From Methylophilus sp. Leaf416 (GTDB taxonomy: Bacteria; Pseudomonadota; Gammaproteobacteria; Burkholderiales; Methylophilaceae): 64,000 nt of DNA. Below the pieces are notes generated by a model. The model had not been told where the DNA came from and did not search any database. It was given only the letters and a program-made list of their open reading frames with translations. Positions 1-64,000 of the stretch are shown piece after piece. Each line of letters starts with the position of its first letter. Position 1 is the first letter of the stretch. The stretch lies in the NCBI RefSeq assembly GCF_001424665.1, contig NZ_LMQS01000002.1, positions 1 through 64,000 of the forward strand, given 5' to 3'. A program made the position numbers and the translations under genes.

Positions 1-169
1 GCATTTGTATTTTCTGAGGCTTCTACGCATTAAATGCGCTTCACCCAACTACAAACACCCACACTTATCAGTCATCCTAATTTTTAAAGAACAGGGCCAC
101 TAGGGCCTTCAACATCAACGCTTTGCGTTAACGAGGTGCGCATTATACAGAGCTTTTTTAAGCGGTCAA
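1..169 (-). repeat. rRNA operon promoter/leader, copy belonging to the next rrn operon
   Basis: These bases are identical to 5969-6137, which lie directly upstream of the 16S gene of this window. The copy carries the same -35 (TTGACC, 164-169), -10 (TATAAT, 142-147), GC-rich discriminator and boxA-like leader motif (81-92), all reading leftwards out of the window. The identity stops immediately beyond the -35 hexamer. It indicates that a second rRNA operon in the same orientation begins outside the window; that 16S gene itself is not visible here. Confidence 0.9.
142..169 (-). promoter_or_regulatory. rRNA promoter (proximal) of the next rrn operon
   Basis: Minus-strand TTGACC at 164-169 and TATAAT at 142-147 are separated by 16 nt and followed by GCGCACC. 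A GC-rich discriminator of this kind is typical of stringently controlled rRNA promoters. It is identical to the promoter at 6110-6137. Confidence 0.8.
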
Positions 170-266
170 CAACTTTTTAACTGGCTGCTGACACATTCTG
201 ATCAATCGCAAATTTATTACTGCCTTCCTTCAAATTAACGTTTCGTTGTTTCGAAGCAAGCCGCGC

Positions 267-294
267 ATTTTACAGCGCTGGCGATTTTCGTCAA
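267..294 (-). promoter_or_regulatory. upstream (distal) rRNA promoter of the next rrn operon
   Basis: Minus-strand TTGACG (289-294), 16 nt spacer, TAAAAT (267-272), then GCGCGG. The core resembles the proximal promoter at 142-169. An A/T-rich stretch directly upstream (295-340) could act as an UP element. It lies between the terminator of this operon and the repeated leader, so the next operon would have tandem promoters. Inferred from motifs only. Confidence 0.6.
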
Positions 295-340
295 GAAAAA
301 TATTACTTATTTTCCATTACAAAAATCGACTATTTACATA

Positions 341-373
341 AAAAATAGAGCCTCGCATTCACGAGGCTCTATT
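341..373 (-). terminator. Rho-independent terminator of the rRNA operon
   Basis: A perfect 12-bp stem (AATAGAGCCTCG with its complement, 344-355 and 362-373) closes a 6-nt loop and is followed on the minus strand by a T run. It lies 13 nt downstream of the 5S gene, where the operon should end. Confidence 0.9.
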
Positions 374-385
374 CGTTGTAAGGAG

Positions 386-498
386 CTTGGGGATGACCTA
401 CTTTCGCATACGAAGAGTACACTATCATTGGCGCAAGTTCGTTTCACGGCCCTGTTCGAGATGGGAAGGGGTGGTTCCAAACCGCTATTGTCCCCAAA
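386..498 (-). rRNA. rrf: 5S ribosomal RNA
   Basis: The minus strand shows a conserved 5S core: the CCATCTCGAACAG and GTGAAACG segments, AATGATAGTG, and AAAGTAGGTCATC near the 3' end. The ends TTTGGGGA and TCCCCAAGC pair as the terminal helix. About 113 nt, last gene of the operon. Ends are placed by helix pairing and may be off by one or two bases. Confidence 0.93.
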
Positions 499-767
499 CA
501 TAACTGGTAATGTTATGCCTGACATATCCCAAGGGATATGTGACATGCAGAGTGCTGAGTTGTAGCTCAGCCTGCTTTAACAAATTGGAAGAAGTAAAGG
601 ATGCAAGCGTTCGCTTGGTTTTCAATGGGATTAGGGTATGAAACAACTTGTGTTTCTTATTTCTAGATGATTGCCAAATCATATTGCTTTGAACTACACC
701 TTATGGATTTTCATCCATTAGATTTTGTATCGTTTTCACGTTACATCATGTCTAAGTTTTAAGGTTA
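499..767 (-). other. 23S-5S spacer
   Basis: Transcribed spacer without a gene. It holds a short perfect hairpin (ACATATCCC / GGGATATGT at about 523-542). Next to the 23S end lies the 3' arm of the 23S processing stem: 752-777 is largely complementary to 3651-3676. The two arms would bring the 23S ends together for RNase III cleavage, as known for bacterial pre-rRNA. Confidence 0.7.
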
Positions 768-3658
<2,891 letters not shown>

Positions 3659-4057
3659 TATAACGTTAAAACCTAAACCCTTTTTAAATCCAGGTTTCGT
3701 CGTGCATGAGACACGCGTTACAGGTAATTCTAAAGCACTATCAAACCTCGTTAGATTCGCTCAAATCAATGATTTCTCATCAACCTAAGCCTCTCAACTT
3801 GCGTTTAATATATTTATGATTTTGCAATCAATCGATATTATTTCCGGTTAAAAAATAATATCGCCCATTGAATATAAGTTGTCATCACACAACCTATATT
3901 CCTTTACTTCTTCCATTTTGTTAAAGAGCAGTCTTAGTCATTAAACTAATCGTTTAAAAACCAGAAGCAAACATTATTTGATCGTTACCAATCAAGTAAC
4001 ATTTGCTTCTAATCTCTAAACCGCAACAAAGAACCACGTATCCAAACCATCAATAGG
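3659..4057 (-). other. tRNA-Ala to 23S internal transcribed spacer
   Basis: About 400 nt without a gene. It contains a canonical boxA antitermination element (minus-strand TGCTCTTTAACA at 3919-3930) and, at its 23S end, the 5' arm of the 23S processing stem (3651-3676 pairing with 752-777). The remainder is A/T-rich with no further recognisable signal. Confidence 0.8.
3919..3930 (-). promoter_or_regulatory. boxA antitermination element in the 16S-23S spacer
   Basis: The minus strand reads TGCTCTTTAACA, an exact match to the rRNA boxA consensus bound by NusB/NusE. Such elements let RNA polymerase read through the untranslated rRNA genes without Rho termination. It lies downstream of tRNA-Ala and about 260 nt before the 23S gene. 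Confidence 0.85.
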
Positions 4058-4133
4058 TGGTGGAGGATAACGGGATCGAACCGTTGACCCCCTGCTTGCA
4101 AAGCAGGTGCTCTCCCAGCTGAGCTAATCCCCC
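4058..4133 (-). tRNA. tRNA-Ala (TGC)
   Basis: 76 nt on the minus strand, running from GGGGGATTAGCTCAG to ATCCTCCACCA with CCA encoded. The anticodon loop CTTTGCAAG gives anticodon TGC. The acceptor stem pairs fully. It is in the usual place after tRNA-Ile in the 16S-23S spacer. Confidence 0.97.
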
Positions 4134-4143
4134 AATATCAGAG

Positions 4144-4220
4144 TGGTGGGTCTGGTTGGGCTCGAACCAACGACCCCCGCCTTATCAAGACGGTGCTCTA
4201 ACCAGCTGAGCTACAGACCC
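4144..4220 (-). tRNA. tRNA-Ile (GAT)
   Basis: 77 nt on the minus strand, starting GGGTCTGTAGCTCAG and ending with an encoded CCA. The anticodon stem-loop CGTCTTGATAAGGCG gives anticodon GAT. It follows 16S by about 86 nt and precedes tRNA-Ala by 10 nt, the standard Ile-Ala spacer arrangement. Confidence 0.97.
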
Positions 4221-4260
4221 TAAGGCGGTTTGCCTAAATCTTTGTTGCTGCTTATTTTCA

Positions 4261-4273
4261 GATGACTGATAAG
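4261..4273 (-). other. 3' arm of the 16S pre-rRNA processing stem
   Basis: Thirteen bases here are perfectly complementary in the transcript to the leader at 6032-6044. Pairing continues with many G-U pairs towards the 16S gene. This is the expected RNase III stem that loops out 16S. Confidence 0.75.
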
Positions 4274-4303
4274 AGTGAATGCTTGAAGCCGAGTGATCTT
4301 CTC

Positions 4304-5845
<1,542 letters not shown>

Positions 5846-6109
5846 AATTCCTAACTATTACTTTATACCTCTTTCGAGGCGGTATTCGTTTCGCTTAATT
5901 TCTCAAATTCATTTCAAGGTATGTGTGTAAAAAACACTGTACATACTTGTCATAAATCTAAGTGTAAAGCATTTGTATTTTCTGAGGCTTCTACGCATTA
6001 AATGCGCTTCACCCAACTACAAACACCCACACTTATCAGTCATCCTAATTTTTAAAGAACAGGGCCACTAGGGCCTTCAACATCAACGCTTTGCGTTAAC
6101 GAGGTGCGC
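5846..6109 (-). promoter_or_regulatory. 16S leader (boxA, processing stem)
   Basis: Transcribed leader between the promoter and 16S. It contains a boxA-like element (minus-strand GTTCTTTAAAAA, 6049-6060) and the 5' arm of the 16S processing stem (6032-6044, pairing with 4261-4273). A GCATTTAATGC hairpin lies near 5995-6010. Bases 5969-6137 recur identically at 1-169, so leader and promoter are shared with the neighbouring rrn copy. Confidence 0.8.
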
Positions 6110-6137
6110 ATTATACAGAGCTTTTTTAAGCGGTCAA
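6110..6137 (-). promoter_or_regulatory. rRNA operon promoter
   Basis: Minus-strand TTGACC (6132-6137), 16 nt, TATAAT (6110-6115), then the GC-rich GCGCACC discriminator typical of stringent control. A/T-rich sequence upstream (about 6140-6170) could serve as an UP element. It sits 39 nt downstream of tRNA-fMet, so this operon can be transcribed from here or from the tRNA promoter at 6294-6323. Confidence 0.8.
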
Positions 6138-6175
6138 GCAAAGAAGTCAATTTAAATTTAAACAGAATTTTTACT

Positions 6176-6252
6176 TGGTTGCGGGAACAGGATTTGAACC
6201 TGTGACCTTCGGGTTATGAGCCCGACGAGCTGCCAGACTGCTCCATCCCGCG
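6176..6252 (-). tRNA. initiator tRNA-fMet (CAT)
   Basis: 77 nt with encoded CCA and anticodon CAT in CGGGCTCATAACCCG. Two initiator hallmarks are visible: the C1-A72 mismatch (5' C opposite A next to the discriminator) and the GGG/CCC pairs at the base of the anticodon stem. It is placed just upstream of the rRNA promoter in the same direction with no terminator between, so co-transcription with the rRNA is likely. Confidence 0.96.
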
Positions 6253-6293
6253 TCCGAATCGACCTAAAAACTTGTGTTGCGTCGAGAGGTGAG

Positions 6294-6323
6294 ACTATAG
6301 CAAAGAATTGAAAGAGGTGTCAA
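6294..6323 (-). promoter_or_regulatory. sigma-70 promoter of tRNA-fMet
   Basis: Minus-strand TTGACA (6318-6323), 18 nt, TATAGT (6294-6299), about 40 nt upstream of the mature tRNA 5' end. It can also feed the rRNA operon. Confidence 0.75.
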
Positions 6324-6374
6324 CACAAAATCAGAGAATTGTTACGGACAGATGTATAGACAGTGACGCATCAG

Positions 6375-6414
6375 TTAAATAAAAACGCCGTTTCCTCACG
6401 GCGTTTTTATTTAA
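6375..6414 (-). terminator. terminator after the DUF4197 gene
   Basis: A perfect 17-bp inverted repeat (6375-6391 and 6398-6414) with a 6-nt loop, a GC core ACGCCGT and A/T-rich outer arms that give T runs on either strand. It lies 22 nt beyond the stop of the minus-strand DUF4197 gene and insulates the fMet/rRNA unit downstream. Confidence 0.9.
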
Positions 6415-6436
6415 CCGACTGAATACTAATACTAAA

Positions 6437-7183
6437 TTACTTTGCTGCGCCAAATACCTTTTTCAGTAAGTTACTCGCCTGCCCCATCGGATCCTGGCGG
6501 ATAGCGGCTTCTTCTTTCGCGACCATTAGGTAAACACCATCCAGCGCCTTCTGGGTGACATACTGATTAATATTGGCATTTTCCTTTTTCACCACACCAA
6601 ACTGGCTGCCCATTTCCGCATACTTATTATAGGTATCAGCCAACTGCACATTTGCAGTTGCCTTTTGTACGATAGGCAGAAATTTTGCCGCCATGTCAGT
6701 TGAAGTGGTTTTTTTGAAATATTGCGTTGCCGCATCTTGCGGACCGGTCAGTATGCCTTTGACATCCGCAAGACTCATTTGCTTGATGGAGTTAACCAAT
6801 AAGGCCTTAGCTTCTGGCACCGCTTGCTCTGCGGCCCGGTTCATTTTCAACACAAGATCATCGGCCTGATCCCCCATGCCAACCATTCGCATGCCTTTCT
6901 CTATTTTCTTTAGTGAATCAGGCAACGGAATTTTCACTTCTTTATTACCCAGAAAGCCATCTGTCGCACCAAGCACATCAACGGCTTTAGTCACTCCCTG
7001 GTTAAGAGCCAGCTTGAGACCATCGTTTGTTTCCTTGTCAGTTAAATTGCTGACAGCCGCATCATTGCCAGCTGTGGAATCACCCCTCACTTTATTGACA
7101 ACATCGCCCAAACCTTTGAGGTCAAGTGCCTGAGCATTGGTAATTATCAAACCCAAAACAAGTAAATAGGCTGTTTTTTTCAT
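6437..7183 (-). CDS. DUF4197 domain-containing exported protein
   Basis: 248 aa. It begins MKKTAYLLVLGLIITNAQA, a clear Sec signal peptide with cleavage after the AQA, so the product is periplasmic or envelope-associated. The rest matches the DUF4197 family pattern (NDGLKLALNQGVTKAV, LPDSLKKIEKGMRMVGMG, AAEQAVPEAKALL and a C-terminal ALDGVYLMVAKEEAAIR). The function of the family is unknown. An ATG 48 nt further upstream is open, but the chosen start has GGAG in front of it and opens directly into the signal peptide. Single gene with its own terminator. Confidence 0.88.
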   Translation of the reverse strand: MKKTAYLLVLGLIITNAQALDLKGLGDVVNKVRGDSTAGNDAAVSNLTDKETNDGLKLALNQGVTKAVDVLGATDGFLGNKEVKIPLPDSLKKIEKGMRMVGMGDQADDLVLKMNRAAEQAVPEAKALLVNSIKQMSLADVKGILTGPQDAATQYFKKTTSTDMAAKFLPIVQKATANVQLADTYNKYAEMGSQFGVVKKENANINQYVTQKALDGVYLMVAKEEAAIRQDPMGQASNLLKKVFGAAK

Positions 7184-7230
7184 TATGCTTCTCCGTCCAA
7201 AAGGCTGCTCTAGTGTACCCACAAAGCACA

Positions 7231-7254
7231 AAGCAAGTCCATAAGGACTTGCTT
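7231..7254 (-). terminator. possible terminator of glgP
   Basis: A perfect 10-bp stem (AAGCAAGTCC with its complement, 7231-7240 and 7245-7254) with a 4-nt loop, 29 nt beyond the glgP stop. The following T content is low, so termination is less certain than at the other hairpins. Confidence 0.5.
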
Positions 7255-7283
7255 TGCTTAAAAGCTACTTTTATAAAGCTGAA

Positions 7284-9785
7284 TCAGGCTTTGAACTGTT
7301 CCACTTTCCAGATACGACTCGCATATTCGCCTATGGTACGGTCACTGGAAAATTTCGCCATCCGTGCCACATTCAAAATAGCCACGCGTGACCAGGCATC
7401 CTCATCTTGATATAAGGCAGCCACTTTGTCTTGCGCCTCAACATAAGCTGAATAATCTGCAAGTAATAAGTAATGGTCACCTTTTTGCAGCAGGGTTTCC
7501 ACGATTGCCTGGTAGCGACCGCGTTCGCCAAATGAAAAGAATCCGTTTCCTATCATGTCGATGACCTGCTTGAGTTCAGGGTTGCCGTTGTAATAATCCC
7601 ATGGGTTATAACCGCTGGCTTTAATCTGCGCCACCTCTGGTGTGGTCAGCCCAAAGATGAAGATATTCTCGTCACCCACTTCTTCCTTGATTTCGACATT
7701 GGCCCCATCCAGCGTACCTATGGTCAGCGCACCATTCAGCGCCATTTTCATATTACCGGTGCCGCTGGCTTCAGTACCTGCGGTGGAAATTTGTTCGGAT
7801 AAGTCCGCGCCTGGGAATAGGATTTCAGCAGCACTTACCTCATAGTTAGGATAGAAGACGACTTTTAGCTGATCGCCCACTGCCGGGTCATTATTGATAA
7901 TTGTCGCCACATCATTAATCAAACGGATGATCTGCTTGGCTAGCCAGTAGCCAGGTGCGGCTTTACCGGCAAAAATCACCACGCGCGGCGTCTGGTTGTG
8001 TGCCTGGCCATTGCGGATTCGGTTATACAAAGTGATGACATGCAACACATTCAATAACTGACGTTTGTATTCATGAATACGCTTGATCTGCACGTCAAAT
8101 ATCGCTTGGGGATTAATAGCAACGCCAGTTTTCTGCAATATTTTGTATGCCAGCCTTTGCTTATTGGCGGCTTTCACTTCGCGGAAAGCTTTTCTGAAAG
8201 CGGCATCATCTGCCAAAGGCTCAATTTTTTTAATCAGGCTAAGGTCTTTCTGGAAACCGGTACCTATATGCTTGATTAACAGTTCAGTCAGCAAAGGATT
8301 ACATTGGTTGAGCCAGCGGCGCGGCGTAATGCCGTTGGTCACATTGGTAAATTTGCCAGGATAGATTCTATTGAAATCGGCAAACAAGGTGGTTTTCAAT
8401 AACTCGCTATGTAACGCGGCGACCCCGTTTACAGTGTGACTACCGACTACAGCCAAATGCGCCATGCGTACACGGCGGCCATTACCCTCATCAATAATAG
8501 AGACACGGCTCAGCAAATCACTGTCGCCAGGGAAATGCTGGTTAACCATTTGCAGGAAGCGATGGTTGATTTCGTAAATGATTTCCAGGTGACGTGGCAA
8601 CAGTGATGAAAACAAATCCACTGACCAGGTTTCCAGTGCTTCCGGCATCAGGGTATGGTTGGTGTAGGCGAAGATCTGAGTGACCAGATTCCATGCTTTT
8701 TCCCATGGCAGATGATAAAGATCTATCAGTTGATACATCATTTCAGCGACGGCAATCGCAGGATGTGTATCGTTTAACTGGATAGCGACCTTTTGCGGCA
8801 AGGTTTCCCAATCGGGATTGTGCGTGATAAACCGGTGCAGGATATCTTGCGTAGAGGCCGATACAAAAAAGTATTGCTGTTTTAAACGTAATTCTTTACC
8901 AGATTCAGACGCATCATTCGGATATAGAACCTGGGAAATGGTCTCCGCCCCATGACGGCCTTCCACAGATTTATCGTAGTTACCCTGATTAAATGATGTC
9001 AGGTCAAACTCTTTAGCGGCTTTGGCAGACCACAAGCGCAGGTTATTGACCGTTTGCGTGCCATAACCCGGCACTGGGACATCATAAGGCATGGCCACTA
9101 CGCTGGCGGTGTCTATCCAGTGGCGCTCATTACCCCGCTCTGTATGCACCTGCACTACACGGCCATAAAATTTCACTTCGCAAGTATGCTCAGGACGCTG
9201 AACCTCCCAGATGTTCTGGTAGCGCAACCAGTTGTCAGGGTTTTCCACCTGCTGGCCGCCTTCGATACTTTGCCTGAACATGCCATAGTCATAACGGATC
9301 CCGTAACCGGTGGCGGGGATATCCATGGTTGCCATTGAATCGACAAAACAAGCAGCCAGTCTGCCCAAGCCGCCATTACCCAGTGCAGCATCCGGTTCCA
9401 TCTCGGCCACGCCTTCCATTTGCTGGCCGATTTCCTGCAAACCTTCGCTTAATTCCGGTGCAACGCCCAGATTCAGTGCCGCATTAGAGAGCATGCGGCC
9501 GATCAGAAACTCTAGTGAAAGATAATAAACACGTTTGGTATTCGCATCTCTATAGGCATCGCGGGTTGTCACCCAGCGGCTCATCAGGTGATCACGTACA
9601 GTAAAGGCAGCAGTTTGATACCAGTCACGGGTCGTAGCCCAGGAGTCAGATTTACCCAGGGAAAAGGTCAGGTGGTTGCGTAATGCCTGTGGAATCGGTA
9701 ACTGTTCATTCAAAAATTGTTCAGCGTTATGGATAGTTTCTTTTTTATCGGTCTTGCTACGTGTGGATTTGGCATTGGTGGCCAT
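7284..9785 (-). CDS. glgP: glycogen/starch/alpha-glucan phosphorylase
   Basis: 833 aa, full length for the GT35 phosphorylase family. It releases glucose-1-phosphate from glycogen in the cytoplasm. Visible family segments include YYLSLEFLIGR near the N-terminus, EPDAALGNGGLGRLAACF, QLNDTHPA, VKRIHEYKRQ-type residues (IKRIHEYKRQLLNVLH), and the PLP-lysine region EASGTGNMKMALNGALTIGT near residue 680. The first ~30 residues are charged and variable. AGGGGA precedes the ATG. No other glycogen gene is adjacent, so it appears to be a single-gene unit between two terminators. Confidence 0.97.
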   Translation of the reverse strand: MATNAKSTRSKTDKKETIHNAEQFLNEQLPIPQALRNHLTFSLGKSDSWATTRDWYQTAAFTVRDHLMSRWVTTRDAYRDANTKRVYYLSLEFLIGRMLSNAALNLGVAPELSEGLQEIGQQMEGVAEMEPDAALGNGGLGRLAACFVDSMATMDIPATGYGIRYDYGMFRQSIEGGQQVENPDNWLRYQNIWEVQRPEHTCEVKFYGRVVQVHTERGNERHWIDTASVVAMPYDVPVPGYGTQTVNNLRLWSAKAAKEFDLTSFNQGNYDKSVEGRHGAETISQVLYPNDASESGKELRLKQQYFFVSASTQDILHRFITHNPDWETLPQKVAIQLNDTHPAIAVAEMMYQLIDLYHLPWEKAWNLVTQIFAYTNHTLMPEALETWSVDLFSSLLPRHLEIIYEINHRFLQMVNQHFPGDSDLLSRVSIIDEGNGRRVRMAHLAVVGSHTVNGVAALHSELLKTTLFADFNRIYPGKFTNVTNGITPRRWLNQCNPLLTELLIKHIGTGFQKDLSLIKKIEPLADDAAFRKAFREVKAANKQRLAYKILQKTGVAINPQAIFDVQIKRIHEYKRQLLNVLHVITLYNRIRNGQAHNQTPRVVIFAGKAAPGYWLAKQIIRLINDVATIINNDPAVGDQLKVVFYPNYEVSAAEILFPGADLSEQISTAGTEASGTGNMKMALNGALTIGTLDGANVEIKEEVGDENIFIFGLTTPEVAQIKASGYNPWDYYNGNPELKQVIDMIGNGFFSFGERGRYQAIVETLLQKGDHYLLLADYSAYVEAQDKVAALYQDEDAWSRVAILNVARMAKFSSDRTIGEYASRIWKVEQFKA

Positions 9786-9886
9786 GCATCTTCCCCTAGA
9801 ATATTCAATAACGGATGTGACTGTGAAGATTGTCTACATTTAAAAAGCAAAAAACAAGCCTGTCAGCGGCTGTTACGCTATATGAC

Positions 9887-9918
9887 AAAAAGCCACGGCG
9901 AAAGGTGCCATGGCTTTT
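9887..9918 (-). terminator. terminator of the FadL-type gene
   Basis: The minus strand reads AAAAGCCATGGC, a loop, then CGTGGCTTTTTG: a stem with one mismatch followed by T residues. It lies about 80 nt after the stop of the gene at 9999-11261. Confidence 0.65.
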
Positions 9919-9998
9919 ATTATAAATTACTATAAATGTAATTTTGATGACTATCGTGCTTACGCTAGTTTTGTCATACAAAAATCAAAGACTCACTC

Positions 9999-11261
9999 CT
10001 AAAGCGACCAACCGTAAGCAACCCCTAGAGAGTTCTGGTTCATGCGGACGTCCGCTTCTCCACCGCCAAATGGCACGGCAGGGATAGAGTTATTGCCGCG
10101 CACTTTATTTTCAAAGGCATGCGCAAAAAAGAAAGAAAGCTCGGACTTATTCGGCAAGGTATAGGTGGCTCCTAAAGTAAGGTGATCCTGAACCACGGCT
10201 GGCGCAAGAATATTAAACAAGGTTTCGCTACTGCGTACCGGTTGTGAACTGTGGTTATAGCCTGCGCGTAATGTCAACGAGTCACTATAGGCATACTGCG
10301 CACCTACCTTAAGAACTGTCACATCCCGCCAGCCAAAACCAGAGCCGCTGGATGAGCCTAATCGTGAAGCAAGGTTACTTAGTGACAAATTACCGATCGC
10401 ATTCACATCAGAATATAAGATTCGCTGCGCATCTGCTGCCAGTGTCAGTGCAGGCGTGGTTTTGATGGCAATCCCGATACCGTAGTTTGCAGGGATATCA
10501 ATATCGCCACCTTCCGCAAACAAGCCTTTATATTTGTCAAACTTGCTGGCATAGGTTTTTGTTTGATAAGTGGCACCTAAAGTCACCGCATCACTTACTT
10601 GCCCAACCCAGCCGAACCGCAAGCCGGCGCCGTAAGAGTTGTCATGTCCGTTATTGGTGACATTGCCCGGCGAGGTGCTTGAAAGCGCATTATCAAAGTT
10701 CTGTAAGCCCTTCGCCTCAAACCGCTGGTAAGCCAGATTCAGGGACACGCCTAATACATGTTGCTCATTGATGCGCCAGGTCGCGGTTGGTGCAACGACC
10801 ACTTGCAGGTAATCAATCCCGGTGCGGCTACCTGTGTTATTGAAATAAGGGATACCATCTTTATAGTCGGTATTCATGCCGCCATTACCATAGACGCTCA
10901 CGCCCAGCGTGGTGCGGTCATTAATCACCCGGTTATAACCAAACTCCGGGATAAAAAAATGCTCGGTATCGTTACCATCGTAACGTCCATCCAGCGCGCC
11001 GCTACCACCGGCGGTGTTGGACAGACGGACATCGCGGTCAGGTTTAAACCAGGTAACCCCAAAATCAATACGGTCACCGACGATGCCTAAGCCTGCAGGG
11101 TTTGTTGCCGCTGCCAGCGCATCTTGCGGCAGCGCAATACCGACACCACCCAATCCCAGGCCCTTTACTCCATAGCCATGGGCAAAATAACCATCAGTCG
11201 CATATACATGCCCTGCCATAATGGAAAGTAGCCATGGTAATAATTTAACGGTGTTACGCAT
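9999..11261 (-). CDS. OmpP1/FadL-family outer-membrane transport protein
   Basis: 420 aa with signal peptide MRNTVKLLPWLLSIMAGHVYA. It continues with the family's N-terminal pattern TDGYFAHGYGVKGLGLGGVGIALPQDALAAATNPAGLG, which resembles the FadL hatch and NPAG motif. Long alternating beta-strand segments and a C-terminus of VAYGWSL fit a 14-strand barrel. FadL relatives carry hydrophobic compounds such as fatty acids or aromatics across the outer membrane; the substrate here is not deducible. Single gene, with its own terminator downstream and a 152-nt gap from htpG. Confidence 0.88.
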   Translation of the reverse strand: MRNTVKLLPWLLSIMAGHVYATDGYFAHGYGVKGLGLGGVGIALPQDALAAATNPAGLGIVGDRIDFGVTWFKPDRDVRLSNTAGGSGALDGRYDGNDTEHFFIPEFGYNRVINDRTTLGVSVYGNGGMNTDYKDGIPYFNNTGSRTGIDYLQVVVAPTATWRINEQHVLGVSLNLAYQRFEAKGLQNFDNALSSTSPGNVTNNGHDNSYGAGLRFGWVGQVSDAVTLGATYQTKTYASKFDKYKGLFAEGGDIDIPANYGIGIAIKTTPALTLAADAQRILYSDVNAIGNLSLSNLASRLGSSSGSGFGWRDVTVLKVGAQYAYSDSLTLRAGYNHSSQPVRSSETLFNILAPAVVQDHLTLGATYTLPNKSELSFFFAHAFENKVRGNNSIPAVPFGGGEADVRMNQNSLGVAYGWSL

Positions 11262-11357
11262 TTCAGCCCCTTAGCGATAGTTGAGGCTTATTAATCTACC
11301 AATCTTATTAAATAGCTAAAAATAATTTGGAATTATATTGTTATAACTTTAAAAAAT

Positions 11358-11382
11358 ATAAAGCCCGCATCTGCGGGCTTTA
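11358..11382 (-). terminator. Rho-independent terminator of htpG
   Basis: ATAAAGCCCGCA and its complement (11358-11369, 11371-11382) form a strong hairpin followed on the minus strand by ATTTTTT. It is placed 32 nt after the htpG stop. Confidence 0.88.
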
Positions 11383-11413
11383 TATCTGACGCTGATTCGG
11401 ACTGACCGAATGA

Positions 11414-13327
11414 TTACAGAATCAGGCTGTTCATACGTTTCACAAAACTGGCAGGGTCTTCCAGCTGACCACCTTCAGCCAGCAATGCCTGATCAAACAA
11501 CACATGTGCGTAATCGGCAAAACGGGCATCATCGGTTTCTGCTTTCAGTTTTTCCACCAACCGATGCGCGGGGTTCACTTCCAGGATAGGCTTGCTTTCA
11601 GGCGCCTGCTGGCCGGCTGCTTTCAGGATACGTGCAAGGTTACCCGAAAGATCATGCTCGCCTGCAACCAGGCATGCTGGTGAATCTGTCAGGCGATGCG
11701 TCACTTTGACTTCTTTCACTGCTTCACCAAGCGCGGTCTTGATGCGCTCCACCAGGTCTTTGGCATTTTCCTCCACCTGTTTCTGCGCTTCCTTGTCTGC
11801 TTCATCTTCCAGCTTGCCGAGGTCCAGATCACCTTTGGCAATCGATTGCAGTTTTTTGCCTTCAAACTCTGTCAGGCTACCAAGCAACCATTCATCTACC
11901 TTGTCTGACATCAGTAATACTTCAATGCCTTTCTTGCGGAAGATTTCCAAATGCGGCGAATTCTTCGCGGCAGCAAAAGTATCGGCTGTGATGTAATAAA
12001 TCGCTTCCTGCTCAGGCTTCATACGGCCGATGTAATCTTTCAGTGATACATTCTGTACTTCGTTATCCGCATGGGTGGAAGCAAAACGCAGCAGAGCGGC
12101 AATTTTTTCTTTATTGGCAAAATCTTCGCCAGGACCTTCTTTCAATACGCGGCCAAACTCACTCCAGAACTTGCTGTAATCTTCAGGCTTGTTTTCCGCC
12201 AGGTCTTCCAGCAAGCTCAACACTTTTTTCACTGAGCCATTTTTAATCGCTTCCACATCACGACTGTCCTGCAGGATTTCACGCGATACATTTAATGGCA
12301 GATCGGCAGAGTCAATCACACCGCGCACAAACCGCAGGTATTGCGGCATCAGCTTTTCGGCATCTTCCATGATGAATACGCGTTTCACATACAGCTTGAT
12401 GCCTTGGCGACGCTCGCGGTCATACAAATCAAACGGCGCCTTGCCCGGAACGTACAACAGAGATATATATTCCTGCTTGCCTTCTACACGGCTGTGGGTA
12501 TAGGCCAGCGGGCTCTCATAATCATGAGAAACGTGTTTGTAAAACTCGTTGTATTCCTCCTCAGTGATGTCACTCTTGCTGCGCGCCCACAAAGCAGATG
12601 CCTTGTTAATCGTTTCATCCTCATCAGTTGTCACCATCTGACCGCCTTCGCCATTCTCGCCATCTTTCCATTCGGATTTTTTCATCACGATAGGTAAGGT
12701 GATATGGTCAGAATATTTGCGGATGATGGTTTTCAGTTTCCAGTCATTCAGGAACTCGTCTTCGCCTTCACGCAGGTGCAGGATGACCTCGGTACCGCGC
12801 CCGGCTTTTTCCGTTGTTTCAATCGTGAAATCGCCTTCACCGCCTGATTCCCATTTGATGGCTTCCGTCTCGCCGGCGCGGCGTGTAATCAGTGTGACTT
12901 TGTCAGCAATGATAAAACTGGAATAGAAACCGACACCAAACTGGCCAATCAGGTTGGCGTCCTTGGCCTGGTCGCCGGTCAGGTTCTGGAAGAATTCCTT
13001 GGTGCCGGATTTGGCAATGGTACCGATGTTATTAATCACTTCTTCGCGGCGCATACCAATACCATTGTCAGAAATGGTCAGGGTGCGTGCGTCTTTATCA
13101 AAAGAGACATTGATCTTCAACTCACTGTCATTTTCGTACAGGCTGCCATTCGAGATTGCCTCAAAGCGTAATTTATCTGCTGCATCAGAGGCATTAGAAA
13201 TTAATTCACGCAATACGATTTCTTTGTTGCTATACAGTGAATGAATCATCAACTGCAGTAATTGTTTGACCTCGGCCTGAAAGCCCATGGTTTGTTTAGA
13301 TGGCGATTCTGCTGTCGCTGTCGTCAT
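11414..13327 (-). CDS. htpG: molecular chaperone HtpG (Hsp90)
   Basis: 637 aa, full length. The N-terminal GHKL ATPase domain shows [40 protein letters not shown] and GQFGVGFYS. The middle domain includes [20 protein letters not shown] and SREILQ. The C-terminal dimerisation domain ends at MNSLIL. It assists folding of client proteins under stress in the cytoplasm. The start is supported by TTTGGAG upstream. It is preceded by a near-perfect sigma-32 promoter (13371-13404), so heat-shock induction is expected. Confidence 0.98.
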
Positions 13328-13370
13328 AACGATTTCTCCAAATAACAGGGTTACACGAAAATTTTGTGAT

Positions 13371-13404
13371 TAGATGGGGAAAAGAAAACCGTTTTTCAAG
13401 AGGG
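13371..13404 (-). promoter_or_regulatory. sigma-32 (heat-shock) promoter of htpG
   Basis: The minus strand reads CCCTCTTGAA (13395-13404), 15 nt, CCCCATCTA (13371-13379). This matches the RpoH consensus CTTGAA / CCCCATnTA at correct spacing, about 45 nt before the htpG ATG. Confidence 0.88.
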
Positions 13405-13524
13405 GATAATGACGGATGAATTAAATCAGAGATCCAACCCACGATTACAACATAGATTTACTCTCACCATTCAGTGGCTAAAACGACAGTTCATGATGTT
13501 GCTTGCCTATTTAAAGCGTTTTTC

Positions 13525-13541
13525 TCAGCACGCTTCTTGCT
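13525..13541 (+). promoter_or_regulatory. possible sigma-54 promoter
   Basis: CAGCACGCTTCTTGCT resembles the -24/-12 consensus TGGCACG-N4-TTGCW with the correct 10-nt distance between the two dinucleotides. The -24 GG is AG here, which weakens it. It lies 42 nt before the start at 13584. Confidence 0.3.
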
Positions 13542-13583
13542 AGCTTTTTATTGAAAAGGCTTTGTAAATAGAAGGAGTGGATC

Positions 13584-14216
13584 ATGAATATTTTTCACAC
13601 TTTAATCGAGCAAATGCAGGTCATGCAGTTGCCCTTAACCGCAGTCACACTCACTGCGGTGCCGCGTGCGGATACCCCGCTGTTGCTGATGTTACATTGG
13701 CACGGCTTCCGCAAACAGCCGATGGAGGCTTTGCCCCTGCTCAAACCAATGCTGCAACCGGTGCCAGGCTCGGCCTTGCAGATCAATGATCGCTGGCGTC
13801 AGCCGGAAGTGGTAGAAGAAGTCGTGCTGGATGCTGCATGGCAATTGGGCGCCTGGGACGTGCAGCGCGAAGAACACCGTGCATGCACTTATATTGGTGC
13901 AAGTGACCAGGAAGCTTTGGCCTGCAAGCAGGCATTTGGCAAATATGATGAAGAACTTGAAGAAGATTTACTGATAAGTGAAGCGCCCGATCGCGATGAA
14001 ATGTTGCAACTTGGTGCCAAAGTTGGGTATATACGCTGGCAGTTCAGGCCGGTGAATGGTGGGGTTTGGCAATCGACGGCAGAGGATGATACGTTGCTGG
14101 AAGATGGCAGCAGGATTCCGCCGTGCCCGATTAGACCATTGGCGTTGAAGGGTGGGAAGATGAGCAGGACTGCTTTTAGGCTAGGGCAGATTAACCGGAT
14201 TATTCTTTTGAGATAG
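13584..14216 (+). CDS. protein of unknown function
   Basis: 210 aa, no family recognised. GAAGGAG lies 7 nt before the ATG. No signal peptide or membrane segment. The first third is rich in leucine and proline (LLLMLHWHGFRKQPMEALPLLKPML). The middle is acidic (KYDEELEEDLLISEAPDRDEM), and the end is basic (RPLALKGGKMSRTAFRLGQINRIILLR). Codon usage resembles that of its neighbours, so it looks resident. It stands alone between htpG (divergent) and an inverted-repeat element that may act as its terminator. A cytoplasmic protein is likely; nothing more can be said. Confidence 0.75.
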   Translation: MNIFHTLIEQMQVMQLPLTAVTLTAVPRADTPLLLMLHWHGFRKQPMEALPLLKPMLQPVPGSALQINDRWRQPEVVEEVVLDAAWQLGAWDVQREEHRACTYIGASDQEALACKQAFGKYDEELEEDLLISEAPDRDEMLQLGAKVGYIRWQFRPVNGGVWQSTAEDDTLLEDGSRIPPCPIRPLALKGGKMSRTAFRLGQINRIILLR

Positions 14217-14284
14217 GTTTTACTGAGAAGTGTCTCAATAAGTCAAGGATTGAGAACTTATGTGGCATTTTATTTCGCCGCTAG

Positions 14285-14331
14285 GCGAGTGACTTTTCTT
14301 TGCTTGCCCAAAGCAAAGAAAAGTCACTCGC
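14285..14331. repeat. large inverted repeat (21-bp perfect arms)
   Basis: Two perfect 21-bp arms (14285-14305 and 14311-14331) around a 5-nt loop. An outer imperfect pair is visible (TTTCGC before, GCGAAA after). The arms include GTGACTTTTCTTTGC. It resembles short palindromic elements scattered in betaproteobacterial intergenic regions. It lies 68 nt after the stop of the unknown gene and could end transcription from both sides. A related shorter palindrome is at 60113-60134. Confidence 0.8.
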
Positions 14332-14467
14332 TGAGAAGCGAAAAGGAATGGTGATTATCTGAAGAAATACTGACTAGAATTTCAGAGTAAAGCGACTATT
14401 TCCAAACTAAACATAACTCTTGCCTGTATTCTGACCTCTGCCAGAATGACGACCTAAAAATAAATGC

Positions 14468-15166
14468 CTATGGTGTCCATCTCAACCCAATCGACAACCA
14501 CTGACTCTCACTATCCCCATTCACCTGCTGCCCAATCGTTCCATCAATCTGGAACACCTCCGGCACCAGCGAATACCTTACCCCCAACTGATAAAACGGA
14601 TTCTGCGAATTGTCACCAAACACTTCCGCAATGCCTTTAAATGCGCCACCCAGCTTAAATTCTGCCCCCAAGCCCATGCTGGCTTTAAGTTCTGAAGCCT
14701 GCTTGTCCCGCAACATCCCCATATTCAGGTGCACGATCACATCATCATCGTGCAGCGAAAAAGATACCGGCACATAAAAATAAGTATTACCCAGTTGATT
14801 GGGCCCAGGCTGGATATCTGTGTGCTTGACATGGCCTGCCGCAAATCCTGCACCCCAGCCATTAGTCTCTAGTGGTTTGAATAAGGTTTTGAATTGTATT
14901 ATCCAGTCTTCGGTGCGGTAGTTTTCATCCTGATTACGATAAACGCCGCCACCAAAAGTGATTTCTAAGTTTTCGCCCAAGTTACATGCTGGTAACGCCC
15001 ATGCTTCACGCCCTCCTTCATAGGAACGCATCCAGGTTTCAAGTTGGCAGCTATGGGCATTGGTCAGGCGCGCGTCATCGGTGACTAGAGGGCGTGCAGC
15101 ATAAACACTGTGCGAAAAACACAGCGCTAATATCAGGCTTATACAGATGAGGACAGATTTATGCAT
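14468..15166 (-). CDS. putative outer-membrane protein, function unknown
   Basis: 232 aa. Signal peptide MHKSVLICISLILALCFSHSVYA, then ARPLVTDDARLTNAHSCQLETW and a series of amphipathic strands with aromatic residues. It ends QWLSIGLRWTP, a typical barrel-closing C-terminus. It is probably a small outer-membrane beta-barrel. Two cysteines (SCQLE, LPACN) could form a disulfide. A Pho box lies 28 nt upstream (15194-15211), suggesting induction under phosphate limitation and perhaps a role in phosphate or anion uptake; that role is inference. Convergent with the unknown gene at 13584. Confidence 0.75.
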   Translation of the reverse strand: MHKSVLICISLILALCFSHSVYAARPLVTDDARLTNAHSCQLETWMRSYEGGREAWALPACNLGENLEITFGGGVYRNQDENYRTEDWIIQFKTLFKPLETNGWGAGFAAGHVKHTDIQPGPNQLGNTYFYVPVSFSLHDDDVIVHLNMGMLRDKQASELKASMGLGAEFKLGGAFKGIAEVFGDNSQNPFYQLGVRYSLVPEVFQIDGTIGQQVNGDSESQWLSIGLRWTP

Positions 15167-15193
15167 TTTTTGTTTTTATTTTATTTTCAAGCC

Positions 15194-15211
15194 GTGACAG
15201 TTTGATGAAAC
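15194..15211 (-). promoter_or_regulatory. candidate Pho box for the outer-membrane protein gene
   Basis: Minus-strand GTTTCATCAAACTGTCAC matches 15 of 18 positions of the PhoB consensus CTGTCATAAAACTGTCAY. A TAAAAT -10 candidate follows after 11 nt, the spacing usual for PhoB-activated promoters, and the ATG follows at 15166. Confidence 0.55.
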
Positions 15212-15339
15212 CGCCTTTTTTCATGCATGTGTTTTCATATTCGTTATGCGTCACATTAGTTTCACTGGCCTATGCCAATATAACGATTTATACTGTTTGC
15301 AAGACTTGTCTACCGAGACAAATCATGACGGAGGCAATG

Positions 15340-15612
15340 ATGGCGAATATTGAGGTGACCGAAACCAGTCCACACTCTTTTTCAGTGACCGTTCATGGGG
15401 CACAAGTCACTACACATCAAGTCAGCGTCAAACCCGATTATGCAAAACAGCTATTAAGCACGCCGAATACTATCACCGAACTGGTAGCGGCTTCGTTCAA
15501 TTTTTTACTCGACCGCGAATCGAATACCAGTATTTTGAGAAGTTTTGATTTAAGTGTGATTGAACGTTACTTTCCTGAGTATCCCAAGGTCATTTCCCGT
15601 TATCTAAAGTAA
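15340..15612 (+). CDS. small conserved-type protein of unknown function
   Basis: 90 aa from the ATG at 15340 (MANIEVTETSPHSFSVTVHG), which has GGAGG five nucleotides before it. The frame is open further upstream to 15202, but that stretch overlaps the Pho box of the divergent gene and has no ribosome site, so the shorter form is preferred. No signal peptide. It ends with SFDLSVIERYFPEYPKVISRYLK. It lies 18 nt before ppx in the same direction, so the two are probably co-transcribed. The family was not recognised. Confidence 0.7.
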   Translation: MANIEVTETSPHSFSVTVHGAQVTTHQVSVKPDYAKQLLSTPNTITELVAASFNFLLDRESNTSILRSFDLSVIERYFPEYPKVISRYLK

Positions 15613-15630
15613 TTTCTTCAGTGGTATCGC

Positions 15631-17109
15631 ATGCTAAACATTACCCAAGACACCCAACTCGCAGCTGTAGACCTGGGCTCCAACAGTTTCCGGCTTGAAA
15701 TTGGCCGTGTGGTCGACGGACAGATTCTGCGCGTGGATTACTTAAAAGAGGCCGTTCGCCAGGGAGGTGATCTTGATGAAGATCGTAACCTCAAGCCTGA
15801 AGGCATAGAGCGCGGACTGAAATGCCTGGCCCGGTTTGGTGAGCGTTTAAAGGGCTTTCCTGCTGAACAGGTGCGCGCTGTAGCGACACAAACCCTGAGG
15901 GAAGCAACTAACAGTGCTGAATTCATTAAGCAAGCGCAAAAGGTATTGGGTTACCCGATTGAGATTATTTCAGGGGTGGAAGAAGCACGCCTGATCTACC
16001 AGGGTGTCAGCCGCATGCTGCCGCAGTCGGATGAAAAACGCCTGGTCATTGATATCGGCGGACGCTCGACCGAATTTATCCTTGGTCAGCATTTCAAAGC
16101 CAACGTTACAGAATCCCTCAGGTTAGGCTCAGTTGGCTGGTCACAAAAATACTTTGCTGATGGCCAGTTAAGTGAGCGTAACTTTGAACGGGCTGAAATC
16201 GCCGCCGAATCTATTATCGATATGATTGCCAGCCGATATAACGGCCACTGGGATGTCGCGTATGGTGCTTCGGGCACGGTCGGTGCCGTAGCCGATGTAT
16301 TGGCTGGCTCAGGATTTTCTGCCGAAAAAATCGAACGTAGCCAGTTGGAATGGCTGAAGCAAACGCTGATCAAAGCTAAAACACCTGACCGCCTGCATAT
16401 GGAAGGGCTGAAGGATGACAGGCGTGCGGTGATCGGTGGTGGCCTGGCCATCCTGACTGCGGTATTCGATACGCTGAATATAGACACCATGAACGTGGCC
16501 AATGGTGCGCTGCGACACGGTGTGCTGTATGACATTTTAAGTCCGGCTGATGCCACCGAAGATTTGCGTTCGGCCTCCATCGCCCGCCTGTGCAAACAGT
16601 TTGGCGTAGAGCTGGAGCATGCGCAGAATGTCAGCAAGGTAGCCCTGCATTTTTATGATGCGATGCAAGCCTGTGATACACAAAAACCTCTGCTGCAATG
16701 GGCCGCACTGTGCCATGAAATCGGCTGGGCCATTTCACATACTGACTGTAACAAGCATGGCGCTTATATACTGGATAACACCGAGCTGATGGGGTTTGCC
16801 CAAAGCGAGCTGCACACCATCAGTCTTCTGGTATTGGGTCATCAAGGAAAATTGCGCAAACTACCTGCGGATTTCGACAACCAGGACCTGGTGTGCCAGT
16901 TGATGGCATTACGCCTGGCAGTGATTTTCTGCCACTCACGCCGGTTGCCTGTGATGAAACATTTACAGCTGATACACGACAAACAGCAGTTTACGCTAGC
17001 GCTGCCAGCACAGTGGGTCAGCCAGCACCCTCAAACGCATTACCTGCTGGAAGAAGAATGCCAGCTTTGGCAAAAACTCGGCTGGCAACTGGAAGCGGAA
17101 TACAGTTAA
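15631..17109 (+). CDS. ppx: exopolyphosphatase (Ppx/GppA family)
   Basis: 492 aa. The N-terminal ASKHA ATPase-like fold shows AAVDLGSNSFRLEIGRV (phosphate 1 motif) and LVIDIGGRSTEFILG (phosphate 2 motif), with VEEARLIYQG between them. The C-terminal half is HD-like (CHEIGWAISHTDCNKHGAYIL). It hydrolyses terminal phosphates from polyphosphate, or pppGpp in GppA members; sequence alone does not separate the two. The neighbouring ppk1 favours Ppx. In ISGVEEAR the catalytic Glu is present. A hairpin follows at once. Confidence 0.93.
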   Translation: MLNITQDTQLAAVDLGSNSFRLEIGRVVDGQILRVDYLKEAVRQGGDLDEDRNLKPEGIERGLKCLARFGERLKGFPAEQVRAVATQTLREATNSAEFIKQAQKVLGYPIEIISGVEEARLIYQGVSRMLPQSDEKRLVIDIGGRSTEFILGQHFKANVTESLRLGSVGWSQKYFADGQLSERNFERAEIAAESIIDMIASRYNGHWDVAYGASGTVGAVADVLAGSGFSAEKIERSQLEWLKQTLIKAKTPDRLHMEGLKDDRRAVIGGGLAILTAVFDTLNIDTMNVANGALRHGVLYDILSPADATEDLRSASIARLCKQFGVELEHAQNVSKVALHFYDAMQACDTQKPLLQWAALCHEIGWAISHTDCNKHGAYILDNTELMGFAQSELHTISLLVLGHQGKLRKLPADFDNQDLVCQLMALRLAVIFCHSRRLPVMKHLQLIHDKQQFTLALPAQWVSQHPQTHYLLEEECQLWQKLGWQLEAEYS

Positions 17110-17110
17110 A

Positions 17111-17134
17111 AAAACGGGCCGAAAGGCCCGTTTT
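17111..17134. terminator. bidirectional terminator after ppx
   Basis: AAAACGGGCC, GAAA loop, GGCCCGTTTT: a perfect 10-bp stem with A and T tails, two nucleotides after the ppx stop and 40 nt from the convergent small gene. Confidence 0.93.
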
Positions 17135-17173
17135 GCTAATGCGGCATTGTACGCATCTACTGAAAACTACAAA

Positions 17174-17419
17174 CTAATCCTTTTTCTTCTTCGATTGTTT
17201 TTCATCTTCTTCGCGCAGTTTTGCTACTTTCTCACGCCACTCTTGCAGCTGCTCATCTTCAATCTCCAACTGCAACGCAAGCGCTTCTTCCTGGGTCAGT
17301 TTTTCCTTGATAAATCGTTTAGGCAACTTGCCACCCATGCGTGACAGCACGCGTTCAGCTTCATCAGGGCTGAGTTGTTTCACTTTTTCCAGGTACACTG
17401 GATTTGACTTATCTTTCAT
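17174..17419 (-). CDS. small, highly charged coiled-coil-like protein
   Basis: 81 aa. A first segment (SPDEAERVLSRMGGKLPKRFIKEKLTQEEALALQLEIEDEQLQEWREKVAKLREEDEKQ) is predicted by eye to be almost entirely helical with heptad-like leucines, followed by a lysine tail. No signal or membrane segment. AGGGAG precedes the ATG. It lies 75 nt downstream of the ParA gene on the same strand and may belong to its transcription unit. Family not recognised; a structural or adaptor role is conceivable. Confidence 0.75.
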   Translation of the reverse strand: MKDKSNPVYLEKVKQLSPDEAERVLSRMGGKLPKRFIKEKLTQEEALALQLEIEDEQLQEWREKVAKLREEDEKQSKKKKD

Positions 17420-17494
17420 ATGACTCCCTTTAATTTGATGCTAGCTGCCGGCGTCGACAGCTTTTTTACTCATCGCCTGAAACGACAGGCCTCT

Positions 17495-18115
17495 CTAACT
17501 GTTCTGCAAAATCCAGTCGGTGACCGGATTCCACTGCGCAATATCGATCTCCTTTAAAGAGCCCGACAATTCAAAAATACTTAACCCCTCTTCTGCCGCA
17601 GTGACATAGATCTGCGAAGAACGCAGCATCGACAAAACCGCAAAGCCGGTCTCATCCATAAACGCTAGCAGGCGCTCGGCAGATTTAGTACGCGGCATCA
17701 CACGCATGCCCACCAGCCCGACAAAAGTCTTGTGCTTGCGCACGGCTTTTTCTTCAGCCAGCAAGCTCAGGAAGTCCTGGGTAGCGCCAATATCAAAAGC
17801 AGAAGGTGCAATTGGTACCAGAATTAAATCGGTCTCGGTCACTGCATCAGAAATTTTTTTGTCGCGTAAACCACCGGGGGAATCGGTAATAACCCAGTCA
17901 GCTTTTTGCAAAGCGGATTTACCCAGGTCTTCAGCATTGAATACAGTCGCTACATGCTGTGGACGGCGCGCCAGCCAAGATGCTGACGATTGCTGGCGAT
18001 CAATATCTTCCAGTACAACTTTATGTCCCAATTGCGCCAGATACCCAGCAAGATTGGAGGCGAGAGTCGTTTTACCGCTACCGCCTTTGGTGTTTGCCAC
18101 CAATACCCTGCGCAT
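17495..18115 (-). CDS. ParA/MinD-type ATPase
   Basis: 206 aa. The deviant Walker A NTKGGSGKTTLASNLA with the signature lysine lies at residues 8-16. Walker A' and switch segments follow (VLEDIDRQQSSASWLARRP, WVITDSPGGL), then LILVPIAPSAFDIGAT. Small single-domain ParA proteins of this kind bind DNA non-specifically as ATP dimers and position plasmids, chromosomes or cytoplasmic cargo. There is no N-terminal HTH and no adjacent parB or parS. Its partner is probably the divergent ribbon-helix-helix protein. CAGGGAG precedes the ATG. Confidence 0.9.
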   Translation of the reverse strand: MRRVLVANTKGGSGKTTLASNLAGYLAQLGHKVVLEDIDRQQSSASWLARRPQHVATVFNAEDLGKSALQKADWVITDSPGGLRDKKISDAVTETDLILVPIAPSAFDIGATQDFLSLLAEEKAVRKHKTFVGLVGMRVMPRTKSAERLLAFMDETGFAVLSMLRSSQIYVTAAEEGLSIFELSGSLKEIDIAQWNPVTDWILQNS

Positions 18116-18146
18116 CTCATGCTCCCTGTGTGATGGTGTTGAATTC

Positions 18147-18199
18147 TGTCATGGAAAACAGCCTCTATGACACCATATCAATATGAAATTTTTATGACA
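18147..18199. promoter_or_regulatory. divergent parA / H1-like control region with repeated ATGACA
   Basis: Between the two divergent genes the hexamer occurs three times: TGTCAT at 18147-18152 and ATGACA at 18167-18172 and 18194-18199. The first two are inverted. Ribbon-helix-helix proteins often bind such short repeats, so these may be operators or partition sites. Motif-based inference. Confidence 0.35.
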
Positions 18200-18200
18200 A

Positions 18201-18228
18201 TTGACGCAAAACAAAAACGGTATAAACT
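18201..18228 (+). promoter_or_regulatory. sigma-70 promoter of the H1-like/RHH gene
   Basis: TTGACG (18201-18206), 16 nt, TAAACT (18223-18228), with the start codon at 18260 and CAGGAG at 18248-18253. Confidence 0.6.
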
Positions 18229-18259
18229 GTTTTCACGCAAAAATAAACAGGAGATCCAC

Positions 18260-18757
18260 ATGGCCACTAAACCGGCAGCCAAACCTACGGCAACAAGCAA
18301 GCCAGTAGCCGCTAAAACCCCTGCATCAAGCAAAACAGTAAAACCAGGAACCGCCAAACCAGCGACGGCAGCTTCTACAGCTAAGCCAGTGGCAAAACCG
18401 GTGGCCAAAATTGCGGCAAAACCGGCAACTGTTGCACCTAAAAAAGCGACGCCCGCTGCTCAAAAACCAGTGGCAAAAGTAGTAGGCAAACCTGCTGTGA
18501 ACAGCAGTAAACCTGTGACAGCTGATAAATCAAAAACACCTAAAGTCAAAATGGAACGCGATAGCTTTACCATGCCAAAAGACGAATATGCACAAATTGC
18601 TGCATTGAAGAAACGTCTGGAAGCCGCTGGCAAAGCGGTTAAGAAAAGCGAACTACTACGCGCCGGTTTAAAACTGCTGTCTGGCCTTGATGACACAAAA
18701 CTGAAAGCGGCATTGGCAACAGTACCAACCATTAAAACCGGCAGACCAAAGAAGTAA
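18260..18757 (+). CDS. histone-H1-like protein with ribbon-helix-helix domain
   Basis: 165 aa. Residues 1-~95 are a low-complexity Ala/Lys/Pro tail (AKPVAKPVAK-type repeats) like bacterial H1-like proteins and AlgP. Residues ~98-140 form a ribbon-helix-helix candidate: strand RDSFTMPKDEYAQI, then helices ALKKRLEAAGKAV and KKSELLRAGLKLL. The C-terminus GRPKK resembles an AT-hook. All three parts suggest DNA binding. The start at 18260 has CAGGAG; the frame is open upstream but lacks a ribosome site. It diverges from parA, a common layout for ATPase and adaptor. A strong hairpin follows. Confidence 0.85.
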   Translation: MATKPAAKPTATSKPVAAKTPASSKTVKPGTAKPATAASTAKPVAKPVAKIAAKPATVAPKKATPAAQKPVAKVVGKPAVNSSKPVTADKSKTPKVKMERDSFTMPKDEYAQIAALKKRLEAAGKAVKKSELLRAGLKLLSGLDDTKLKAALATVPTIKTGRPKK

Positions 18758-18804
18758 TTTCCAGGGTATTAATTGTAAAAATTCGAATCAGACAGCCTGG
18801 ATTG

Positions 18805-18839
18805 AAGAGGTAGCTCACATATCTGTTGAGCTACCTCTT
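18805..18839 (+). terminator. Rho-independent terminator of the H1-like gene
   Basis: A perfect 13-bp stem (AAGAGGTAGCTCA and complement) with a 9-nt loop, followed by TCAGTTTTT. It starts 47 nt after the stop codon. Confidence 0.9.
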
Positions 18840-18905
18840 TCAGTTTTTACGTTTCCGAAAAATAACCACCTCGAGCAGTCGCTTAAACTGATCGATAACG
18901 ACAGG

Positions 18906-19370
18906 TTACTCCACCAAGTCTGGCGACTGCACGCTGTAGAGTTTGTAAGGCGGGCCGGACTTTGGCAACCGTAACCACCAGACGGCGCCTTTTTTAATAC
19001 TCAGTTGCGTATCTTCCATACCCAGGCATTGGGCAGCCAGTTCGCCTATCCAGGGCTGATGCCCGACCAGCATAATGTGTTCAAACGGGCTCTGCTCAAG
19101 TAATTGCAAAATCGGCTGTAAAGGCCGTTCAGGCGCGAGGCGGTTTTCTTCCTGCCAGCCATCCGCCCAATAAGCGGCCGTTTCCTTGGTCCGCAATGCC
19201 GGGCTGACCATGGCGTAGGTTTGTTTAGGCAGGTATTTCTTCAGCCAGGCCGCCATTTGCTTTGCCTGCTTGTGGCCTTTTTTAGTCAAAGCTCGCTCGA
19301 GGTCAGAATGACCATGCAGCAAGTCTTCTGCTTCTGCATGCCGCCATAAAATCAGGTTACGTACCGCCAT
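18906..19370 (-). CDS. sixA: phosphohistidine phosphatase SixA
   Basis: 154 aa histidine-phosphatase fold. The N-terminal LILWRHAEAED carries the RHG-type catalytic motif. A second histidine lies in MLVGHQPWIGELA, and SPALRTKETAAYW matches the family. SixA removes phosphate from histidine of phosphotransfer proteins (ArcB HPt or NPr in Escherichia coli). It follows ppk1 by 10 nt on the same strand, so the two form an operon. A link of SixA to polyphosphate is not established. Confidence 0.9.
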   Translation of the reverse strand: MAVRNLILWRHAEAEDLLHGHSDLERALTKKGHKQAKQMAAWLKKYLPKQTYAMVSPALRTKETAAYWADGWQEENRLAPERPLQPILQLLEQSPFEHIMLVGHQPWIGELAAQCLGMEDTQLSIKKGAVWWLRLPKSGPPYKLYSVQSPDLVE

Positions 19371-19380
19371 CTCGCAGACC

Positions 19381-21423
19381 CTATAATGAATGATACTGTT
19401 TTAGCAATATCTGCTGGCAAGACTGCAATGGGGCATCGCCTGCCGATTCGCGCACGGCTTTATACACACCCTGCTCAGTCAACTGCCAGGCATCCAGGTT
19501 GTCATCGAGGTATAACTGCAACCCCTCCTGCATAATGCGCAATTGCATTTCAGGGTCAGTGATCGGCCACGCCAGCTCGACACGGCGTATCATATTGCGG
19601 CTCATCCAGTCGGCGCTAGAAAGCCACATTTGGACCTGCCCATCCAGATTGAAATAGAACACGCGCGAATGCTCCAGCAAGCGGCCCACAATTGACCGGA
19701 CACGGATGCGGCCTTTCAGCGCGGGCAAATCTACCGGCAAGATGCAGGCGCCACGGATGATCAGGTCAATCTCGACACCGGCTGCGGCAGCTTTGATCAA
19801 GGCTTCGGTTAATGGGATATCTGTCAGCGCATTCATCTTGGCGATCACGCGCGCCGGTTTGCCTTGCCTGGCCAGGCGTTGCGCTTTACCCAATTGCTTG
19901 ATCATGCCAGCGTGTAGCGTGAACGGTGCCACCAGCAAATGCCGCATGCGCGGCAAGGGCAACTCGCTGGTCAAATGACGGAACAGGGCTTCCATTTCCC
20001 TGGTCAGGTCAGGATTTGCCGTGAGCATGCTCCAGTCGGTATATAAACGTGTCGTTTTCGGATTGTAGTTTCCGGTCGACAAATGCCCGTAGCGATGGAT
20101 GCTTTTCCCTTCGCGACGCATGATCAATAACATCTTGGCATGGGTTTTCAGGCCTACCACACCATACACCACCTGCGCGCCTACGGATTCCAGCGCCTCT
20201 GCCCAGTTGATATTGGCTTCTTCATCAAAACGGGCTTTGAGCTCAACCACTACCAGCACTTCTTTACCACGGCGTACCGCTTCCTGCAGCAATGACAGCA
20301 TGCGCGGATCAGCGCCGGTGCGGTAAATGGTCATACGGATAGCCAGCACATGCTCATCCTTGACTGCTTCTTCCAGCAACTGGATCACTACATCAAAGCT
20401 TTCATAAGGTTGATGTATCAATAAATCACGCTCACGCATCTGCGCCAGCAAAAGAATGTTTTTATTGATGTGTTTAGGCCACTGTGGCTGAAAAGAGGTG
20501 AACTTGAGATGATCGCCTTTTGCCATATCCGGCAGCTGGATCAGGCGGCCCAAATTCACCGGGCCATTCACGCGGTAAAGCGCCAATGCGGGCAGGTTGA
20601 ACTGTTTGAGCAGGAATTCAGCCAGCGCATCATCACACTCATGCGTGACTTCCAGGCGCACTGCTTTACCGTATTGGCGATGGGCAAGCTCTTCACGCAA
20701 AGCCATGCGCAAATTACTTACGTCATCCTCATCAACTTCAAGGTCACTGTTACGTGTGACGCGGAACTGGGAAAAGTGCAGGATTTTTGCACCTGCAAAC
20801 AGCACATGCAGGTTTGAGCGAATAATACTGGTCAGCGATACAAAACATTGCTGGCCTTTACTAATGTTACTCGGCAATTGCAACAAACGCGGCACTACGC
20901 GCGGCACGCGTACGATGGCGATTTTTTCTTCTTTATCAATCTCAATGCGGACAATAAAATTAAGCGACTTATTAGCGACCTGAGGGAAAGGATGCGATGG
21001 ATCGAGCGATACCGGCATCAGAAATGGCAACACTTCACGCTTGAAGTAATTGGCTACCCAACTGATTTGTTCTGGCGTACGCACGGTACCGGAAACCAGG
21101 TGTATCGCTTGCTCGGCAAGCGCTGGCATTAGCGCATCATTAAACAACTCATATTGTTTTGCTACCAGCGCATGTGCCATGCTGGCAATTTGTTCGCAAC
21201 CAGTAGCGGTGACCGGGCCATGCGTCACGCCTTGCTGATGCGCTTCCATTTGCAAAGGCATGCGCACTTCAAAAAATTCATCCAGATTATTGGAGACAAT
21301 GCATAAAAATCGCAGTCGCTCCAGCAGGGGGTAATCTTCGCGTTGCGCCAGGGATAATACGCGCGCATTAAAACTGAGGATACTGAGGTCTCGGTCTAAT
21401 AAAACAGAGGGGTTATTTTTCAT
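19381..21423 (-). CDS. ppk1: polyphosphate kinase 1
   Basis: 680 aa, normal length. Domains in order: N-terminal LLDRDLSILSFNARVLSLAQ; head domain; catalytic C1 with the phospho-accepting histidine in RYGHLSTGNYNPKTTRLYTD; C2 with the second HKD-like motif near LEHSRVFYFNLDG. It makes polyphosphate from ATP reversibly, at the membrane or granule. No Shine-Dalgarno is seen. A candidate -10 (TACAAT, 21431-21436) lies so close to the ATG that the mRNA may be nearly leaderless. A three-repeat Pho box (21458-21484) indicates PhoB control. First gene of a ppk1-sixA operon. Confidence 0.97.
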   Translation of the reverse strand: MKNNPSVLLDRDLSILSFNARVLSLAQREDYPLLERLRFLCIVSNNLDEFFEVRMPLQMEAHQQGVTHGPVTATGCEQIASMAHALVAKQYELFNDALMPALAEQAIHLVSGTVRTPEQISWVANYFKREVLPFLMPVSLDPSHPFPQVANKSLNFIVRIEIDKEEKIAIVRVPRVVPRLLQLPSNISKGQQCFVSLTSIIRSNLHVLFAGAKILHFSQFRVTRNSDLEVDEDDVSNLRMALREELAHRQYGKAVRLEVTHECDDALAEFLLKQFNLPALALYRVNGPVNLGRLIQLPDMAKGDHLKFTSFQPQWPKHINKNILLLAQMRERDLLIHQPYESFDVVIQLLEEAVKDEHVLAIRMTIYRTGADPRMLSLLQEAVRRGKEVLVVVELKARFDEEANINWAEALESVGAQVVYGVVGLKTHAKMLLIMRREGKSIHRYGHLSTGNYNPKTTRLYTDWSMLTANPDLTREMEALFRHLTSELPLPRMRHLLVAPFTLHAGMIKQLGKAQRLARQGKPARVIAKMNALTDIPLTEALIKAAAAGVEIDLIIRGACILPVDLPALKGRIRVRSIVGRLLEHSRVFYFNLDGQVQMWLSSADWMSRNMIRRVELAWPITDPEMQLRIMQEGLQLYLDDNLDAWQLTEQGVYKAVRESAGDAPLQSCQQILLKQYHSL

Positions 21424-21457
21424 GTCGACTATTGTAGCGCTTGGCGGCCAGCCATTT

Positions 21458-21484
21458 ATGACAGTTTTATGAAATCGTATGAAT
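21458..21484 (-). promoter_or_regulatory. Pho box (three 11-bp repeats) upstream of ppk1
   Basis: Minus-strand ATTTCATAAAACTGTCAT (21458-21475) matches 16 of 18 positions of the PhoB consensus. A further repeat, ATTCATACG, continues the 11-bp phasing to 21484. It lies 35 nt upstream of the ppk1 start codon, with a TACAAT -10 candidate at 21431-21436. Confidence 0.7.
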
Positions 21485-21499
21485 CAAAAAATTCCTCGT

Positions 21500-23038
21500 T
21501 TATAACTGCTGTATTTGTTTCAGTCGCTGACTGGCAAATGCCTTGATCGCAGATTGTTCGCTGGCCGTCATTTTGCCCACATGTTGCACCATCAGGCGGG
21601 TGCGTTGATTACCAGCCAGCAATGTTTCATGCTTGATTAAAAATGCCCAATACAAAGTAGTGAATGGACAGGCAGCCTCACCTGTTTTCAGTGTCGGGTC
21701 ATAGCGGCAGTTTGCACAATAATTACTCATGCGTTTGATATAGGCACCACTGGCGACATAAGGCTTGCTGGTGAATCTGCCACCGTTGGCATACAAGGCC
21801 ATGCCCGCCACATTTGGTAATTCCACCCACTCGACTGCGTCGACGTAGACAGCCAAAAACCAGTCTGCGACCTGCTGGGGCGAAAATTCAGCCAAAGTTG
21901 AAAACAGGCCTATGACCATCAAGCGCTGGATATGGTGTGCATATCCGGTTTCCAGGGTTTGGCCTATACATTGCGACAGGCATTGCATCTGCGTTTGTCC
22001 GGTCCAGAACCAGGCTGGCAAATCACGTTCATGCTTGAAATAGTTAGCTGACTTTAATGCCGGCATTTCCAGCCAGTAAACGCCACGTACAAATTCGCGC
22101 CAACCCAATATCTGCCGTATAAAACCCTCAACACTGGCAAGCGGCGCCTGGCCTTGCTGGTAGGCCTGCTCGGCAGCGGCAATGACTTCCCGCGGATTCA
22201 ACAGTTTAAGATTGAGCGCCGAGGCCAGCAGAGAATGCCATAAATAAGGGCTGTCTTGCCACATGGCATCCTGGTAAGTGCCAAACTGCGGTAATTTTTC
22301 TGCGATAAAATGCGAGAGCAGTTTAAGTGCCTGTGCACGCTTCACCGGCCATGGAAACTCATCCAGCTTGCCAGGATGATCGGGAAACCGTTTTTTTACT
22401 AAGGCGATGACCGCTTGAGTAAGCGCATCGGGTGCAAACCTTGGCGATGGCTTTAAATTTTGCGGACCTTCTTTACCTAAGTGTTCCCGGTTCTGCTTGT
22501 CATAGTTCCATTCACCACCGGCTGGCGCGTCGCCTTTCATCAGCAACTTGTATTTTTTGCGCATGCCGCGGTAAAAGTTTTCCATTCGCAAAGAACTACC
22601 TTTTTGCTGCTCTGCCCAACGCTGGAACTGCGGGATACTGCACATATAATGCGTGTCCTGCAGAACATCCAGCGCTACATGATGTTCCTTGGCTGTGGCC
22701 TGTAATGCCTGCAATACCCGCCAATCGCCAGGCTCGCACACTCGCATCGCTTCAGGCTGATGTTGCTGCAACATGGCTCGCCACACCGCAGCCAGGTCCG
22801 GGTAATCATGTGATTCGAGTTTGAAATAGGTAAGCGGAAAATGCCTGGCTTGCAAAGCTTCGGCAAAGTGGCGCATGGCGGATAAAAACAAGGTAATTCG
22901 CTGCCGGTGTGACCAGACATGCGTACTCTCCTGCATGACTTCTGCCATCACAATATGATCCTGAGATGGATCAAATGCTTGCAGGGCGGGGTTATCCAGC
23001 GTGAGCTGGTCACCCAAAATGATGACCAGGTTTTTCAT
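21500..23038 (-). CDS. iron-sulfur bacterial cryptochrome/photolyase (FeS-BCP, PhrB type)
   Basis: 512 aa. The N-terminal Rossmann-like antenna domain begins MKNLVIILGDQLTLDNPAL. The FAD-binding helical domain includes EGFIRQILGWREFVRGVYWLEMP and the cysteine-rich C-terminus NYCANCRYDPTLKTGEAAC. The C-x2-C-x12-C spacing, plus a cysteine in the earlier TQMQCLSQC segment, matches the four ligands of the 4Fe-4S cluster in PhrB. Such enzymes repair (6-4) photoproducts. The start at 23038 is fixed by an ATGA overlap with DUF2256. Last gene of tpiA-DUF2256-phr. Confidence 0.93.
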   Translation of the reverse strand: MKNLVIILGDQLTLDNPALQAFDPSQDHIVMAEVMQESTHVWSHRQRITLFLSAMRHFAEALQARHFPLTYFKLESHDYPDLAAVWRAMLQQHQPEAMRVCEPGDWRVLQALQATAKEHHVALDVLQDTHYMCSIPQFQRWAEQQKGSSLRMENFYRGMRKKYKLLMKGDAPAGGEWNYDKQNREHLGKEGPQNLKPSPRFAPDALTQAVIALVKKRFPDHPGKLDEFPWPVKRAQALKLLSHFIAEKLPQFGTYQDAMWQDSPYLWHSLLASALNLKLLNPREVIAAAEQAYQQGQAPLASVEGFIRQILGWREFVRGVYWLEMPALKSANYFKHERDLPAWFWTGQTQMQCLSQCIGQTLETGYAHHIQRLMVIGLFSTLAEFSPQQVADWFLAVYVDAVEWVELPNVAGMALYANGGRFTSKPYVASGAYIKRMSNYCANCRYDPTLKTGEAACPFTTLYWAFLIKHETLLAGNQRTRLMVQHVGKMTASEQSAIKAFASQRLKQIQQL

Positions 23039-23196
23039 GCTGCTGCTGATTTCGCTTGCCGCCGGCAACGTTCGGAACAGTATTTGACTGCTTCCCAGTT
23101 ATTCGCCCAGGATTTTCGCCAACTCATCTCCCTGCCGCATTGCTGGCAGGGTTTGCTGGGTAAGTGACTTTTGTTGCCTTTAAACGAAGAGATCAT
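23035..23196 (-). CDS. DUF2256 zinc-ribbon-like small protein
   Basis: 53 aa. The sequence around SKPCQQCGREMSWRKSWANNWEAVKYCSERCRRQAK carries two CxxC/CxxxC pairs (CQQC and CSERC) that probably bind a metal. DUF2256 is repeatedly found beside FeS-type photolyases; its function is unknown. Both ends are defined by overlaps: its ATG overlaps the tpiA stop, and its TGA overlaps the photolyase start (ATGA each time), so the three are translationally coupled. Confidence 0.9.
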   Translation of the reverse strand: MISSFKGNKSHLPSKPCQQCGREMSWRKSWANNWEAVKYCSERCRRQAKSAAA

Positions 23197-24023
23197 GCAA
23201 CATAGACTGGTGCAGACCTGCTGGATTCCTTTAAGGCCTGTTTTTGCTGGTAGCAACGGCTGGCGGTTTTGCAGATATCCACGAAATCTTCAGCAACCAG
23301 CGCCGCACGCCCCAGCAGGCCACCATCGATATCCGGCATCACTAACAGACTTTCAGCATTTTTAGGCGCCATACTGCCGCCATACAGGATGCGGATCTGA
23401 TCAGCAAACTCGCGGTCACGCTCGGCAATCATCATGCGGATAAACGCATGCATACGTTGAGCATGTTCAGGCGTAGCATGTTCGCCGGTACCAATCGCCC
23501 ATACCGGTTCATAGGCAATCACCATATTCAGTTTTTTTGCCAGCGCAAACGCCTTGTCGTCCAGGCCATACACTACATTCAGCATCTGGTTACGGACGAT
23601 TAACTCCGCCATGCCACCATCGCGTTCATCCAGCGTTTCACCAACACAAAAAATGGGGGTAAGCCCGGCATGCAAAGCATTCAGCAAGCGTTTGGTCGCT
23701 ACCTGGTTACTTTCCAATTTGAGGGCGCGACGTTCCGAGTGACCGACGATAGTGTAAGTGCAGCCAAATTCGGCGACCATTTTTGCCGAGATGCATGAGG
23801 TAAAAGCGCCCTCAGTAAATTGACTGACATTTTGTGCGCCCCAGGCAATCGCGGAGCCTTGTAAAGCAGACTGCGCCTGATATAAGTATACATAGGGCAG
23901 GCACACAGCCGCATCCACACCTTCAAGATGATGGAGTTCTTGTTTGAGCCGATTCAACAGGCCCTGATTTTCCAGCAAGCTGCCATGCAGCTTCCAGTTA
24001 CCGACAACTAATTTTTTGCGCAT
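23193..24023 (-). CDS. tpiA: triosephosphate isomerase (copy 1)
   Basis: 276 aa. Catalytic residues Asn9 and Lys11 (VVGNWKLHG), His95 (IVGHSERRA) and Glu172 (IAYEPVWAIG), plus the phosphate-binding LYGGSMAPKN loop, are all present. It interconverts dihydroxyacetone phosphate and glyceraldehyde-3-phosphate in the cytoplasm. The C-terminus is about 20 residues longer than usual (KQALKESSRSAPVYVA). It lies 141 nt after fba on the same strand and overlaps DUF2256. The other copy, at 45372-46154, is clearly divergent. Confidence 0.96.
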   Translation of the reverse strand: MRKKLVVGNWKLHGSLLENQGLLNRLKQELHHLEGVDAAVCLPYVYLYQAQSALQGSAIAWGAQNVSQFTEGAFTSCISAKMVAEFGCTYTIVGHSERRALKLESNQVATKRLLNALHAGLTPIFCVGETLDERDGGMAELIVRNQMLNVVYGLDDKAFALAKKLNMVIAYEPVWAIGTGEHATPEHAQRMHAFIRMMIAERDREFADQIRILYGGSMAPKNAESLLVMPDIDGGLLGRAALVAEDFVDICKTASRCYQQKQALKESSRSAPVYVA

Positions 24024-24164
24024 GATGTAAACCTTTCTATCATGCCCCCTTGGTTAGGATTATTTTTTAAGAGCAAGCGTTTAAGTTGGATGATGTGTTT
24101 CGAGTACCAGTTAGCTGGCAACGTTATTATCTATGGCAGCTTTACCCAACAACCGTTCAATCAT

Positions 24165-25199
24165 TTAATAAATGGCGGCCATTTTTTCCAGGGAAACCAC
24201 TTTTATTTTACCCGCCTGCCCTGCACTGCCAAATGCTTCAAAGCGCTCCTTACAAAGCTGTTGCGCGGCGTTGGTTGCCTCTTTAAAGTAACCCCGTGGA
24301 TCGAACTCTTCCGGATGTTCTACGAAGTATTCGCGAATGGCTGCAGTCATTGCGAGGCGGATATCGGTATCAATATTGACTTTGCGTACACCGCTCTTGA
24401 TGCCTTCCACAATCTGGGAAACCGGAACCCCATAGGTTTCCTTGATGTTACCGCCATAATGGCGGATTCTTTCCAGGAATTCTTGCGGCACACTTGAAGA
24501 ACCATGCATGACAAGATGCGTATTAGGAATCTTGGCGTGAATTTCCTGGATACGCTTGATGGATAAGGTATCCGCTGACGGCGGACGTGTGAATTTATAT
24601 GCACCGTGACTGGTGCCAATCGCAATAGCCAGCGCATCTACTTTGGTCGCTTCAACAAACGCAGCCGCTTCGTCCGGGTCGGTCAATAGCTGGGATTCAT
24701 CCAGCTTTCCTTCGGCGCCTACGCCATCCTCTTCTCCAGCCATGCCGGTTTCAAGTGATCCCAGTACACCTAATTCGCCTTCTACAGAAACACCCACTGC
24801 ATGAGCAAACTCTACCACGCGCCGTGTCACATCCATGTTGTATTCATAACTGGCCGGGGTTTTGTGATCTTCTTTTAACGATCCATCCATCATCACGCTG
24901 GAGAAGCCGCTACGGATCGCCATCTGGCAAATTTTGGGAGAAGTGCCGTGGTCCTGGTGCATACACACCGGAATATGTGGAAACTGCTCGATGGCTGCTT
25001 CTACCATCTTGCGCAGAAAGGACTCGCCAGCATAGCCACGTGCCCCAGCCGAAGCCTGCAAAATAACCGCACTGTTTACTTCGTCAGCAGCTTTCATAAT
25101 GGAGATGATCTGCTCCATATTATTGATATTGAAAGCAGGATAGCCGTAACTATTTTCGGCGGCGTGATCGAGTAACTGCCTGAGGGAAATCAATGCCAT
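24165..25199 (-). CDS. fba: fructose-bisphosphate aldolase, class II
   Basis: 344 aa. Class II zinc-aldolase features: VCMHQDHG and the later [12 protein letters not shown] give the metal-ligand histidines, and [12 protein letters not shown] and [15 protein letters not shown] follow. It belongs to the Calvin-cycle-type subgroup (longer form). It cleaves or forms fructose-1,6-bisphosphate; in ribulose-monophosphate methylotrophs it serves both carbon rearrangement and gluconeogenesis. AAGGAG precedes the ATG. It lies 11 nt after fbp, so both are co-transcribed. Confidence 0.97.
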
Positions 25200-25210
25200 G
25201 CAAAACTCCT

Positions 25211-26188
25211 TTATTCTGTGGCTTGCTGGTGATATTCACGCAAGCGCTGGATTTCTTTTTTGGAACCCAGTAAAACCGGGACCCGTTGGTGGCAGGACGT
25301 GGGTTGTATCGCGAGGACATCTTCCAGGCCAGTGATGCTCTCACCGCCCGCCTGTGCCACTAGCAGGCTCATCGGGTTGGCTTCATACAATAATCTTAAA
25401 CGCCCGGCCTTGATCGGCTGTTTATTGTCGCTTGGATATAAGAACACACCACCACGCGCCAGGATGCGATGCACATCCATCACCATACTGGCGCACCAGC
25501 GCATATTGAAATCACGGCCGCGTTCACCTTCTGCGCCTTGTAAACATTCATCTATGTAACGCTTCACTGCTGGTTGCCAGTAACGTTGATTGCTGGCGTT
25601 AATGGCGAATTCGGAAGTCTCAGCTGGAATTTCGACCGTTTGTTGGGTAAGCACAAAGCTGTCATTTTCATGGTCAAGCGTAAATACATGTGTACCTTGG
25701 CCTAGCGTCAATACCATTAAAGTCGCTGGCCCATACATAATGTACAGCGCTGCCCGTTGTGCCTGTCCTGGTTGTAGAAAAGCCTGCTCGCCCTGGGTTG
25801 CCACACCGGTATTCGGTAATATAGAGAAAATACTGCCGACCACGCCATTGATAGATAAGTTGGAAGAACCATCCAGCGGGTCCATGCAGACCAGAAACGG
25901 TGCATCCACGGTTTCAAAAACAATCGCTTCTTCTGTTTCTTCAGAGACTACACCGGCTACCACGGCAGAAGCACGAAATTGTTCAAGAGCGACTTCATGA
26001 CTACGGATATCCAGTTGCATCTGGGTTTCACCCTGCACATTCGTACTGGTGGTTTTCTCGGTCACCCCTTGTAATGCGCCTTGCTTGACCAGGTCAGCAA
26101 TCTCAATACCAGCCTGGGCTGCGTGCCATATCAGCACGTTCAATGCATGATTCAGTGAAACCTGTTTCAGAAATACATCCAATTGCAT
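25211..26188 (-). CDS. fbp: fructose-1,6-bisphosphatase, class 1
   Basis: 325 aa. Metal and substrate motifs of class 1 enzymes: [11 protein letters not shown], then [23 protein letters not shown], and later [39 protein letters not shown]. It dephosphorylates fructose-1,6-bisphosphate, the committed step of gluconeogenesis. First gene of fbp-fba(-tpiA); AAAGG lies before the ATG. The 266 nt upstream (26189-26454) contain no gene. Confidence 0.97.
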
Positions 26189-26454
26189 GGCAGATACCTT
26201 TGTTATGGTTTTAGCGATACTTGCAGCGAAACTTTAACCCACCTTCATGCGGCCCTAAATAAAGAAGACAGACTGGAAACCCCTGCACTAACCTCAATCA
26301 GAAGTTTAACTATGCAATGTCTATGCCTGTTTTCTATTCGCTGTTTTCTATTGGGTAGACGTTACATCTTAAAGATTGTTCAACAATCTTATAACAGTAG
26401 TGTGTCAATTTACGCCAAACTCACTGCGAAGCGCAAATTGAATTGAAAAGAGGA

Positions 26455-27249
26455 TTAGCGCGAAAACACTAATTCTTGCAGGGCATGCTGCGCAGCGATA
26501 AAGCCGAAACTGGCAGTGACACAAATACTGGAACCATAACCGGCGCAATTCAGGCCGGTCAATCCTGCCTGGGTATCACAGGCTTCTGCTGGTTTTTCCA
26601 CCGGCTCATCGGAATACACCGCAGTGATGCCGAATTTGGCTGATTTTTTGTTATCACTGGCTTTGGGAAAACCATGATCACGACGCAACTGATTACGGAT
26701 TTTTGCCAGCATACGGTCGCCATGCACATGCGCCAGATCCGCCAGCCGGATACGTGTCGCATCGAGCTTGCCGCCAGCACTACCCACCACAATCAGCGGC
26801 AATTGCTGCTGATGGCAATAATTTGCAAGTGCAATTTTCGCTTTGGTATCATCCATGCAATCGACCACGATGTCCGGGCGCATTGCTAGTACCGCTGCCA
26901 TATTTTCTGCTGAAATAAAGTCCTCGATCTCAACCACGTCACAGGCCGGATTAATCTGCGCAATCCGCTCATGCATGGCAGTGACTTTTGCTTTACCTAC
27001 ACTTTCATCCAGCGCATGGATTTGCCGATTGATATTGGATACCGAAATATTATCCAGGTCGACCAGGGTCAGCTTGCCCACGGCATTGCGCGCCAGTGCT
27101 TCTACTGTCCATGAGCCAACACCGCCCAGGCCTATCACCAATACATGCGCCGCTTGCAGTTGCTGCAAGCCTTGCTCGCCATATAACCGACGCACGCCGG
27201 AAAAGCGGCGTTCATTATCTTCTGCCACGACTGTATTTGCTAATATCAC
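26455..27249 (-). CDS. tcdA: tRNA threonylcarbamoyladenosine dehydratase TcdA
   Basis: 264 aa E1-like (ThiF) protein. It shows RRFSGVRRLYGEQGLQQLQ, the nucleotide-binding VLVIGLGGVGSWTVEALARNAVGKLTLVDLD, NINRQIHAL and DCMDDTKAKIALANYCH. TcdA cyclises t6A37 of ANN-decoding tRNAs to ct6A in an ATP-dependent reaction. The start is GTG: its first bases overlap the acpS stop as GTGA. Last gene of the rpoE-to-acpS chain on this strand. Confidence 0.93.
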   Translation of the reverse strand: MILANTVVAEDNERRFSGVRRLYGEQGLQQLQAAHVLVIGLGGVGSWTVEALARNAVGKLTLVDLDNISVSNINRQIHALDESVGKAKVTAMHERIAQINPACDVVEIEDFISAENMAAVLAMRPDIVVDCMDDTKAKIALANYCHQQQLPLIVVGSAGGKLDATRIRLADLAHVHGDRMLAKIRNQLRRDHGFPKASDNKKSAKFGITAVYSDEPVEKPAEACDTQAGLTGLNCAGYGSSICVTASFGFIAAQHALQELVFSR

Positions 27250-27632
27250 TTGCTTACGGTTTCCAGTACGACATAAGCCAGCGCCAGATTTTTTTCGTCG
27301 CTGATACTGATATGTGACTGGTGGATATGATGTTGTTTGAGGAAGCCTTGTAACGTCGCGGCCAATTGCAGCAGTGGCCGACCCAACGCATCGTGGGTGA
27401 CAGCAATATTATGAAAGCTGACATCGCCGCGAATTCCGGTACCAATGGCTTTGGCAAAGGCTTCCTTGGCGGCAAACCGCTTGGCAAGAAAGCGCGCTTT
27501 TAACTGGCTGGCCTGGTAATCCGCCCATTCAGATTCGGCCAGAATGCGTTTGGCAAATGGCTCACCAAACTGGTCCAGCGAGGCTTGAATGCGCTCGACT
27601 TCAACAATATCAGTCCCTATTCCAAAGATCAT
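27246..27632 (-). CDS. acpS: holo-[acyl-carrier-protein] synthase
   Basis: 128 aa. FGIGTDIVEVERI at the start and ARFLAKRFAAKEAFAKAIGTG carry the Mg-binding Asp and Glu of the AcpS family. It attaches 4'-phosphopantetheine from CoA to acyl carrier protein. The ATG at 27632 opens directly into the conserved motif; five extra codons upstream are less likely. It overlaps tcdA by 4 nt and lies 110 nt after pdxJ. Confidence 0.96.
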   Translation of the reverse strand: MIFGIGTDIVEVERIQASLDQFGEPFAKRILAESEWADYQASQLKARFLAKRFAAKEAFAKAIGTGIRGDVSFHNIAVTHDALGRPLLQLAATLQGFLKQHHIHQSHISISDEKNLALAYVVLETVSK

Positions 27633-27742
27633 TTGACCACCTCGCAAAACAATTTTGCATTGATATTAGGCATCGCCAAATACTTTTAACAGACGCATTC
27701 GTATGAATGACTCACTACAATTATAAAACTGGATGGGCTGCA

Positions 27743-28471
27743 TTACCTGGCTGAAAACTCTTTCATCAGGGATTTCATCTCACGCACCGCATTATCCCAA
27801 CCGACAAACAAGGCATGCGCGACGATAGCATGGCCGATATTCAGCTCTTCAAACCCCGGCAAACGCGCGATGCGGTGTACGTTGTGATAATGCAGGCCAT
27901 GCCCGGCATTGACTACCAGGCCACTGGCTTTCGCATGATGCAGGGCTGCCTCTACTCTGCGTAACTCTTCAGTTTGCGTTTTTTCAGTGTCCGCATCGGC
28001 AAATGTACCGGTATGTATTTCGATCACCGGTGCACCGATTTTCACTGCGGCATCGATCTGTGCCAGATCCGGCGCGATAAACAATGACACGCGTATCCCC
28101 TGGTCCGACAGTTTCTTGACCGCATGTTCCACTTTGGCGTAGTGTGTGAGCACGTCTAAACCACCCTCGGTGGTGCGCTCTTCGCGACGTTCCGGCACCA
28201 GGCAAACATCCTGCGGTTTCACCTGGATCGCGATATCCAGCATTTCATCGGTCACCGCACATTCAAGATTCATCTTGGTTTGGAGCAAAGGCCGCAAAGC
28301 AAAAATATCCGCATCCTGCATATGGCGTCTATCTTCACGCAAATGCAACGTAATACTGTCCGCACCAGACTGTTCAGCACGCAATGCTGCCTGCACTACA
28401 CTGGGGTACCTGGTACCACGTGCCTGGCGAATTGTGGCGACATGGTCAATATTCACACCTAATTTCAACAT
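27743..28471 (-). CDS. pdxJ: pyridoxine 5'-phosphate synthase
   Basis: 242 aa TIM-barrel. The N-terminus [19 protein letters not shown], the [17 protein letters not shown] motif, EIHTGTFAD and [11 protein letters not shown] are diagnostic of PdxJ. It condenses 1-deoxyxylulose-5-phosphate with aminoacetone phosphate in the DXP-dependent vitamin B6 route. The pdxJ-acpS order after recO is classical for proteobacteria. A 114-nt gap separates it from recO. Confidence 0.97.
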
Positions 28472-28585
28472 ATGTTCTTTCGATTGCTTTGGCTGGCTGC
28501 CACATTTTTTTGAATTATAAACTTAGCCAGCGCATGCTCTCAACAATCTGGCTATTTAAGGCTTTTTATTTCACGCTAGATAAGC

Positions 28586-29338
28586 TTAGAAGTCTTGCAG
28601 ATCGACCAGCAACTGGCGGGTATGCAAGGGCTTTTCACCAAGGTAATGCTGTAACAAATAGCGCATCAATTGCTTGCTTTGCACCTGTGTGGTTGTGTTG
28701 CTGTAACTTCCACGGGCCATATCGAGCAAGGACCGGCCTTGAATCAGCACACCATTCTTGGTAACGTTTAAGGCACAAGCGCCATAGTCGGCTTCGAATC
28801 GATAGGTTTCTTCGGCATGAATAATCTCGCCATTTTCATCATGCGTCAGTGGCACGGCATAACCCAGCTCTTGCAACATTTTCAATTCAAACCGGCGCAT
28901 GATTTCTGCCAGTTGGCCACTGCCGGTTTCGTGTGTAAGCGTAGAAAGTATTTGTACGGTTTCGGCGTAATACTCAAACAGTTGCGCATGCGCATCGTCG
29001 CGCGGCAGCAGGCGTAACAACAACTCGTTCATGTAAAAACCGCACATCAGCGCGTCACCTTTAAGCAGGGTCAGGCCAGTCAGCCATTCCAGGCCGTGCA
29101 GGGTTTTGAGTTCATTCTTACCTGACCAGGTGCCAGCCAGTTGCTGAAAAGATTGCAACATGCCGCGCATGGCTGAAAGCGGCCGACGCGCGCCTTTGGC
29201 TACGCCGGCAATCCGTCCAAAATCGCGGCTGAACATTTCAACCACCAGGCTGGTTTCTTTGAAAGGATACGTGTGGAGAATAAAGACTGGCTGTTGCGAT
29301 TGCTTGAGTGCAGCAGCATTAGGGATGCTCACAGCCAT
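28586..29338 (-). CDS. recO: DNA repair protein RecO
   Basis: 250 aa. The N-terminal OB-fold has FILHTYPFKETSLVVEMFSRDFGRIAGVAKGARR, followed by the helical domain (CGFYMNELLLRLLPRDDAHAQLF). It loads RecA with RecR on SSB-coated single strands. No zinc cysteines are present, as usual in proteobacterial RecO. It lies 23 nt after era. Confidence 0.95.
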   Translation of the reverse strand: MAVSIPNAAALKQSQQPVFILHTYPFKETSLVVEMFSRDFGRIAGVAKGARRPLSAMRGMLQSFQQLAGTWSGKNELKTLHGLEWLTGLTLLKGDALMCGFYMNELLLRLLPRDDAHAQLFEYYAETVQILSTLTHETGSGQLAEIMRRFELKMLQELGYAVPLTHDENGEIIHAEETYRFEADYGACALNVTKNGVLIQGRSLLDMARGSYSNTTTQVQSKQLMRYLLQHYLGEKPLHTRQLLVDLQDF

Positions 29339-29361
29339 GATGCGACCGCCAGTGCAGGCGA

Positions 29362-30264
29362 CTAAAACCCTAGGCTTTTTAATGCACGCTCGTCATCTGC
29401 CCAGCCACCTTTAACCTTTACCCAGGTTTCCAGGTAAACTTTGGAGCCGAACAGCTTTTCCATATCCTGGCGCGCTTCGGTGGAGATTTGTTTGAGTTTC
29501 TCGCCACCCTTGCCAATGATCATGGGTTTCTGGCTGTCTTTATCGACAATAATCACGGCAAAAATGCGGCGAAGTTTTTTGACGGTTTCAAACTTTTCAA
29601 TTTCTACCGTCATTGAGTAAGGCAACTCATCGCCTGCCAACCTGAATATTTTTTCGCGGATTAACTCGGCGGCTAAAAAGCGTTCATTCTTATCGGTGAG
29701 TTCATCTTCACCATATATCGCTGGCTGTTCGGGTAAATGTTCCCGCACCGCGTCCAGCAAGCCATCCAGGTTCTGGTTCTTTTTGGCACTGACCGGGATG
29801 ATACCGGCAAACTCAAACAGCAGATCAAAGTCCTGGATCAATGGCAATAAATTACCTTTATCCCCCATCAAATCTGCTTTATTCACTACCAGCAAGACCG
29901 GCTTGTTTTTAGGTAACAGTTTCAGGACCAGCTCATCTGCTTGGCCAAGCTTCATCGGCTCGATCACGAACAGCACCACATCGACCTCAGACAATACCTG
30001 GGTCACTGTTTTGTTCAGGGTTTTGTTTAAAGCATTGATATGTTTCTGCTGGAAGCCCGGCGTATCCACAAACAGGAATTGGGTATCCTCAGTGGTATGG
30101 ATGCCCAATAAACGATGGCGTGTGGTCTGCGCCTTGCGTGAAGTAATGGCTAACTTCAGGCCCAGGATATGATTCAGTAAGGTAGATTTACCAACGTTTG
30201 GCCGGCCAACGATAGCAACGGTACCGCAACGGAAATCTTCAGTAGGTTCTATATGTTCTGTCAT
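29362..30264 (-). CDS. era: GTPase Era
   Basis: 300 aa. The GTPase domain shows G1 [13 protein letters not shown]3 DTPGFQ and G4 NKAD. The C-terminal KH domain contains [36 protein letters not shown]. Era binds the 3' end of 16S rRNA and acts in 30S assembly. Its start overlaps the rnc stop (ATGA), giving the conserved rnc-era pair. Confidence 0.98.
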
Positions 30265-30932
30265 GATTGAATTTTTTCCATGGCGAGCTTGGCCGCCTGC
30301 TGTTCTGCCACGCGGCGGCTAGTGCCGGCACCAGTAGTAGTGATATTTAGTTTCTTGATAAAGCATTGCACGGTAAAGGTCTGTGCGTGTGCCTCGCCTT
30401 CGATAGACGCTACCTGATACTCTGGCAGGTCCATCTTTTTGCTTTGCAGGTATTCCTGCAGTTGTGACTTGGCGTCTTTATCAATCACCTTCGGGTTGAT
30501 AGTGGTGAGTGTTTCGCGGTATAGCAACGCCACCACTTGTTCAGCGGCTGCAAAGCCGCCATCCAGGTAGACTGCACCGACAATGGCTTCCAGCGCATCC
30601 GCCAGGATAGAAGGCCTGCGCCAGCCTGCGCTCTTCAATTCACCTTCACCGAGTTTGAGTGCATCGCCAAGATTCAGTGCAATAGCGATCTCAGCGAGGC
30701 TGGCTTCTTTTACCAGCTTGGCGCGCAAGCGGCTGAGGTCTCCCTCGGGTATATCAGGGAATAAATTAAATAACTGATGCGCAATAATAAAGTTGAGCAC
30801 GCTATCGCCTAAAAATTCCAGGCGCTCGTTATTGCTGGCTGAAAAACTGCGATGTGTGAGCGCTTGCTGCAGCAACTCAGGCTGCGTGAAGCTGTAACCG
30901 ATGCGGGTCTGTAAGACTGGAAGCGCGCTCAT
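30261..30932 (-). CDS. rnc: ribonuclease III
   Basis: 223 aa. The catalytic signature [21 protein letters not shown] and the second acidic site [15 protein letters not shown] are present. A C-terminal double-stranded-RNA-binding domain follows ([22 protein letters not shown]..., ending [19 protein letters not shown]). It processes pre-rRNA; suitable target stems are visible in the rRNA operon of this window. It is 5 nt downstream of the DUF4845 gene. Confidence 0.98.
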
Positions 30933-30937
30933 CTCAC

Positions 30938-31315
30938 CTACTGCGATGCTTTGCTGGCCGCATCAAAATCGATCAGCAAACTGATAGTATCTGTGAGGGG
31001 AATCGTTTTTTGGTAACGGACAGCCACTGCACCGCTGGCGATAGTCAAATCGCGGCCTTGCACGGTCTTGATCATATCCACATGCATCTGGCGGTCAAAC
31101 GCGGCACGGATATCGGCATCACTTTGCAGCATAGGGTCATGCGCCAGGCGGTTGACAGTCGATTGAATCGAGAAATATTCCATATAAGATGGCAACGCTT
31201 TCAGTGCCACCATGCCCAGAATACCCACTGCAGTTAACACCAGCAGAAAACCGATCAAGCCTAAGCCGCGTTGCGGCTTTGCTGTAGTCTGCGTTGAAAT
31301 ATGAGAACGTTTCAT
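30938..31315 (-). CDS. DUF4845 membrane protein
   Basis: 125 aa. One N-terminal membrane segment after a basic stretch ([33 protein letters not shown]), similar to a pilin-like start, then a periplasmic domain. DUF4845 proteins are regularly encoded between lepB and rnc; their function is unknown. The ATG at 31315 was chosen because it opens into a typical basic N-terminus; five codons upstream are open. It lies in the lepA-lepB-DUF4845-rnc-era chain. Confidence 0.9.
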
Positions 31316-31363
31316 ATGCCATCTCTCCACAAATGGTGATTGCCTAAACGATGACGACCGGCA

Positions 31364-32179
31364 TTAACCAATACTTTGCCCGATACGGCGCCACTGGTCA
31401 AAGTTAAACCAGATAAAAAACGCCCGACCAACCAGATATTTCTCTGAAACAAAGCCCCAGACACGGCTATCAGAACTATTGTCGCGGTTATCACCCATGG
31501 CATAGTACTGGCCTTCAGGCACTGTGATCGCTTCGCCTTGCATTAAGCGGTCACCCAAGCTGCCAGGGCTATACTGATTCATAATGTCATGGATCAGTAC
31601 ATCATGTTTGACATCGCCTAACTGCTCCGTCAGGCGTGAAGCAGTCACATCCACCGCGCGTGAGCTGCCACTTTCATCGTTCACATTCAATGCATATTTG
31701 TAGGGCTCAATGAAATCAAGGTTAATGACTTTGTCATTGATAGTCAGCTGTTTGTCACGGTATTGAATTTTATCGCCCGGCAAACCCACCACACGTTTAA
31801 TGTAATCAATCGATGGGTCTGGCGGGTAATGAAACACGAATACGTCGCCACGCTTAGGTTTATCCACCGGATAAAACACATTGTTCAGGATAGGCACACG
31901 TAAGCCATAAGTGAATTTGTTGACCAGTATATAGTCACCAGCCAGCAATGTCGGCATCATGGAACCGGAAGGAATTTTGAACGGTTCAACGATAAATGAG
32001 CGCACCGTGAACACCAGCAGAATGACCGGAAAAAAGCTTTTGCTGTATTCCACATACCATGGATCAGGCACATCACCCAAGGCACTTGCCTGGCGTTTTT
32101 TGCGCAGGACCAGGATATCCAGCAACCAGATAGCGCCGGATACCAGCAAAATCACCAACATAAAAATTGCAAAATACAT
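31364..32179 (-). CDS. lepB: signal peptidase I
   Basis: 271 aa. Two N-terminal membrane segments (residues 1-24 and ~48-62). The catalytic serine is in PSGSMMPTL (Ser73), and the general base Lys128 is in DYIKRVVGLPGD. The conserved box GDNRDNSSDSRVWG follows. It cleaves signal peptides of exported proteins at the inner-membrane outer face. It lies 32 nt after lepA. Confidence 0.98.
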   Translation of the reverse strand: MYFAIFMLVILLVSGAIWLLDILVLRKKRQASALGDVPDPWYVEYSKSFFPVILLVFTVRSFIVEPFKIPSGSMMPTLLAGDYILVNKFTYGLRVPILNNVFYPVDKPKRGDVFVFHYPPDPSIDYIKRVVGLPGDKIQYRDKQLTINDKVINLDFIEPYKYALNVNDESGSSRAVDVTASRLTEQLGDVKHDVLIHDIMNQYSPGSLGDRLMQGEAITVPEGQYYAMGDNRDNSSDSRVWGFVSEKYLVGRAFFIWFNFDQWRRIGQSIG

Positions 32180-32211
32180 GCTCGTTCCCTGTAGAAAGCG
32201 GGGTTTCCCGT

Positions 32212-34005
32212 TTATTTATCTTCAACGCGCAGAATCGCCAGGAAGGCTTCTTGTGGAATTTCCACATTGCCAACCTGCTTCATGCGTTTTTTACCTTCTT
32301 TTTGTTTATCCAGCAATTTGCGCTTACGCGTAATATCGCCACCGTAGCACTTGGCAATCACGTTTTTACGCATGGCCTTCACGGTTTCACGGGCAATGAT
32401 ATTAGCCCCAATTGATGCCTGGATGGCAATATCAAACATTTGGCGAGGAATCAGTTCGCGCATTTTGGAGACCAGTTCACGGCCACGATAAAGACTGTTT
32501 GCGCGATGCACAATCAGGCTTAATGCGTCGACGCGCTCTCCGTTGACCATGATATCCAGCTTCACCAGATCGGCGGCACGGAACTCCAGGAACTCATAGT
32601 CCATCGATGCATAACCGCGTGAAACAGATTTCAATTTATCAAAGAAATCCAGCACCACTTCGTTCAGCGGCATTTCGTAACTCAGCATCACCTGGCGGCC
32701 CATATACTGCATATTGCGCTGGATGCCGCGTTTGTTATTACACAAGGTCATCACCGGCCCAACATAATCTTGCGGCATCAACAGATTGACCACAATCATA
32801 GGCTCGCGAATCTCTTCCACCCGGGAAGGCTCAGGCAGGCGGGACGGATTTTCAATCTGCACCACTTCACCGGTTTTGAGCAACAGCTCGTAAATCACGG
32901 TAGGTGCAGTAGTGATCAGGTCCATATCGTACTCGCGCTCCAGGCGCTCTTGTACGATCTCCATATGCAGCAAGCCTAAGAAGCCACAACGGAAGCCAAA
33001 GCCCAGTGCAGTCGAGTTTTCCGGCTCAAACTGCAGACTTGAGTCATTCAAGCTCAGCTTTTCCAGTGCGGTGCGCAGACCTTCAAACTGGTTGGACTCA
33101 ACAGGATATAGACCGGCAAACACTTGCGGCTTAACTTCTTTAAAACCAGGCAGAGGCTCAGAAGCCTTTCTACCGGCTAAAGTGACCGTATCGCCGACTT
33201 TAGCGGCTGCAAGCTCTTTAATACCTGCAATAATAAACCCTACTTCACCTGCGCTTAATTGCGGGCGTTGCAGCGACTTTGGCGTAAAAACACCGACTTG
33301 CTCACACAAGTATTCAGCGCCGGTTGCCATCAGGCGGATTTTGTCTTTGGCGCGCAATACGCCATCAACCACGCGCACCAGCATCACTACGCCTACATAG
33401 TTATCAAACCATGCATCAATCACTAACGCTTTTAAAGGACCATCGACATCACCTTTTGGCGGCGGGACTTTGGCAACCACTTCTTCGAGCACATCGCGTA
33501 CGCCTTCGCCGGTTTTGGCGGAGCAACGCACAGCATCGGTGGCATCTACGCCAATCACATCTTCAATCTCTTGGGAAACGCGTGCCGGGTCGGCAGAAGG
33601 CAAATCTATTTTATTCAGGACAGGGGTAACTTCAACCCCCAGTTCAATCGCGGTGTAACAGTTAGCTACACTTTGCGCCTCAACACCTTGTGAGGCATCT
33701 ACGACCAGCAAAGCGCCTTCACAGGCAGAGAGCGAACGGCTGACTTCATAGCTGAAATCCACATGCCCTGGCGTATCAATCAGGTTAAGGAAATACGTTT
33801 CACCGTTGTTGGCTTTGTATTGCAGGGCGGCGGTTTGCGCTTTAATCGTAATACCGCGCTCACGCTCGATATCCATACTATCCAGCACCTGCGCTTCCAT
33901 TTCGCGCGCCTCCAGCCCACCGCACATTTGAATGATGCGATCAGCCAGTGTCGATTTGCCATGGTCGATGTGGGCAATAATCGAGAAATTACGAATATTC
34001 TTCAT
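32212..34005 (-). CDS. lepA: elongation factor 4 (LepA)
   Basis: 597 aa, full length. The GTPase domain starts [21 protein letters not shown], with [16 protein letters not shown] and NKIDLPSAD. The EF-G-like domains and the LepA-specific C-terminus ([26 protein letters not shown]) follow. It acts on stalled or assembling ribosomes. First gene of the lepA-lepB chain, 138 nt downstream of mucD. Confidence 0.98.
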
Positions 34006-34032
34006 GTTCTGCTATAGGTTGATTACAAGCAA

Positions 34033-34055
34033 GAAAGGCGCTTTACGCGCCTTTC
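34033..34055 (-). terminator. hairpin between mucD and lepA
   Basis: GAAAGGCGC and its complement (34033-34041, 34047-34055) form a 9-bp stem followed on the minus strand by TTGCTTG. A second small hairpin (TTTGCTG / CAGCAAA) lies just before it. Possibly an incomplete terminator after mucD. Confidence 0.45.
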
Positions 34056-34143
34056 CAAATTTGCTGGCATTTTACAGCAAACGCCTATTTATCAGGGATT
34101 TATTTTAAAACACTGAATGTTTGCTGCGCTTTAAAACCCATAT

Positions 34144-35568
34144 TTATTTGCTTACCTTGATAGGAACATACAAAGTATTTTCGCCTCTCAGCACCAGCAC
34201 TGCCACCGTTTTTCCGGAAGGCACAGCGTTGATCTGCTTATTGAACAAATCTACACTTTGGCTTTCATTGTTGTTCAGGCCAAGAATCACATCACCACGG
34301 CGGATACCTGCTTGCGCCGCTGCGCCCACGCTTTCAATCACCAGCAAGCCATTTTTTCCATTCAGCTTTTTCTTTTGCTGTGGTGTTAATTCACGCAAGG
34401 TAAGGCCGATTTTATTGGATTCTGATTTAGAAGGCTCTTTGCTCGAAGCAGGGGCTTCGGATTGCTCGTTTGGCATTTCACCAACGCCTAACTGCAGTGT
34501 CTTGCTGGTGCCTTTACGCACAATTTCCACTGGCACGACTTTACCAGGTTTGATAGAAGCGACAACACGCGGCAGATCACCGGAAGTCACAATTGGTTTA
34601 CCGTCAAACTTAAGGATAATATCGCCAACTTCCAGACCACCTTTGTCTGCGGGGCTATTTTTTTCCACGCCGGCAATCAGTGCGCCACTGGTTTGTTTCA
34701 GGCCAAAGGAATCCGCCAAATCTTTAGTTACTTCCTGAATACCAATGCCTAACCAGCCACGTGAAATACGGCCAGTCGCCTTCAACTGATTGGAAATATC
34801 AATAGCCACATCAATCGGGATGCTGAATGACAGCCCCATAGAGCCACCACTTTTGCTATAAATCTGGGAGTTCACACCGACCACTTCACCCCGCAGGTTA
34901 AATAGCGGACCGCCTGAATTACCAGGATTAATCGCAACATCGGTCTGGATAAATGGAACATAATTTTCTTGTGGCAGGGCACGGCCTTTGGCACTGACGA
35001 TACCGGCTGTCATGGTGTTTTCAAGGCCGAAAGGAGAGCCAATCGCTGCTACCCATTCGCCGACTTTCAATGCACTTGGGTCACCCACCACTACTTTGGG
35101 TAAGCCAGTTGCTTCGATTTTAATCAGGGCAACATCAGTACGTTTGTCAGCACCAATGATTTTCGCCTTGAATTCACGCTTGTCCGATAACTTGACCAAA
35201 ACTTCATCAGCCTCACTCACCACGTGCGCATTGGTCAAAATATACCCGTCACTGCTGATGATAAACCCTGAACCCAATGACTGCGTTTTGTAGTCCTGCC
35301 CGCCTTCCTGGCCCGGCATACCAGGCATACCCGGAATACCGAACCGGCGCAGCAATTCTTGCAGATTTTCATCATTAGGCATGCCAGGGAAACCCATGCC
35401 ACCGCCACCGTGAACTACAGAAGTAATACTGATATTAACCACTGTGGGTCCTTGTTTTTCTGCTAGCTCAGTAAAGTCAGGCAAATCCTTGGCCTGCGCC
35501 GGCATGACAAACATACTCACTGACATGGTGCATGTCAGAAACACTGCAGAAATCCATTGCTTCATCAT
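34144..35568 (-). CDS. mucD: Do/MucD-type periplasmic serine protease
   Basis: 474 aa. Signal peptide MMKQWISAVFLTCTMSVSMFVMPAQA. The trypsin-like domain has the triad His in TNAHVV, Asp in DKRTDVALIKI and Ser in NPGNSGGPLFN. Two PDZ domains follow (GWLGIGIQEVT..., then LTLRELTPQQKKKL...). It degrades misfolded envelope proteins. A glycine/methionine-rich insert (GGGGMGFPGMPNDENL, GMPGMPGQEGG) lies before the protease core, like the Q-linker region of DegP. Downstream of rseB in the envelope-stress cluster, though 290 nt away. Confidence 0.94.
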   Translation of the reverse strand: MMKQWISAVFLTCTMSVSMFVMPAQAKDLPDFTELAEKQGPTVVNISITSVVHGGGGMGFPGMPNDENLQELLRRFGIPGMPGMPGQEGGQDYKTQSLGSGFIISSDGYILTNAHVVSEADEVLVKLSDKREFKAKIIGADKRTDVALIKIEATGLPKVVVGDPSALKVGEWVAAIGSPFGLENTMTAGIVSAKGRALPQENYVPFIQTDVAINPGNSGGPLFNLRGEVVGVNSQIYSKSGGSMGLSFSIPIDVAIDISNQLKATGRISRGWLGIGIQEVTKDLADSFGLKQTSGALIAGVEKNSPADKGGLEVGDIILKFDGKPIVTSGDLPRVVASIKPGKVVPVEIVRKGTSKTLQLGVGEMPNEQSEAPASSKEPSKSESNKIGLTLRELTPQQKKKLNGKNGLLVIESVGAAAQAGIRRGDVILGLNNNESQSVDLFNKQINAVPSGKTVAVLVLRGENTLYVPIKVSK

Positions 35569-35858
35569 GATTTTTCCTATTATTTAATCAATTAATTCAA
35601 TATTTTCAAAGACTTATTCATAGCAGCCAAATAAGAAAACCTGGTCACTGTTAAAACACTATCTACATATGGTGATTACACGCACAAAAACAAAGAGGTT
35701 TCATTTGACAATCACTCCACATCAATACGCCAGACGCTACCAGCTCATCCAATATTGATTGATTAGAGGAATTTGTCATGAATGAGGAAATATCAGGGAT
35801 GAAAATAATTCTGGGAGTGCATGCAGCAAAGAGAACAGGTAGAAATCATCGAGTGTGA
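35569..35858 (-). other. intergenic region between rseB and mucD
   Basis: 290 nt with no convincing gene. A 26-codon plus-strand frame at 35778-35858 is not supported. No clear sigma-E or sigma-70 promoter for mucD could be assigned by eye, although a promoter is expected because of the distance to rseB. Confidence 0.5.
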
Positions 35859-36812
35859 TTACTTCTTAAAAGTCACCTGCTGCGCGATTTGCTCAACGGT
35901 TTGCGCCGGCACTTCACCTACAACCACCAATTGATAGCCGTTTAAGACATGGGCGTATACATTGGTCGAACCCATGGTTTTTTTGCCAATGCGAGGTTGC
36001 ATGCCTTTGATCACAGGCTCAACAAACAGCGACACTGAAGCAAGGCCATCAGAAAAAATTAATTGTTGGACTGGCACCGTACGACCCGGGACCCGCAAGC
36101 GGATCTGGTCTACTTTTTTATACCCGGCAGGCAGGTTTGCGATTACCAGATTATTTTCCACATGGGTCAAATCGGTGGTGTCATCCATCACATAAGGTTT
36201 GGAAGCGTCGATCTTGGGTTGGAACCAATCCAGGTCTTTGGTTTGCAACATGGATACCTGATTGAAACCGATTTGTTCCAGGGTATGACCTTGCACATCC
36301 AGCATGCTCATCTTCAACAGCAAGCCATATTCGCTATCAGACCAGACGCGGTATTGATAACGCAAGTTGTCATTGGGAATCATATCGATTACTTGAGCCA
36401 GACGCCCGGCAATCCGCTCCTGGCCAACGAATTTCAACTTGTAGTTTTGCTTGAGAGGTTGAAGCTGGGTCGGCAACATGGCCGGGAAGAGGTTCTGACC
36501 ACGACGCTTTTCGATCACTACCTTGTCATTTTTTGCATTAAAAATAACAATATCGTCACCTTCACTAAACACTTCGCGTGGACGGCCATCAAGGACGACA
36601 TTGCGGGTAAATTCCCGGCCGGCTTCATTGATATGGGTAATTTGAACGGAGCGAATAATCGCTCCGTTATGATAGATAAATAATCCCTGGTAGTTAAGCT
36701 CTCTGGCTGCAGAAGCTGTTTTCTGCATAGTGACCCATAAATCTTCATCTGCGACTGCCTGTTGGCAGAGCACTAACGCAAATAACGCACGAATTACAAA
36801 CTGCACAGACAT
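35859..36812 (-). CDS. rseB: sigma-E regulatory protein RseB/MucB
   Basis: 317 aa from the ATG at 36812; an alternative GTG lies 9 nt upstream. Signal peptide MSVQFVIRALFALVLCQQAVA. The periplasmic LolA-like domain begins WVTMQKTASAARELNYQGLFIYHNG, and a C-terminal domain ends AQQVTFKK. RseB protects RseA from proteolysis until envelope stress frees it. It follows rseA by 17 nt. Confidence 0.92.
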   Translation of the reverse strand: MSVQFVIRALFALVLCQQAVADEDLWVTMQKTASAARELNYQGLFIYHNGAIIRSVQITHINEAGREFTRNVVLDGRPREVFSEGDDIVIFNAKNDKVVIEKRRGQNLFPAMLPTQLQPLKQNYKLKFVGQERIAGRLAQVIDMIPNDNLRYQYRVWSDSEYGLLLKMSMLDVQGHTLEQIGFNQVSMLQTKDLDWFQPKIDASKPYVMDDTTDLTHVENNLVIANLPAGYKKVDQIRLRVPGRTVPVQQLIFSDGLASVSLFVEPVIKGMQPRIGKKTMGSTNVYAHVLNGYQLVVVGEVPAQTVEQIAQQVTFKK

Positions 36813-36829
36813 ACCAATCACAGTTAAAG

Positions 36830-37285
36830 CTATTCGCCAGCGTAAGTTACATTATGAATATAGTACGTCGCACTATTAGGTGAGTAATTGTGATGCGCCA
36901 TGACATATTGATCAGTTTCACTGTCAGCAATTTGCACCGAATCAACAGTTGAAGGCTGGTTGAGCACAAACATACCGACAAAAAAAGCAGCTGCTACAGA
37001 CGCTGCAATAGACCAAACGTATTTATTGGGTCGTGACTTTATTGGAACCACTGACTGTGCAGCAGCTCTTGGCGCCAATACCACAGGCTCATCACTCAGT
37101 TCTGCCATGATGCGGCTGGTCATATCGGGTTGCACCCAATACTCTTCACGCATCACATCGCGAATCACATGATACTCCTGCCAGGCTTGCGCTACTTCGC
37201 CAGTAGATTTGGCCGCGAGAAATATATGTTCACAGCGTTCAATATCGGCTTCGCCGTCGATTAAAGCGGATAATTGCTGCTTCAT
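36830..37285 (-). CDS. rseA: anti-sigma-E factor RseA
   Basis: 151 aa. The cytoplasmic N-terminal sigma-binding domain begins MKQQLSALIDGEADIERCE. One membrane segment lies at about residues 89-108 (YVWSIAASVAAAFFVGMFVL), followed by a short periplasmic tail. It holds RpoE inactive at the membrane. GGGG precedes the ATG. It lies 111 nt after rpoE and before rseB, the standard order. Confidence 0.92.
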   Translation of the reverse strand: MKQQLSALIDGEADIERCEHIFLAAKSTGEVAQAWQEYHVIRDVMREEYWVQPDMTSRIMAELSDEPVVLAPRAAAQSVVPIKSRPNKYVWSIAASVAAAFFVGMFVLNQPSTVDSVQIADSETDQYVMAHHNYSPNSATYYIHNVTYAGE

Positions 37286-37396
37286 AATAACCCCAAGTCA
37301 ATCAATGTTTTTATGTTAGCATTTAACAAATTGTTTGTCATAACACCCATTATTTAAAAGTTTACATCAAATGGCTGCACTAATAGTGTTACCGGA

Positions 37397-38026
37397 TTAC
37401 CAACGTTTGTGGTTTGGTGTGTCCAGCAATGGTCTTAATTTTGCAGCAATAGTCTCACGTGCACGGAAAATACGTGAGCGGACAGTGCCAATCGGACATT
37501 GCATTACTGTCGCAATATCTTCATAGCTTAAGCCTTCGAGCTCGCGCAACGTGATAGCTGTGCGCAACTCTTCTGGCAACGCGGCAATCGCATCATTCAC
37601 GGTTTGCGCGATTTCTTTAGTCATGAGAGAGGTTTCAGGCGTCTCCATTGTACGCATGTCCTGACCCTCATCGAAATTTTCTACGTCTTCAATTTCAACG
37701 TCCTGCATCACCTGTGGCTTGCGTCCCATGGACACCAGGTAATTTTTGGCAGTGTTGATGCCAATACGGTATAACCACGTATAAAAGGCACTATCACCGC
37801 GAAAACTATGCAATGCGCGATACGCTTTAATAAAGGATTCCTGCACCACATCCTCTACTTCAGCCTGGTCGCGGATCATACGCGACAATAGTCTTCCGAG
37901 CTTACGATTGTACTTTTCGACCAACAGGCCAAATGCACGTTTATCGCCCTGCTGGGCACGTTCAACCAACAGTTGGTCGAACTCTCTATTCTCAAGCTGT
38001 TTGGCGTTTGCCGCCTGAACAGTCAT
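37397..38026 (-). CDS. rpoE: ECF RNA polymerase sigma-E factor
   Basis: 209 aa. Region 2 (LVEKYNRKLGRLLSRMIRDQAEVEDVVQESFIKAYRALHSFRGDSAFYTWLYRIGINTAKN) and region 4 (LPEELRTAITLRELEGLSYEDIATVMQCPIGTVRSRIFRARE) are complete. It directs the envelope-stress response. The ATG at 38026 has AAGGGAG upstream and matches the usual N-terminus; the frame is open 57 codons further but without support. Divergent from nadB, with a TATACT -10 candidate about 45 nt before the start. Confidence 0.96.
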   Translation of the reverse strand: MTVQAANAKQLENREFDQLLVERAQQGDKRAFGLLVEKYNRKLGRLLSRMIRDQAEVEDVVQESFIKAYRALHSFRGDSAFYTWLYRIGINTAKNYLVSMGRKPQVMQDVEIEDVENFDEGQDMRTMETPETSLMTKEIAQTVNDAIAALPEELRTAITLRELEGLSYEDIATVMQCPIGTVRSRIFRARETIAAKLRPLLDTPNHKRW

Positions 38027-38235
38027 ATCGCGATGACTCCCTTGGGTAATTTTATGATTGGGAGTAGTATACGCTTTTGTATTGCTTTCGACGAACCCGG
38101 TGCGCGTTAACGCCTCTAATTTTGTTGTGTGTAACATCGTCTCATCCCTTATTTTTGCCTGCGATTGCAACATGCAATACAGACAAATTTCTGACACGGC
38201 TTTTTCTACAAAAGTTCCTCTGCCTTTACAACAAT

Positions 38236-39846
38236 ATGAATAAAGTATTTGATGTCCTCATAATTGGCAGCGGCTTGGCTGGTCAATCTCTGGCCCTGCG
38301 GCTGGCTGATAATTACCGTATTTGCATATTGAGTAAACGCGAGCTTTCTATGAGCGCCAGCAACTGGGCGCAAGGTGGCATTGCAGCGGTACACAATAGT
38401 GAAGATTCAATCGAAGCGCATATTCAGGATACTTTAGATGCCGGTGCCGGACTGTGTGATAGCGAAGTCACCCGTATGGTGGTCAACAATGGCCGTGCCA
38501 GTATTGAATGGTTATTGCAGCAAGGGGTTAACTTTACCCGCGAGCCTGAAGACGACCGCCTGCACCTGACGCGCGAAGGCGGCCATAGTTACCGCCGGGT
38601 CGTGCATGTGGCAGATGCCACCGGCCAGGCGGTACAAACCACCTTAACCGACCGCGTACGTGAACACCCGAACATCACCGTTCTCGAACACCATATTGCA
38701 GTCGACTTGATCACCACGCACAAGCTGTTCCAGCAAACTGCCACTGATGGCCCTAATCGTTGCCTGGGTGCGTATATACTCAATAGCCAGACCGGGCATG
38801 TCACTACGCTTTCGGCGCAATATACAGTGACTGCAACGGGTGGCGCAGGCAAGGTTTATCTTTACACAACCAACCCCGATATCAGTACCGGTGACGGTAT
38901 TGCCATGGCATGGCGGGCTGGTTGCCGCGTCGCAAATATGGAGTTTGTGCAGTTTCATCCGACCTGCTTGTACCACCCGCACGCCAAATCTTTTCTGATC
39001 TCGGAGGTATTGCGCGGAGAGGGCGGATTGCTGACCTTGCCAGATGGCACACGCTTTATGCATTTGCATGATGAGCGGGCAGAACTGGCGCCACGCGATG
39101 TGGTCGCGCGTGCGATTGACTTTGAGATGAAAAAACGCGGGCTGGACTGTGTTTATCTGGATATCAGCCATAAGCCGCTGGAGTTTATCCAGTCGCACTT
39201 CCCCAACATTTACAAACGCTGTTTACAGCTCGGGATAGATATCAGCAAGCAGCCGATCCCGGTCGTGCCCGCTGCGCATTACACCTGTGGTGGCGTCATG
39301 ACTGATATGCATGGGCGCACCGATATTGATTGCCTGTATGCAATTGGCGAAACCGCCTGCACTGGCTTGCATGGCGCGAACCGCCTGGCAAGCAACTCGC
39401 TGCTTGAGTGCCTGGCATTCAGCGAAAGTTGCGCGCAAGACATTCAAGCCTCTGGTCAGCAGCCTACCATTTCGCTACCGGACTGGGATGAAAGCCGCGT
39501 CACTGATGCCGATGAAGAAGTACTGATTACGCACACCTGGGATGAATTGCGTCGATTCATGTGGAATTACGTCGGCATTGTGCGCACCACCAAAAGGTTA
39601 AGCCGGGCTTTACATCGCATTCACATGTTGCGCGACGAAGTACACGAGTTTTACAGTAACTTTAAAGTAAGCCACGACCTGATTGAACTGCGTAATTTGT
39701 TACAGGTAGCAGAACTCATCGTCCGCTGCGCAATTGAGCGCCAGGAGAGCCGTGGACTGCATTACAGCAAAGATTATCCGGAGCTGCTGCCCGAGGCGAT
39801 CCCCACGGTATTAACGCCAGAAAACTACACCAGCCTGCTGGATTAA
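38236..39846 (+). CDS. nadB: L-aspartate oxidase
   Basis: 536 aa. FAD-binding [17 protein letters not shown] at the N-terminus, then [30 protein letters not shown] and the C-terminal helical domain of the succinate dehydrogenase flavoprotein family. It oxidises aspartate to iminoaspartate, the first step of NAD synthesis. The frame extends 53 codons upstream, but the family N-terminus begins at 38236. No strong ribosome site is seen. nadB next to rpoE is a conserved proteobacterial arrangement. Confidence 0.96.
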
Positions 39847-39847
39847 T

Positions 39848-40321
39848 ATGCCAAATATCTGGCTGTTATTACTGCCTTTTGTGCTTAGCATTCACGCGCA
39901 AGCTGAACCCGTTTTGAAAAAAGTCATTGATGGCGATACCGTTATCATTCTGGACCAGGGTAGAACTTACCACCTGCGGCTGCTGGATATTGATGCGCCT
40001 GAATCCCAGCAAAGCTTCGGCAAACAATCGAAACGTACCCTGATGGCACTTTGCAATAGCAAGATTACAGTGCGGGCCATCGGCACAGATCCTTACGGAC
40101 GCACCCTAGGCCATTTATACTGTAATCGCACAGACGCCAGTCAATATCAAGTTGCACAGGGGATGGCCTGGTTTAACAGCCGCTACTCATCTCGGGCAGA
40201 ATTAGCATCATTGCAACAACAAGCGCAGCAACAAGAATTGGGTTTATGGCAACAAACCAACCCGACTCCCCCATGGCTCTGGCGCAAGCATTTTGGTCAA
40301 CATTATCAACAGCGAGAGTGA
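39848..40321 (+). CDS. secreted thermonuclease-family (SNase-like) protein
   Basis: 157 aa. Signal peptide MPNIWLLLLPFVLSIHAQA, then the staphylococcal-nuclease fold: KKVIDGDTVIIL, LRLLDIDAPES, DPYGRTLGHLYC and a C-terminal QELGLWQQ. The catalytic Arg (LRLLDIDAPE), Glu and second Arg (GRTLG) positions are present. It is probably a calcium-dependent periplasmic or extracellular nuclease. Only one base separates it from the nadB stop, so it is co-transcribed with nadB; a functional link is not evident. Confidence 0.88.
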   Translation: MPNIWLLLLPFVLSIHAQAEPVLKKVIDGDTVIILDQGRTYHLRLLDIDAPESQQSFGKQSKRTLMALCNSKITVRAIGTDPYGRTLGHLYCNRTDASQYQVAQGMAWFNSRYSSRAELASLQQQAQQQELGLWQQTNPTPPWLWRKHFGQHYQQRE

Positions 40322-40383
40322 CACCATCCCGGCAATATCCTTTAGAATAATGTTTTATTACCGGATAACTTAGGACATTTCAC

Positions 40384-40863
40384 ATGCAAGTAGCAATGAA
40401 CACCGTAGTCAGTATGACTTACAAACTACAGAACACTGATGGCGAGACACTGGAAGAAAGCCAGCAACCGGTGGCCTATCTGCACGGCGGTTACGACAAT
40501 ATTTTCCCTAAAGTTGAAGAAGCCATGCACGGTAAAAATGTAGGCGATGTGATTGAAGTGAGCCTGGATCCTGAAGATGGCTTCGGTGAATACGATGACG
40601 GCCTGGTACAAATCGAACAAGCCAGCGCTTTCCCGGCTGAAGAGTTAAAAGTCGGTATGCAGTTTGAAGGTGAAGACGAAACAGGCGATGTGATTTTGTA
40701 TACCATTACCGATATTGCCGATGGCAAAGTCGTCGTTGACGGCAACCATCCCTGGGCGGGTCAGCGCCTGCTGTTTACCGCGACGATTAAAGATGTGCGT
40801 TCGGCAAACAAAGAAGAAATCGAGCATCAGCACGTACACGGTGCCGGTGGTCATCATCACTAA
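40384..40863 (+). CDS. slyD: FKBP-type peptidyl-prolyl isomerase SlyD
   Basis: 159 aa. Split FKBP domain with insert-in-flap: MNTVVSMTYKLQNTDGETLE, YLHGGYDNIFPKVEEAMHGK, then the IF domain DPEDGFGEYDDGLV and the closing NHPWAGQRLLFTATIKDV. The histidine-rich end HQHVHGAGGHHH is a nickel/zinc-binding tail, shorter than in Escherichia coli. It acts as a folding helper and metallochaperone. Single gene, convergent with modC 11 nt away. Confidence 0.94.
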   Translation: MQVAMNTVVSMTYKLQNTDGETLEESQQPVAYLHGGYDNIFPKVEEAMHGKNVGDVIEVSLDPEDGFGEYDDGLVQIEQASAFPAEELKVGMQFEGEDETGDVILYTITDIADGKVVVDGNHPWAGQRLLFTATIKDVRSANKEEIEHQHVHGAGGHHH

Positions 40864-40874
40864 GCTTTAAAATT

Positions 40875-41537
40875 TCAACCCGACTGGCGCAATTGCCCTT
40901 GCGCCAGCACTAATACTTCGTTGGCAATCTCTGTCACTTCCTCCCGCACATGGCTGACATACACAGTCGGCAATCCAAAAGTAGTGATTACTTTTCTGAT
41001 GTAAGGCAGTACCTGCTGTTTCAATGCATCATCCAGGCCACTTAACGGTTCATCCATAAGCAGTACAGCAGGCTGGCTTAGCAAAGCGCGGCCAATCGCA
41101 ACGCGCTGTTTTTCACCGCCGGATAACTGGCCAGGTTTGCGTTTGGTGAGCGTGCCGATATCCAGCACATGTATGACTTCTTCCATTGAAATGGAAATTT
41201 TTCGTTTCGGCATGCCATACACTAGATTCTGCTGCACATCCAGATGTGGAAATAAACGCCCATCCTGAAATACGATACCTACCTGCCGCTGCCATGGGGG
41301 ACGTTTGATCGCTTTTTTTGAATCAAACCATACCTGCTGATCACTTTGAATGATGCCGGAGGCAGGCATTAACAAGCCAGCGATGTTATGCAACAAAGTA
41401 GTTTTTCCGCAGCCGGAGGCGCCCATAATGCCGAGGCAGTCGCCAGGCTTCAAATCAAACCTGGCTTCAACGGTAAACACAGGCTGTGTCGCCGCGACAG
41501 CATAAGGCTGGTTGATCTGAATATCTACATGCAGCAT
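40875..41537 (-). CDS. modC: molybdate ABC transporter ATP-binding protein, short form
   Basis: 220 aa. Walker A GASGCGKTT (residues 39-47), signature LSGGEKQRVAIGRALL and Walker B VLLMDEPLSGLD. The protein ends right after the nucleotide-binding domain (LAQGQLRQSG). The C-terminal Mop/TOBE domain of classical ModC (about 350 aa) is missing. The ATG at 41537 shares its A with the modB stop (TGATG), which argues for this start over one 12 codons upstream. Last gene of modABC. Confidence 0.9.
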   Translation of the reverse strand: MLHVDIQINQPYAVAATQPVFTVEARFDLKPGDCLGIMGASGCGKTTLLHNIAGLLMPASGIIQSDQQVWFDSKKAIKRPPWQRQVGIVFQDGRLFPHLDVQQNLVYGMPKRKISISMEEVIHVLDIGTLTKRKPGQLSGGEKQRVAIGRALLSQPAVLLMDEPLSGLDDALKQQVLPYIRKVITTFGLPTVYVSHVREEVTEIANEVLVLAQGQLRQSG

Positions 41538-42226
41538 CAGCGTTGGCTCCTGATCAGCCGTCTTTCCAGCCATTGACTGGCGAGCAACGCGAAAATAGAT
41601 ACCAATACACTCAAAATTACCAACCTGAGCGCAGCGGCATCTCCCTCGGGAGTTTGCGTCAAACTGTAAATCGCCAATGGTAAGGTGCGGGTTTCGCCTT
41701 CCAGATTGCCGGCAAACGTAATAGTCGCGCCAAACTCACCCAGACTGCGGCTAAATGCCAATATGCTGCCCGTGAGCAGTCCATGGTAAGACAATGGCAA
41801 AGTGATAGTCAGGAATACCCTGATTGGAGATGCACCCAGTGTTTGGGCGGCCTGCTCCAGTAGCGGATTTACCTGGAGCAATGCCTGCCGGATTGAGCGC
41901 ACCATCAAGGGAAACGCCATCACCGCCGAGGCAATCACGGCTCCCCACCAATGAAAAGTGAATTGAATATGAAACTGTTCATATAGCCAGGCACCGATCC
42001 AGCCTCTGCGTCCAAGCAATACCAGCAACATATAGCCCAATACAACAGGTGGCAATACCATAGGTAAATGCACCAGCGCATCCAGCAGCGACTGTCCCCA
42101 GAAGCGTTTTTTAGCTAATAGCCACGCCATTGCCATTGCCGGTAAAAGCAAAATAACCACGCACCAGGCCGCCACTTTCAGCGAAAGCAGCACGATGGAA
42201 AGTTCGGCAGGCGACAGTGTCCACAT
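41537..42226 (-). CDS. modB: molybdate ABC transporter permease
   Basis: 229 aa with about five membrane segments. The cytoplasmic EAA loop reads EQAAQTLGASPIRVFLTITLPLSYHGLLTGSILAFSRSLGEFGATITFAG, characteristic of ModB/CysT permeases. It forms the inner-membrane channel with ModC. It lies 18 nt after modA and is coupled to modC by a 1-nt overlap. Confidence 0.95.
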   Translation of the reverse strand: MWTLSPAELSIVLLSLKVAAWCVVILLLPAMAMAWLLAKKRFWGQSLLDALVHLPMVLPPVVLGYMLLVLLGRRGWIGAWLYEQFHIQFTFHWWGAVIASAVMAFPLMVRSIRQALLQVNPLLEQAAQTLGASPIRVFLTITLPLSYHGLLTGSILAFSRSLGEFGATITFAGNLEGETRTLPLAIYSLTQTPEGDAAALRLVILSVLVSIFALLASQWLERRLIRSQR

Positions 42227-42244
42227 GGTAATTAGAACAATGGC

Positions 42245-43027
42245 TTACTCAGCAACGAGTGGCTTGAAGCCATAAGAAGCAAGTAATTTTTTAGCCTCGA
42301 CTGATTGTAGATACTTATAAAACGAGGTGGTTGCGGCGGATGCCTGCGGCAATAATGCCATCGGATACACAATAGGCACATGGCTGTTTTCAGGGAATTC
42401 ACCAGCCAATTTTACCTTGTTTGAAGATTGTGCATCGCTGGCATATACGATACCCACATCGCACTCATCACGCTCGACCAGGTTCAATGTGGCACGTACA
42501 TCTTGTGTACTGACCAACCTGCTTTTTACTTTTTCCCACCAACCCAGACTGGTCAATGACTGCTTGGCATAAATCCCGACCGGGACTGACAGTGTATCGC
42601 CGGTGCACCAGTAGCCAGGCGCCTGCTGGTTCACATCTACAGATGCCTCGGCTTTTATGTTCAATGGCTTGGCTAGTGGCGTGATCAGCACCAGGCGATT
42701 ACTCAGCCAAGGTTTGATAGTCGCATTTTGTAGCAATTGCTTGTCTTTCAGGTATTGCATCCATTTTTCATCGGCAGAAATAAACATATCACCAGGTGCA
42801 CCCTGTTCCAGTTGCTTGGCAAGAGTACCCGATCCACCATAGACTGGCACGACTTGCACGCCAGCTTGCTGGCTGTAATGCTTGACCAATACATTCATCA
42901 CATCGGTCAAGCTGGCTGCGGCAAATACTTTAATTTTCCCCTCTTCTGCGTGCGCCAATGCATGGACCAGGCAAAGACCTACCAAAGCGCTCACATAAGA
43001 CAAGTGCAGCCAACCGCATTTTTTCAT
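42245..43027 (-). CDS. modA: molybdate-binding periplasmic protein
   Basis: 260 aa. Signal peptide MKKCGWLHLSYVSALVGLCLVHALAHA, then IKVFAAASLTDVMNVLVKHYSQQ, VVPVYGGSGTLAKQLEQGAPGDMFISAD and LNLVERDECDVGIVYASDA, all typical ModA segments. It captures molybdate, or possibly tungstate, in the periplasm. The ATG at 43027 starts the signal peptide; 15 open codons upstream are not needed. A candidate ModE site lies 72 nt upstream. Confidence 0.95.
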   Translation of the reverse strand: MKKCGWLHLSYVSALVGLCLVHALAHAEEGKIKVFAAASLTDVMNVLVKHYSQQAGVQVVPVYGGSGTLAKQLEQGAPGDMFISADEKWMQYLKDKQLLQNATIKPWLSNRLVLITPLAKPLNIKAEASVDVNQQAPGYWCTGDTLSVPVGIYAKQSLTSLGWWEKVKSRLVSTQDVRATLNLVERDECDVGIVYASDAQSSNKVKLAGEFPENSHVPIVYPMALLPQASAATTSFYKYLQSVEAKKLLASYGFKPLVAE

Positions 43028-43098
43028 ATTTCTATCCCGTTTAATCATTAACAAAATGCTCTTGCGCAACAATCGTCAACATTCAATAATGCTACCAT

Positions 43099-43122
43099 CG
43101 TTATATCCACACATGCATTACG
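43099..43122. promoter_or_regulatory. candidate ModE operator upstream of modA
   Basis: CGTTATATC (43099-43107), 6 nt, TGCATTACG (43114-43122). The first half is near-identical to the ModE half-site and the second is degenerate. The 6-nt spacing equals that of the known Escherichia coli modA operator. It lies between the ModE-like gene and modA. Confidence 0.55.
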
Positions 43123-43136
43123 CCACTCAAAAAAAT

Positions 43137-43484
43137 TTACGCTTTTTTCAGGTGCCGTGTAATCAGGTCAAGTTCATCTGCGGCTGCCTCTGCCGATTTT
43201 TTTAGAATCTGTTGATATGCACCAATAAGCGATTTGCCGAATTCAGTTACTTGCGCACCACCACCATGCGTGCCTCCCGTAGAGCTCAGCACTACAACCT
43301 GGTCAAAGCAGCGATTCATGACATCCACCAGTTCCCAGGCCCTGCGGTATGACATCTGCATTTGCTTGGCCGCGGCGGAGATGGAGCCATGTTGTTCTAT
43401 CATCTGTAACAATTCTATTTTGCCGGGACCGAGCGCTGTATTACCTTCATGACTAATACGGATTTTAAGTAATGAGTCCCGCAT
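43137..43484 (-). CDS. ModE-like winged-helix regulator without molybdate-binding domain
   Basis: 115 aa. A LysR/ModE-type winged helix: KIELLQMIEQHGSISAAAKQMQMSYRRAWELVDVMNRCFDQVVVLSSTGGTHGGGAQVTEFGKSLIGAYQQI. The protein stops about 25 residues later, so the Mop/TOBE molybdate-sensing half of full ModE (about 260 aa) is absent. It probably represses or activates modABC through the site at 43099-43122. GTG three nucleotides upstream is an alternative start. It lies 6 nt after the scpB stop on the same strand. Confidence 0.85.
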   Translation of the reverse strand: MRDSLLKIRISHEGNTALGPGKIELLQMIEQHGSISAAAKQMQMSYRRAWELVDVMNRCFDQVVVLSSTGGTHGGGAQVTEFGKSLIGAYQQILKKSAEAAADELDLITRHLKKA

Positions 43485-43490
43485 CACAAG

Positions 43491-44039
43491 TTATTCCAGC
43501 GGAATTTCTGCTTGTGCAAACGCTTCAAAGGGCGGCAATTCTGCCAGCGAACGCAAATCCAGGTCATCCAGAAAATGTTTGGTAGTTGCATATAATGATG
43601 GCCTGCCGGGCACTTCACGTTGGCCGACCACGTCGATCCAGTCGCGTTCCTGCAACTGGCGAATCACATTCGGGTTTACCGCCACACCGCGGATCTGCTC
43701 AATATCGCCACGCGTTACGGGCTGGCGATAGGCAATAATAGCCAGGGTTTCCATCACTGCGCGTGAATATTTTGGTTGTCGTTCAGGGTTCAGGCGCGAG
43801 ATATACTCGCTGTATTCCGGCTTGGCCTGAAAGCGGTAGCCGCTGGCAACTTGCACTAAATCCAGTGTTTTATCCAGCCAGTCTGCTTTTAGTTCGTCCA
43901 GCAGCATGCGCAGCGTGGCGCGTTCCATGCGCCCGGAAAACAATTTAAGCAAATCATCTAGCGCCAACGGCTGCGGCGATGTCAGCAACGCCGCTTCCAG
44001 AATCTGCTTCATCTCCTGGATATTATCCGGATCACGCAC
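43491..44039 (-). CDS. scpB: segregation and condensation protein B
   Basis: 182 aa from the GTG at 44039. It shows MKQILEAALLTSPQPLALDDL, winged-helix segments and SRAVMETLAIIAYRQPVTRGDIEQIRGVAVNPNVIRQLQERDWI, typical of ScpB. It works with ScpA and SMC in chromosome condensation. A TTG at 44054 overlapping the scpA stop is possible, but AGGAGG sits 6 nt before the GTG, which decides the start. Confidence 0.93.
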   Translation of the reverse strand: MRDPDNIQEMKQILEAALLTSPQPLALDDLLKLFSGRMERATLRMLLDELKADWLDKTLDLVQVASGYRFQAKPEYSEYISRLNPERQPKYSRAVMETLAIIAYRQPVTRGDIEQIRGVAVNPNVIRQLQERDWIDVVGQREVPGRPSLYATTKHFLDDLDLRSLAELPPFEAFAQAEIPLE

Positions 44040-44050
44040 TATATTCCTCC

Positions 44051-44836
44051 TCAATCATGCGCATTCGCCTGCACATAAATGGTCCCGAATGCTTCTTGTT
44101 GCGTGATACGGATCAGGCCTTCTTTTGCCAGTTCCAGCATCGCCAGGAAACTCACTACCAATTTAGGCACGCCATCCGTTTCAAGGTCAAACAACTCATC
44201 AAACCGTAACACCGTTGCGGTGCTTAAACGGCGCAATAACAAACTCATATGCTCACGCACCGAAAGCTCTGCCCTGCCAAGTTTGTGGTGCTGGTTTAGC
44301 TTGGCGCGTTTGAGTACATTGCGCCAGGCCTCCACCAGGTCATCCAGGCTGACCTCGGGAGGTTTTACCTGGCTGATATGCTGGTAATACGCGGCGGCGA
44401 CATCAATCTCTTCACCCACTTTGGGCAATGCATCCAGCCGTTGTGCAGCCAGCTTGATGGCTTCGTACTCCATCAGGCGCCTGACCAGCTCCGCGCGTGG
44501 ATCATCCTCTTCTTCCACTTCAGTTGGTTTAGGCAACAGCATGCGTGACTTGATTTCAATCAGCATGGCTGCCATCAGCAAATAATCTGCGGCCAACTCG
44601 AGTTTAATGGCTTTCATTTTTTCGACGTACGCCATGTATTGGGCGGTCAGCTGCGCCATCTGGATATCCAGAATATCCAGGTTATGCTTGCGGATCAGGT
44701 AAAGCAATAAATCCAGTGGACCTTCAAACGTGTCCAGGTAAACTTCCAGCGCATCCGGCGGGATATACAAATCCTGCGGCAGCTCGGAGAGCGTTTCACC
44801 TTTGATTTTTACCTGGCTGTTTTCCAAGATGTCCAT
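44051..44836 (-). CDS. scpA: segregation and condensation protein A
   Basis: 261 aa kleisin. The N-terminal segment YLDTFEGPLDLLLYLIRKHNLDILDIQMAQLTAQYMAYVE and AADYLLMAAMLIEIKSRMLLP are diagnostic; the C-terminal winged helix ends VSFLAMLELAKEGLIRITQQEAFGTIYV. It bridges SMC heads. The scpAB pair is adjacent, with a 12-nt gap to the chosen scpB start. Confidence 0.95.
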   Translation of the reverse strand: MDILENSQVKIKGETLSELPQDLYIPPDALEVYLDTFEGPLDLLLYLIRKHNLDILDIQMAQLTAQYMAYVEKMKAIKLELAADYLLMAAMLIEIKSRMLLPKPTEVEEEDDPRAELVRRLMEYEAIKLAAQRLDALPKVGEEIDVAAAYYQHISQVKPPEVSLDDLVEAWRNVLKRAKLNQHHKLGRAELSVREHMSLLLRRLSTATVLRFDELFDLETDGVPKLVVSFLAMLELAKEGLIRITQQEAFGTIYVQANAHD

Positions 44837-44873
44837 GTGGAGATTGTAACGATTTAAGTACGCAGATTAAAGA

Positions 44874-45308
44874 CTATTCAACATAGGGGTTAGCAAAGCC
44901 CAGCTTCTGCATGGCGGCCATTTCCATCGATTCCATCAGCGCTGCTTGCGCATCCACTTCATGGTCATAGCCATGCAAATGCAAAACGCCATGCACAGTC
45001 ATATGCGCATAATGCGCCAGCAACGTTTTGCCCTGCTCGATAGCCTCTCTTGCAACCACTGGCGCACAAATAACGATATCGCCCATCAAGTGCGGATGTT
45101 CGGTGAGCGGAAACGTCAGCACGTTGGTCGCATAATCCTTGCCGCGATAAGTCGCATTTAATATGCGCCCTTCTTCTGCATCCACAATCCGGATAGTCAC
45201 GCTGGTATCTACACGTAAAGCCGCACGCACCCAGCGCCTGAATTCTGCTTCGGTAGGCAGGTTGTTTTCTTGTGAGGCGAGTTGCAAGGAAAAATCAAGT
45301 TGCGGCAT
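44874..45308 (-). CDS. ybeY: endoribonuclease YbeY
   Basis: 144 aa. The zinc site HMTVHGVLHLHGYDH is intact, and the N-terminal EILNATYRGKDYATNVLTFPL-type segment is present. It matures the 16S 3' end and takes part in ribosome quality control. In many proteobacteria ybeY follows miaB and phoH; here that pair lies at 57.8-60.1 kb and ybeY stands alone between scpA and the divergent tpiA copy. Confidence 0.95.
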   Translation of the reverse strand: MPQLDFSLQLASQENNLPTEAEFRRWVRAALRVDTSVTIRIVDAEEGRILNATYRGKDYATNVLTFPLTEHPHLMGDIVICAPVVAREAIEQGKTLLAHYAHMTVHGVLHLHGYDHEVDAQAALMESMEMAAMQKLGFANPYVE

Positions 45309-45371
45309 AGGGTCAAGTTTTCCGAAAAATATCCGTCATTATAAGAAGAAAACCCTTATAGGAACCGTGTG

Positions 45372-46154
45372 ATGTCGAATCGCCCGAAACTGGTGGTTGC
45401 CAATCGCAAAATGCACGGCAGCTTGCCCGATAATCAACAATTTATGCAGAGCCTGCTGCTGCACACCCAGCAGCATCATGCCCGCTATGCGGTTTGCCCG
45501 CCGCACCCTTATCTGTATCAGGCACAACATATCCTGCAAAACAGCCATATTGCCTGGGGTGGACAAAATATGAGCCGTTTTGAGAAAGGTGCTTATACAG
45601 GCTCGGTTTCTCCGGTAATGCTGAAAGAGTTTGGTTGCACCTATGTGATTATCGGCCACTCAGAACGCAGGCAGCGGGGGCATGACAGTGATGAAAGCTG
45701 TGGTGAACGGTTTGAAGCGGCGCTCAAAGCCGGGCTGACACCCATATTGTGCATAGGTGAAACGCTGGAGGAGTATGAACAAGGTGAAACCGACCTGGTG
45801 GTCGTGCGTCAATTAAATCCGGTGATTGCGCATGTAGGGATTCAGGCATTATCCAAAGGCGTGATTGCCTATGAACCGGTATGGGCGATCGGTTCTGGCA
45901 AAGCCGCTACACCACAACACGTGCAAGCTATCCTGTCATTTATCCGTGGGCATATTGGATTGCTGGATGAACAGGTAGCAGAAAAAATGGATCTGCTTTA
46001 TGGCGGCAGTGTAAATCCGAGTAACGCAGCACAATTACTGAGTATGCCGGATGTAGATGGTGGCTTGATTGGCGGTGCCTCCCTAGTGGCAGACGATTTC
46101 ATTCGCATTTGCCAGATTGCTAACGAGTTAACCGACTTGAGAACTGCAGCTTGA
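45372..46154 (+). CDS. triosephosphate isomerase (copy 2, divergent)
   Basis: 260 aa. Active-site Asn11 and Lys13 (VANRKMHG), His96 (IIGHSERRQ), Glu168 (IAYEPVWAIG) and the LYGGSVNPSN loop are present, so it is probably active. The usual Trp after Asn11 is Arg. Identity with the copy at 23193 is moderate, so this is an old duplication or separate acquisition. TAGGAA precedes the ATG; a GTG codon directly upstream is also in frame. It stands alone, away from secG or fba. Confidence 0.93.
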   Translation: MSNRPKLVVANRKMHGSLPDNQQFMQSLLLHTQQHHARYAVCPPHPYLYQAQHILQNSHIAWGGQNMSRFEKGAYTGSVSPVMLKEFGCTYVIIGHSERRQRGHDSDESCGERFEAALKAGLTPILCIGETLEEYEQGETDLVVVRQLNPVIAHVGIQALSKGVIAYEPVWAIGSGKAATPQHVQAILSFIRGHIGLLDEQVAEKMDLLYGGSVNPSNAAQLLSMPDVDGGLIGGASLVADDFIRICQIANELTDLRTAA

Positions 46155-46183
46155 ATGCTAAACTGGTGTTGCAGGCAATAAAA

Positions 46184-46203
46184 AAGCCGACTTGCGTCGG
46201 CTT
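46184..46203 (-). terminator. terminator of the small lipoprotein gene
   Basis: AAGCCGAC, 4-nt loop and complement, followed on the minus strand by TTTTTATTG. It lies between the convergent tpiA copy 2 and the lipoprotein gene and may serve both. Confidence 0.8.
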
Positions 46204-46237
46204 CTCTATCATCAGGTAATTCAGATTACTGTCTGAA

Positions 46238-46456
46238 TTACTTAGCTTCTTCAGCAGGAGCAGCTTCAGCAGGAGCAGCTTCAGCTGGTGCAGCCTCAGC
46301 AGGAGCAGCTTCAACTGGAGTTTCAGCAGCTGGTGTTTCAGCAGCTGGAGCTTCAGCAGCAGGAGCCTCAACAGCAGGAGCCTCTTCAGCTGGTTTTTCA
46401 CCACAAGCGGTCAAAGCCAAAGCCAACAATGCAGCCAACAATGCAGAACGTGTCAT
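46238..46456 (-). CDS. small Ala/Pro/Glu-rich lipoprotein
   Basis: 72 aa. MTRSALLAALLALALTACGEK is a lipoprotein signal with lipobox LTAC, so the mature protein starts at a lipidated cysteine. The remainder consists of short repeats (EAPAAEAPAAETPAAETP, then EAAPAEAAPAEAAPAE) with no fold, giving an extended acidic tail. AAGGAAA lies upstream of the ATG. It may tether or space envelope components; no family is recognised beyond this composition. Confidence 0.82.
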   Translation of the reverse strand: MTRSALLAALLALALTACGEKPAEEAPAVEAPAAEAPAAETPAAETPVEAAPAEAAPAEAAPAEAAPAEEAK

Positions 46457-46666
46457 CTTTATTTCCTTAGTATGTATGAGCAAAATTTTGTGTACGGCAC
46501 AATTCTGATATGCAAGAACTCGCCGAGTAGAAAAATTGTATCAGTAATTTATTAAAAAAAGAATGTAAGTACAATCAAAAACAGAGGATTTTTTTGCATA
46601 AGAACAACAACTCTGCATTTTTTGACAAAAATATGTCGCAATTGGTTCAAATTAGCGCTGCGAGGA

Positions 46667-47824
46667 TCATATTTCGCCCAAATGCAGATAGCCCAGCAGG
46701 TACATATCACGCAGCCAGGCAAGCAACATCTTGGCATTCTCTGAATGAAAAAGCCGTGCGCCCAATTGTCGTTGATTAGCCAGTGAATTGAGTAAATGCC
46801 CACATTCATCAGCCAACTCAACAACTTCACCATTGATAAAATACTGGCCTTGCCAATGCAACATCTGTGTTTGCAGGTCCAGTGTAACACCTGACTCGCG
46901 TACTTGGTCAGTAAACTTGGCCAGGCTCAGTTTGCGGTTTGGCGTAAAAACCACATAGGCTTTCGGCTCAGTGAAATAGCGGGCCAGAAATGGCCCCAAC
47001 GCTTCCGGCTGCCAGGTCAGCCGTTGCAGCATGCCACTTACCCGCTTCACCATTGCCTGGTCAATTGCCGCAGCATCTAAAACTGGTTGCAATTCGGGAT
47101 CCCGGTACAGCTCATCAGACAATCCTTCCTGCCGGCAGGCATCCAGGAATTCCACTGCCAGTTCTCTTGCTGCCGGTGCACGAAACCCAATCGAATAGGT
47201 CATGCAATCATCATCTTCAGCCACGCCCCAATGGGCTATATTTGGCGGCAGATACAGCATATCGCCAGGTTCCAGCACCCATTCCTGCTCGCTGACAAAA
47301 TGTGAAAGGATACGTAAGGGCGCATCCGGAATCAGGCGCAAATCATTCTGCTGACTGATAGACCAGCGTCGCTTACCCGCACCTTGCAGGAGAAAAACAT
47401 CATAACTGTCGATGTGCGGACCCACGCCTCCACCAGTCGGTGCATAGCTGACCATGACATCATCCAGCCTGGCTGTTGGTATAAAATTAAAACGTGCCAG
47501 TAAAGCTTGCGCTTCGGGCAGGATGTGATTCATGCCCTGAACCAATAATGTCCAGTGCTGTGAGGGCAGCGCCGCGAAATCATCTTCTTCAAACGGGCCT
47601 TGCGCCACCTGCCAACCTGCTCCTGCATCCGCATGTTCTGGATCAAACTGAATCAGCCTTGATGGTACTTCTGTTTCACAAGCCAAACCAGCCAGTTCAT
47701 CCGGCGTAAGTAAGCCTTTAAAACCGGGGATTGCGCCACGGATCAGTAACGGCTTTTTTTGCCAGTATTCCGTCATAAATTGCGTCGGGGTCAAGCCGTT
47801 AAGTAGGGTCAGTGCTTCTTGCAT
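46667..47824 (-). CDS. roxA: ribosomal protein oxygenase RoxA (YcfD-type cupin)
   Basis: 385 aa. The JmjC/cupin core has the iron ligands in GVGPHIDSYDVFLLQGAGKRRW (HxD) and the later histidine in NIAHWGVAEDDDC. The N-terminus FMTEYWQKKPLLIRGAIPGF is typical of the 2-oxoglutarate-dependent 50S protein L16 arginine hydroxylase. The C-terminal winged-helix region contains FTPNRKLSLAKF. A single gene 15 nt downstream of the lipoprotein gene on the same strand, so co-transcription with phoR is possible. Confidence 0.92.
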   Translation of the reverse strand: MQEALTLLNGLTPTQFMTEYWQKKPLLIRGAIPGFKGLLTPDELAGLACETEVPSRLIQFDPEHADAGAGWQVAQGPFEEDDFAALPSQHWTLLVQGMNHILPEAQALLARFNFIPTARLDDVMVSYAPTGGGVGPHIDSYDVFLLQGAGKRRWSISQQNDLRLIPDAPLRILSHFVSEQEWVLEPGDMLYLPPNIAHWGVAEDDDCMTYSIGFRAPAARELAVEFLDACRQEGLSDELYRDPELQPVLDAAAIDQAMVKRVSGMLQRLTWQPEALGPFLARYFTEPKAYVVFTPNRKLSLAKFTDQVRESGVTLDLQTQMLHWQGQYFINGEVVELADECGHLLNSLANQRQLGARLFHSENAKMLLAWLRDMYLLGYLHLGEI

Positions 47825-47839
47825 GGCAGTATCTAATAC

Positions 47840-48580
47840 TTATCTAAAAGGGAGGAAAGGCATAGTGCTAATGCTTTGGGTCAGCCTTGAAATAAAGCGT
47901 TGCGATTTTTCCGCCAGCATGAAAGCCAGCAAATCGGTGCGGGCTATCAGCTTGCTGAATTCACGCTCAAAACTCAGGTTCTGGCCATCCGTTTGCATGC
48001 TGTTGGTCAATAACAATAGTTCGCCGCGCGCATTTTTGGCGGTGCCTAGTTTCCATACAGCAATTTCAATATTGCGCGCTGCATTGTACAAGTTTTGCGG
48101 CTCAATACTATCGATCAGGAAAAAAGCGGATTTATTGCCGTGCGCTCGGTATAACATGGATTGCATGCCCACGATCAGTGCCAGCACACGGTCACCACTG
48201 AATTGTGGATTCAAAGCCAGCTTGATTGCTGCTGTGTCTTGTGCACCACCTAAGGCCTCAAACCGCCATTGATGTGTACTTACCTGATCAAATACCTGTA
48301 TGGCAATCTGGTCCGGGGTACCTAGCCCAGATTTGTGCGCTTCTGCAGGGTTGCGTTTGTAGAGCTTCAGCATTAACAGGCGCATGCTGGCTACATTTTC
48401 GCTATATTCAATATCCGCCAGCCGATCAGTGTCATTCTTAATTAACTGATGCAGGGTGTTACGGTCCTGCCGGATGGGTAGTGGTTTACCATTTGGGGAA
48501 TCGACATAACCACCGCCAGGATTGGTACTGCAGGCGGCAAGCAACAATATGCTCATCCAGCTGCAGCCCACCCATTTCAT
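47840..48580 (-). CDS. lipoprotein of unknown function, coupled to phoR
   Basis: 246 aa. MKWVGCSWMSILLLAACSTNPGGG is a lipoprotein signal with lipobox LAAC. The mature part is mostly helical (SENVASMRLLMLKLYKRNPAEAH, ALIVGMQSMLYRAHGNKSAFFLID) without a recognised domain. Its ATG overlaps the phoR stop by 4 nt (ATGA), so the two are translationally coupled, suggesting a role with phosphate sensing or the envelope. Function unknown. Confidence 0.85.
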   Translation of the reverse strand: MKWVGCSWMSILLLAACSTNPGGGYVDSPNGKPLPIRQDRNTLHQLIKNDTDRLADIEYSENVASMRLLMLKLYKRNPAEAHKSGLGTPDQIAIQVFDQVSTHQWRFEALGGAQDTAAIKLALNPQFSGDRVLALIVGMQSMLYRAHGNKSAFFLIDSIEPQNLYNAARNIEIAVWKLGTAKNARGELLLLTNSMQTDGQNLSFEREFSKLIARTDLLAFMLAEKSQRFISRLTQSISTMPFLPFR

Positions 48581-49884
48581 GCCACAAGCACCCTTTGGGC
48601 CGGGAATATAATGCTGAAACGGCTGCCGTGCCCCGGTTCACTTTCCACTTTCAAAATCGCCTGGTGATGATGCAATATGTGTTTTACGATCGACAAGCCA
48701 AGGCCTGTGCCGCCGGTATCACGGCTGCGCCCGCTATCTACGCGGTAAAAACGCTCGGTTAATCTGGGTAAATGCTGGGATTCGATGCCGATGCCGGTAT
48801 CCTGCACACTAAATACCACTTGCTCATCCTGCATCTGCCAGAAAATATCAATATTGCCGTGCTCCGGCGTGTAACGCACCGCGTTGCTGGTCAGATTGCT
48901 CATGGCGCTGAATAACTCACTGTAGCTGCCGCGGATATTCACATTGGCATCATTATGTAACGTCACTTTATGCTGGCCATGACTTAACGCCTTCGCGTCT
49001 TTCAATAACTGATTGAGCATAGGTTCCATCGCAATATCGATTTCATCCTTGAGCGTGACATTATTCTCCAGACTGGACAATGTCAGCAAGTCTTCAATGA
49101 TGCGCCGCATGCGGGTGGTTTGCGCCTGCATCATCTCAAAATAAGGTTGTATATCGGCGGAAATCTCGCCTTGCATATCGCCGATGGTTTCCAGGAAACC
49201 ACCCACCACGGTCAAAGGTGTGCGTAACTCATGCGACACATTCGCTACGAAATCGCGGCGCATGATTTCAGTTCTTTCCAAGGCTGAGATATCGCGGCAA
49301 ATCAGCAACCGCTGCTTGCTGGCAAAAGGGATAATCTGCAATTCTAGCGATACATCCGGGCTGCGCCAGGATTTGAGCTTCAGCGGCTCGCTGTAATCTT
49401 CGCTCTGCAAATACTGCACGAACTCAGCCTGACGTAATAAATAATAGATAGGCTGATTTTCATCATGCTGGCGTTTCAGGCCCAGGCGTTGTACAGCTGG
49501 CTCGTTAAACCACTCGATTTCATTGCGGTGATTAAGCACCACCACGCCATCGGGCAAGGCACTTGTTGCGTGGCGTAATCTTTCCAAGGTACTGCTGAGC
49601 TGGCTTTGGCTACGCGAATGACGGCGCATTTCCTGGTAAAGGTTGGCAAAGATGTCTTCCCATATACCTTTGCCATTGGGCATGAAGTTGAGACCGGGTT
49701 TTAGTGACCATTGATATAGCCGGTGCATCCAGTAAAGATGCCCCGCCTGGTAAGCAATAATACCTGCTGTAAATACTAGCCACGCAGTGTCGGCGCTAGT
49801 GGCCCAACCCAGGATCAGGCAGCAGAAAGACCAGAAGAACAGCAGCCAGAACGCTTTCCAACGAATATCTTGCACAGGCAACAC
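48577..49884 (-). CDS. phoR: phosphate regulon sensor histidine kinase PhoR
   Basis: 435 aa. Two membrane segments near the N-terminus (residues 12-26 and 34-48), a PAS domain (LERLRHATSALPDGVVVLNHRNEIEWFNEPA) and HisKA with His218 in FVANVSHELRTPLTVVGGFLETI. HATPase follows with SNLTSNAVRYTPEHGNI and GGTGLGLSIVKHILHHH. This matches the PhoR architecture. It would phosphorylate PhoB, which is not encoded next to it. Coupled to a lipoprotein gene downstream. Upstream is the TIGR03790 gene on the same strand, 83 nt away. Confidence 0.93.
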   Translation of the reverse strand: MLPVQDIRWKAFWLLFFWSFCCLILGWATSADTAWLVFTAGIIAYQAGHLYWMHRLYQWSLKPGLNFMPNGKGIWEDIFANLYQEMRRHSRSQSQLSSTLERLRHATSALPDGVVVLNHRNEIEWFNEPAVQRLGLKRQHDENQPIYYLLRQAEFVQYLQSEDYSEPLKLKSWRSPDVSLELQIIPFASKQRLLICRDISALERTEIMRRDFVANVSHELRTPLTVVGGFLETIGDMQGEISADIQPYFEMMQAQTTRMRRIIEDLLTLSSLENNVTLKDEIDIAMEPMLNQLLKDAKALSHGQHKVTLHNDANVNIRGSYSELFSAMSNLTSNAVRYTPEHGNIDIFWQMQDEQVVFSVQDTGIGIESQHLPRLTERFYRVDSGRSRDTGGTGLGLSIVKHILHHHQAILKVESEPGHGSRFSIIFPAQRVLVA

Positions 49885-49967
49885 CCAGAATACAGATGGC
49901 TGGGATTATACGACACATACGCGACAGGATTGTGACGTGCATCTATTGGCTTGAGAAACGTCTGTTT

Positions 49968-51056
49968 TTACTCCAGCGTCATGGGCGCAACTTTGGCATA
50001 AGGTTTGGCTAATGGCTCGCCTACAAACACGCCCTGCATAGGCCATTTCACGCTTTTCCAGTAAGCCTCTATCAATGTTTCACCTGCCAGGTAATGTGCC
50101 ATGACCACCTGGGGATTAGGAAATTTCTGCCAGTAATTACACGGCTCTGAAACCGTGCCATAACTACCGGTCACGCCAGCATCCAGCCAACGGGTGGCAG
50201 GCATTTGGTAAGTGCTGGTCAACATGCCGCCGGTCGAAGTTAAATGATCAGCAATCGCTCCTGGCAAGTAGCTATTGGTCAGCATGTAATCCACATTGGC
50301 CTGACCGGTAAAGTAGAACATCACGTCTTTTTCTTTTTCCAGCGCTTCCTGACTGACTGTGTGCAAAGTAAGACGCTTGGATTTGACGGTCATACCATCC
50401 GACGGGAAAAATGGTTCCCGCGGCTTTGAGCGAGCTGCATCCTTGGTTTTGAGAAAATAGCCGTTCGCTTCATTCAAGCTGAATTCACTCAAGGTGCCGC
50501 GGTCAATCAATGCTTTGGCTGCATCCACACTGGTAATCGGCAGTAGCATGGATAAACGGATATGATGATCTGCCCAGGGGCGCAAGGATGAACTGTTGAA
50601 ATAAGGACTGTCACGCCCCGGATCGCAGGTTTTCTTACATTGTTCAAGATCCAGGCCTAGAGTCAGTGCACTAGTGAGGCTATTACACTGCACAGCAAAC
50701 GGGGTTTTCCAGACTAACAAAAGCACTTGCTGATCTTGAAGTTTACCTTCAATCTGGCTTTTTAAAGATTCAAATTCGGCCACAGTCAGGGAGTCTTTGG
50801 CACGTTTAGGCAGCTCTATGCCTATCAGGTTAGCGACTGGCACCTGGCGTGCCTGCAAGTAATATCTGGCGACTTCTTCGCTTTGCGCATCATTGATATT
50901 GTAAATAACGGCAACATCTTCGGGCTTCAACAGGGACGGACGGGATCGCAACTGACGACTGATATCCGCTGCACCTGCAATAGCCTCTACAACCATCAAC
51001 ATGCCTAATAGACACAGCCCAAAAGCATGAGCACCCATTCTTCTGTTGAAACGCAT
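49968..51056 (-). CDS. TIGR03790 family exported protein
   Basis: 362 aa from the ATG at 51056; six further codons upstream are open. An N-terminal signal-like segment GAHAFGLCLLGMLMVVEAIAGAA is followed by the family core VAVIYNINDAQSEEVARYYLQARQVPVANLIGIELP and VLLLVWKTPFAVQCNSLTSAL. TIGR03790 proteins occur in beta- and deltaproteobacteria; function unknown. Distributed cysteines (QCNSL, QCKKTC, PCNYW) suggest disulfides. Divergent from the SDR gene. Confidence 0.85.
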   Translation of the reverse strand: MRFNRRMGAHAFGLCLLGMLMVVEAIAGAADISRQLRSRPSLLKPEDVAVIYNINDAQSEEVARYYLQARQVPVANLIGIELPKRAKDSLTVAEFESLKSQIEGKLQDQQVLLLVWKTPFAVQCNSLTSALTLGLDLEQCKKTCDPGRDSPYFNSSSLRPWADHHIRLSMLLPITSVDAAKALIDRGTLSEFSLNEANGYFLKTKDAARSKPREPFFPSDGMTVKSKRLTLHTVSQEALEKEKDVMFYFTGQANVDYMLTNSYLPGAIADHLTSTGGMLTSTYQMPATRWLDAGVTGSYGTVSEPCNYWQKFPNPQVVMAHYLAGETLIEAYWKSVKWPMQGVFVGEPLAKPYAKVAPMTLE

Positions 51057-51163
51057 CAATACCAACCACTCCATTTATGCTTATAAATATACAACTCAGG
51101 CAAAACTAACCACGTAAAATTCAATCATATCCCAGATTAGCTTAATTTCAGGAGATGAAATCA

Positions 51164-51859
51164 ATGACGACTTCGCAAACCGTTTTGATTACCGGCGCTA
51201 ACCGTGGTATCGGGCTTGAGTACGTCAGGCAATATGCGCAAGAGGGTAATACAGTTTACGCCACCGTTCGCGATATGGCTCAAGCTGTTGAATTACAATC
51301 CCTCGCCGCCAACTATGCCCGGATTCATTTGTTGGCATTAGATATTGCAGATATCAGCGCTATTCAAGCACTGGCTCGCGAACTGTCGGATGTATCTATT
51401 GACATCCTGATCAGCAATGCCGGTGCTTACCCACCAAGCCGCTTTGGTAAAACTGACCCACAGACCTGGCTGCAAACCTTTCAGATAAACACACTGACCA
51501 CTTATTACCTGGCGGAAGCTTTTCTGCCGCATTTGCAACGTTCCGGTCAGGCCAAATTAATTGCCATGACCAGCAAAATGGGCAGCATGACGGACAATAG
51601 CAGTGGTGGTGAATACATATACCGCAGTACAAAAACGGCACTCAATATGGTGGTAAAAAGCCTGTCGCTGGATTTGCAACCATTCAACATTACCGTCGCG
51701 GCACTACATCCGGGCTGGGTGCGTACTGATATGGGTGGCCCGAATGGATTGATCGATACTAAAACCAGCGTGGCAGGTTTACGGAAAGTGATTGCCGGGT
51801 TGGACCAGGCACAATCCGGTGAATTTATTGCTTACGATGGCAAACTGGTGCCTTGGTAA
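51164..51859 (+). CDS. short-chain dehydrogenase/reductase
   Basis: 231 aa. The nucleotide-binding TGANRGIGLEYVRQYA, DIADIS, the ISNAGAYPP motif and the catalytic YRSTK (Tyr and Lys) with an upstream Ser in MTSKMGSM are all present. It is a classical SDR oxidoreductase related to the C-factor/CsgA subgroup; substrate unknown. The ATG at 51164 is 9 nt after CAGGAG; another ATG at 51155 lies too close to it. Confidence 0.9.
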   Translation: MTTSQTVLITGANRGIGLEYVRQYAQEGNTVYATVRDMAQAVELQSLAANYARIHLLALDIADISAIQALARELSDVSIDILISNAGAYPPSRFGKTDPQTWLQTFQINTLTTYYLAEAFLPHLQRSGQAKLIAMTSKMGSMTDNSSGGEYIYRSTKTALNMVVKSLSLDLQPFNITVAALHPGWVRTDMGGPNGLIDTKTSVAGLRKVIAGLDQAQSGEFIAYDGKLVPW

Positions 51860-51884
51860 TCATAGAGTGGTGCAGACTTTTTCA

Positions 51885-53045
51885 TTATGTTGCCTCAGGC
51901 AATGCTTTATATGGGCTGCGCTCTTCAAGCTCATCCACATAATGCTGCATGGCAGTTTCTTCTCTGGATAAAAAGCGCGCCACACTCTGGTGAAATTCTT
52001 CATGTGCCAGCCAGTGATAAGAGCAGGTAGTATATGGCAGGAATCCACGTGCTAATTTATGCACGCCTTGTGCGCCACCCTCAAAATAACGTATCCCATG
52101 CGCAATGCAAAAAGCTTGTGGCTGGTAATAGCACAACTCAAAATGCAGGCACGAAATATCTCGCAGGCTGCCCCAATAGCGGCCATACAGCGTGCTATCG
52201 CCCTGTATACACAGGCTAACGGCGATATCTTCATCTGATTGCGCCGCAATAAATAGCAACACATTGTCAGGCATATCGCGCGTAATCTGTTCAAAAAAAG
52301 CAAAGGTAAGATAAGGCTGGCTGCCATGTCGATGATAAGTGTTGCTATAACATTGATAAAACAATACTAAATCCGCTTCAGACAACTGATGGCCGTTGAG
52401 AACACGGCATGTCACACCTTGCTGGGCTACCTTGTTACGTTCCTGGCGGATTTTTTTACGCTTGTCATGGCTGAGTACTGCCAAAAAACCTTCCCAATCT
52501 TTGTAGTTTTGGTTTTCCCAGCGGAATTGCACACCTTCGCGGCGTAGAAGACCTTGCGTTGCACAATGCGTTGCCGACAATGCATCCGGAAAAAGAATAT
52601 GCGTTCCAGACAACCCATGCTCTTCACAGAGTTTGCGCATGTGCCTCAACATTTCTGCAGTCAGCTGTTCGGGCTCTGTAATATCCGGATGCACTAATAA
52701 GCGGGGGCCAGCGACAGGTGAAAAAGGAATGGCAGAGATCAGCTTGGGATAATAAGTGCCACCGGCTTGCTGGTAGGCATCTGCCCACGACCAGTCAAAT
52801 ACATATTCGCCGTACGAATGGGTTTTAATGTAGCAAGGTGCGGCGGCTACCAATTGTTCACCATCAAGCACGGTCAGGTGGTAGGGAATCCATCCGCTCT
52901 CATGGTCTACTGATGCAGAAGATTCAAATGCGTGCAGAAACCTGTAATCTAGCATCGGATGCTGTCCGGCCAATGCCTGCCAGGCCGCAGGTAAAATATC
53001 CTGCAATCCACGAGACCAGGTAAAAGATAAACGGCTTAGAGACAT
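51885..53045 (-). CDS. DUF482 / GNAT-type acyltransferase-like protein
   Basis: 386 aa. Conserved segments of the DUF482 family: WQALAGQHPMLDYRFLHAFESS, SYGEYVFDWSWADAYQQAGGTYYPKLISAIPFSPVAGPRLLV, SHDKRKKIRQERNKV and AHGIRYFEGGAQGVHKLARGFLP. The fold is a double GNAT (FemAB-like) domain, so amino-acyl or acyl transfer is plausible; the substrate is unknown. No signal peptide. Convergent with the SDR gene, 25 nt apart. Confidence 0.88.
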   Translation of the reverse strand: MSLSRLSFTWSRGLQDILPAAWQALAGQHPMLDYRFLHAFESSASVDHESGWIPYHLTVLDGEQLVAAAPCYIKTHSYGEYVFDWSWADAYQQAGGTYYPKLISAIPFSPVAGPRLLVHPDITEPEQLTAEMLRHMRKLCEEHGLSGTHILFPDALSATHCATQGLLRREGVQFRWENQNYKDWEGFLAVLSHDKRKKIRQERNKVAQQGVTCRVLNGHQLSEADLVLFYQCYSNTYHRHGSQPYLTFAFFEQITRDMPDNVLLFIAAQSDEDIAVSLCIQGDSTLYGRYWGSLRDISCLHFELCYYQPQAFCIAHGIRYFEGGAQGVHKLARGFLPYTTCSYHWLAHEEFHQSVARFLSREETAMQHYVDELEERSPYKALPEAT

Positions 53046-53164
53046 GATCAGTGGCGGGTAGATGTAATTTCCAGTGAAGGAAAGTATACCCTTATAACCA
53101 AGGTTGTCAGAAGATTATAGGCAAGCCAGAACAACTCACATGGCACATGCAAGCTGAGTGAATA

Positions 53165-53782
53165 TTAACTGGGGCGTTTACGCTGGCTTGAGCCGTCTTT
53201 GCCAGAGGAATTCACAGAACTACTTGCTGGAATCACTGCAGAGTTAGATTTTGACTTGTTTTTGGCTTTGCTATCGAGATCGGCATCGGTAGATGCAGAT
53301 TGCTGTGCTTCGGTTTTAGATTCAGCTTCACGTTGACGCTCGACCATTTTAGCGTAAGCATTTTCCAGCTCATCGAGCGTAATCACACCATCACCGTCGA
53401 GATCTACATAAGAGAAATGGCGTGCTACCTGAGGCAGACACAAAGTCGCTTCTTCACGATCCAGCGTATCATCATTGTCACGGTTACATTCATTAAAGCG
53501 CTGGGAAATGCTGTCATGCATCGCTTTACGCTTTTGTAACATCAATTGATGGTCGGGGTCGGTATTACGCGCATATTCACTCAGCGCTTTGCGAAGTCGA
53601 GCACGGTCTTCGGGGCTGAAGTTGTGTTCTAATGTTTTGGTAAGTCCGGTATCTTCATTGTCTATCACCCGGTTATCACTTAACCGGATTGGCAACCTGA
53701 GATCGGCAAAGGCAGGTAGTGCTAGCAACATGGTCGTTGTTAGCAAAAAAACCTCATTGAAATGTTTTATCGCTCTAAACAT
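53165..53782 (-). CDS. exported EF-hand protein
   Basis: 205 aa. Signal peptide ending LLALPAFA, then a helical region and two EF-hand loops: NRDNDDTLDREE (residue 1 is Asn) and the canonical DLDGDGVITLDE. The C-terminal ~50 residues are a Ser/Lys/Asp-rich disordered tail (KAKNKSKSNSAV...). It is probably a periplasmic calcium-binding protein. The start is uncertain between the ATG at 53782 and a GTG 6 nt upstream. No partner gene is adjacent. Confidence 0.8.
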   Translation of the reverse strand: MFRAIKHFNEVFLLTTTMLLALPAFADLRLPIRLSDNRVIDNEDTGLTKTLEHNFSPEDRARLRKALSEYARNTDPDHQLMLQKRKAMHDSISQRFNECNRDNDDTLDREEATLCLPQVARHFSYVDLDGDGVITLDELENAYAKMVERQREAESKTEAQQSASTDADLDSKAKNKSKSNSAVIPASSSVNSSGKDGSSQRKRPS

Positions 53783-54207
53783 CCACACCTATACATAAGA
53801 TCGTATCTTTACCTTTTCGAGACATTTTAAAGCCGCAAACGCTAGACTTAAAATTTACTTAAAAAGATAAGTTGGAAAAATGCCGGATGACTTAAAAAGT
53901 CAGGCTGCATACCATAACGCAACTAAAGTCCGTTCATCAACAGATTTAACACAAAATAGCGCTTTTCAAGCCACTACTGTTAATAAACGGGCATTTATCA
54001 TGCATTACGATTGTAAATGCAATATTTCATTGCCACCGCTATTTGTAACCAATTTGTAACCGCCCCATTTCATGCTCCATGCAGCTTGGAGTATAATAGC
54101 GGTCGATAAGTTTAATCACTTCAGCCGTTTTATCATCCAGTCTCCTGTAACCGTTATTTCGGCTTAACGCGTTAATTGAGACGCCAGTTTTTGTGTAAAA
54201 GGTTCGT
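53783..54207. other. intergenic control region between EF-hand gene and ompR
   Basis: 425 nt with no gene. Its left half is A/T-rich and would hold the EF-hand promoter. The right half holds two 11-bp direct repeats, TATTTGTAACC and AATTTGTAACC (54040-54061), an inverted repeat CTCCA/TGGAG and a TATAAT at 54092-54097 ahead of ompR. Confidence 0.7.
54040..54097 (+). promoter_or_regulatory. ompR promoter with 11-bp direct repeats
   Basis: TATTTGTAACC (54040-54050) and AATTTGTAACC (54051-54061) are tandem and in phase. They carry the GTAAC core known from OmpR sites. TATAAT follows at 54092-54097. Suggests autoregulation. Confidence 0.5.
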
Positions 54208-54933
54208 ATGGCAGAACAGTTTAAAAAAATATTGATGGTCGATGACGACTTGCGCATGCGCGAACTTTTGCAGCGTTACCTGACTGAACAAGGGTTCAAT
54301 ATCAAGTCTGTGTCTGATGGCAAAGAGCTGGATAAAGCCATGGCAGCCGAAAGCTTTGATCTATTGATACTGGACTTGATGTTGCCGGGCGAAGATGGCC
54401 TCGCCATCTGCCGTCGTTTACGAGGCGCTAACCATGTGACACCGATCATCATGCTGACTGCCCGCGGCGATGAGGTAGACCGTATTGTCGGCCTGGAAAT
54501 GGGTGCGGATGATTACCTGCCAAAACCTTTTAATCCACGCGAGTTGCTGGCAAGGATCAATGCCGTGCTCCGCCGCCACGAAATCACGCCCAAACTGGCA
54601 ACTGAAGATAAAAGCTCAGCATTTCAGTTTGGTGAATTTGTGTTTGACGTCAACACCCGCAGCCTGAGTAAAAATGGCACGGCCATTACCATCACCAGCG
54701 GAGAATTCACTTTATTGAAGGTATTTACCGAGCACCCTAGGCAACCACTTTCACGCGACAGGCTCATGCAGCTTGCGCGCGGCCGCGAACTGGATGTATT
54801 TGACCGCAGCATTGACGTGCAGGTCTCTCGCTTGCGCCGCATTATTGAACCGGACCCGGCACATCCACGCTATCTGCAAACCATGTGGGGCTTTGGTTAT
54901 GTATTTATTCCTGATGGCGAATCGCCGCAGTAA
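54208..54933 (+). CDS. ompR: OmpR-family response regulator
   Basis: 241 aa. The receiver domain has the acidic pocket VDDD (residues 11-14), the phospho-acceptor Asp56 in LLILDLMLPGEDG and the signalling Lys in YLPKPFNPRELLARI. The C-terminal winged helix reads GEFTLLKVFTEHPRQPLSRDRLMQLARG... ending RYLQTMWGFGYVFIP. High similarity to OmpR is seen in LARGRELDVFDRSIDVQVSRLRR. It binds DNA to adjust porin or envelope genes. It lies 27 nt upstream of its kinase gene. Confidence 0.95.
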   Translation: MAEQFKKILMVDDDLRMRELLQRYLTEQGFNIKSVSDGKELDKAMAAESFDLLILDLMLPGEDGLAICRRLRGANHVTPIIMLTARGDEVDRIVGLEMGADDYLPKPFNPRELLARINAVLRRHEITPKLATEDKSSAFQFGEFVFDVNTRSLSKNGTAITITSGEFTLLKVFTEHPRQPLSRDRLMQLARGRELDVFDRSIDVQVSRLRRIIEPDPAHPRYLQTMWGFGYVFIPDGESPQ

Positions 54934-54960
54934 TTTACTGCATCACTCGCCATAGCCCTC

Positions 54961-56274
54961 GTGCGCTTACTGCCCCGCAGACTCCTCTCCCGCATCATGT
55001 TGCTGATTGCCATTTTACTGGCAGTCAGCATCTATGCGTCGCTCAAGATTTTTGATTATTTCGATCGCGAACCGCGTGCAACTGCAGCCGCATTACAGGC
55101 AGTCACGATTGTCAATTACACACGCGCTTCGCTGATCGCCTCACACGAAAACCGCCGCCTTGCCCTGCTTTCAGAACTATCTGGGCGAGAAGGTGTGCGT
55201 GTCTATGCAGCAGATTTCCTGGAAGATATTGAGCCATTACCTGCTGATCCTTTCATCGCCCTGATGGCGCAAAAAATCCGTGACAGGCTCGGTGAAGAAA
55301 CCATCATCACCGTCAATCACTATGATATCCCCGGTCTTTGGATCAGTTTCAATGTCGGCCAGGATGACTTCTGGGTAGTGATCCCCAAAATCCAGGTTGA
55401 CAGGCCTTTCCCTTGGCACTGGCTGGGCTGGGCGGCGGTAGTTGGGCTGTTGTCGTTAGTTGGTGGTTACTTGCTTACGGCCCGTATCAACCGGCCACTG
55501 ACCATGTTGGTACATGCCGCAGAACGTTTACGTAATGGCGAACCTGCCCCGAAACTGCCTGAAGATAGTGTGGAAGAACTGCGAGAAGTAACGCATACCT
55601 TTAACGAAATGGCCGAGTCACTGGCCAGGCTGGATGCAGAGCGCACCTTGCTGCTGGCTGGGGTTTCGCATGATATCCGCACGCCACTGGCGAGATTGCG
55701 GCTGGCGGTAGAAATGCTGCCGCAGGAAGCCGACTATATGAAACACGGCATGATTGAAGATATTTCCGATATGGACAATATCATTCACCAGTTTCTGGAT
55801 TTTGTGCGCGGTGTGGAAGGCGAACCCACACGTATGATGGATATCAATGATCTGTTACGTGCATTGTCGGAAAGACAATTGCGCGCAGGGCGTGAGTTAA
55901 AAATATCTCTAGGCCCAAAGTACTTTATCCCTATCCGGCCACTCGCCATGCAGCGCTTGCTCGATAACCTGGTCGGTAATGCCTATAACTATGGCAAAGG
56001 TAAGGTAGAAGTGCGCAGCCAGGTGATGGCAGATAAAATCGTGGTGAGCGTGCTGGACAACGGCCCTGGCATTCCGCAGGAGCATGCAGAGCGCTTGTTA
56101 CGTCCGTTTGAGCGTATGGATAGCGCACGCAATAAATATGAAGGCGGTAGCGGGTTGGGACTGGCCATTTGCAACCGTATTGCTAAATTGCATGGCGGCC
56201 AACTATTCCTGCTCAACCGGCCAGAAGGCGGGCTGGAAGCCAGGTTGTCGCTGCCTATCTTGCCAAATACTTAG
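54961..56274 (+). CDS. envZ: EnvZ-type sensor histidine kinase
   Basis: 437 aa, GTG start. First membrane segment at residues 11-27, a periplasmic domain to ~150, second segment at ~155-173, then HAMP. HisKA has His237 in LLAGVSHDIRTPLARLRLAVEML. HATPase motifs are NLVGNAYNYG, DNGPGIP and GGSGLGLAICNRI. The VSHDIRTPLARLR pattern is characteristic of EnvZ. It phosphorylates and dephosphorylates the OmpR protein encoded just upstream. Confidence 0.94.
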   Translation: MRLLPRRLLSRIMLLIAILLAVSIYASLKIFDYFDREPRATAAALQAVTIVNYTRASLIASHENRRLALLSELSGREGVRVYAADFLEDIEPLPADPFIALMAQKIRDRLGEETIITVNHYDIPGLWISFNVGQDDFWVVIPKIQVDRPFPWHWLGWAAVVGLLSLVGGYLLTARINRPLTMLVHAAERLRNGEPAPKLPEDSVEELREVTHTFNEMAESLARLDAERTLLLAGVSHDIRTPLARLRLAVEMLPQEADYMKHGMIEDISDMDNIIHQFLDFVRGVEGEPTRMMDINDLLRALSERQLRAGRELKISLGPKYFIPIRPLAMQRLLDNLVGNAYNYGKGKVEVRSQVMADKIVVSVLDNGPGIPQEHAERLLRPFERMDSARNKYEGGSGLGLAICNRIAKLHGGQLFLLNRPEGGLEARLSLPILPNT

Positions 56275-56287
56275 TTACTTTTAGCTA

Positions 56288-57673
56288 TTAACCCTCTGGC
56301 GTAAACCAGTTCAAGCGTGCCCTGAGTTTGACCACTTCGCCGATAATCGTCAGGCTAGGTGGTTTTAATCCTGCCTCTGCCACATCATTAGCCAAGTTAG
56401 CCAGTGTAGATTCAACTACGCGCTGTTTCTGGGTAGTGCCTTGCTGTATCACGGCGGCCGGCATATCAGACGACACGCCTTGCGCTATCAACTTTGTACA
56501 AATTTGCTCCAGTCCGACTAAGCCCATGTAAATCACCACAGTTTGTCTTGGGCGCGCCATCGCTTGCCAATCCAGGTCTACCGTGCCATCTTTCAGGTGG
56601 CCGGTAATAAACAGGCAAGCCTGCGCATAATCCCTGTGCGTTAACGGAATTCCGGCATAACTGGATACACCATTTGCAGCAGTGATACCTGGAACTACCT
56701 GGAACGGTACCCCATGTTGCATCAGCGTCTCGATCTCTTCACCACCGCGGCCGAAAATAAACGGGTCGCCGCCTTTTAAACGCAACACCCGTTTACCTTC
56801 CAAGGCCAGCCTGGCCAGCAAGGCATTGATCTCCTCCTGCGGCAGGGTGTGCTGGTCACGCGACTTGCCGACATACACCAGCTCGGCATCGCGCCGCACC
56901 AGTTCCATCACTTCCTTACTAACCAGCTTGTCATAAACGCAGACATCGCATTGCTGCATCAAGCGCAGCGCGCGGAAAGTCAGCAAATCGGGATCACCGG
57001 GCCCACCACCAACCAGATAGACTTCTCCGCGTGCGGGGGCATCGTCACTTTGCGTTAGTAACTCACCGAGCAATTCCCTCGCCGCCTGCTCCTGTCCTGA
57101 CAATACCCGTTCCACCAATGGGCCATTTAACACATTTTCCCAGAACCGCCGACGGCTCTGCGTGGTAGAAAATCTGGCTTTAACCTGGTCACGGAATTCG
57201 CCAGCGATGGTCGCAATCCTGCCATAAGCAGCGGGAAGCATGGTTTCAATTTTGCTACGAATATGGCGGGCCAGTACCGGCGCATTACCTTCGCTGGAAA
57301 CCGCAATGACCACCGGGCTGCGGTCAATAATCGAGCCCATGGTAAAGGTACACAAAGCTGGTGCATCCACCACATTGACCGGGATATTCATCCGTTTGGC
57401 AGCCACTGAGACCGCCTCATTCACCAGCTCATCATCTGTTGCTGCAATCACCAGGCAGGCACCGGTCAGCTGTTCAGGCGAAAATGAGTTCCGCACATAT
57501 TCAATCTCATTTTTTTCCAGCATCTGCTGTAATTCAGACGTTAACTCTGGCGAGATAACAACCACATTACCCTGCGCTTTTAGCAACATGGTCACTTTGC
57601 GCGTCGCCACGTCGCCGCCACCTATCACCAGGCAGCGACGTTGGGCAATATTGAAGAAAATCGGTAAGGCTTG
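56288..57673 (-). CDS. cysG: siroheme synthase (CysG)
   Basis: 461 aa trifunctional enzyme. The N-terminal precorrin-2 dehydrogenase/ferrochelatase begins LPIFFNIAQRRCLVIGGGDVATRKVTMLL. A middle helical part follows. The C-terminal uroporphyrinogen-III methyltransferase has VYLVGGGPGDPDLLTFRALRLMQQCDVCVYDKLVS and RLKGGDPFIFGRGGEE. It makes siroheme for sulfite and nitrite reductases. The start follows the family's N-terminus; an ATG 11 codons upstream is also open. Divergent from miaB. Confidence 0.94.
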   Translation of the reverse strand, partial: QALPIFFNIAQRRCLVIGGGDVATRKVTMLLKAQGNVVVISPELTSELQQMLEKNEIEYVRNSFSPEQLTGACLVIAATDDELVNEAVSVAAKRMNIPVNVVDAPALCTFTMGSIIDRSPVVIAVSSEGNAPVLARHIRSKIETMLPAAYGRIATIAGEFRDQVKARFSTTQSRRRFWENVLNGPLVERVLSGQEQAARELLGELLTQSDDAPARGEVYLVGGGPGDPDLLTFRALRLMQQCDVCVYDKLVSKEVMELVRRDAELVYVGKSRDQHTLPQEEINALLARLALEGKRVLRLKGGDPFIFGRGGEEIETLMQHGVPFQVVPGITAANGVSSYAGIPLTHRDYAQACLFITGHLKDGTVDLDWQAMARPRQTVVIYMGLVGLEQICTKLIAQGVSSDMPAAVIQQGTTQKQRVVESTLANLANDVAEAGLKPPSLTIIGEVVKLRARLNWFTPEG

Positions 57674-57796
57674 CATGCAAGTAAGATTTTTTTTAGATGT
57701 AACCATTTTACCGCAGTCCGCGTATTGCGCTGCCGATTATCATCCCAGCCACAGTCAAATAAGCTAAAATACTGTTTTGATTTGAAAAAATGCTAG

Positions 57797-59134
57797 ATGA
57801 AGCAGGACAGCGGTAAAAAAATATTCATTAAATCGTTTGGTTGCCAGATGAACGAATACGATGCTTCACGCATGGTTGACCTGATGCATGAACACGACGG
57901 CATGACCCAAACCGACAATATGGAAGAGGCCGATGTCATCTTGCTGAATACCTGCTCGGTGCGCGAAAAAGCTGAAGAAAAGGTATTCAGTCACCTAGGC
58001 CGCATGATTCCGCTTAAAGAAAAAAATCCCAACCTGGTGATCGGTGTCGGTGGTTGTGTTGCCAGCCAGGAAGGCGATGCGATTATCAAACGCGCACCGT
58101 ATGTTGATGTGGTATTTGGTCCGCAAACCTTGCACCGCTTGCCTGAACTGATCAAAGCCAAACGCCTAGAAAATAAACCTCAGGTAGACATTACCTTCCC
58201 CGAAATTGAAAAGTTTGACCATTTACCACCGCCACGAATAGAAGGCGCCACCGCATTTTTAAGCATTATGGAAGGCTGCAGCAAATATTGCAGTTTTTGT
58301 GTAGTACCTTACACACGTGGTGAAGAGTTTTCACGCCCGTTTGAAGATGTACTGACCGAAGCCATTCAACTGGCGGAACAAGGCGTGAAAGAAATCACCC
58401 TGCTTGGACAAAACGTTAACGCTTACCGCGTGCAATATGAGGGCATAGAAGCGGACCTGGCGATGTTGATTGAAACGGTAGCAGAAATACCGCAAATCGA
58501 ACGTATCCGCTACACCACCAGCCACCCGAATGAAATGAACGAACGGCTGATTGCATGCCATGCCGATGTGCCGAAACTGGCCAATCAATTGCACCTGCCG
58601 GTGCAAGCGGGTAGTGACCGTATATTGATGGCTATGAAACGCAACTACACTGCCCTGCAATACAAAGGCCTGATCCGCAAACTGAAAATGGCAAATCCGC
58701 AATTGACGATTACCAGCGACATCATTGTCGGCTTTCCAGGCGAAACGGAAAAGGACTTTCAGGCTACGCTCAAGTTGATGAAAGACGTCGGTTTTGATTA
58801 CAGCTTCAGCTTCCTCTACAGCCCTCGCCCCGGTACCCCGGCTAGCTATTTGCCGGATGAAACTCCACAAGCGGTCAAAGCTGACTGGTTAAAACAATTA
58901 CAAACCGAGAACGAAGCAAACGGCGATGCTATCAGCCGTGCCATGCTGGGGACTGTGCAACGGGTGCTGATTGATGGCCCATCGTGGAAAGACCCAAGCT
59001 TGCTGGCAGGTAAAACCGATAACGGCCGCGTAGTGGATATCGCTGCCGATGCACGTTTTATCCACCAGATGGTCCAAGTAAAAATTACCGATGTCTACAA
59101 CCCGCATCGCCTCGTAGGCGAAATAGTGAATTAA
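57797..59134 (+). CDS. miaB: tRNA-2-methylthio-N6-dimethylallyladenosine synthase
   Basis: 445 aa. The N-terminal MTTase domain binds one Fe-S cluster ([32 protein letters not shown]). The radical-SAM motif [17 protein letters not shown] follows, and a TRAM domain lies at the C-terminus ([21 protein letters not shown]). It adds a methylthio group to i6A37 of tRNAs. No good ribosome site is seen. It lies 3 nt before phoH. Confidence 0.97.
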
Positions 59135-59137
59135 GTA

Positions 59138-60088
59138 ATGGAAATCACCCTAAAACCTGAAAACAACCTGATGCTGGCCAATTTGTGCGGCCCGCTTGAT
59201 GAAAATATCCGCCAGCTGGCGAATGGCCTGGATATTGATATTAACCGTCGCGGCAGCACCTTTCATTTGACCGGCACAGATACCAATACCCGACTGGGTG
59301 CGCAGATGCTGGAAAACTTTTATGCGCGCTCAAAAAAACCCATAGAACTGGAAGATATTCAATTAGGCCTGGTAGAGATCGACAAGCTAAAGCCTGAAGA
59401 GGTCGCATCGACCAGCATGCCGACACTAATGACACGCCGTGGCGACTTGCATGGCCGCACCCCGCGTCAGGTCAGCTATCTGCAGCAGATCCAGGATCAC
59501 GATATCACTTTTGGCATTGGCCCCGCCGGTACTGGTAAAACTTACCTGGCAGTTGCCAGCGCCGTCGATGCGATGACGCGTGATCGTGTCAAACGTATTG
59601 TGCTAGTGCGTCCTGCGGTAGAGGCAGGTGAGCGCCTGGGCTTTCTGCCGGGGGATCTGAACCAGAAAGTTGACCCTTACCTGCGCCCCTTGTACGACGC
59701 GCTATATGACCTGGCGGGTTACGATACGGTCAACAAAATGTTTGAGCGCGGTGCGATTGAAGTGGCGCCACTGGCTTATATGCGCGGCCGTACTTTGAAC
59801 CAGAGTTTCATTATTCTCGATGAAGCGCAGAACACCACGCCTGAGCAGATGAAGATGTTTTTGACCCGTATTGGCTTTGGTACCAAAGCGGTGATTACGG
59901 GTGATGTGACACAGATTGATTTACAGCGTCATCAGAAGAGTGGCCTGGTCGAAGCACAGAAAATCCTTAAGGAAGTTAAAGGCATCGCGTTTACGCAGTT
60001 TATGTCGCAGGATGTGGTACGGCATCCGTTGGTGCAAAAGATTATTAATGCTTATGAGAAGTTTGAGCAGAACAGTGAGAAGAATTAA
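59138..60088 (+). CDS. ybeZ: PhoH-like ATPase (YbeZ)
   Basis: 316 aa. An N-terminal KH-like part is followed by the P-loop GIGPAGTGKTYLAVASAVDAM, VRPAVEAGERLGFLPGDL and the Walker B FIILDEAQNTTPEQMKMFLTRIG. The cytoplasmic PhoH family is linked with YbeY in RNA and ribosome maintenance. Co-transcribed with miaB (3-nt gap). ybeY is not downstream as usual but lies at 44.9 kb. Confidence 0.95.
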   Translation: MEITLKPENNLMLANLCGPLDENIRQLANGLDIDINRRGSTFHLTGTDTNTRLGAQMLENFYARSKKPIELEDIQLGLVEIDKLKPEEVASTSMPTLMTRRGDLHGRTPRQVSYLQQIQDHDITFGIGPAGTGKTYLAVASAVDAMTRDRVKRIVLVRPAVEAGERLGFLPGDLNQKVDPYLRPLYDALYDLAGYDTVNKMFERGAIEVAPLAYMRGRTLNQSFIILDEAQNTTPEQMKMFLTRIGFGTKAVITGDVTQIDLQRHQKSGLVEAQKILKEVKGIAFTQFMSQDVVRHPLVQKIINAYEKFEQNSEKN

Positions 60089-60112
60089 TTTCTTGGCATT
60101 AGTGAGAGACTG

Positions 60113-60134
60113 CTTTTCGCCACTCGGCGAAAAG
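60113..60134. repeat. short palindrome downstream of ybeZ
   Basis: CTTTTCGCC, ACTC, GGCGAAAAG: a perfect 9-bp stem, 25 nt after the ybeZ stop. It shares the TTCGCC-N4-GGCGA pattern with the outer part of the element at 14277-14331. No strong T run follows, so it is a weak terminator at best. Confidence 0.6.
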
Positions 60135-60358
60135 TAATGTCGAATTGGAACGCTGAATCATCCAAAGAAATAGCTTTTAGACCTTCCAGAAAATGCGACA
60201 CTAGTTCTCTATTGCTACTAAGCTAAGCATGTCCTTTCCTAGCTTTCCCATTGCAGGTCGCAATGGCGTTCCGCAGGTACAGAGCATGCTCTGTGAAACC
60301 CCTGCTAAATCCTCCACTGAAATGACGATTTATTCGCCCGCACAATCACGCGCCAAAA

Positions 60359-60973
60359 CTAACTCTCAATATAAGCCGGGAATTTCTGCATCACCTCAGC
60401 AAACAACTCCCCTTCCACCCATCCCGCCAGCCACTCCCGCAATCTGGAATACGAACTCCGACCAAACCACTCCGCATCCACCGCCGCAAACTGCCGGATA
60501 AACGGAAAAATCGCTACATCCGCAATACTGGCGGAATCCCCCAACAGAAAACGATGCTCAGCCAGCAAAGTTTCCAGCCTTTGCAAAAACTGCTCCCCCT
60601 GCTCACGATAAAACAACACTGATTGCTCCGGATAACGCTCAGGATATTTATACCTGTCCAATGACTTCTTAAACTCGCCATCATTAACACTGATCAGCGA
60701 ATCAGCCATCACCATATTGCATTTAAGCCATCCACTCGGATCATTTTGCTGTAATGCCCAGCGCATAATATCCAGGCTCTGTTCCAACACTGCTCCATCA
60801 GCCAACTGTAATACCGGCACGGTAGCTTTGGGCGATATCTGCAACAAGTGCTGCGGCTTCTCACGCAGCGAAATCTCACGCAATTCCACTTGAATCTGTG
60901 CTGACCATATCGCCATCCGGGCTCGCATCGCATAGGGGCAACGGCGGTAGGAATAGAGTATTGGCAGCGACAT
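60359..60973 (-). CDS. glutathione S-transferase family protein
   Basis: 204 aa. The N-terminal thioredoxin-like domain starts LPILYSYRRCPYAMRARMAI with a CPYA active-site motif as in glutaredoxin-like GSTs. KATVPVLQLADGAVLEQSLDIMRWAL holds the cis-proline and glutathione-binding residues. The C-terminal helical domain has LLGDSASIADVAIFPFIRQF. It is coupled to pyrD: its ATG overlaps the pyrD stop (TAATG), which fixes the start at 60973. Substrate unknown. Confidence 0.9.
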   Translation of the reverse strand: MSLPILYSYRRCPYAMRARMAIWSAQIQVELREISLREKPQHLLQISPKATVPVLQLADGAVLEQSLDIMRWALQQNDPSGWLKCNMVMADSLISVNDGEFKKSLDRYKYPERYPEQSVLFYREQGEQFLQRLETLLAEHRFLLGDSASIADVAIFPFIRQFAAVDAEWFGRSSYSRLREWLAGWVEGELFAEVMQKFPAYIES

Positions 60974-61989
60974 TAAAGTAACGCGCGGCGGCAATCTTTG
61001 ATCAACTGCGGCCCTTTATAGATCAACCCGCTATATAACTGCACAAGGCTGGCACCTGCTTCGATTTTCTCTTTGGCATCCTCGCCACTCAAAATCCCGC
61101 CCACGCCAATAATCGGAAGGCTGTTTTGCAAAGTGGCTGCCAATGTACGGATGACCTGTGTAGCGCTATCCCTTACTGGCGCGCCCGATAAACCACCGGC
61201 CTCTTCTGCGTGCTGCAAACCGGCGACTGCATCTCTGGCCAGCGTGGTGTTAGTGGCAATCACGCCATCGATTCTATGTTGCATCAACAAACCGGCAATT
61301 TCCTCTATCTGCTCTGTAGTTAAATCAGGTGCAATTTTTAATGCGACGGGGACATATTTACCATGCACTTGCGACAGGATATTTTGTTCAGCCTTCAAGG
61401 TCGCCAGCAACTGGCTCAGCGCATCCTTTTCCTGCAATGCGCGCAGATTTTTAGTGTTGGGTGATGAGATATTCACAGTGATGTAGCTGGCATGTGCATA
61501 TACCTTACGCATGCAGGTCAGGTAATCTTCAGCTGCGCGCTCATTAGGCGTATCAAAATTCTTGCCGATATTGATACCCAAAATACCTTTAAATTTCGCC
61601 ACTTTTACATTCTGGATCAGATGATCCACACCTTTGTTATTGAAGCCAAAGCGATTGATGATGGCATGCGCTTCTGGCAAGCGGAATAAGCGCGGTTGCG
61701 GATTACCCGGCTGCGCGCGCGGTGTCACCGTGCCTACTTCCACAAACCCAAATCCAAGCGCGGCCATACCGTCGATCACCATGGCATTTTTATCCAGGCC
61801 AGCCGCCAAACCTACCGGATTAGGAAAATTCAGACCCATCACTTTTTTCGGTTGATCAGCCAGATGACGGCCTGCCAACGCCAACAATCCCAACTGCTCT
61901 GCGCGTTTAAGCGAGTTCAAGGTCAGGTCATGCGCTTTTTCAGCATCCAGTTTGAATAATAACGGTTTTAATAAGGGGTACACGTTCAT
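60973..61989 (-). CDS. pyrD: dihydroorotate dehydrogenase, class 2
   Basis: 338 aa. The N-terminal helix [22 protein letters not shown] mediates membrane and quinone contact. The FMN barrel shows [66 protein letters not shown] with the catalytic Ser, and [30 protein letters not shown]. It converts dihydroorotate to orotate using ubiquinone. The ATG at 61989 is used rather than a TTG directly before it. Confidence 0.97.
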
Positions 61990-62138
61990 CAATTATTTCC
62001 GGTTATTGGCGCGTGAAAGTGATTTCACACTATTCAGCATGCATCAGGTTTGCGTTATATCAAAAACGCTATCGGCATAAGAGGCCAAAATAATCATCAG
62101 AGTCATTGTTGCAAGTATTACCACTCACAGGAGGACAT

Positions 62139-62267
62139 ATGAAAATTCTGATTGATTTACTCTCTACCGACTACGGTTTGATGAGCCTGGTCGTGATTGC
62201 CATCATAGCTATCGTGATGACCTGGGCCGGCATATACGTTTACGTCCAATCGCGAAAGTCATCATGA
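62139..62267 (+). CDS. DUF3149 small membrane protein
   Basis: 42 aa, below common gene-calling cut-offs. CAGGAGG lies 5-11 nt before the ATG. The peptide begins MKILIDLLSTDYGLMSL and continues into one hydrophobic membrane segment (VVIAIIAIVMTWAGIYVYV) with a basic tail QSRKSS. This is the pattern of DUF3149 proteins (DLL-x-TDYGLMSL then a single helix), whose function is unknown. It sits between the pyrD promoter region and a bidirectional terminator as a separate unit. Confidence 0.82.
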   Translation: MKILIDLLSTDYGLMSLVVIAIIAIVMTWAGIYVYVQSRKSS

Positions 62268-62320
62268 TTCAAGTGATGTACCATCACTTTTTAATAAACT
62301 GATTCATTCGCTGATTTAAT

Positions 62321-62344
62321 AAAACCCCGCATTTGCGGGGTTTT
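62321..62344. terminator. bidirectional terminator
   Basis: AAAACCCCGC, ATTT, GCGGGGTTTT: a perfect 10-bp stem with A and T tails. It is placed between the DUF3149 gene and the convergent Fe-S oxidoreductase gene and serves both. Confidence 0.93.
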
Positions 62345-62352
62345 TATCGAAG

Positions 62353-64000
62353 TTACAGAAGTACCTTCTCGATACCGCCGTTATTGGCTTTATGTATGTA
62401 GTCTTCCATCCAGTTTTCGCCAAGAATATGCTTGGCCATTTCGACCACAATATAATCAGCCTCAATACCGGTGTCATCGCCATAACGTGACAGACCTTGC
62501 AGGCAGCTTGGGCAAGATGTGAGAATTTTCACCTGCTGCTCGGGTGCTCCGACAGTCAGGCCCATTTTCTCCATGCCTTTCTCAAGCTCTTCCTGCTTGC
62601 GGAATTTCACTTGCGTGGCAATGTCAGGGCGCGCTGCAGCAAACGTACCGGACTCACCGCAACAACGGTCATTCAGCGCCACATCCGTCCCCATCAGCTT
62701 GTTGGTGACTTCCAACGGCTTATAGGTCTTCATGGGTGAGTGACATGGGTCGTGATACATGTAACGCGTCCCCGTGACGCCTTGCAGGCGCATGTCTTTT
62801 TCCATCAGGTACTCGTGGATATCCAGCAGGCGGCAGCCCGGGAAAATCTTCTCGAACTCGTATTTCTGCAACTGATCCATACACGTACCGCAAGACACGA
62901 TTACCGTCTTGATATCCAGGTAATTCAGTGTATTGGCCACGCGGTGGAACAGCACACGGTTATCTGCCGTGATTTCCTGGCCTTTGTCGTGGTTACCCGC
63001 AGATGTTTGTGGATAGCCGCAGCACAAGTAGCCTGGTGGCAACACGGTTATCGCGCCAACCTCGTACAGCATGGCTTGTGTCGCCAGGCCAACATTAGAG
63101 AACAGACGCTCTGAACCGCAACCGGGGAAATAGAACACCGCTTCCGAATCTTCGCTCACCTTTTGCGGATTGCGAATAACCGGAATCATGGTGTCATCTT
63201 CCACCCCCAGCATCGCGCGTGAGGTTTTGGATTGCATTTTCTTCGGCATCGGGCGATTGATGAAATGGATCACCTGCGCCTTGATATCTGCTTTACCAAC
63301 GGTGGCTGGCGGTGCCTTTTTATCTTTCAGCAGGCCAAACTTCTTCGCCAAACTATTGGCGATATTAATCACCTTGTAACCCATCTGTATCATGCCGGCG
63401 CGCACCAGCTTGATAGTAGCCGGATCCTTGGCGTTCAGGAACAGCATGCCCGCTGCGGTACCAGGGTTGAAATTCTTCTTACCCTGTTCGCGCAGGAAAT
63501 TACGCATTTTGATCGATACATCGCCAAAGTCGATATTGACCGGGCACGGCTTCTCGCAACGATGGCAGACCGTACAATGGTCGGCTACATCATTGAACTC
63601 GTCAAAATGCTTGAGCGAAATGCCGCGGCGCGTCTGCTCTTCGTAAAGAAAAGCCTCAATCAGCAGCGAAGTACCCAGGATTTTGTTACGTGGTGAATAC
63701 AACAAGTTGGCACGTGGCACATGGGTAGAACACACCGGCTTACACTTGCCGCAACGCAGGCAGTCAGAAATATCATCAGCAATCTCGCCAATGGCAGATT
63801 GCTCCATAATGATGGATTCCTGCTCGAGCAGGCCGAAGCTTGGTGTATAAGCGTTTTCCAGGCCTGAACCCATCAACAGCTTGCCTTTGTTGAAGTGGCC
63901 TTTCGGGTCAACCTTATTCTTGTAAGTGGTAAAAGTATCAATGGTCGCCTGGTCAAGGAACTCCATTTTAGTGATACCGATGCCGTGTTCGCCAGAAATC
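62353..64000 (-). CDS. FAD-linked oxidase / Fe-S oxidoreductase, C-terminal part (cut by window end)
   Basis: At least 548 residues, open to the window edge; the N-terminus is missing. The first visible residues ISGEHGIGITKMEFL are the C-terminal flavin motif of the GlcD/D-lactate dehydrogenase family. Two 4Fe-4S motifs follow (CLRCGKCKPVC and CTVCHRCEKPCPV), then two CCG domains (FPGCGSERLF...PPGYLCCGYPQTSAG, and YHDPCHSPMK...RCCGESGTFA). The whole is probably a large fused oxidoreductase of about 1,280 aa (DUF3683-type) oxidising a 2-hydroxyacid; its substrate is not known. The methionine at 63966 is internal, not a start. Confidence 0.9.
   Translation of the reverse strand, partial: ISGEHGIGITKMEFLDQATIDTFTTYKNKVDPKGHFNKGKLLMGSGLENAYTPSFGLLEQESIIMEQSAIGEIADDISDCLRCGKCKPVCSTHVPRANLLYSPRNKILGTSLLIEAFLYEEQTRRGISLKHFDEFNDVADHCTVCHRCEKPCPVNIDFGDVSIKMRNFLREQGKKNFNPGTAAGMLFLNAKDPATIKLVRAGMIQMGYKVINIANSLAKKFGLLKDKKAPPATVGKADIKAQVIHFINRPMPKKMQSKTSRAMLGVEDDTMIPVIRNPQKVSEDSEAVFYFPGCGSERLFSNVGLATQAMLYEVGAITVLPPGYLCCGYPQTSAGNHDKGQEITADNRVLFHRVANTLNYLDIKTVIVSCGTCMDQLQKYEFEKIFPGCRLLDIHEYLMEKDMRLQGVTGTRYMYHDPCHSPMKTYKPLEVTNKLMGTDVALNDRCCGESGTFAAARPDIATQVKFRKQEELEKGMEKMGLTVGAPEQQVKILTSCPSCLQGLSRYGDDTGIEADYIVVEMAKHILGENWMEDYIHKANNGGIEKVLL

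Follow-up and report, generated by a model that had tools for sequence, protein, structure and literature searches.

In Methylophilus sp. Leaf416, parA and the gene for an 81-aa charged protein that follows it (c81) may form a nucleoid-based positioning module for polyphosphate (polyP) granules, accompanied by a histone-H1-like ribbon-helix-helix (RHH) protein serving as an autoregulated, AlgP-like tether; we consider the chances of this composite reading evenly balanced. That polyP is the biological context of the locus is very probable, and that positioning is the job carried out there is about an even call. The genes are located in the window, by which we mean the entire analysed stretch of 64,000 nucleotides, in the interval bounded by ppx and ppk1 (Table 1). 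The first-pass annotation had placed genes for a ParA ATPase, an H1-like protein and a charged coiled-coil protein between these two genes; all three open reading frames proved to be intact, and the identity of both flanking genes was confirmed by profile matches. Genes were called with a simple longest-ORF script, so that the ORF starts are rough. The labels sixA, ppx, ppk1 and CYTH/CHAD were assigned in our scripts by BLAST at an E-value of 1e-8 (1e-4 in the first scripts), while phoU, pst and rpiA were assigned by eye from the sequence.

Table 1. Features of the ppx-ppk1 region, with positions counted along the window.
Feature	Position	Strand	Basis
ppx (exopolyphosphatase), conserved locus member	15631..17109	+	profile matches; kept near RHH genes
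c81, helical protein of 81 aa rich in charged residues; candidate for ParA partner or granule adaptor	17174..17419	-	co-occurrence, Pho boxes, model
parA, 206-aa ATPase of ParF-like type with a deviant Walker A motif	17495..18115	-	profile and structure-database matches
Pho-box-like site pointing to parA-c81	18183..18200	-	score 13.0 of 16
Predicted palindromic operator of the H1-like RHH gene, AAACGGT-ATAA-ACTGTTT	18215..18232	.	conservation at promoter
H1-like RHH gene, 165 aa, with A/K/P tail, domain of RHH type and a GRP end resembling an AT-hook	18260..18757	+	ORF, composition
C-terminal RHH-type domain, conserved, ending IKTGRPKK	18536..18757	+	alignment of relatives, weak profiles, model
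sixA-like phosphohistidine phosphatase, conserved locus member	18906..19370	-	profile matches; homolog precedes parA in other genera
ppk1 (polyphosphate kinase 1)	19381..21423	-	profile matches
Pho-box-like site before ppk1 (positive control)	21458..21475	-	score 14.0

The parA product carries the deviant Walker A motif KGGSGKTT, and the residues K10, G11, G12, G14 and K15 are invariant among 26 sequences, in agreement with the signature lysine pointed out in the first-pass annotation. Its best match of solved structure is ParF (PDB 4dzz; E 4e-15 over query residues 4-187 of 206). In Pfam it matches CbiA/AAA_31, and against the NCBIfam model ParA_partition (NF041546) it scores 126.7 bits, which is under the curated cut-off of 180 bits. 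D108 aligns with Asp111 of ParF, a residue reported to be important for ATP and ParG contact (PMC7308502). The single ParB_N match of the genome is found on contig C4, where it adjoins a second ParA; on account of this pair, we rejected the idea that the ParA studied here is the chromosome's own partition ATPase. The earlier statement that neither a parB nor a parS is present needs to be amended on both counts, by this ParB_N match and by a possible operator or parS-like repeat at 18215-18232. PHB granules were likewise rejected as cargo in this genome, since it contains no PhaC_N match; the chromosome and PHB granules are thus both disfavoured as cargo. In a midpoint-rooted tree of 100 ParA rows, the 38 rows from the family form one clade (support 99/97), and those beside ppk1 or ppx occupy two or more distinct positions within it: the ppk1/ppx rows of the window genus and of g7 share one subclade, in which rows from other contexts are interspersed, and the g20 rows by ppk1/ppx belong to another. 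A long stem (0.69 changes per column) leads to the ParA proteins found at the Methylophilus ppx-ppk1 locus, as if the protein had changed fast on moving there. At locus L117 (genome G136) two parA-like genes are arranged in tandem, and close pairs are also present in G221, G258, G292, and G321.

Co-occurrence, operon structure and a shared type of promoter site support c81 as the predicted partner of ParA. We surveyed 100 genomes of the family in one draw for ParA (an orthologue being scored at 180 bits or more), c81, the RHH domain, and ppk1, and found them in 67, 60, 38 (8 of 24 genera), and 90 genomes, respectively. Both parA and c81 are present in 56 genomes, parA only in 11, c81 only in four and neither in 29 (p 4e-12); with two reduced-genome genera removed, the distribution becomes 56/11/4/9 (p 3e-4), and in both tests the related genomes are not independent samples. 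Among the four genomes with c81 only, parA remnants persist in G029 and G052 and G045 has a completeness of 78%, which leaves G003 as a clean case. In G029 (C1:1743061-1743970) parA and c81 both have in-frame stops, as if they had been lost jointly. The two genes lie within 2 kb of each other in 29 of the 67 parA genomes. In the order, c81 has a narrow distribution (10 of 250 genomes), and where it is found away from parA it mostly has no labelled polyP neighbour, the exceptions being L025 (ppk1), L062 (CHAD), and L249 (phoU). At L062 (4563-6958), c81 has a low-molecular-weight phosphatase gene and then a CYTH-CHAD gene behind it. A point against our preferred explanation is that 12 of the 20 genomes from the two reduced-genome genera contain ppk1 but neither parA nor c81 nor the RHH gene, and that some larger genomes of the family retain ppk1 while lacking parA and c81.

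The c81 protein is highly charged (20 K/R and 19 D/E residues among 81 aa), and the helical character ascribed to it in the first pass is reproduced by a structural model with a long C-terminal helix (mean pLDDT 82.1). Nothing scored above the Pfam or NCBIfam cut-offs, and a fold search with the model gave no match at E ≤ 0.001. Residue W61, invariant in 13 sequences, sits within the long helix and not at the C-terminus. Fifteen of the 49 c81 ORFs with a locatable core end possess an A/K/P-rich tail of at least 40 aa that consists to 45-68% of Lys, Ala and Pro and has a net charge of +2 to +20.

The distribution of Pho-box-like sites, scored as matches to a hand-made consensus based on E. coli, makes it likely that c81 belongs to the Pho regulon in this family, presumably under the control of PhoB. 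At family loci, sites scoring at least 12 precede 12 of 13 c81 genes that lead near parA and 11 of 20 that stand alone (11 of 16 genera), 10 of 23 leading parA genes, 7 of 29 RHH genes, 3 of 31 ppx genes and 4 of 47 sixA genes, as well as 39 of 1093 other genes. Such sites are absent from c81 behind parA (0/8), from parA behind another gene (0/30) and from CYTH/CHAD (0/28), htpG (0/15) and tpi (0/25) at these loci, and none of eight order-level c81 relatives has one. There is no sign of Pho control for parA in CYTH/CHAD operons. The Pho control of ppk1 on which the first-pass annotation had relied is itself a prediction, and a site of 14.0 in front of the window's ppk1, together with sites before 22 of 31 ppk1 genes in the family (4 of 8 genera), is in line with it. 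In the window, three sites reach 12.5 or more: before ppk1, in the gap between parA and the H1-like gene with its orientation towards parA, and before a gene at 14468-15166. When the bases of this gap were shuffled 500 times, the score of the site directed at parA was reached once, and at the ten genus loci compared this site invariably scores 12.0-13.0. Since ten Markov resamples of the window contained 0 to 4 such sites each, a single site weighs little and it is conservation that counts. The gene at 14468-15166 encodes a protein of 232 aa with a signal-like N-terminus (by eye) and has its site (15194-15211; 13.5 of 16) right in front of it; it is possibly a further Pho-controlled gene.

Gene neighbourhoods connect this ParA with polyP genes. 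At least 40 of the 67 parA genomes in the family have ppk1 within 6 kb (14), a CHAD match within 3 kb (19), an adjacent CYTH-type gene (6) or ppx (1) near parA, a minimum because CYTH and ppx neighbours were counted at fetched loci only. In 15 further genomes parA is found beside c81 only, and in 12 it is accompanied by none of ppk1, CHAD, CYTH, ppx, and c81; seven of these 12 (G017, G025, G028, G035, G041, G077, G095) lay outside the CYTH/ppx count, two (G048, G057) belong to the window genus, and in G008 sixA adjoins parA. Viewed from the other side, the family contains 26 CHAD matches, and 19 of them are no more than 3 kb away from parA. Examples next to parA gave Pfam E-values of 8e-50 and 5e-48 for CHAD and of up to 9e-26 for CYTH; of the six CYTH-type neighbours, three (L016, L020, L022) were scanned with Pfam and three identified by tblastn, and that of L022 has a partial CHAD match as well. 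At the loci inspected, and apart from one second fragment, the CYTH/CHAD genes begin no more than about 50 bases from parA or overlap with it, often with a sixA homologue upstream, and a c81-parA-ppk1 operon arrangement is also present. The same CYTH/CHAD operon recurs in a neighbouring family (f15), where all five fetched loci (4 genomes) contain CYTH/CHAD and four contain sixA. Of the 60 ParA loci fetched from 147 matches in the wider order, eight contain a polyP, phoU or sixA gene at a distance of up to 6 kb, and five of these eight come from f15, so that the link is specific to this lineage and not a property of all ParF-like proteins. The tie of ParA to polyP genes that had been suggested from location is therefore borne out by several arrangements (a CYTH/CHAD operon and a position beside ppk1/ppx in at least two lineages) and by Pho boxes; proximity to polyP genes in relatives is retained within the family and is uncommon in the wider order, so that the refuting condition named in the first-pass annotation, a pair located mostly away from such genes, would apply to ParF-like proteins of the wider order and not to those of the family.

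These data bear on two other views of parA-c81. One holds that the pair is a chance neighbour with some other, unknown cargo and that the polyP biology is confined to the H1-like RHH protein; we judge it quite improbable, given the several arrangements in which parA is found with polyP genes (in a CYTH/CHAD operon, ahead of ppk1, to either side of ppx) and the Pho boxes that c81 has also away from parA, although 74 of the best 80 of at least 583 RHH loci are without a parA nearby and parA and c81 are located elsewhere in many genera. According to the other, ParA moves nothing and instead regulates polyP or phosphate metabolism as an NTPase that acts on PPK1, SixA, CYTH-CHAD or Pho signalling, perhaps via c81. 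The operons with enzymes (sixA-parA-CYTH/CHAD and c81-parA-ppk1) and the Pho boxes would suit such a protein, and regulation and positioning look alike in gene order. However, a ParF-like sequence with a deviant Walker A motif typifies nucleoid-based partition ATPases, and small, charged proteins such as the partner c81 are frequent among positioning adaptors, so that we regard a purely regulatory role as unlikely.

By its distribution, the H1-like RHH protein is best described as an independent member of the ppx-sixA-ppk1 locus. Its composition (Ala 20.6%, Lys 20.0%, Pro 10.9%) agrees with the Ala/Lys/Pro-rich, histone-H1-like tail recognized in the first pass. The full-length protein has no Pfam match at E 0.1 and none above an NCBIfam cut-off. 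When 29 relatives of its conserved domain were scanned to E 1, RHH_1 was found in three (best 0.048), ParD_antitoxin in one (9e-4) and the ParD-type model TIGR02606 in five (best 4e-5). A model of the domain consists of three helices (mean pLDDT 83.6); it gave no match at E ≤ 0.001 in a fold search, and the best hit of a profile search against the PDB had an E-value of 0.083. The K-x-GRP end is invariant in all 29 relatives. Hence, of the earlier assignment, the AT-hook-like end is well conserved, and the RHH domain is matched weakly and in a minority of relatives. The domain is C-terminal in most relatives and N-terminal in 11 of 129.

At least 583 relatives, which have neither a Pfam nor an NCBIfam name, exist in named genomes. 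We examined the best 80 of these loci (L163-L242), those most similar to the window and in part the same stretches as loci of our genome survey: within 6 kb of the RHH gene, ppk1 is present in 70, ppx in 64, sixA in 68 and parA in six, and one of ppk1, ppx, phoU, CHAD or sixA in 73, with the ppk1 figure being biased towards close relatives because of this choice. A fairer figure comes from the order, where the domain is present in 54 of 250 genomes and at 11 of 20 fetched loci a polyP, phoU or sixA gene is no farther than 6 kb from it; some of these RHH genes precede rpiA-phoU-ppx, and one precedes a pst-phoU block (rpiA and pst by eye). Among the matches listed, the prevailing order is ppx-RHH-sixA-ppk1, both in Methylophilaceae and in Comamonadaceae. 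Of the 38 family genomes with the RHH gene, 33 have ppk1 no more than 8 kb from it, and seven of these 33 lack a parA orthologue. The SixA-like phosphatase is thereby kept near ppk1 as well; PPK1 acts via a phosphohistidine, and the SixA-like protein may act on PPK1.

The first-pass annotation had treated parA and the H1-like gene as a pair. Both are present in 30 family genomes, parA only in 37, the RHH gene only in eight and neither in 25 (p 0.05; p 0.37 without the two reduced-genome genera), and in the absence of co-occurrence the H1-like protein is not an obligate ParA partner. The idea that the two genes are one conserved unit was rejected for this reason and for the rarity of parA at the best 80 RHH loci: the RHH gene is present independently of parA and stays with ppk1. 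Among the three genes of the originally suggested system, parA thus keeps company with c81, and the H1-like gene does not keep company with parA.

The promoter of the H1-like RHH gene contains the palindrome AAACNGTNNNNACNGTTT, often as three half-sites in 9-base steps. With at most one mismatch, this operator is found upstream of 96 of 131 RHH genes, many of them closely related, versus 0.05 expected from shuffled RHH upstream regions. It also precedes 17 of 3163 other genes, one of 102 ppx genes and 11 of 121 parA genes, the latter because the intergenic region is shared with the RHH gene. The exact pattern matches once in the window and once in the whole genome, where the reversed control matches once, too, and 12 genomes of the genus contain 1-2 matches each versus 0 to 4 for the reversed control; its rarity alone therefore proves nothing, and its weight derives from place and conservation. 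The ATAA-spaced form is present once in each of these 12 genomes and marks the start of the RHH gene in all seven whose RHH locus was read. A palindromic operator at this promoter is compatible with binding by an RHH-type dimer, and operator and gene together fit a predicted autoregulated, site-specific DNA-binding protein, possibly an autorepressor, with its site in the polyP locus.

The operator and its neighbours also invite a comparison with the type Ib system ParF-ParG of plasmid TP228, in which the RHH protein ParG stimulates ParF through a flexible tail (PMC7308502). Like ParF, its closest solved relative, the window's ParA is small and has its P-loop from residue 10, and an RHH gene is found next door, with the operator located in the shared intergenic region. 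ParA and the H1-like RHH protein might then work as ParF and ParG do, the operator at 18215 being centromere-like and the cargo being the ppx-ppk1 region or granules on it. Outside the window genus, parA adjoins an RHH gene of this kind in L069, L091 and L215, and these adjacencies and that of the window genus fall in three places of the tree, with L069 and L091 sharing a weakly supported group. In contrast to the plasmid system, however, the window system is chromosomal, its ParA stays under the ParA_partition cut-off, its RHH gene is divergently oriented and does not form an operon with parA, and the partner of ParA by co-occurrence is c81; the RHH gene is not conserved with ParA and is usually without parA nearby, and a single operator, not an array, was seen in the window. 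We therefore consider a type Ib-like pair very unlikely, while a looser link between parA and RHH genes is possible. At L215 (3090-4175), from Macromonas nakdongensis, an RHH protein with a C-terminal basic tail is encoded about 10 bases ahead of parA on the same strand.

The positioning module that we favor resembles McdA-McdB, which positions carboxysomes on the nucleoid (PMC13052382), in that a ParA and a small non-ParB partner, adjacent (within 2 kb in 29/67) and co-occurring (56/67 parA genomes), are encoded beside genes of the presumed organelle; the cargo of ParA proteins is often betrayed by the gene neighbourhood (PMC10241942). The two systems differ in that the cargo would here be polyP granules and c81 is no recognized McdB. 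McdB has an invariant C-terminal tryptophan; the tryptophan invariant in c81, W61, is part of the long helix and not terminal. With AlgP and PhaF of Pseudomonas, the H1-like protein shares a Lys/Ala/Pro-rich tail and a polyP link, the likeness being one of composition. AlgP is granule-associated and required for even granule spacing, and has a helical N-terminal domain in addition to its Lys/Pro/Ala tail (PMC9239181). The H1-like protein differs from it in having an RHH-type domain with a GRP end and a mostly N-terminal tail; some c81 relatives, in turn, are similar in layout only to AlgP with its helical N-terminal domain and KPAA-repeat C-terminal tail. CHAD is a polyP-binding module that localizes to granules (PMC6537752), and CHAD or CYTH-CHAD proteins are operon partners of parA in other genera, unlike in the window's genome, which has no CHAD match. 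CHAD-gene deletions in Ralstonia are described in the same source as having no apparent phenotype, which counts against the explanation that we prefer.

In this explanation, parA-c81 would be a phosphate-responsive two-gene operon. ATP-bound ParA would bind the nucleoid, and c81 would ride on polyP granules, in some relatives perhaps by means of its Lys/Ala/Pro tail, contact ParA and stimulate ATP hydrolysis. Granules would thereby be spread and inherited over the nucleoid, as carboxysomes are by McdAB, and in genera with parA and a CYTH-CHAD gene the CYTH-CHAD protein would perhaps be the granule-bound factor. The H1-like RHH protein would passively tether granules, its RHH domain binding the operator and its basic tail, together with the AT-hook, binding DNA and polyP, and would autoregulate its own gene. 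The full combination of an ATP-driven granule positioner (ParA-c81; elsewhere a CYTH-CHAD factor) with an RHH protein that perhaps holds granules at the ppx-ppk1 operator is a more tentative proposal.

According to a 2025 review, it is unknown whether the positioning of polyP granules depends on ATP (PMC13052382), and our search of open-licence papers found no report of a ParA that serves such granules. The gene sets described here provide a directly testable candidate for such positioning in methylotrophs, and they draw attention to an unnamed protein family of at least 583 relatives with a tie to the ppk1 locus in both Methylophilaceae and Comamonadaceae.
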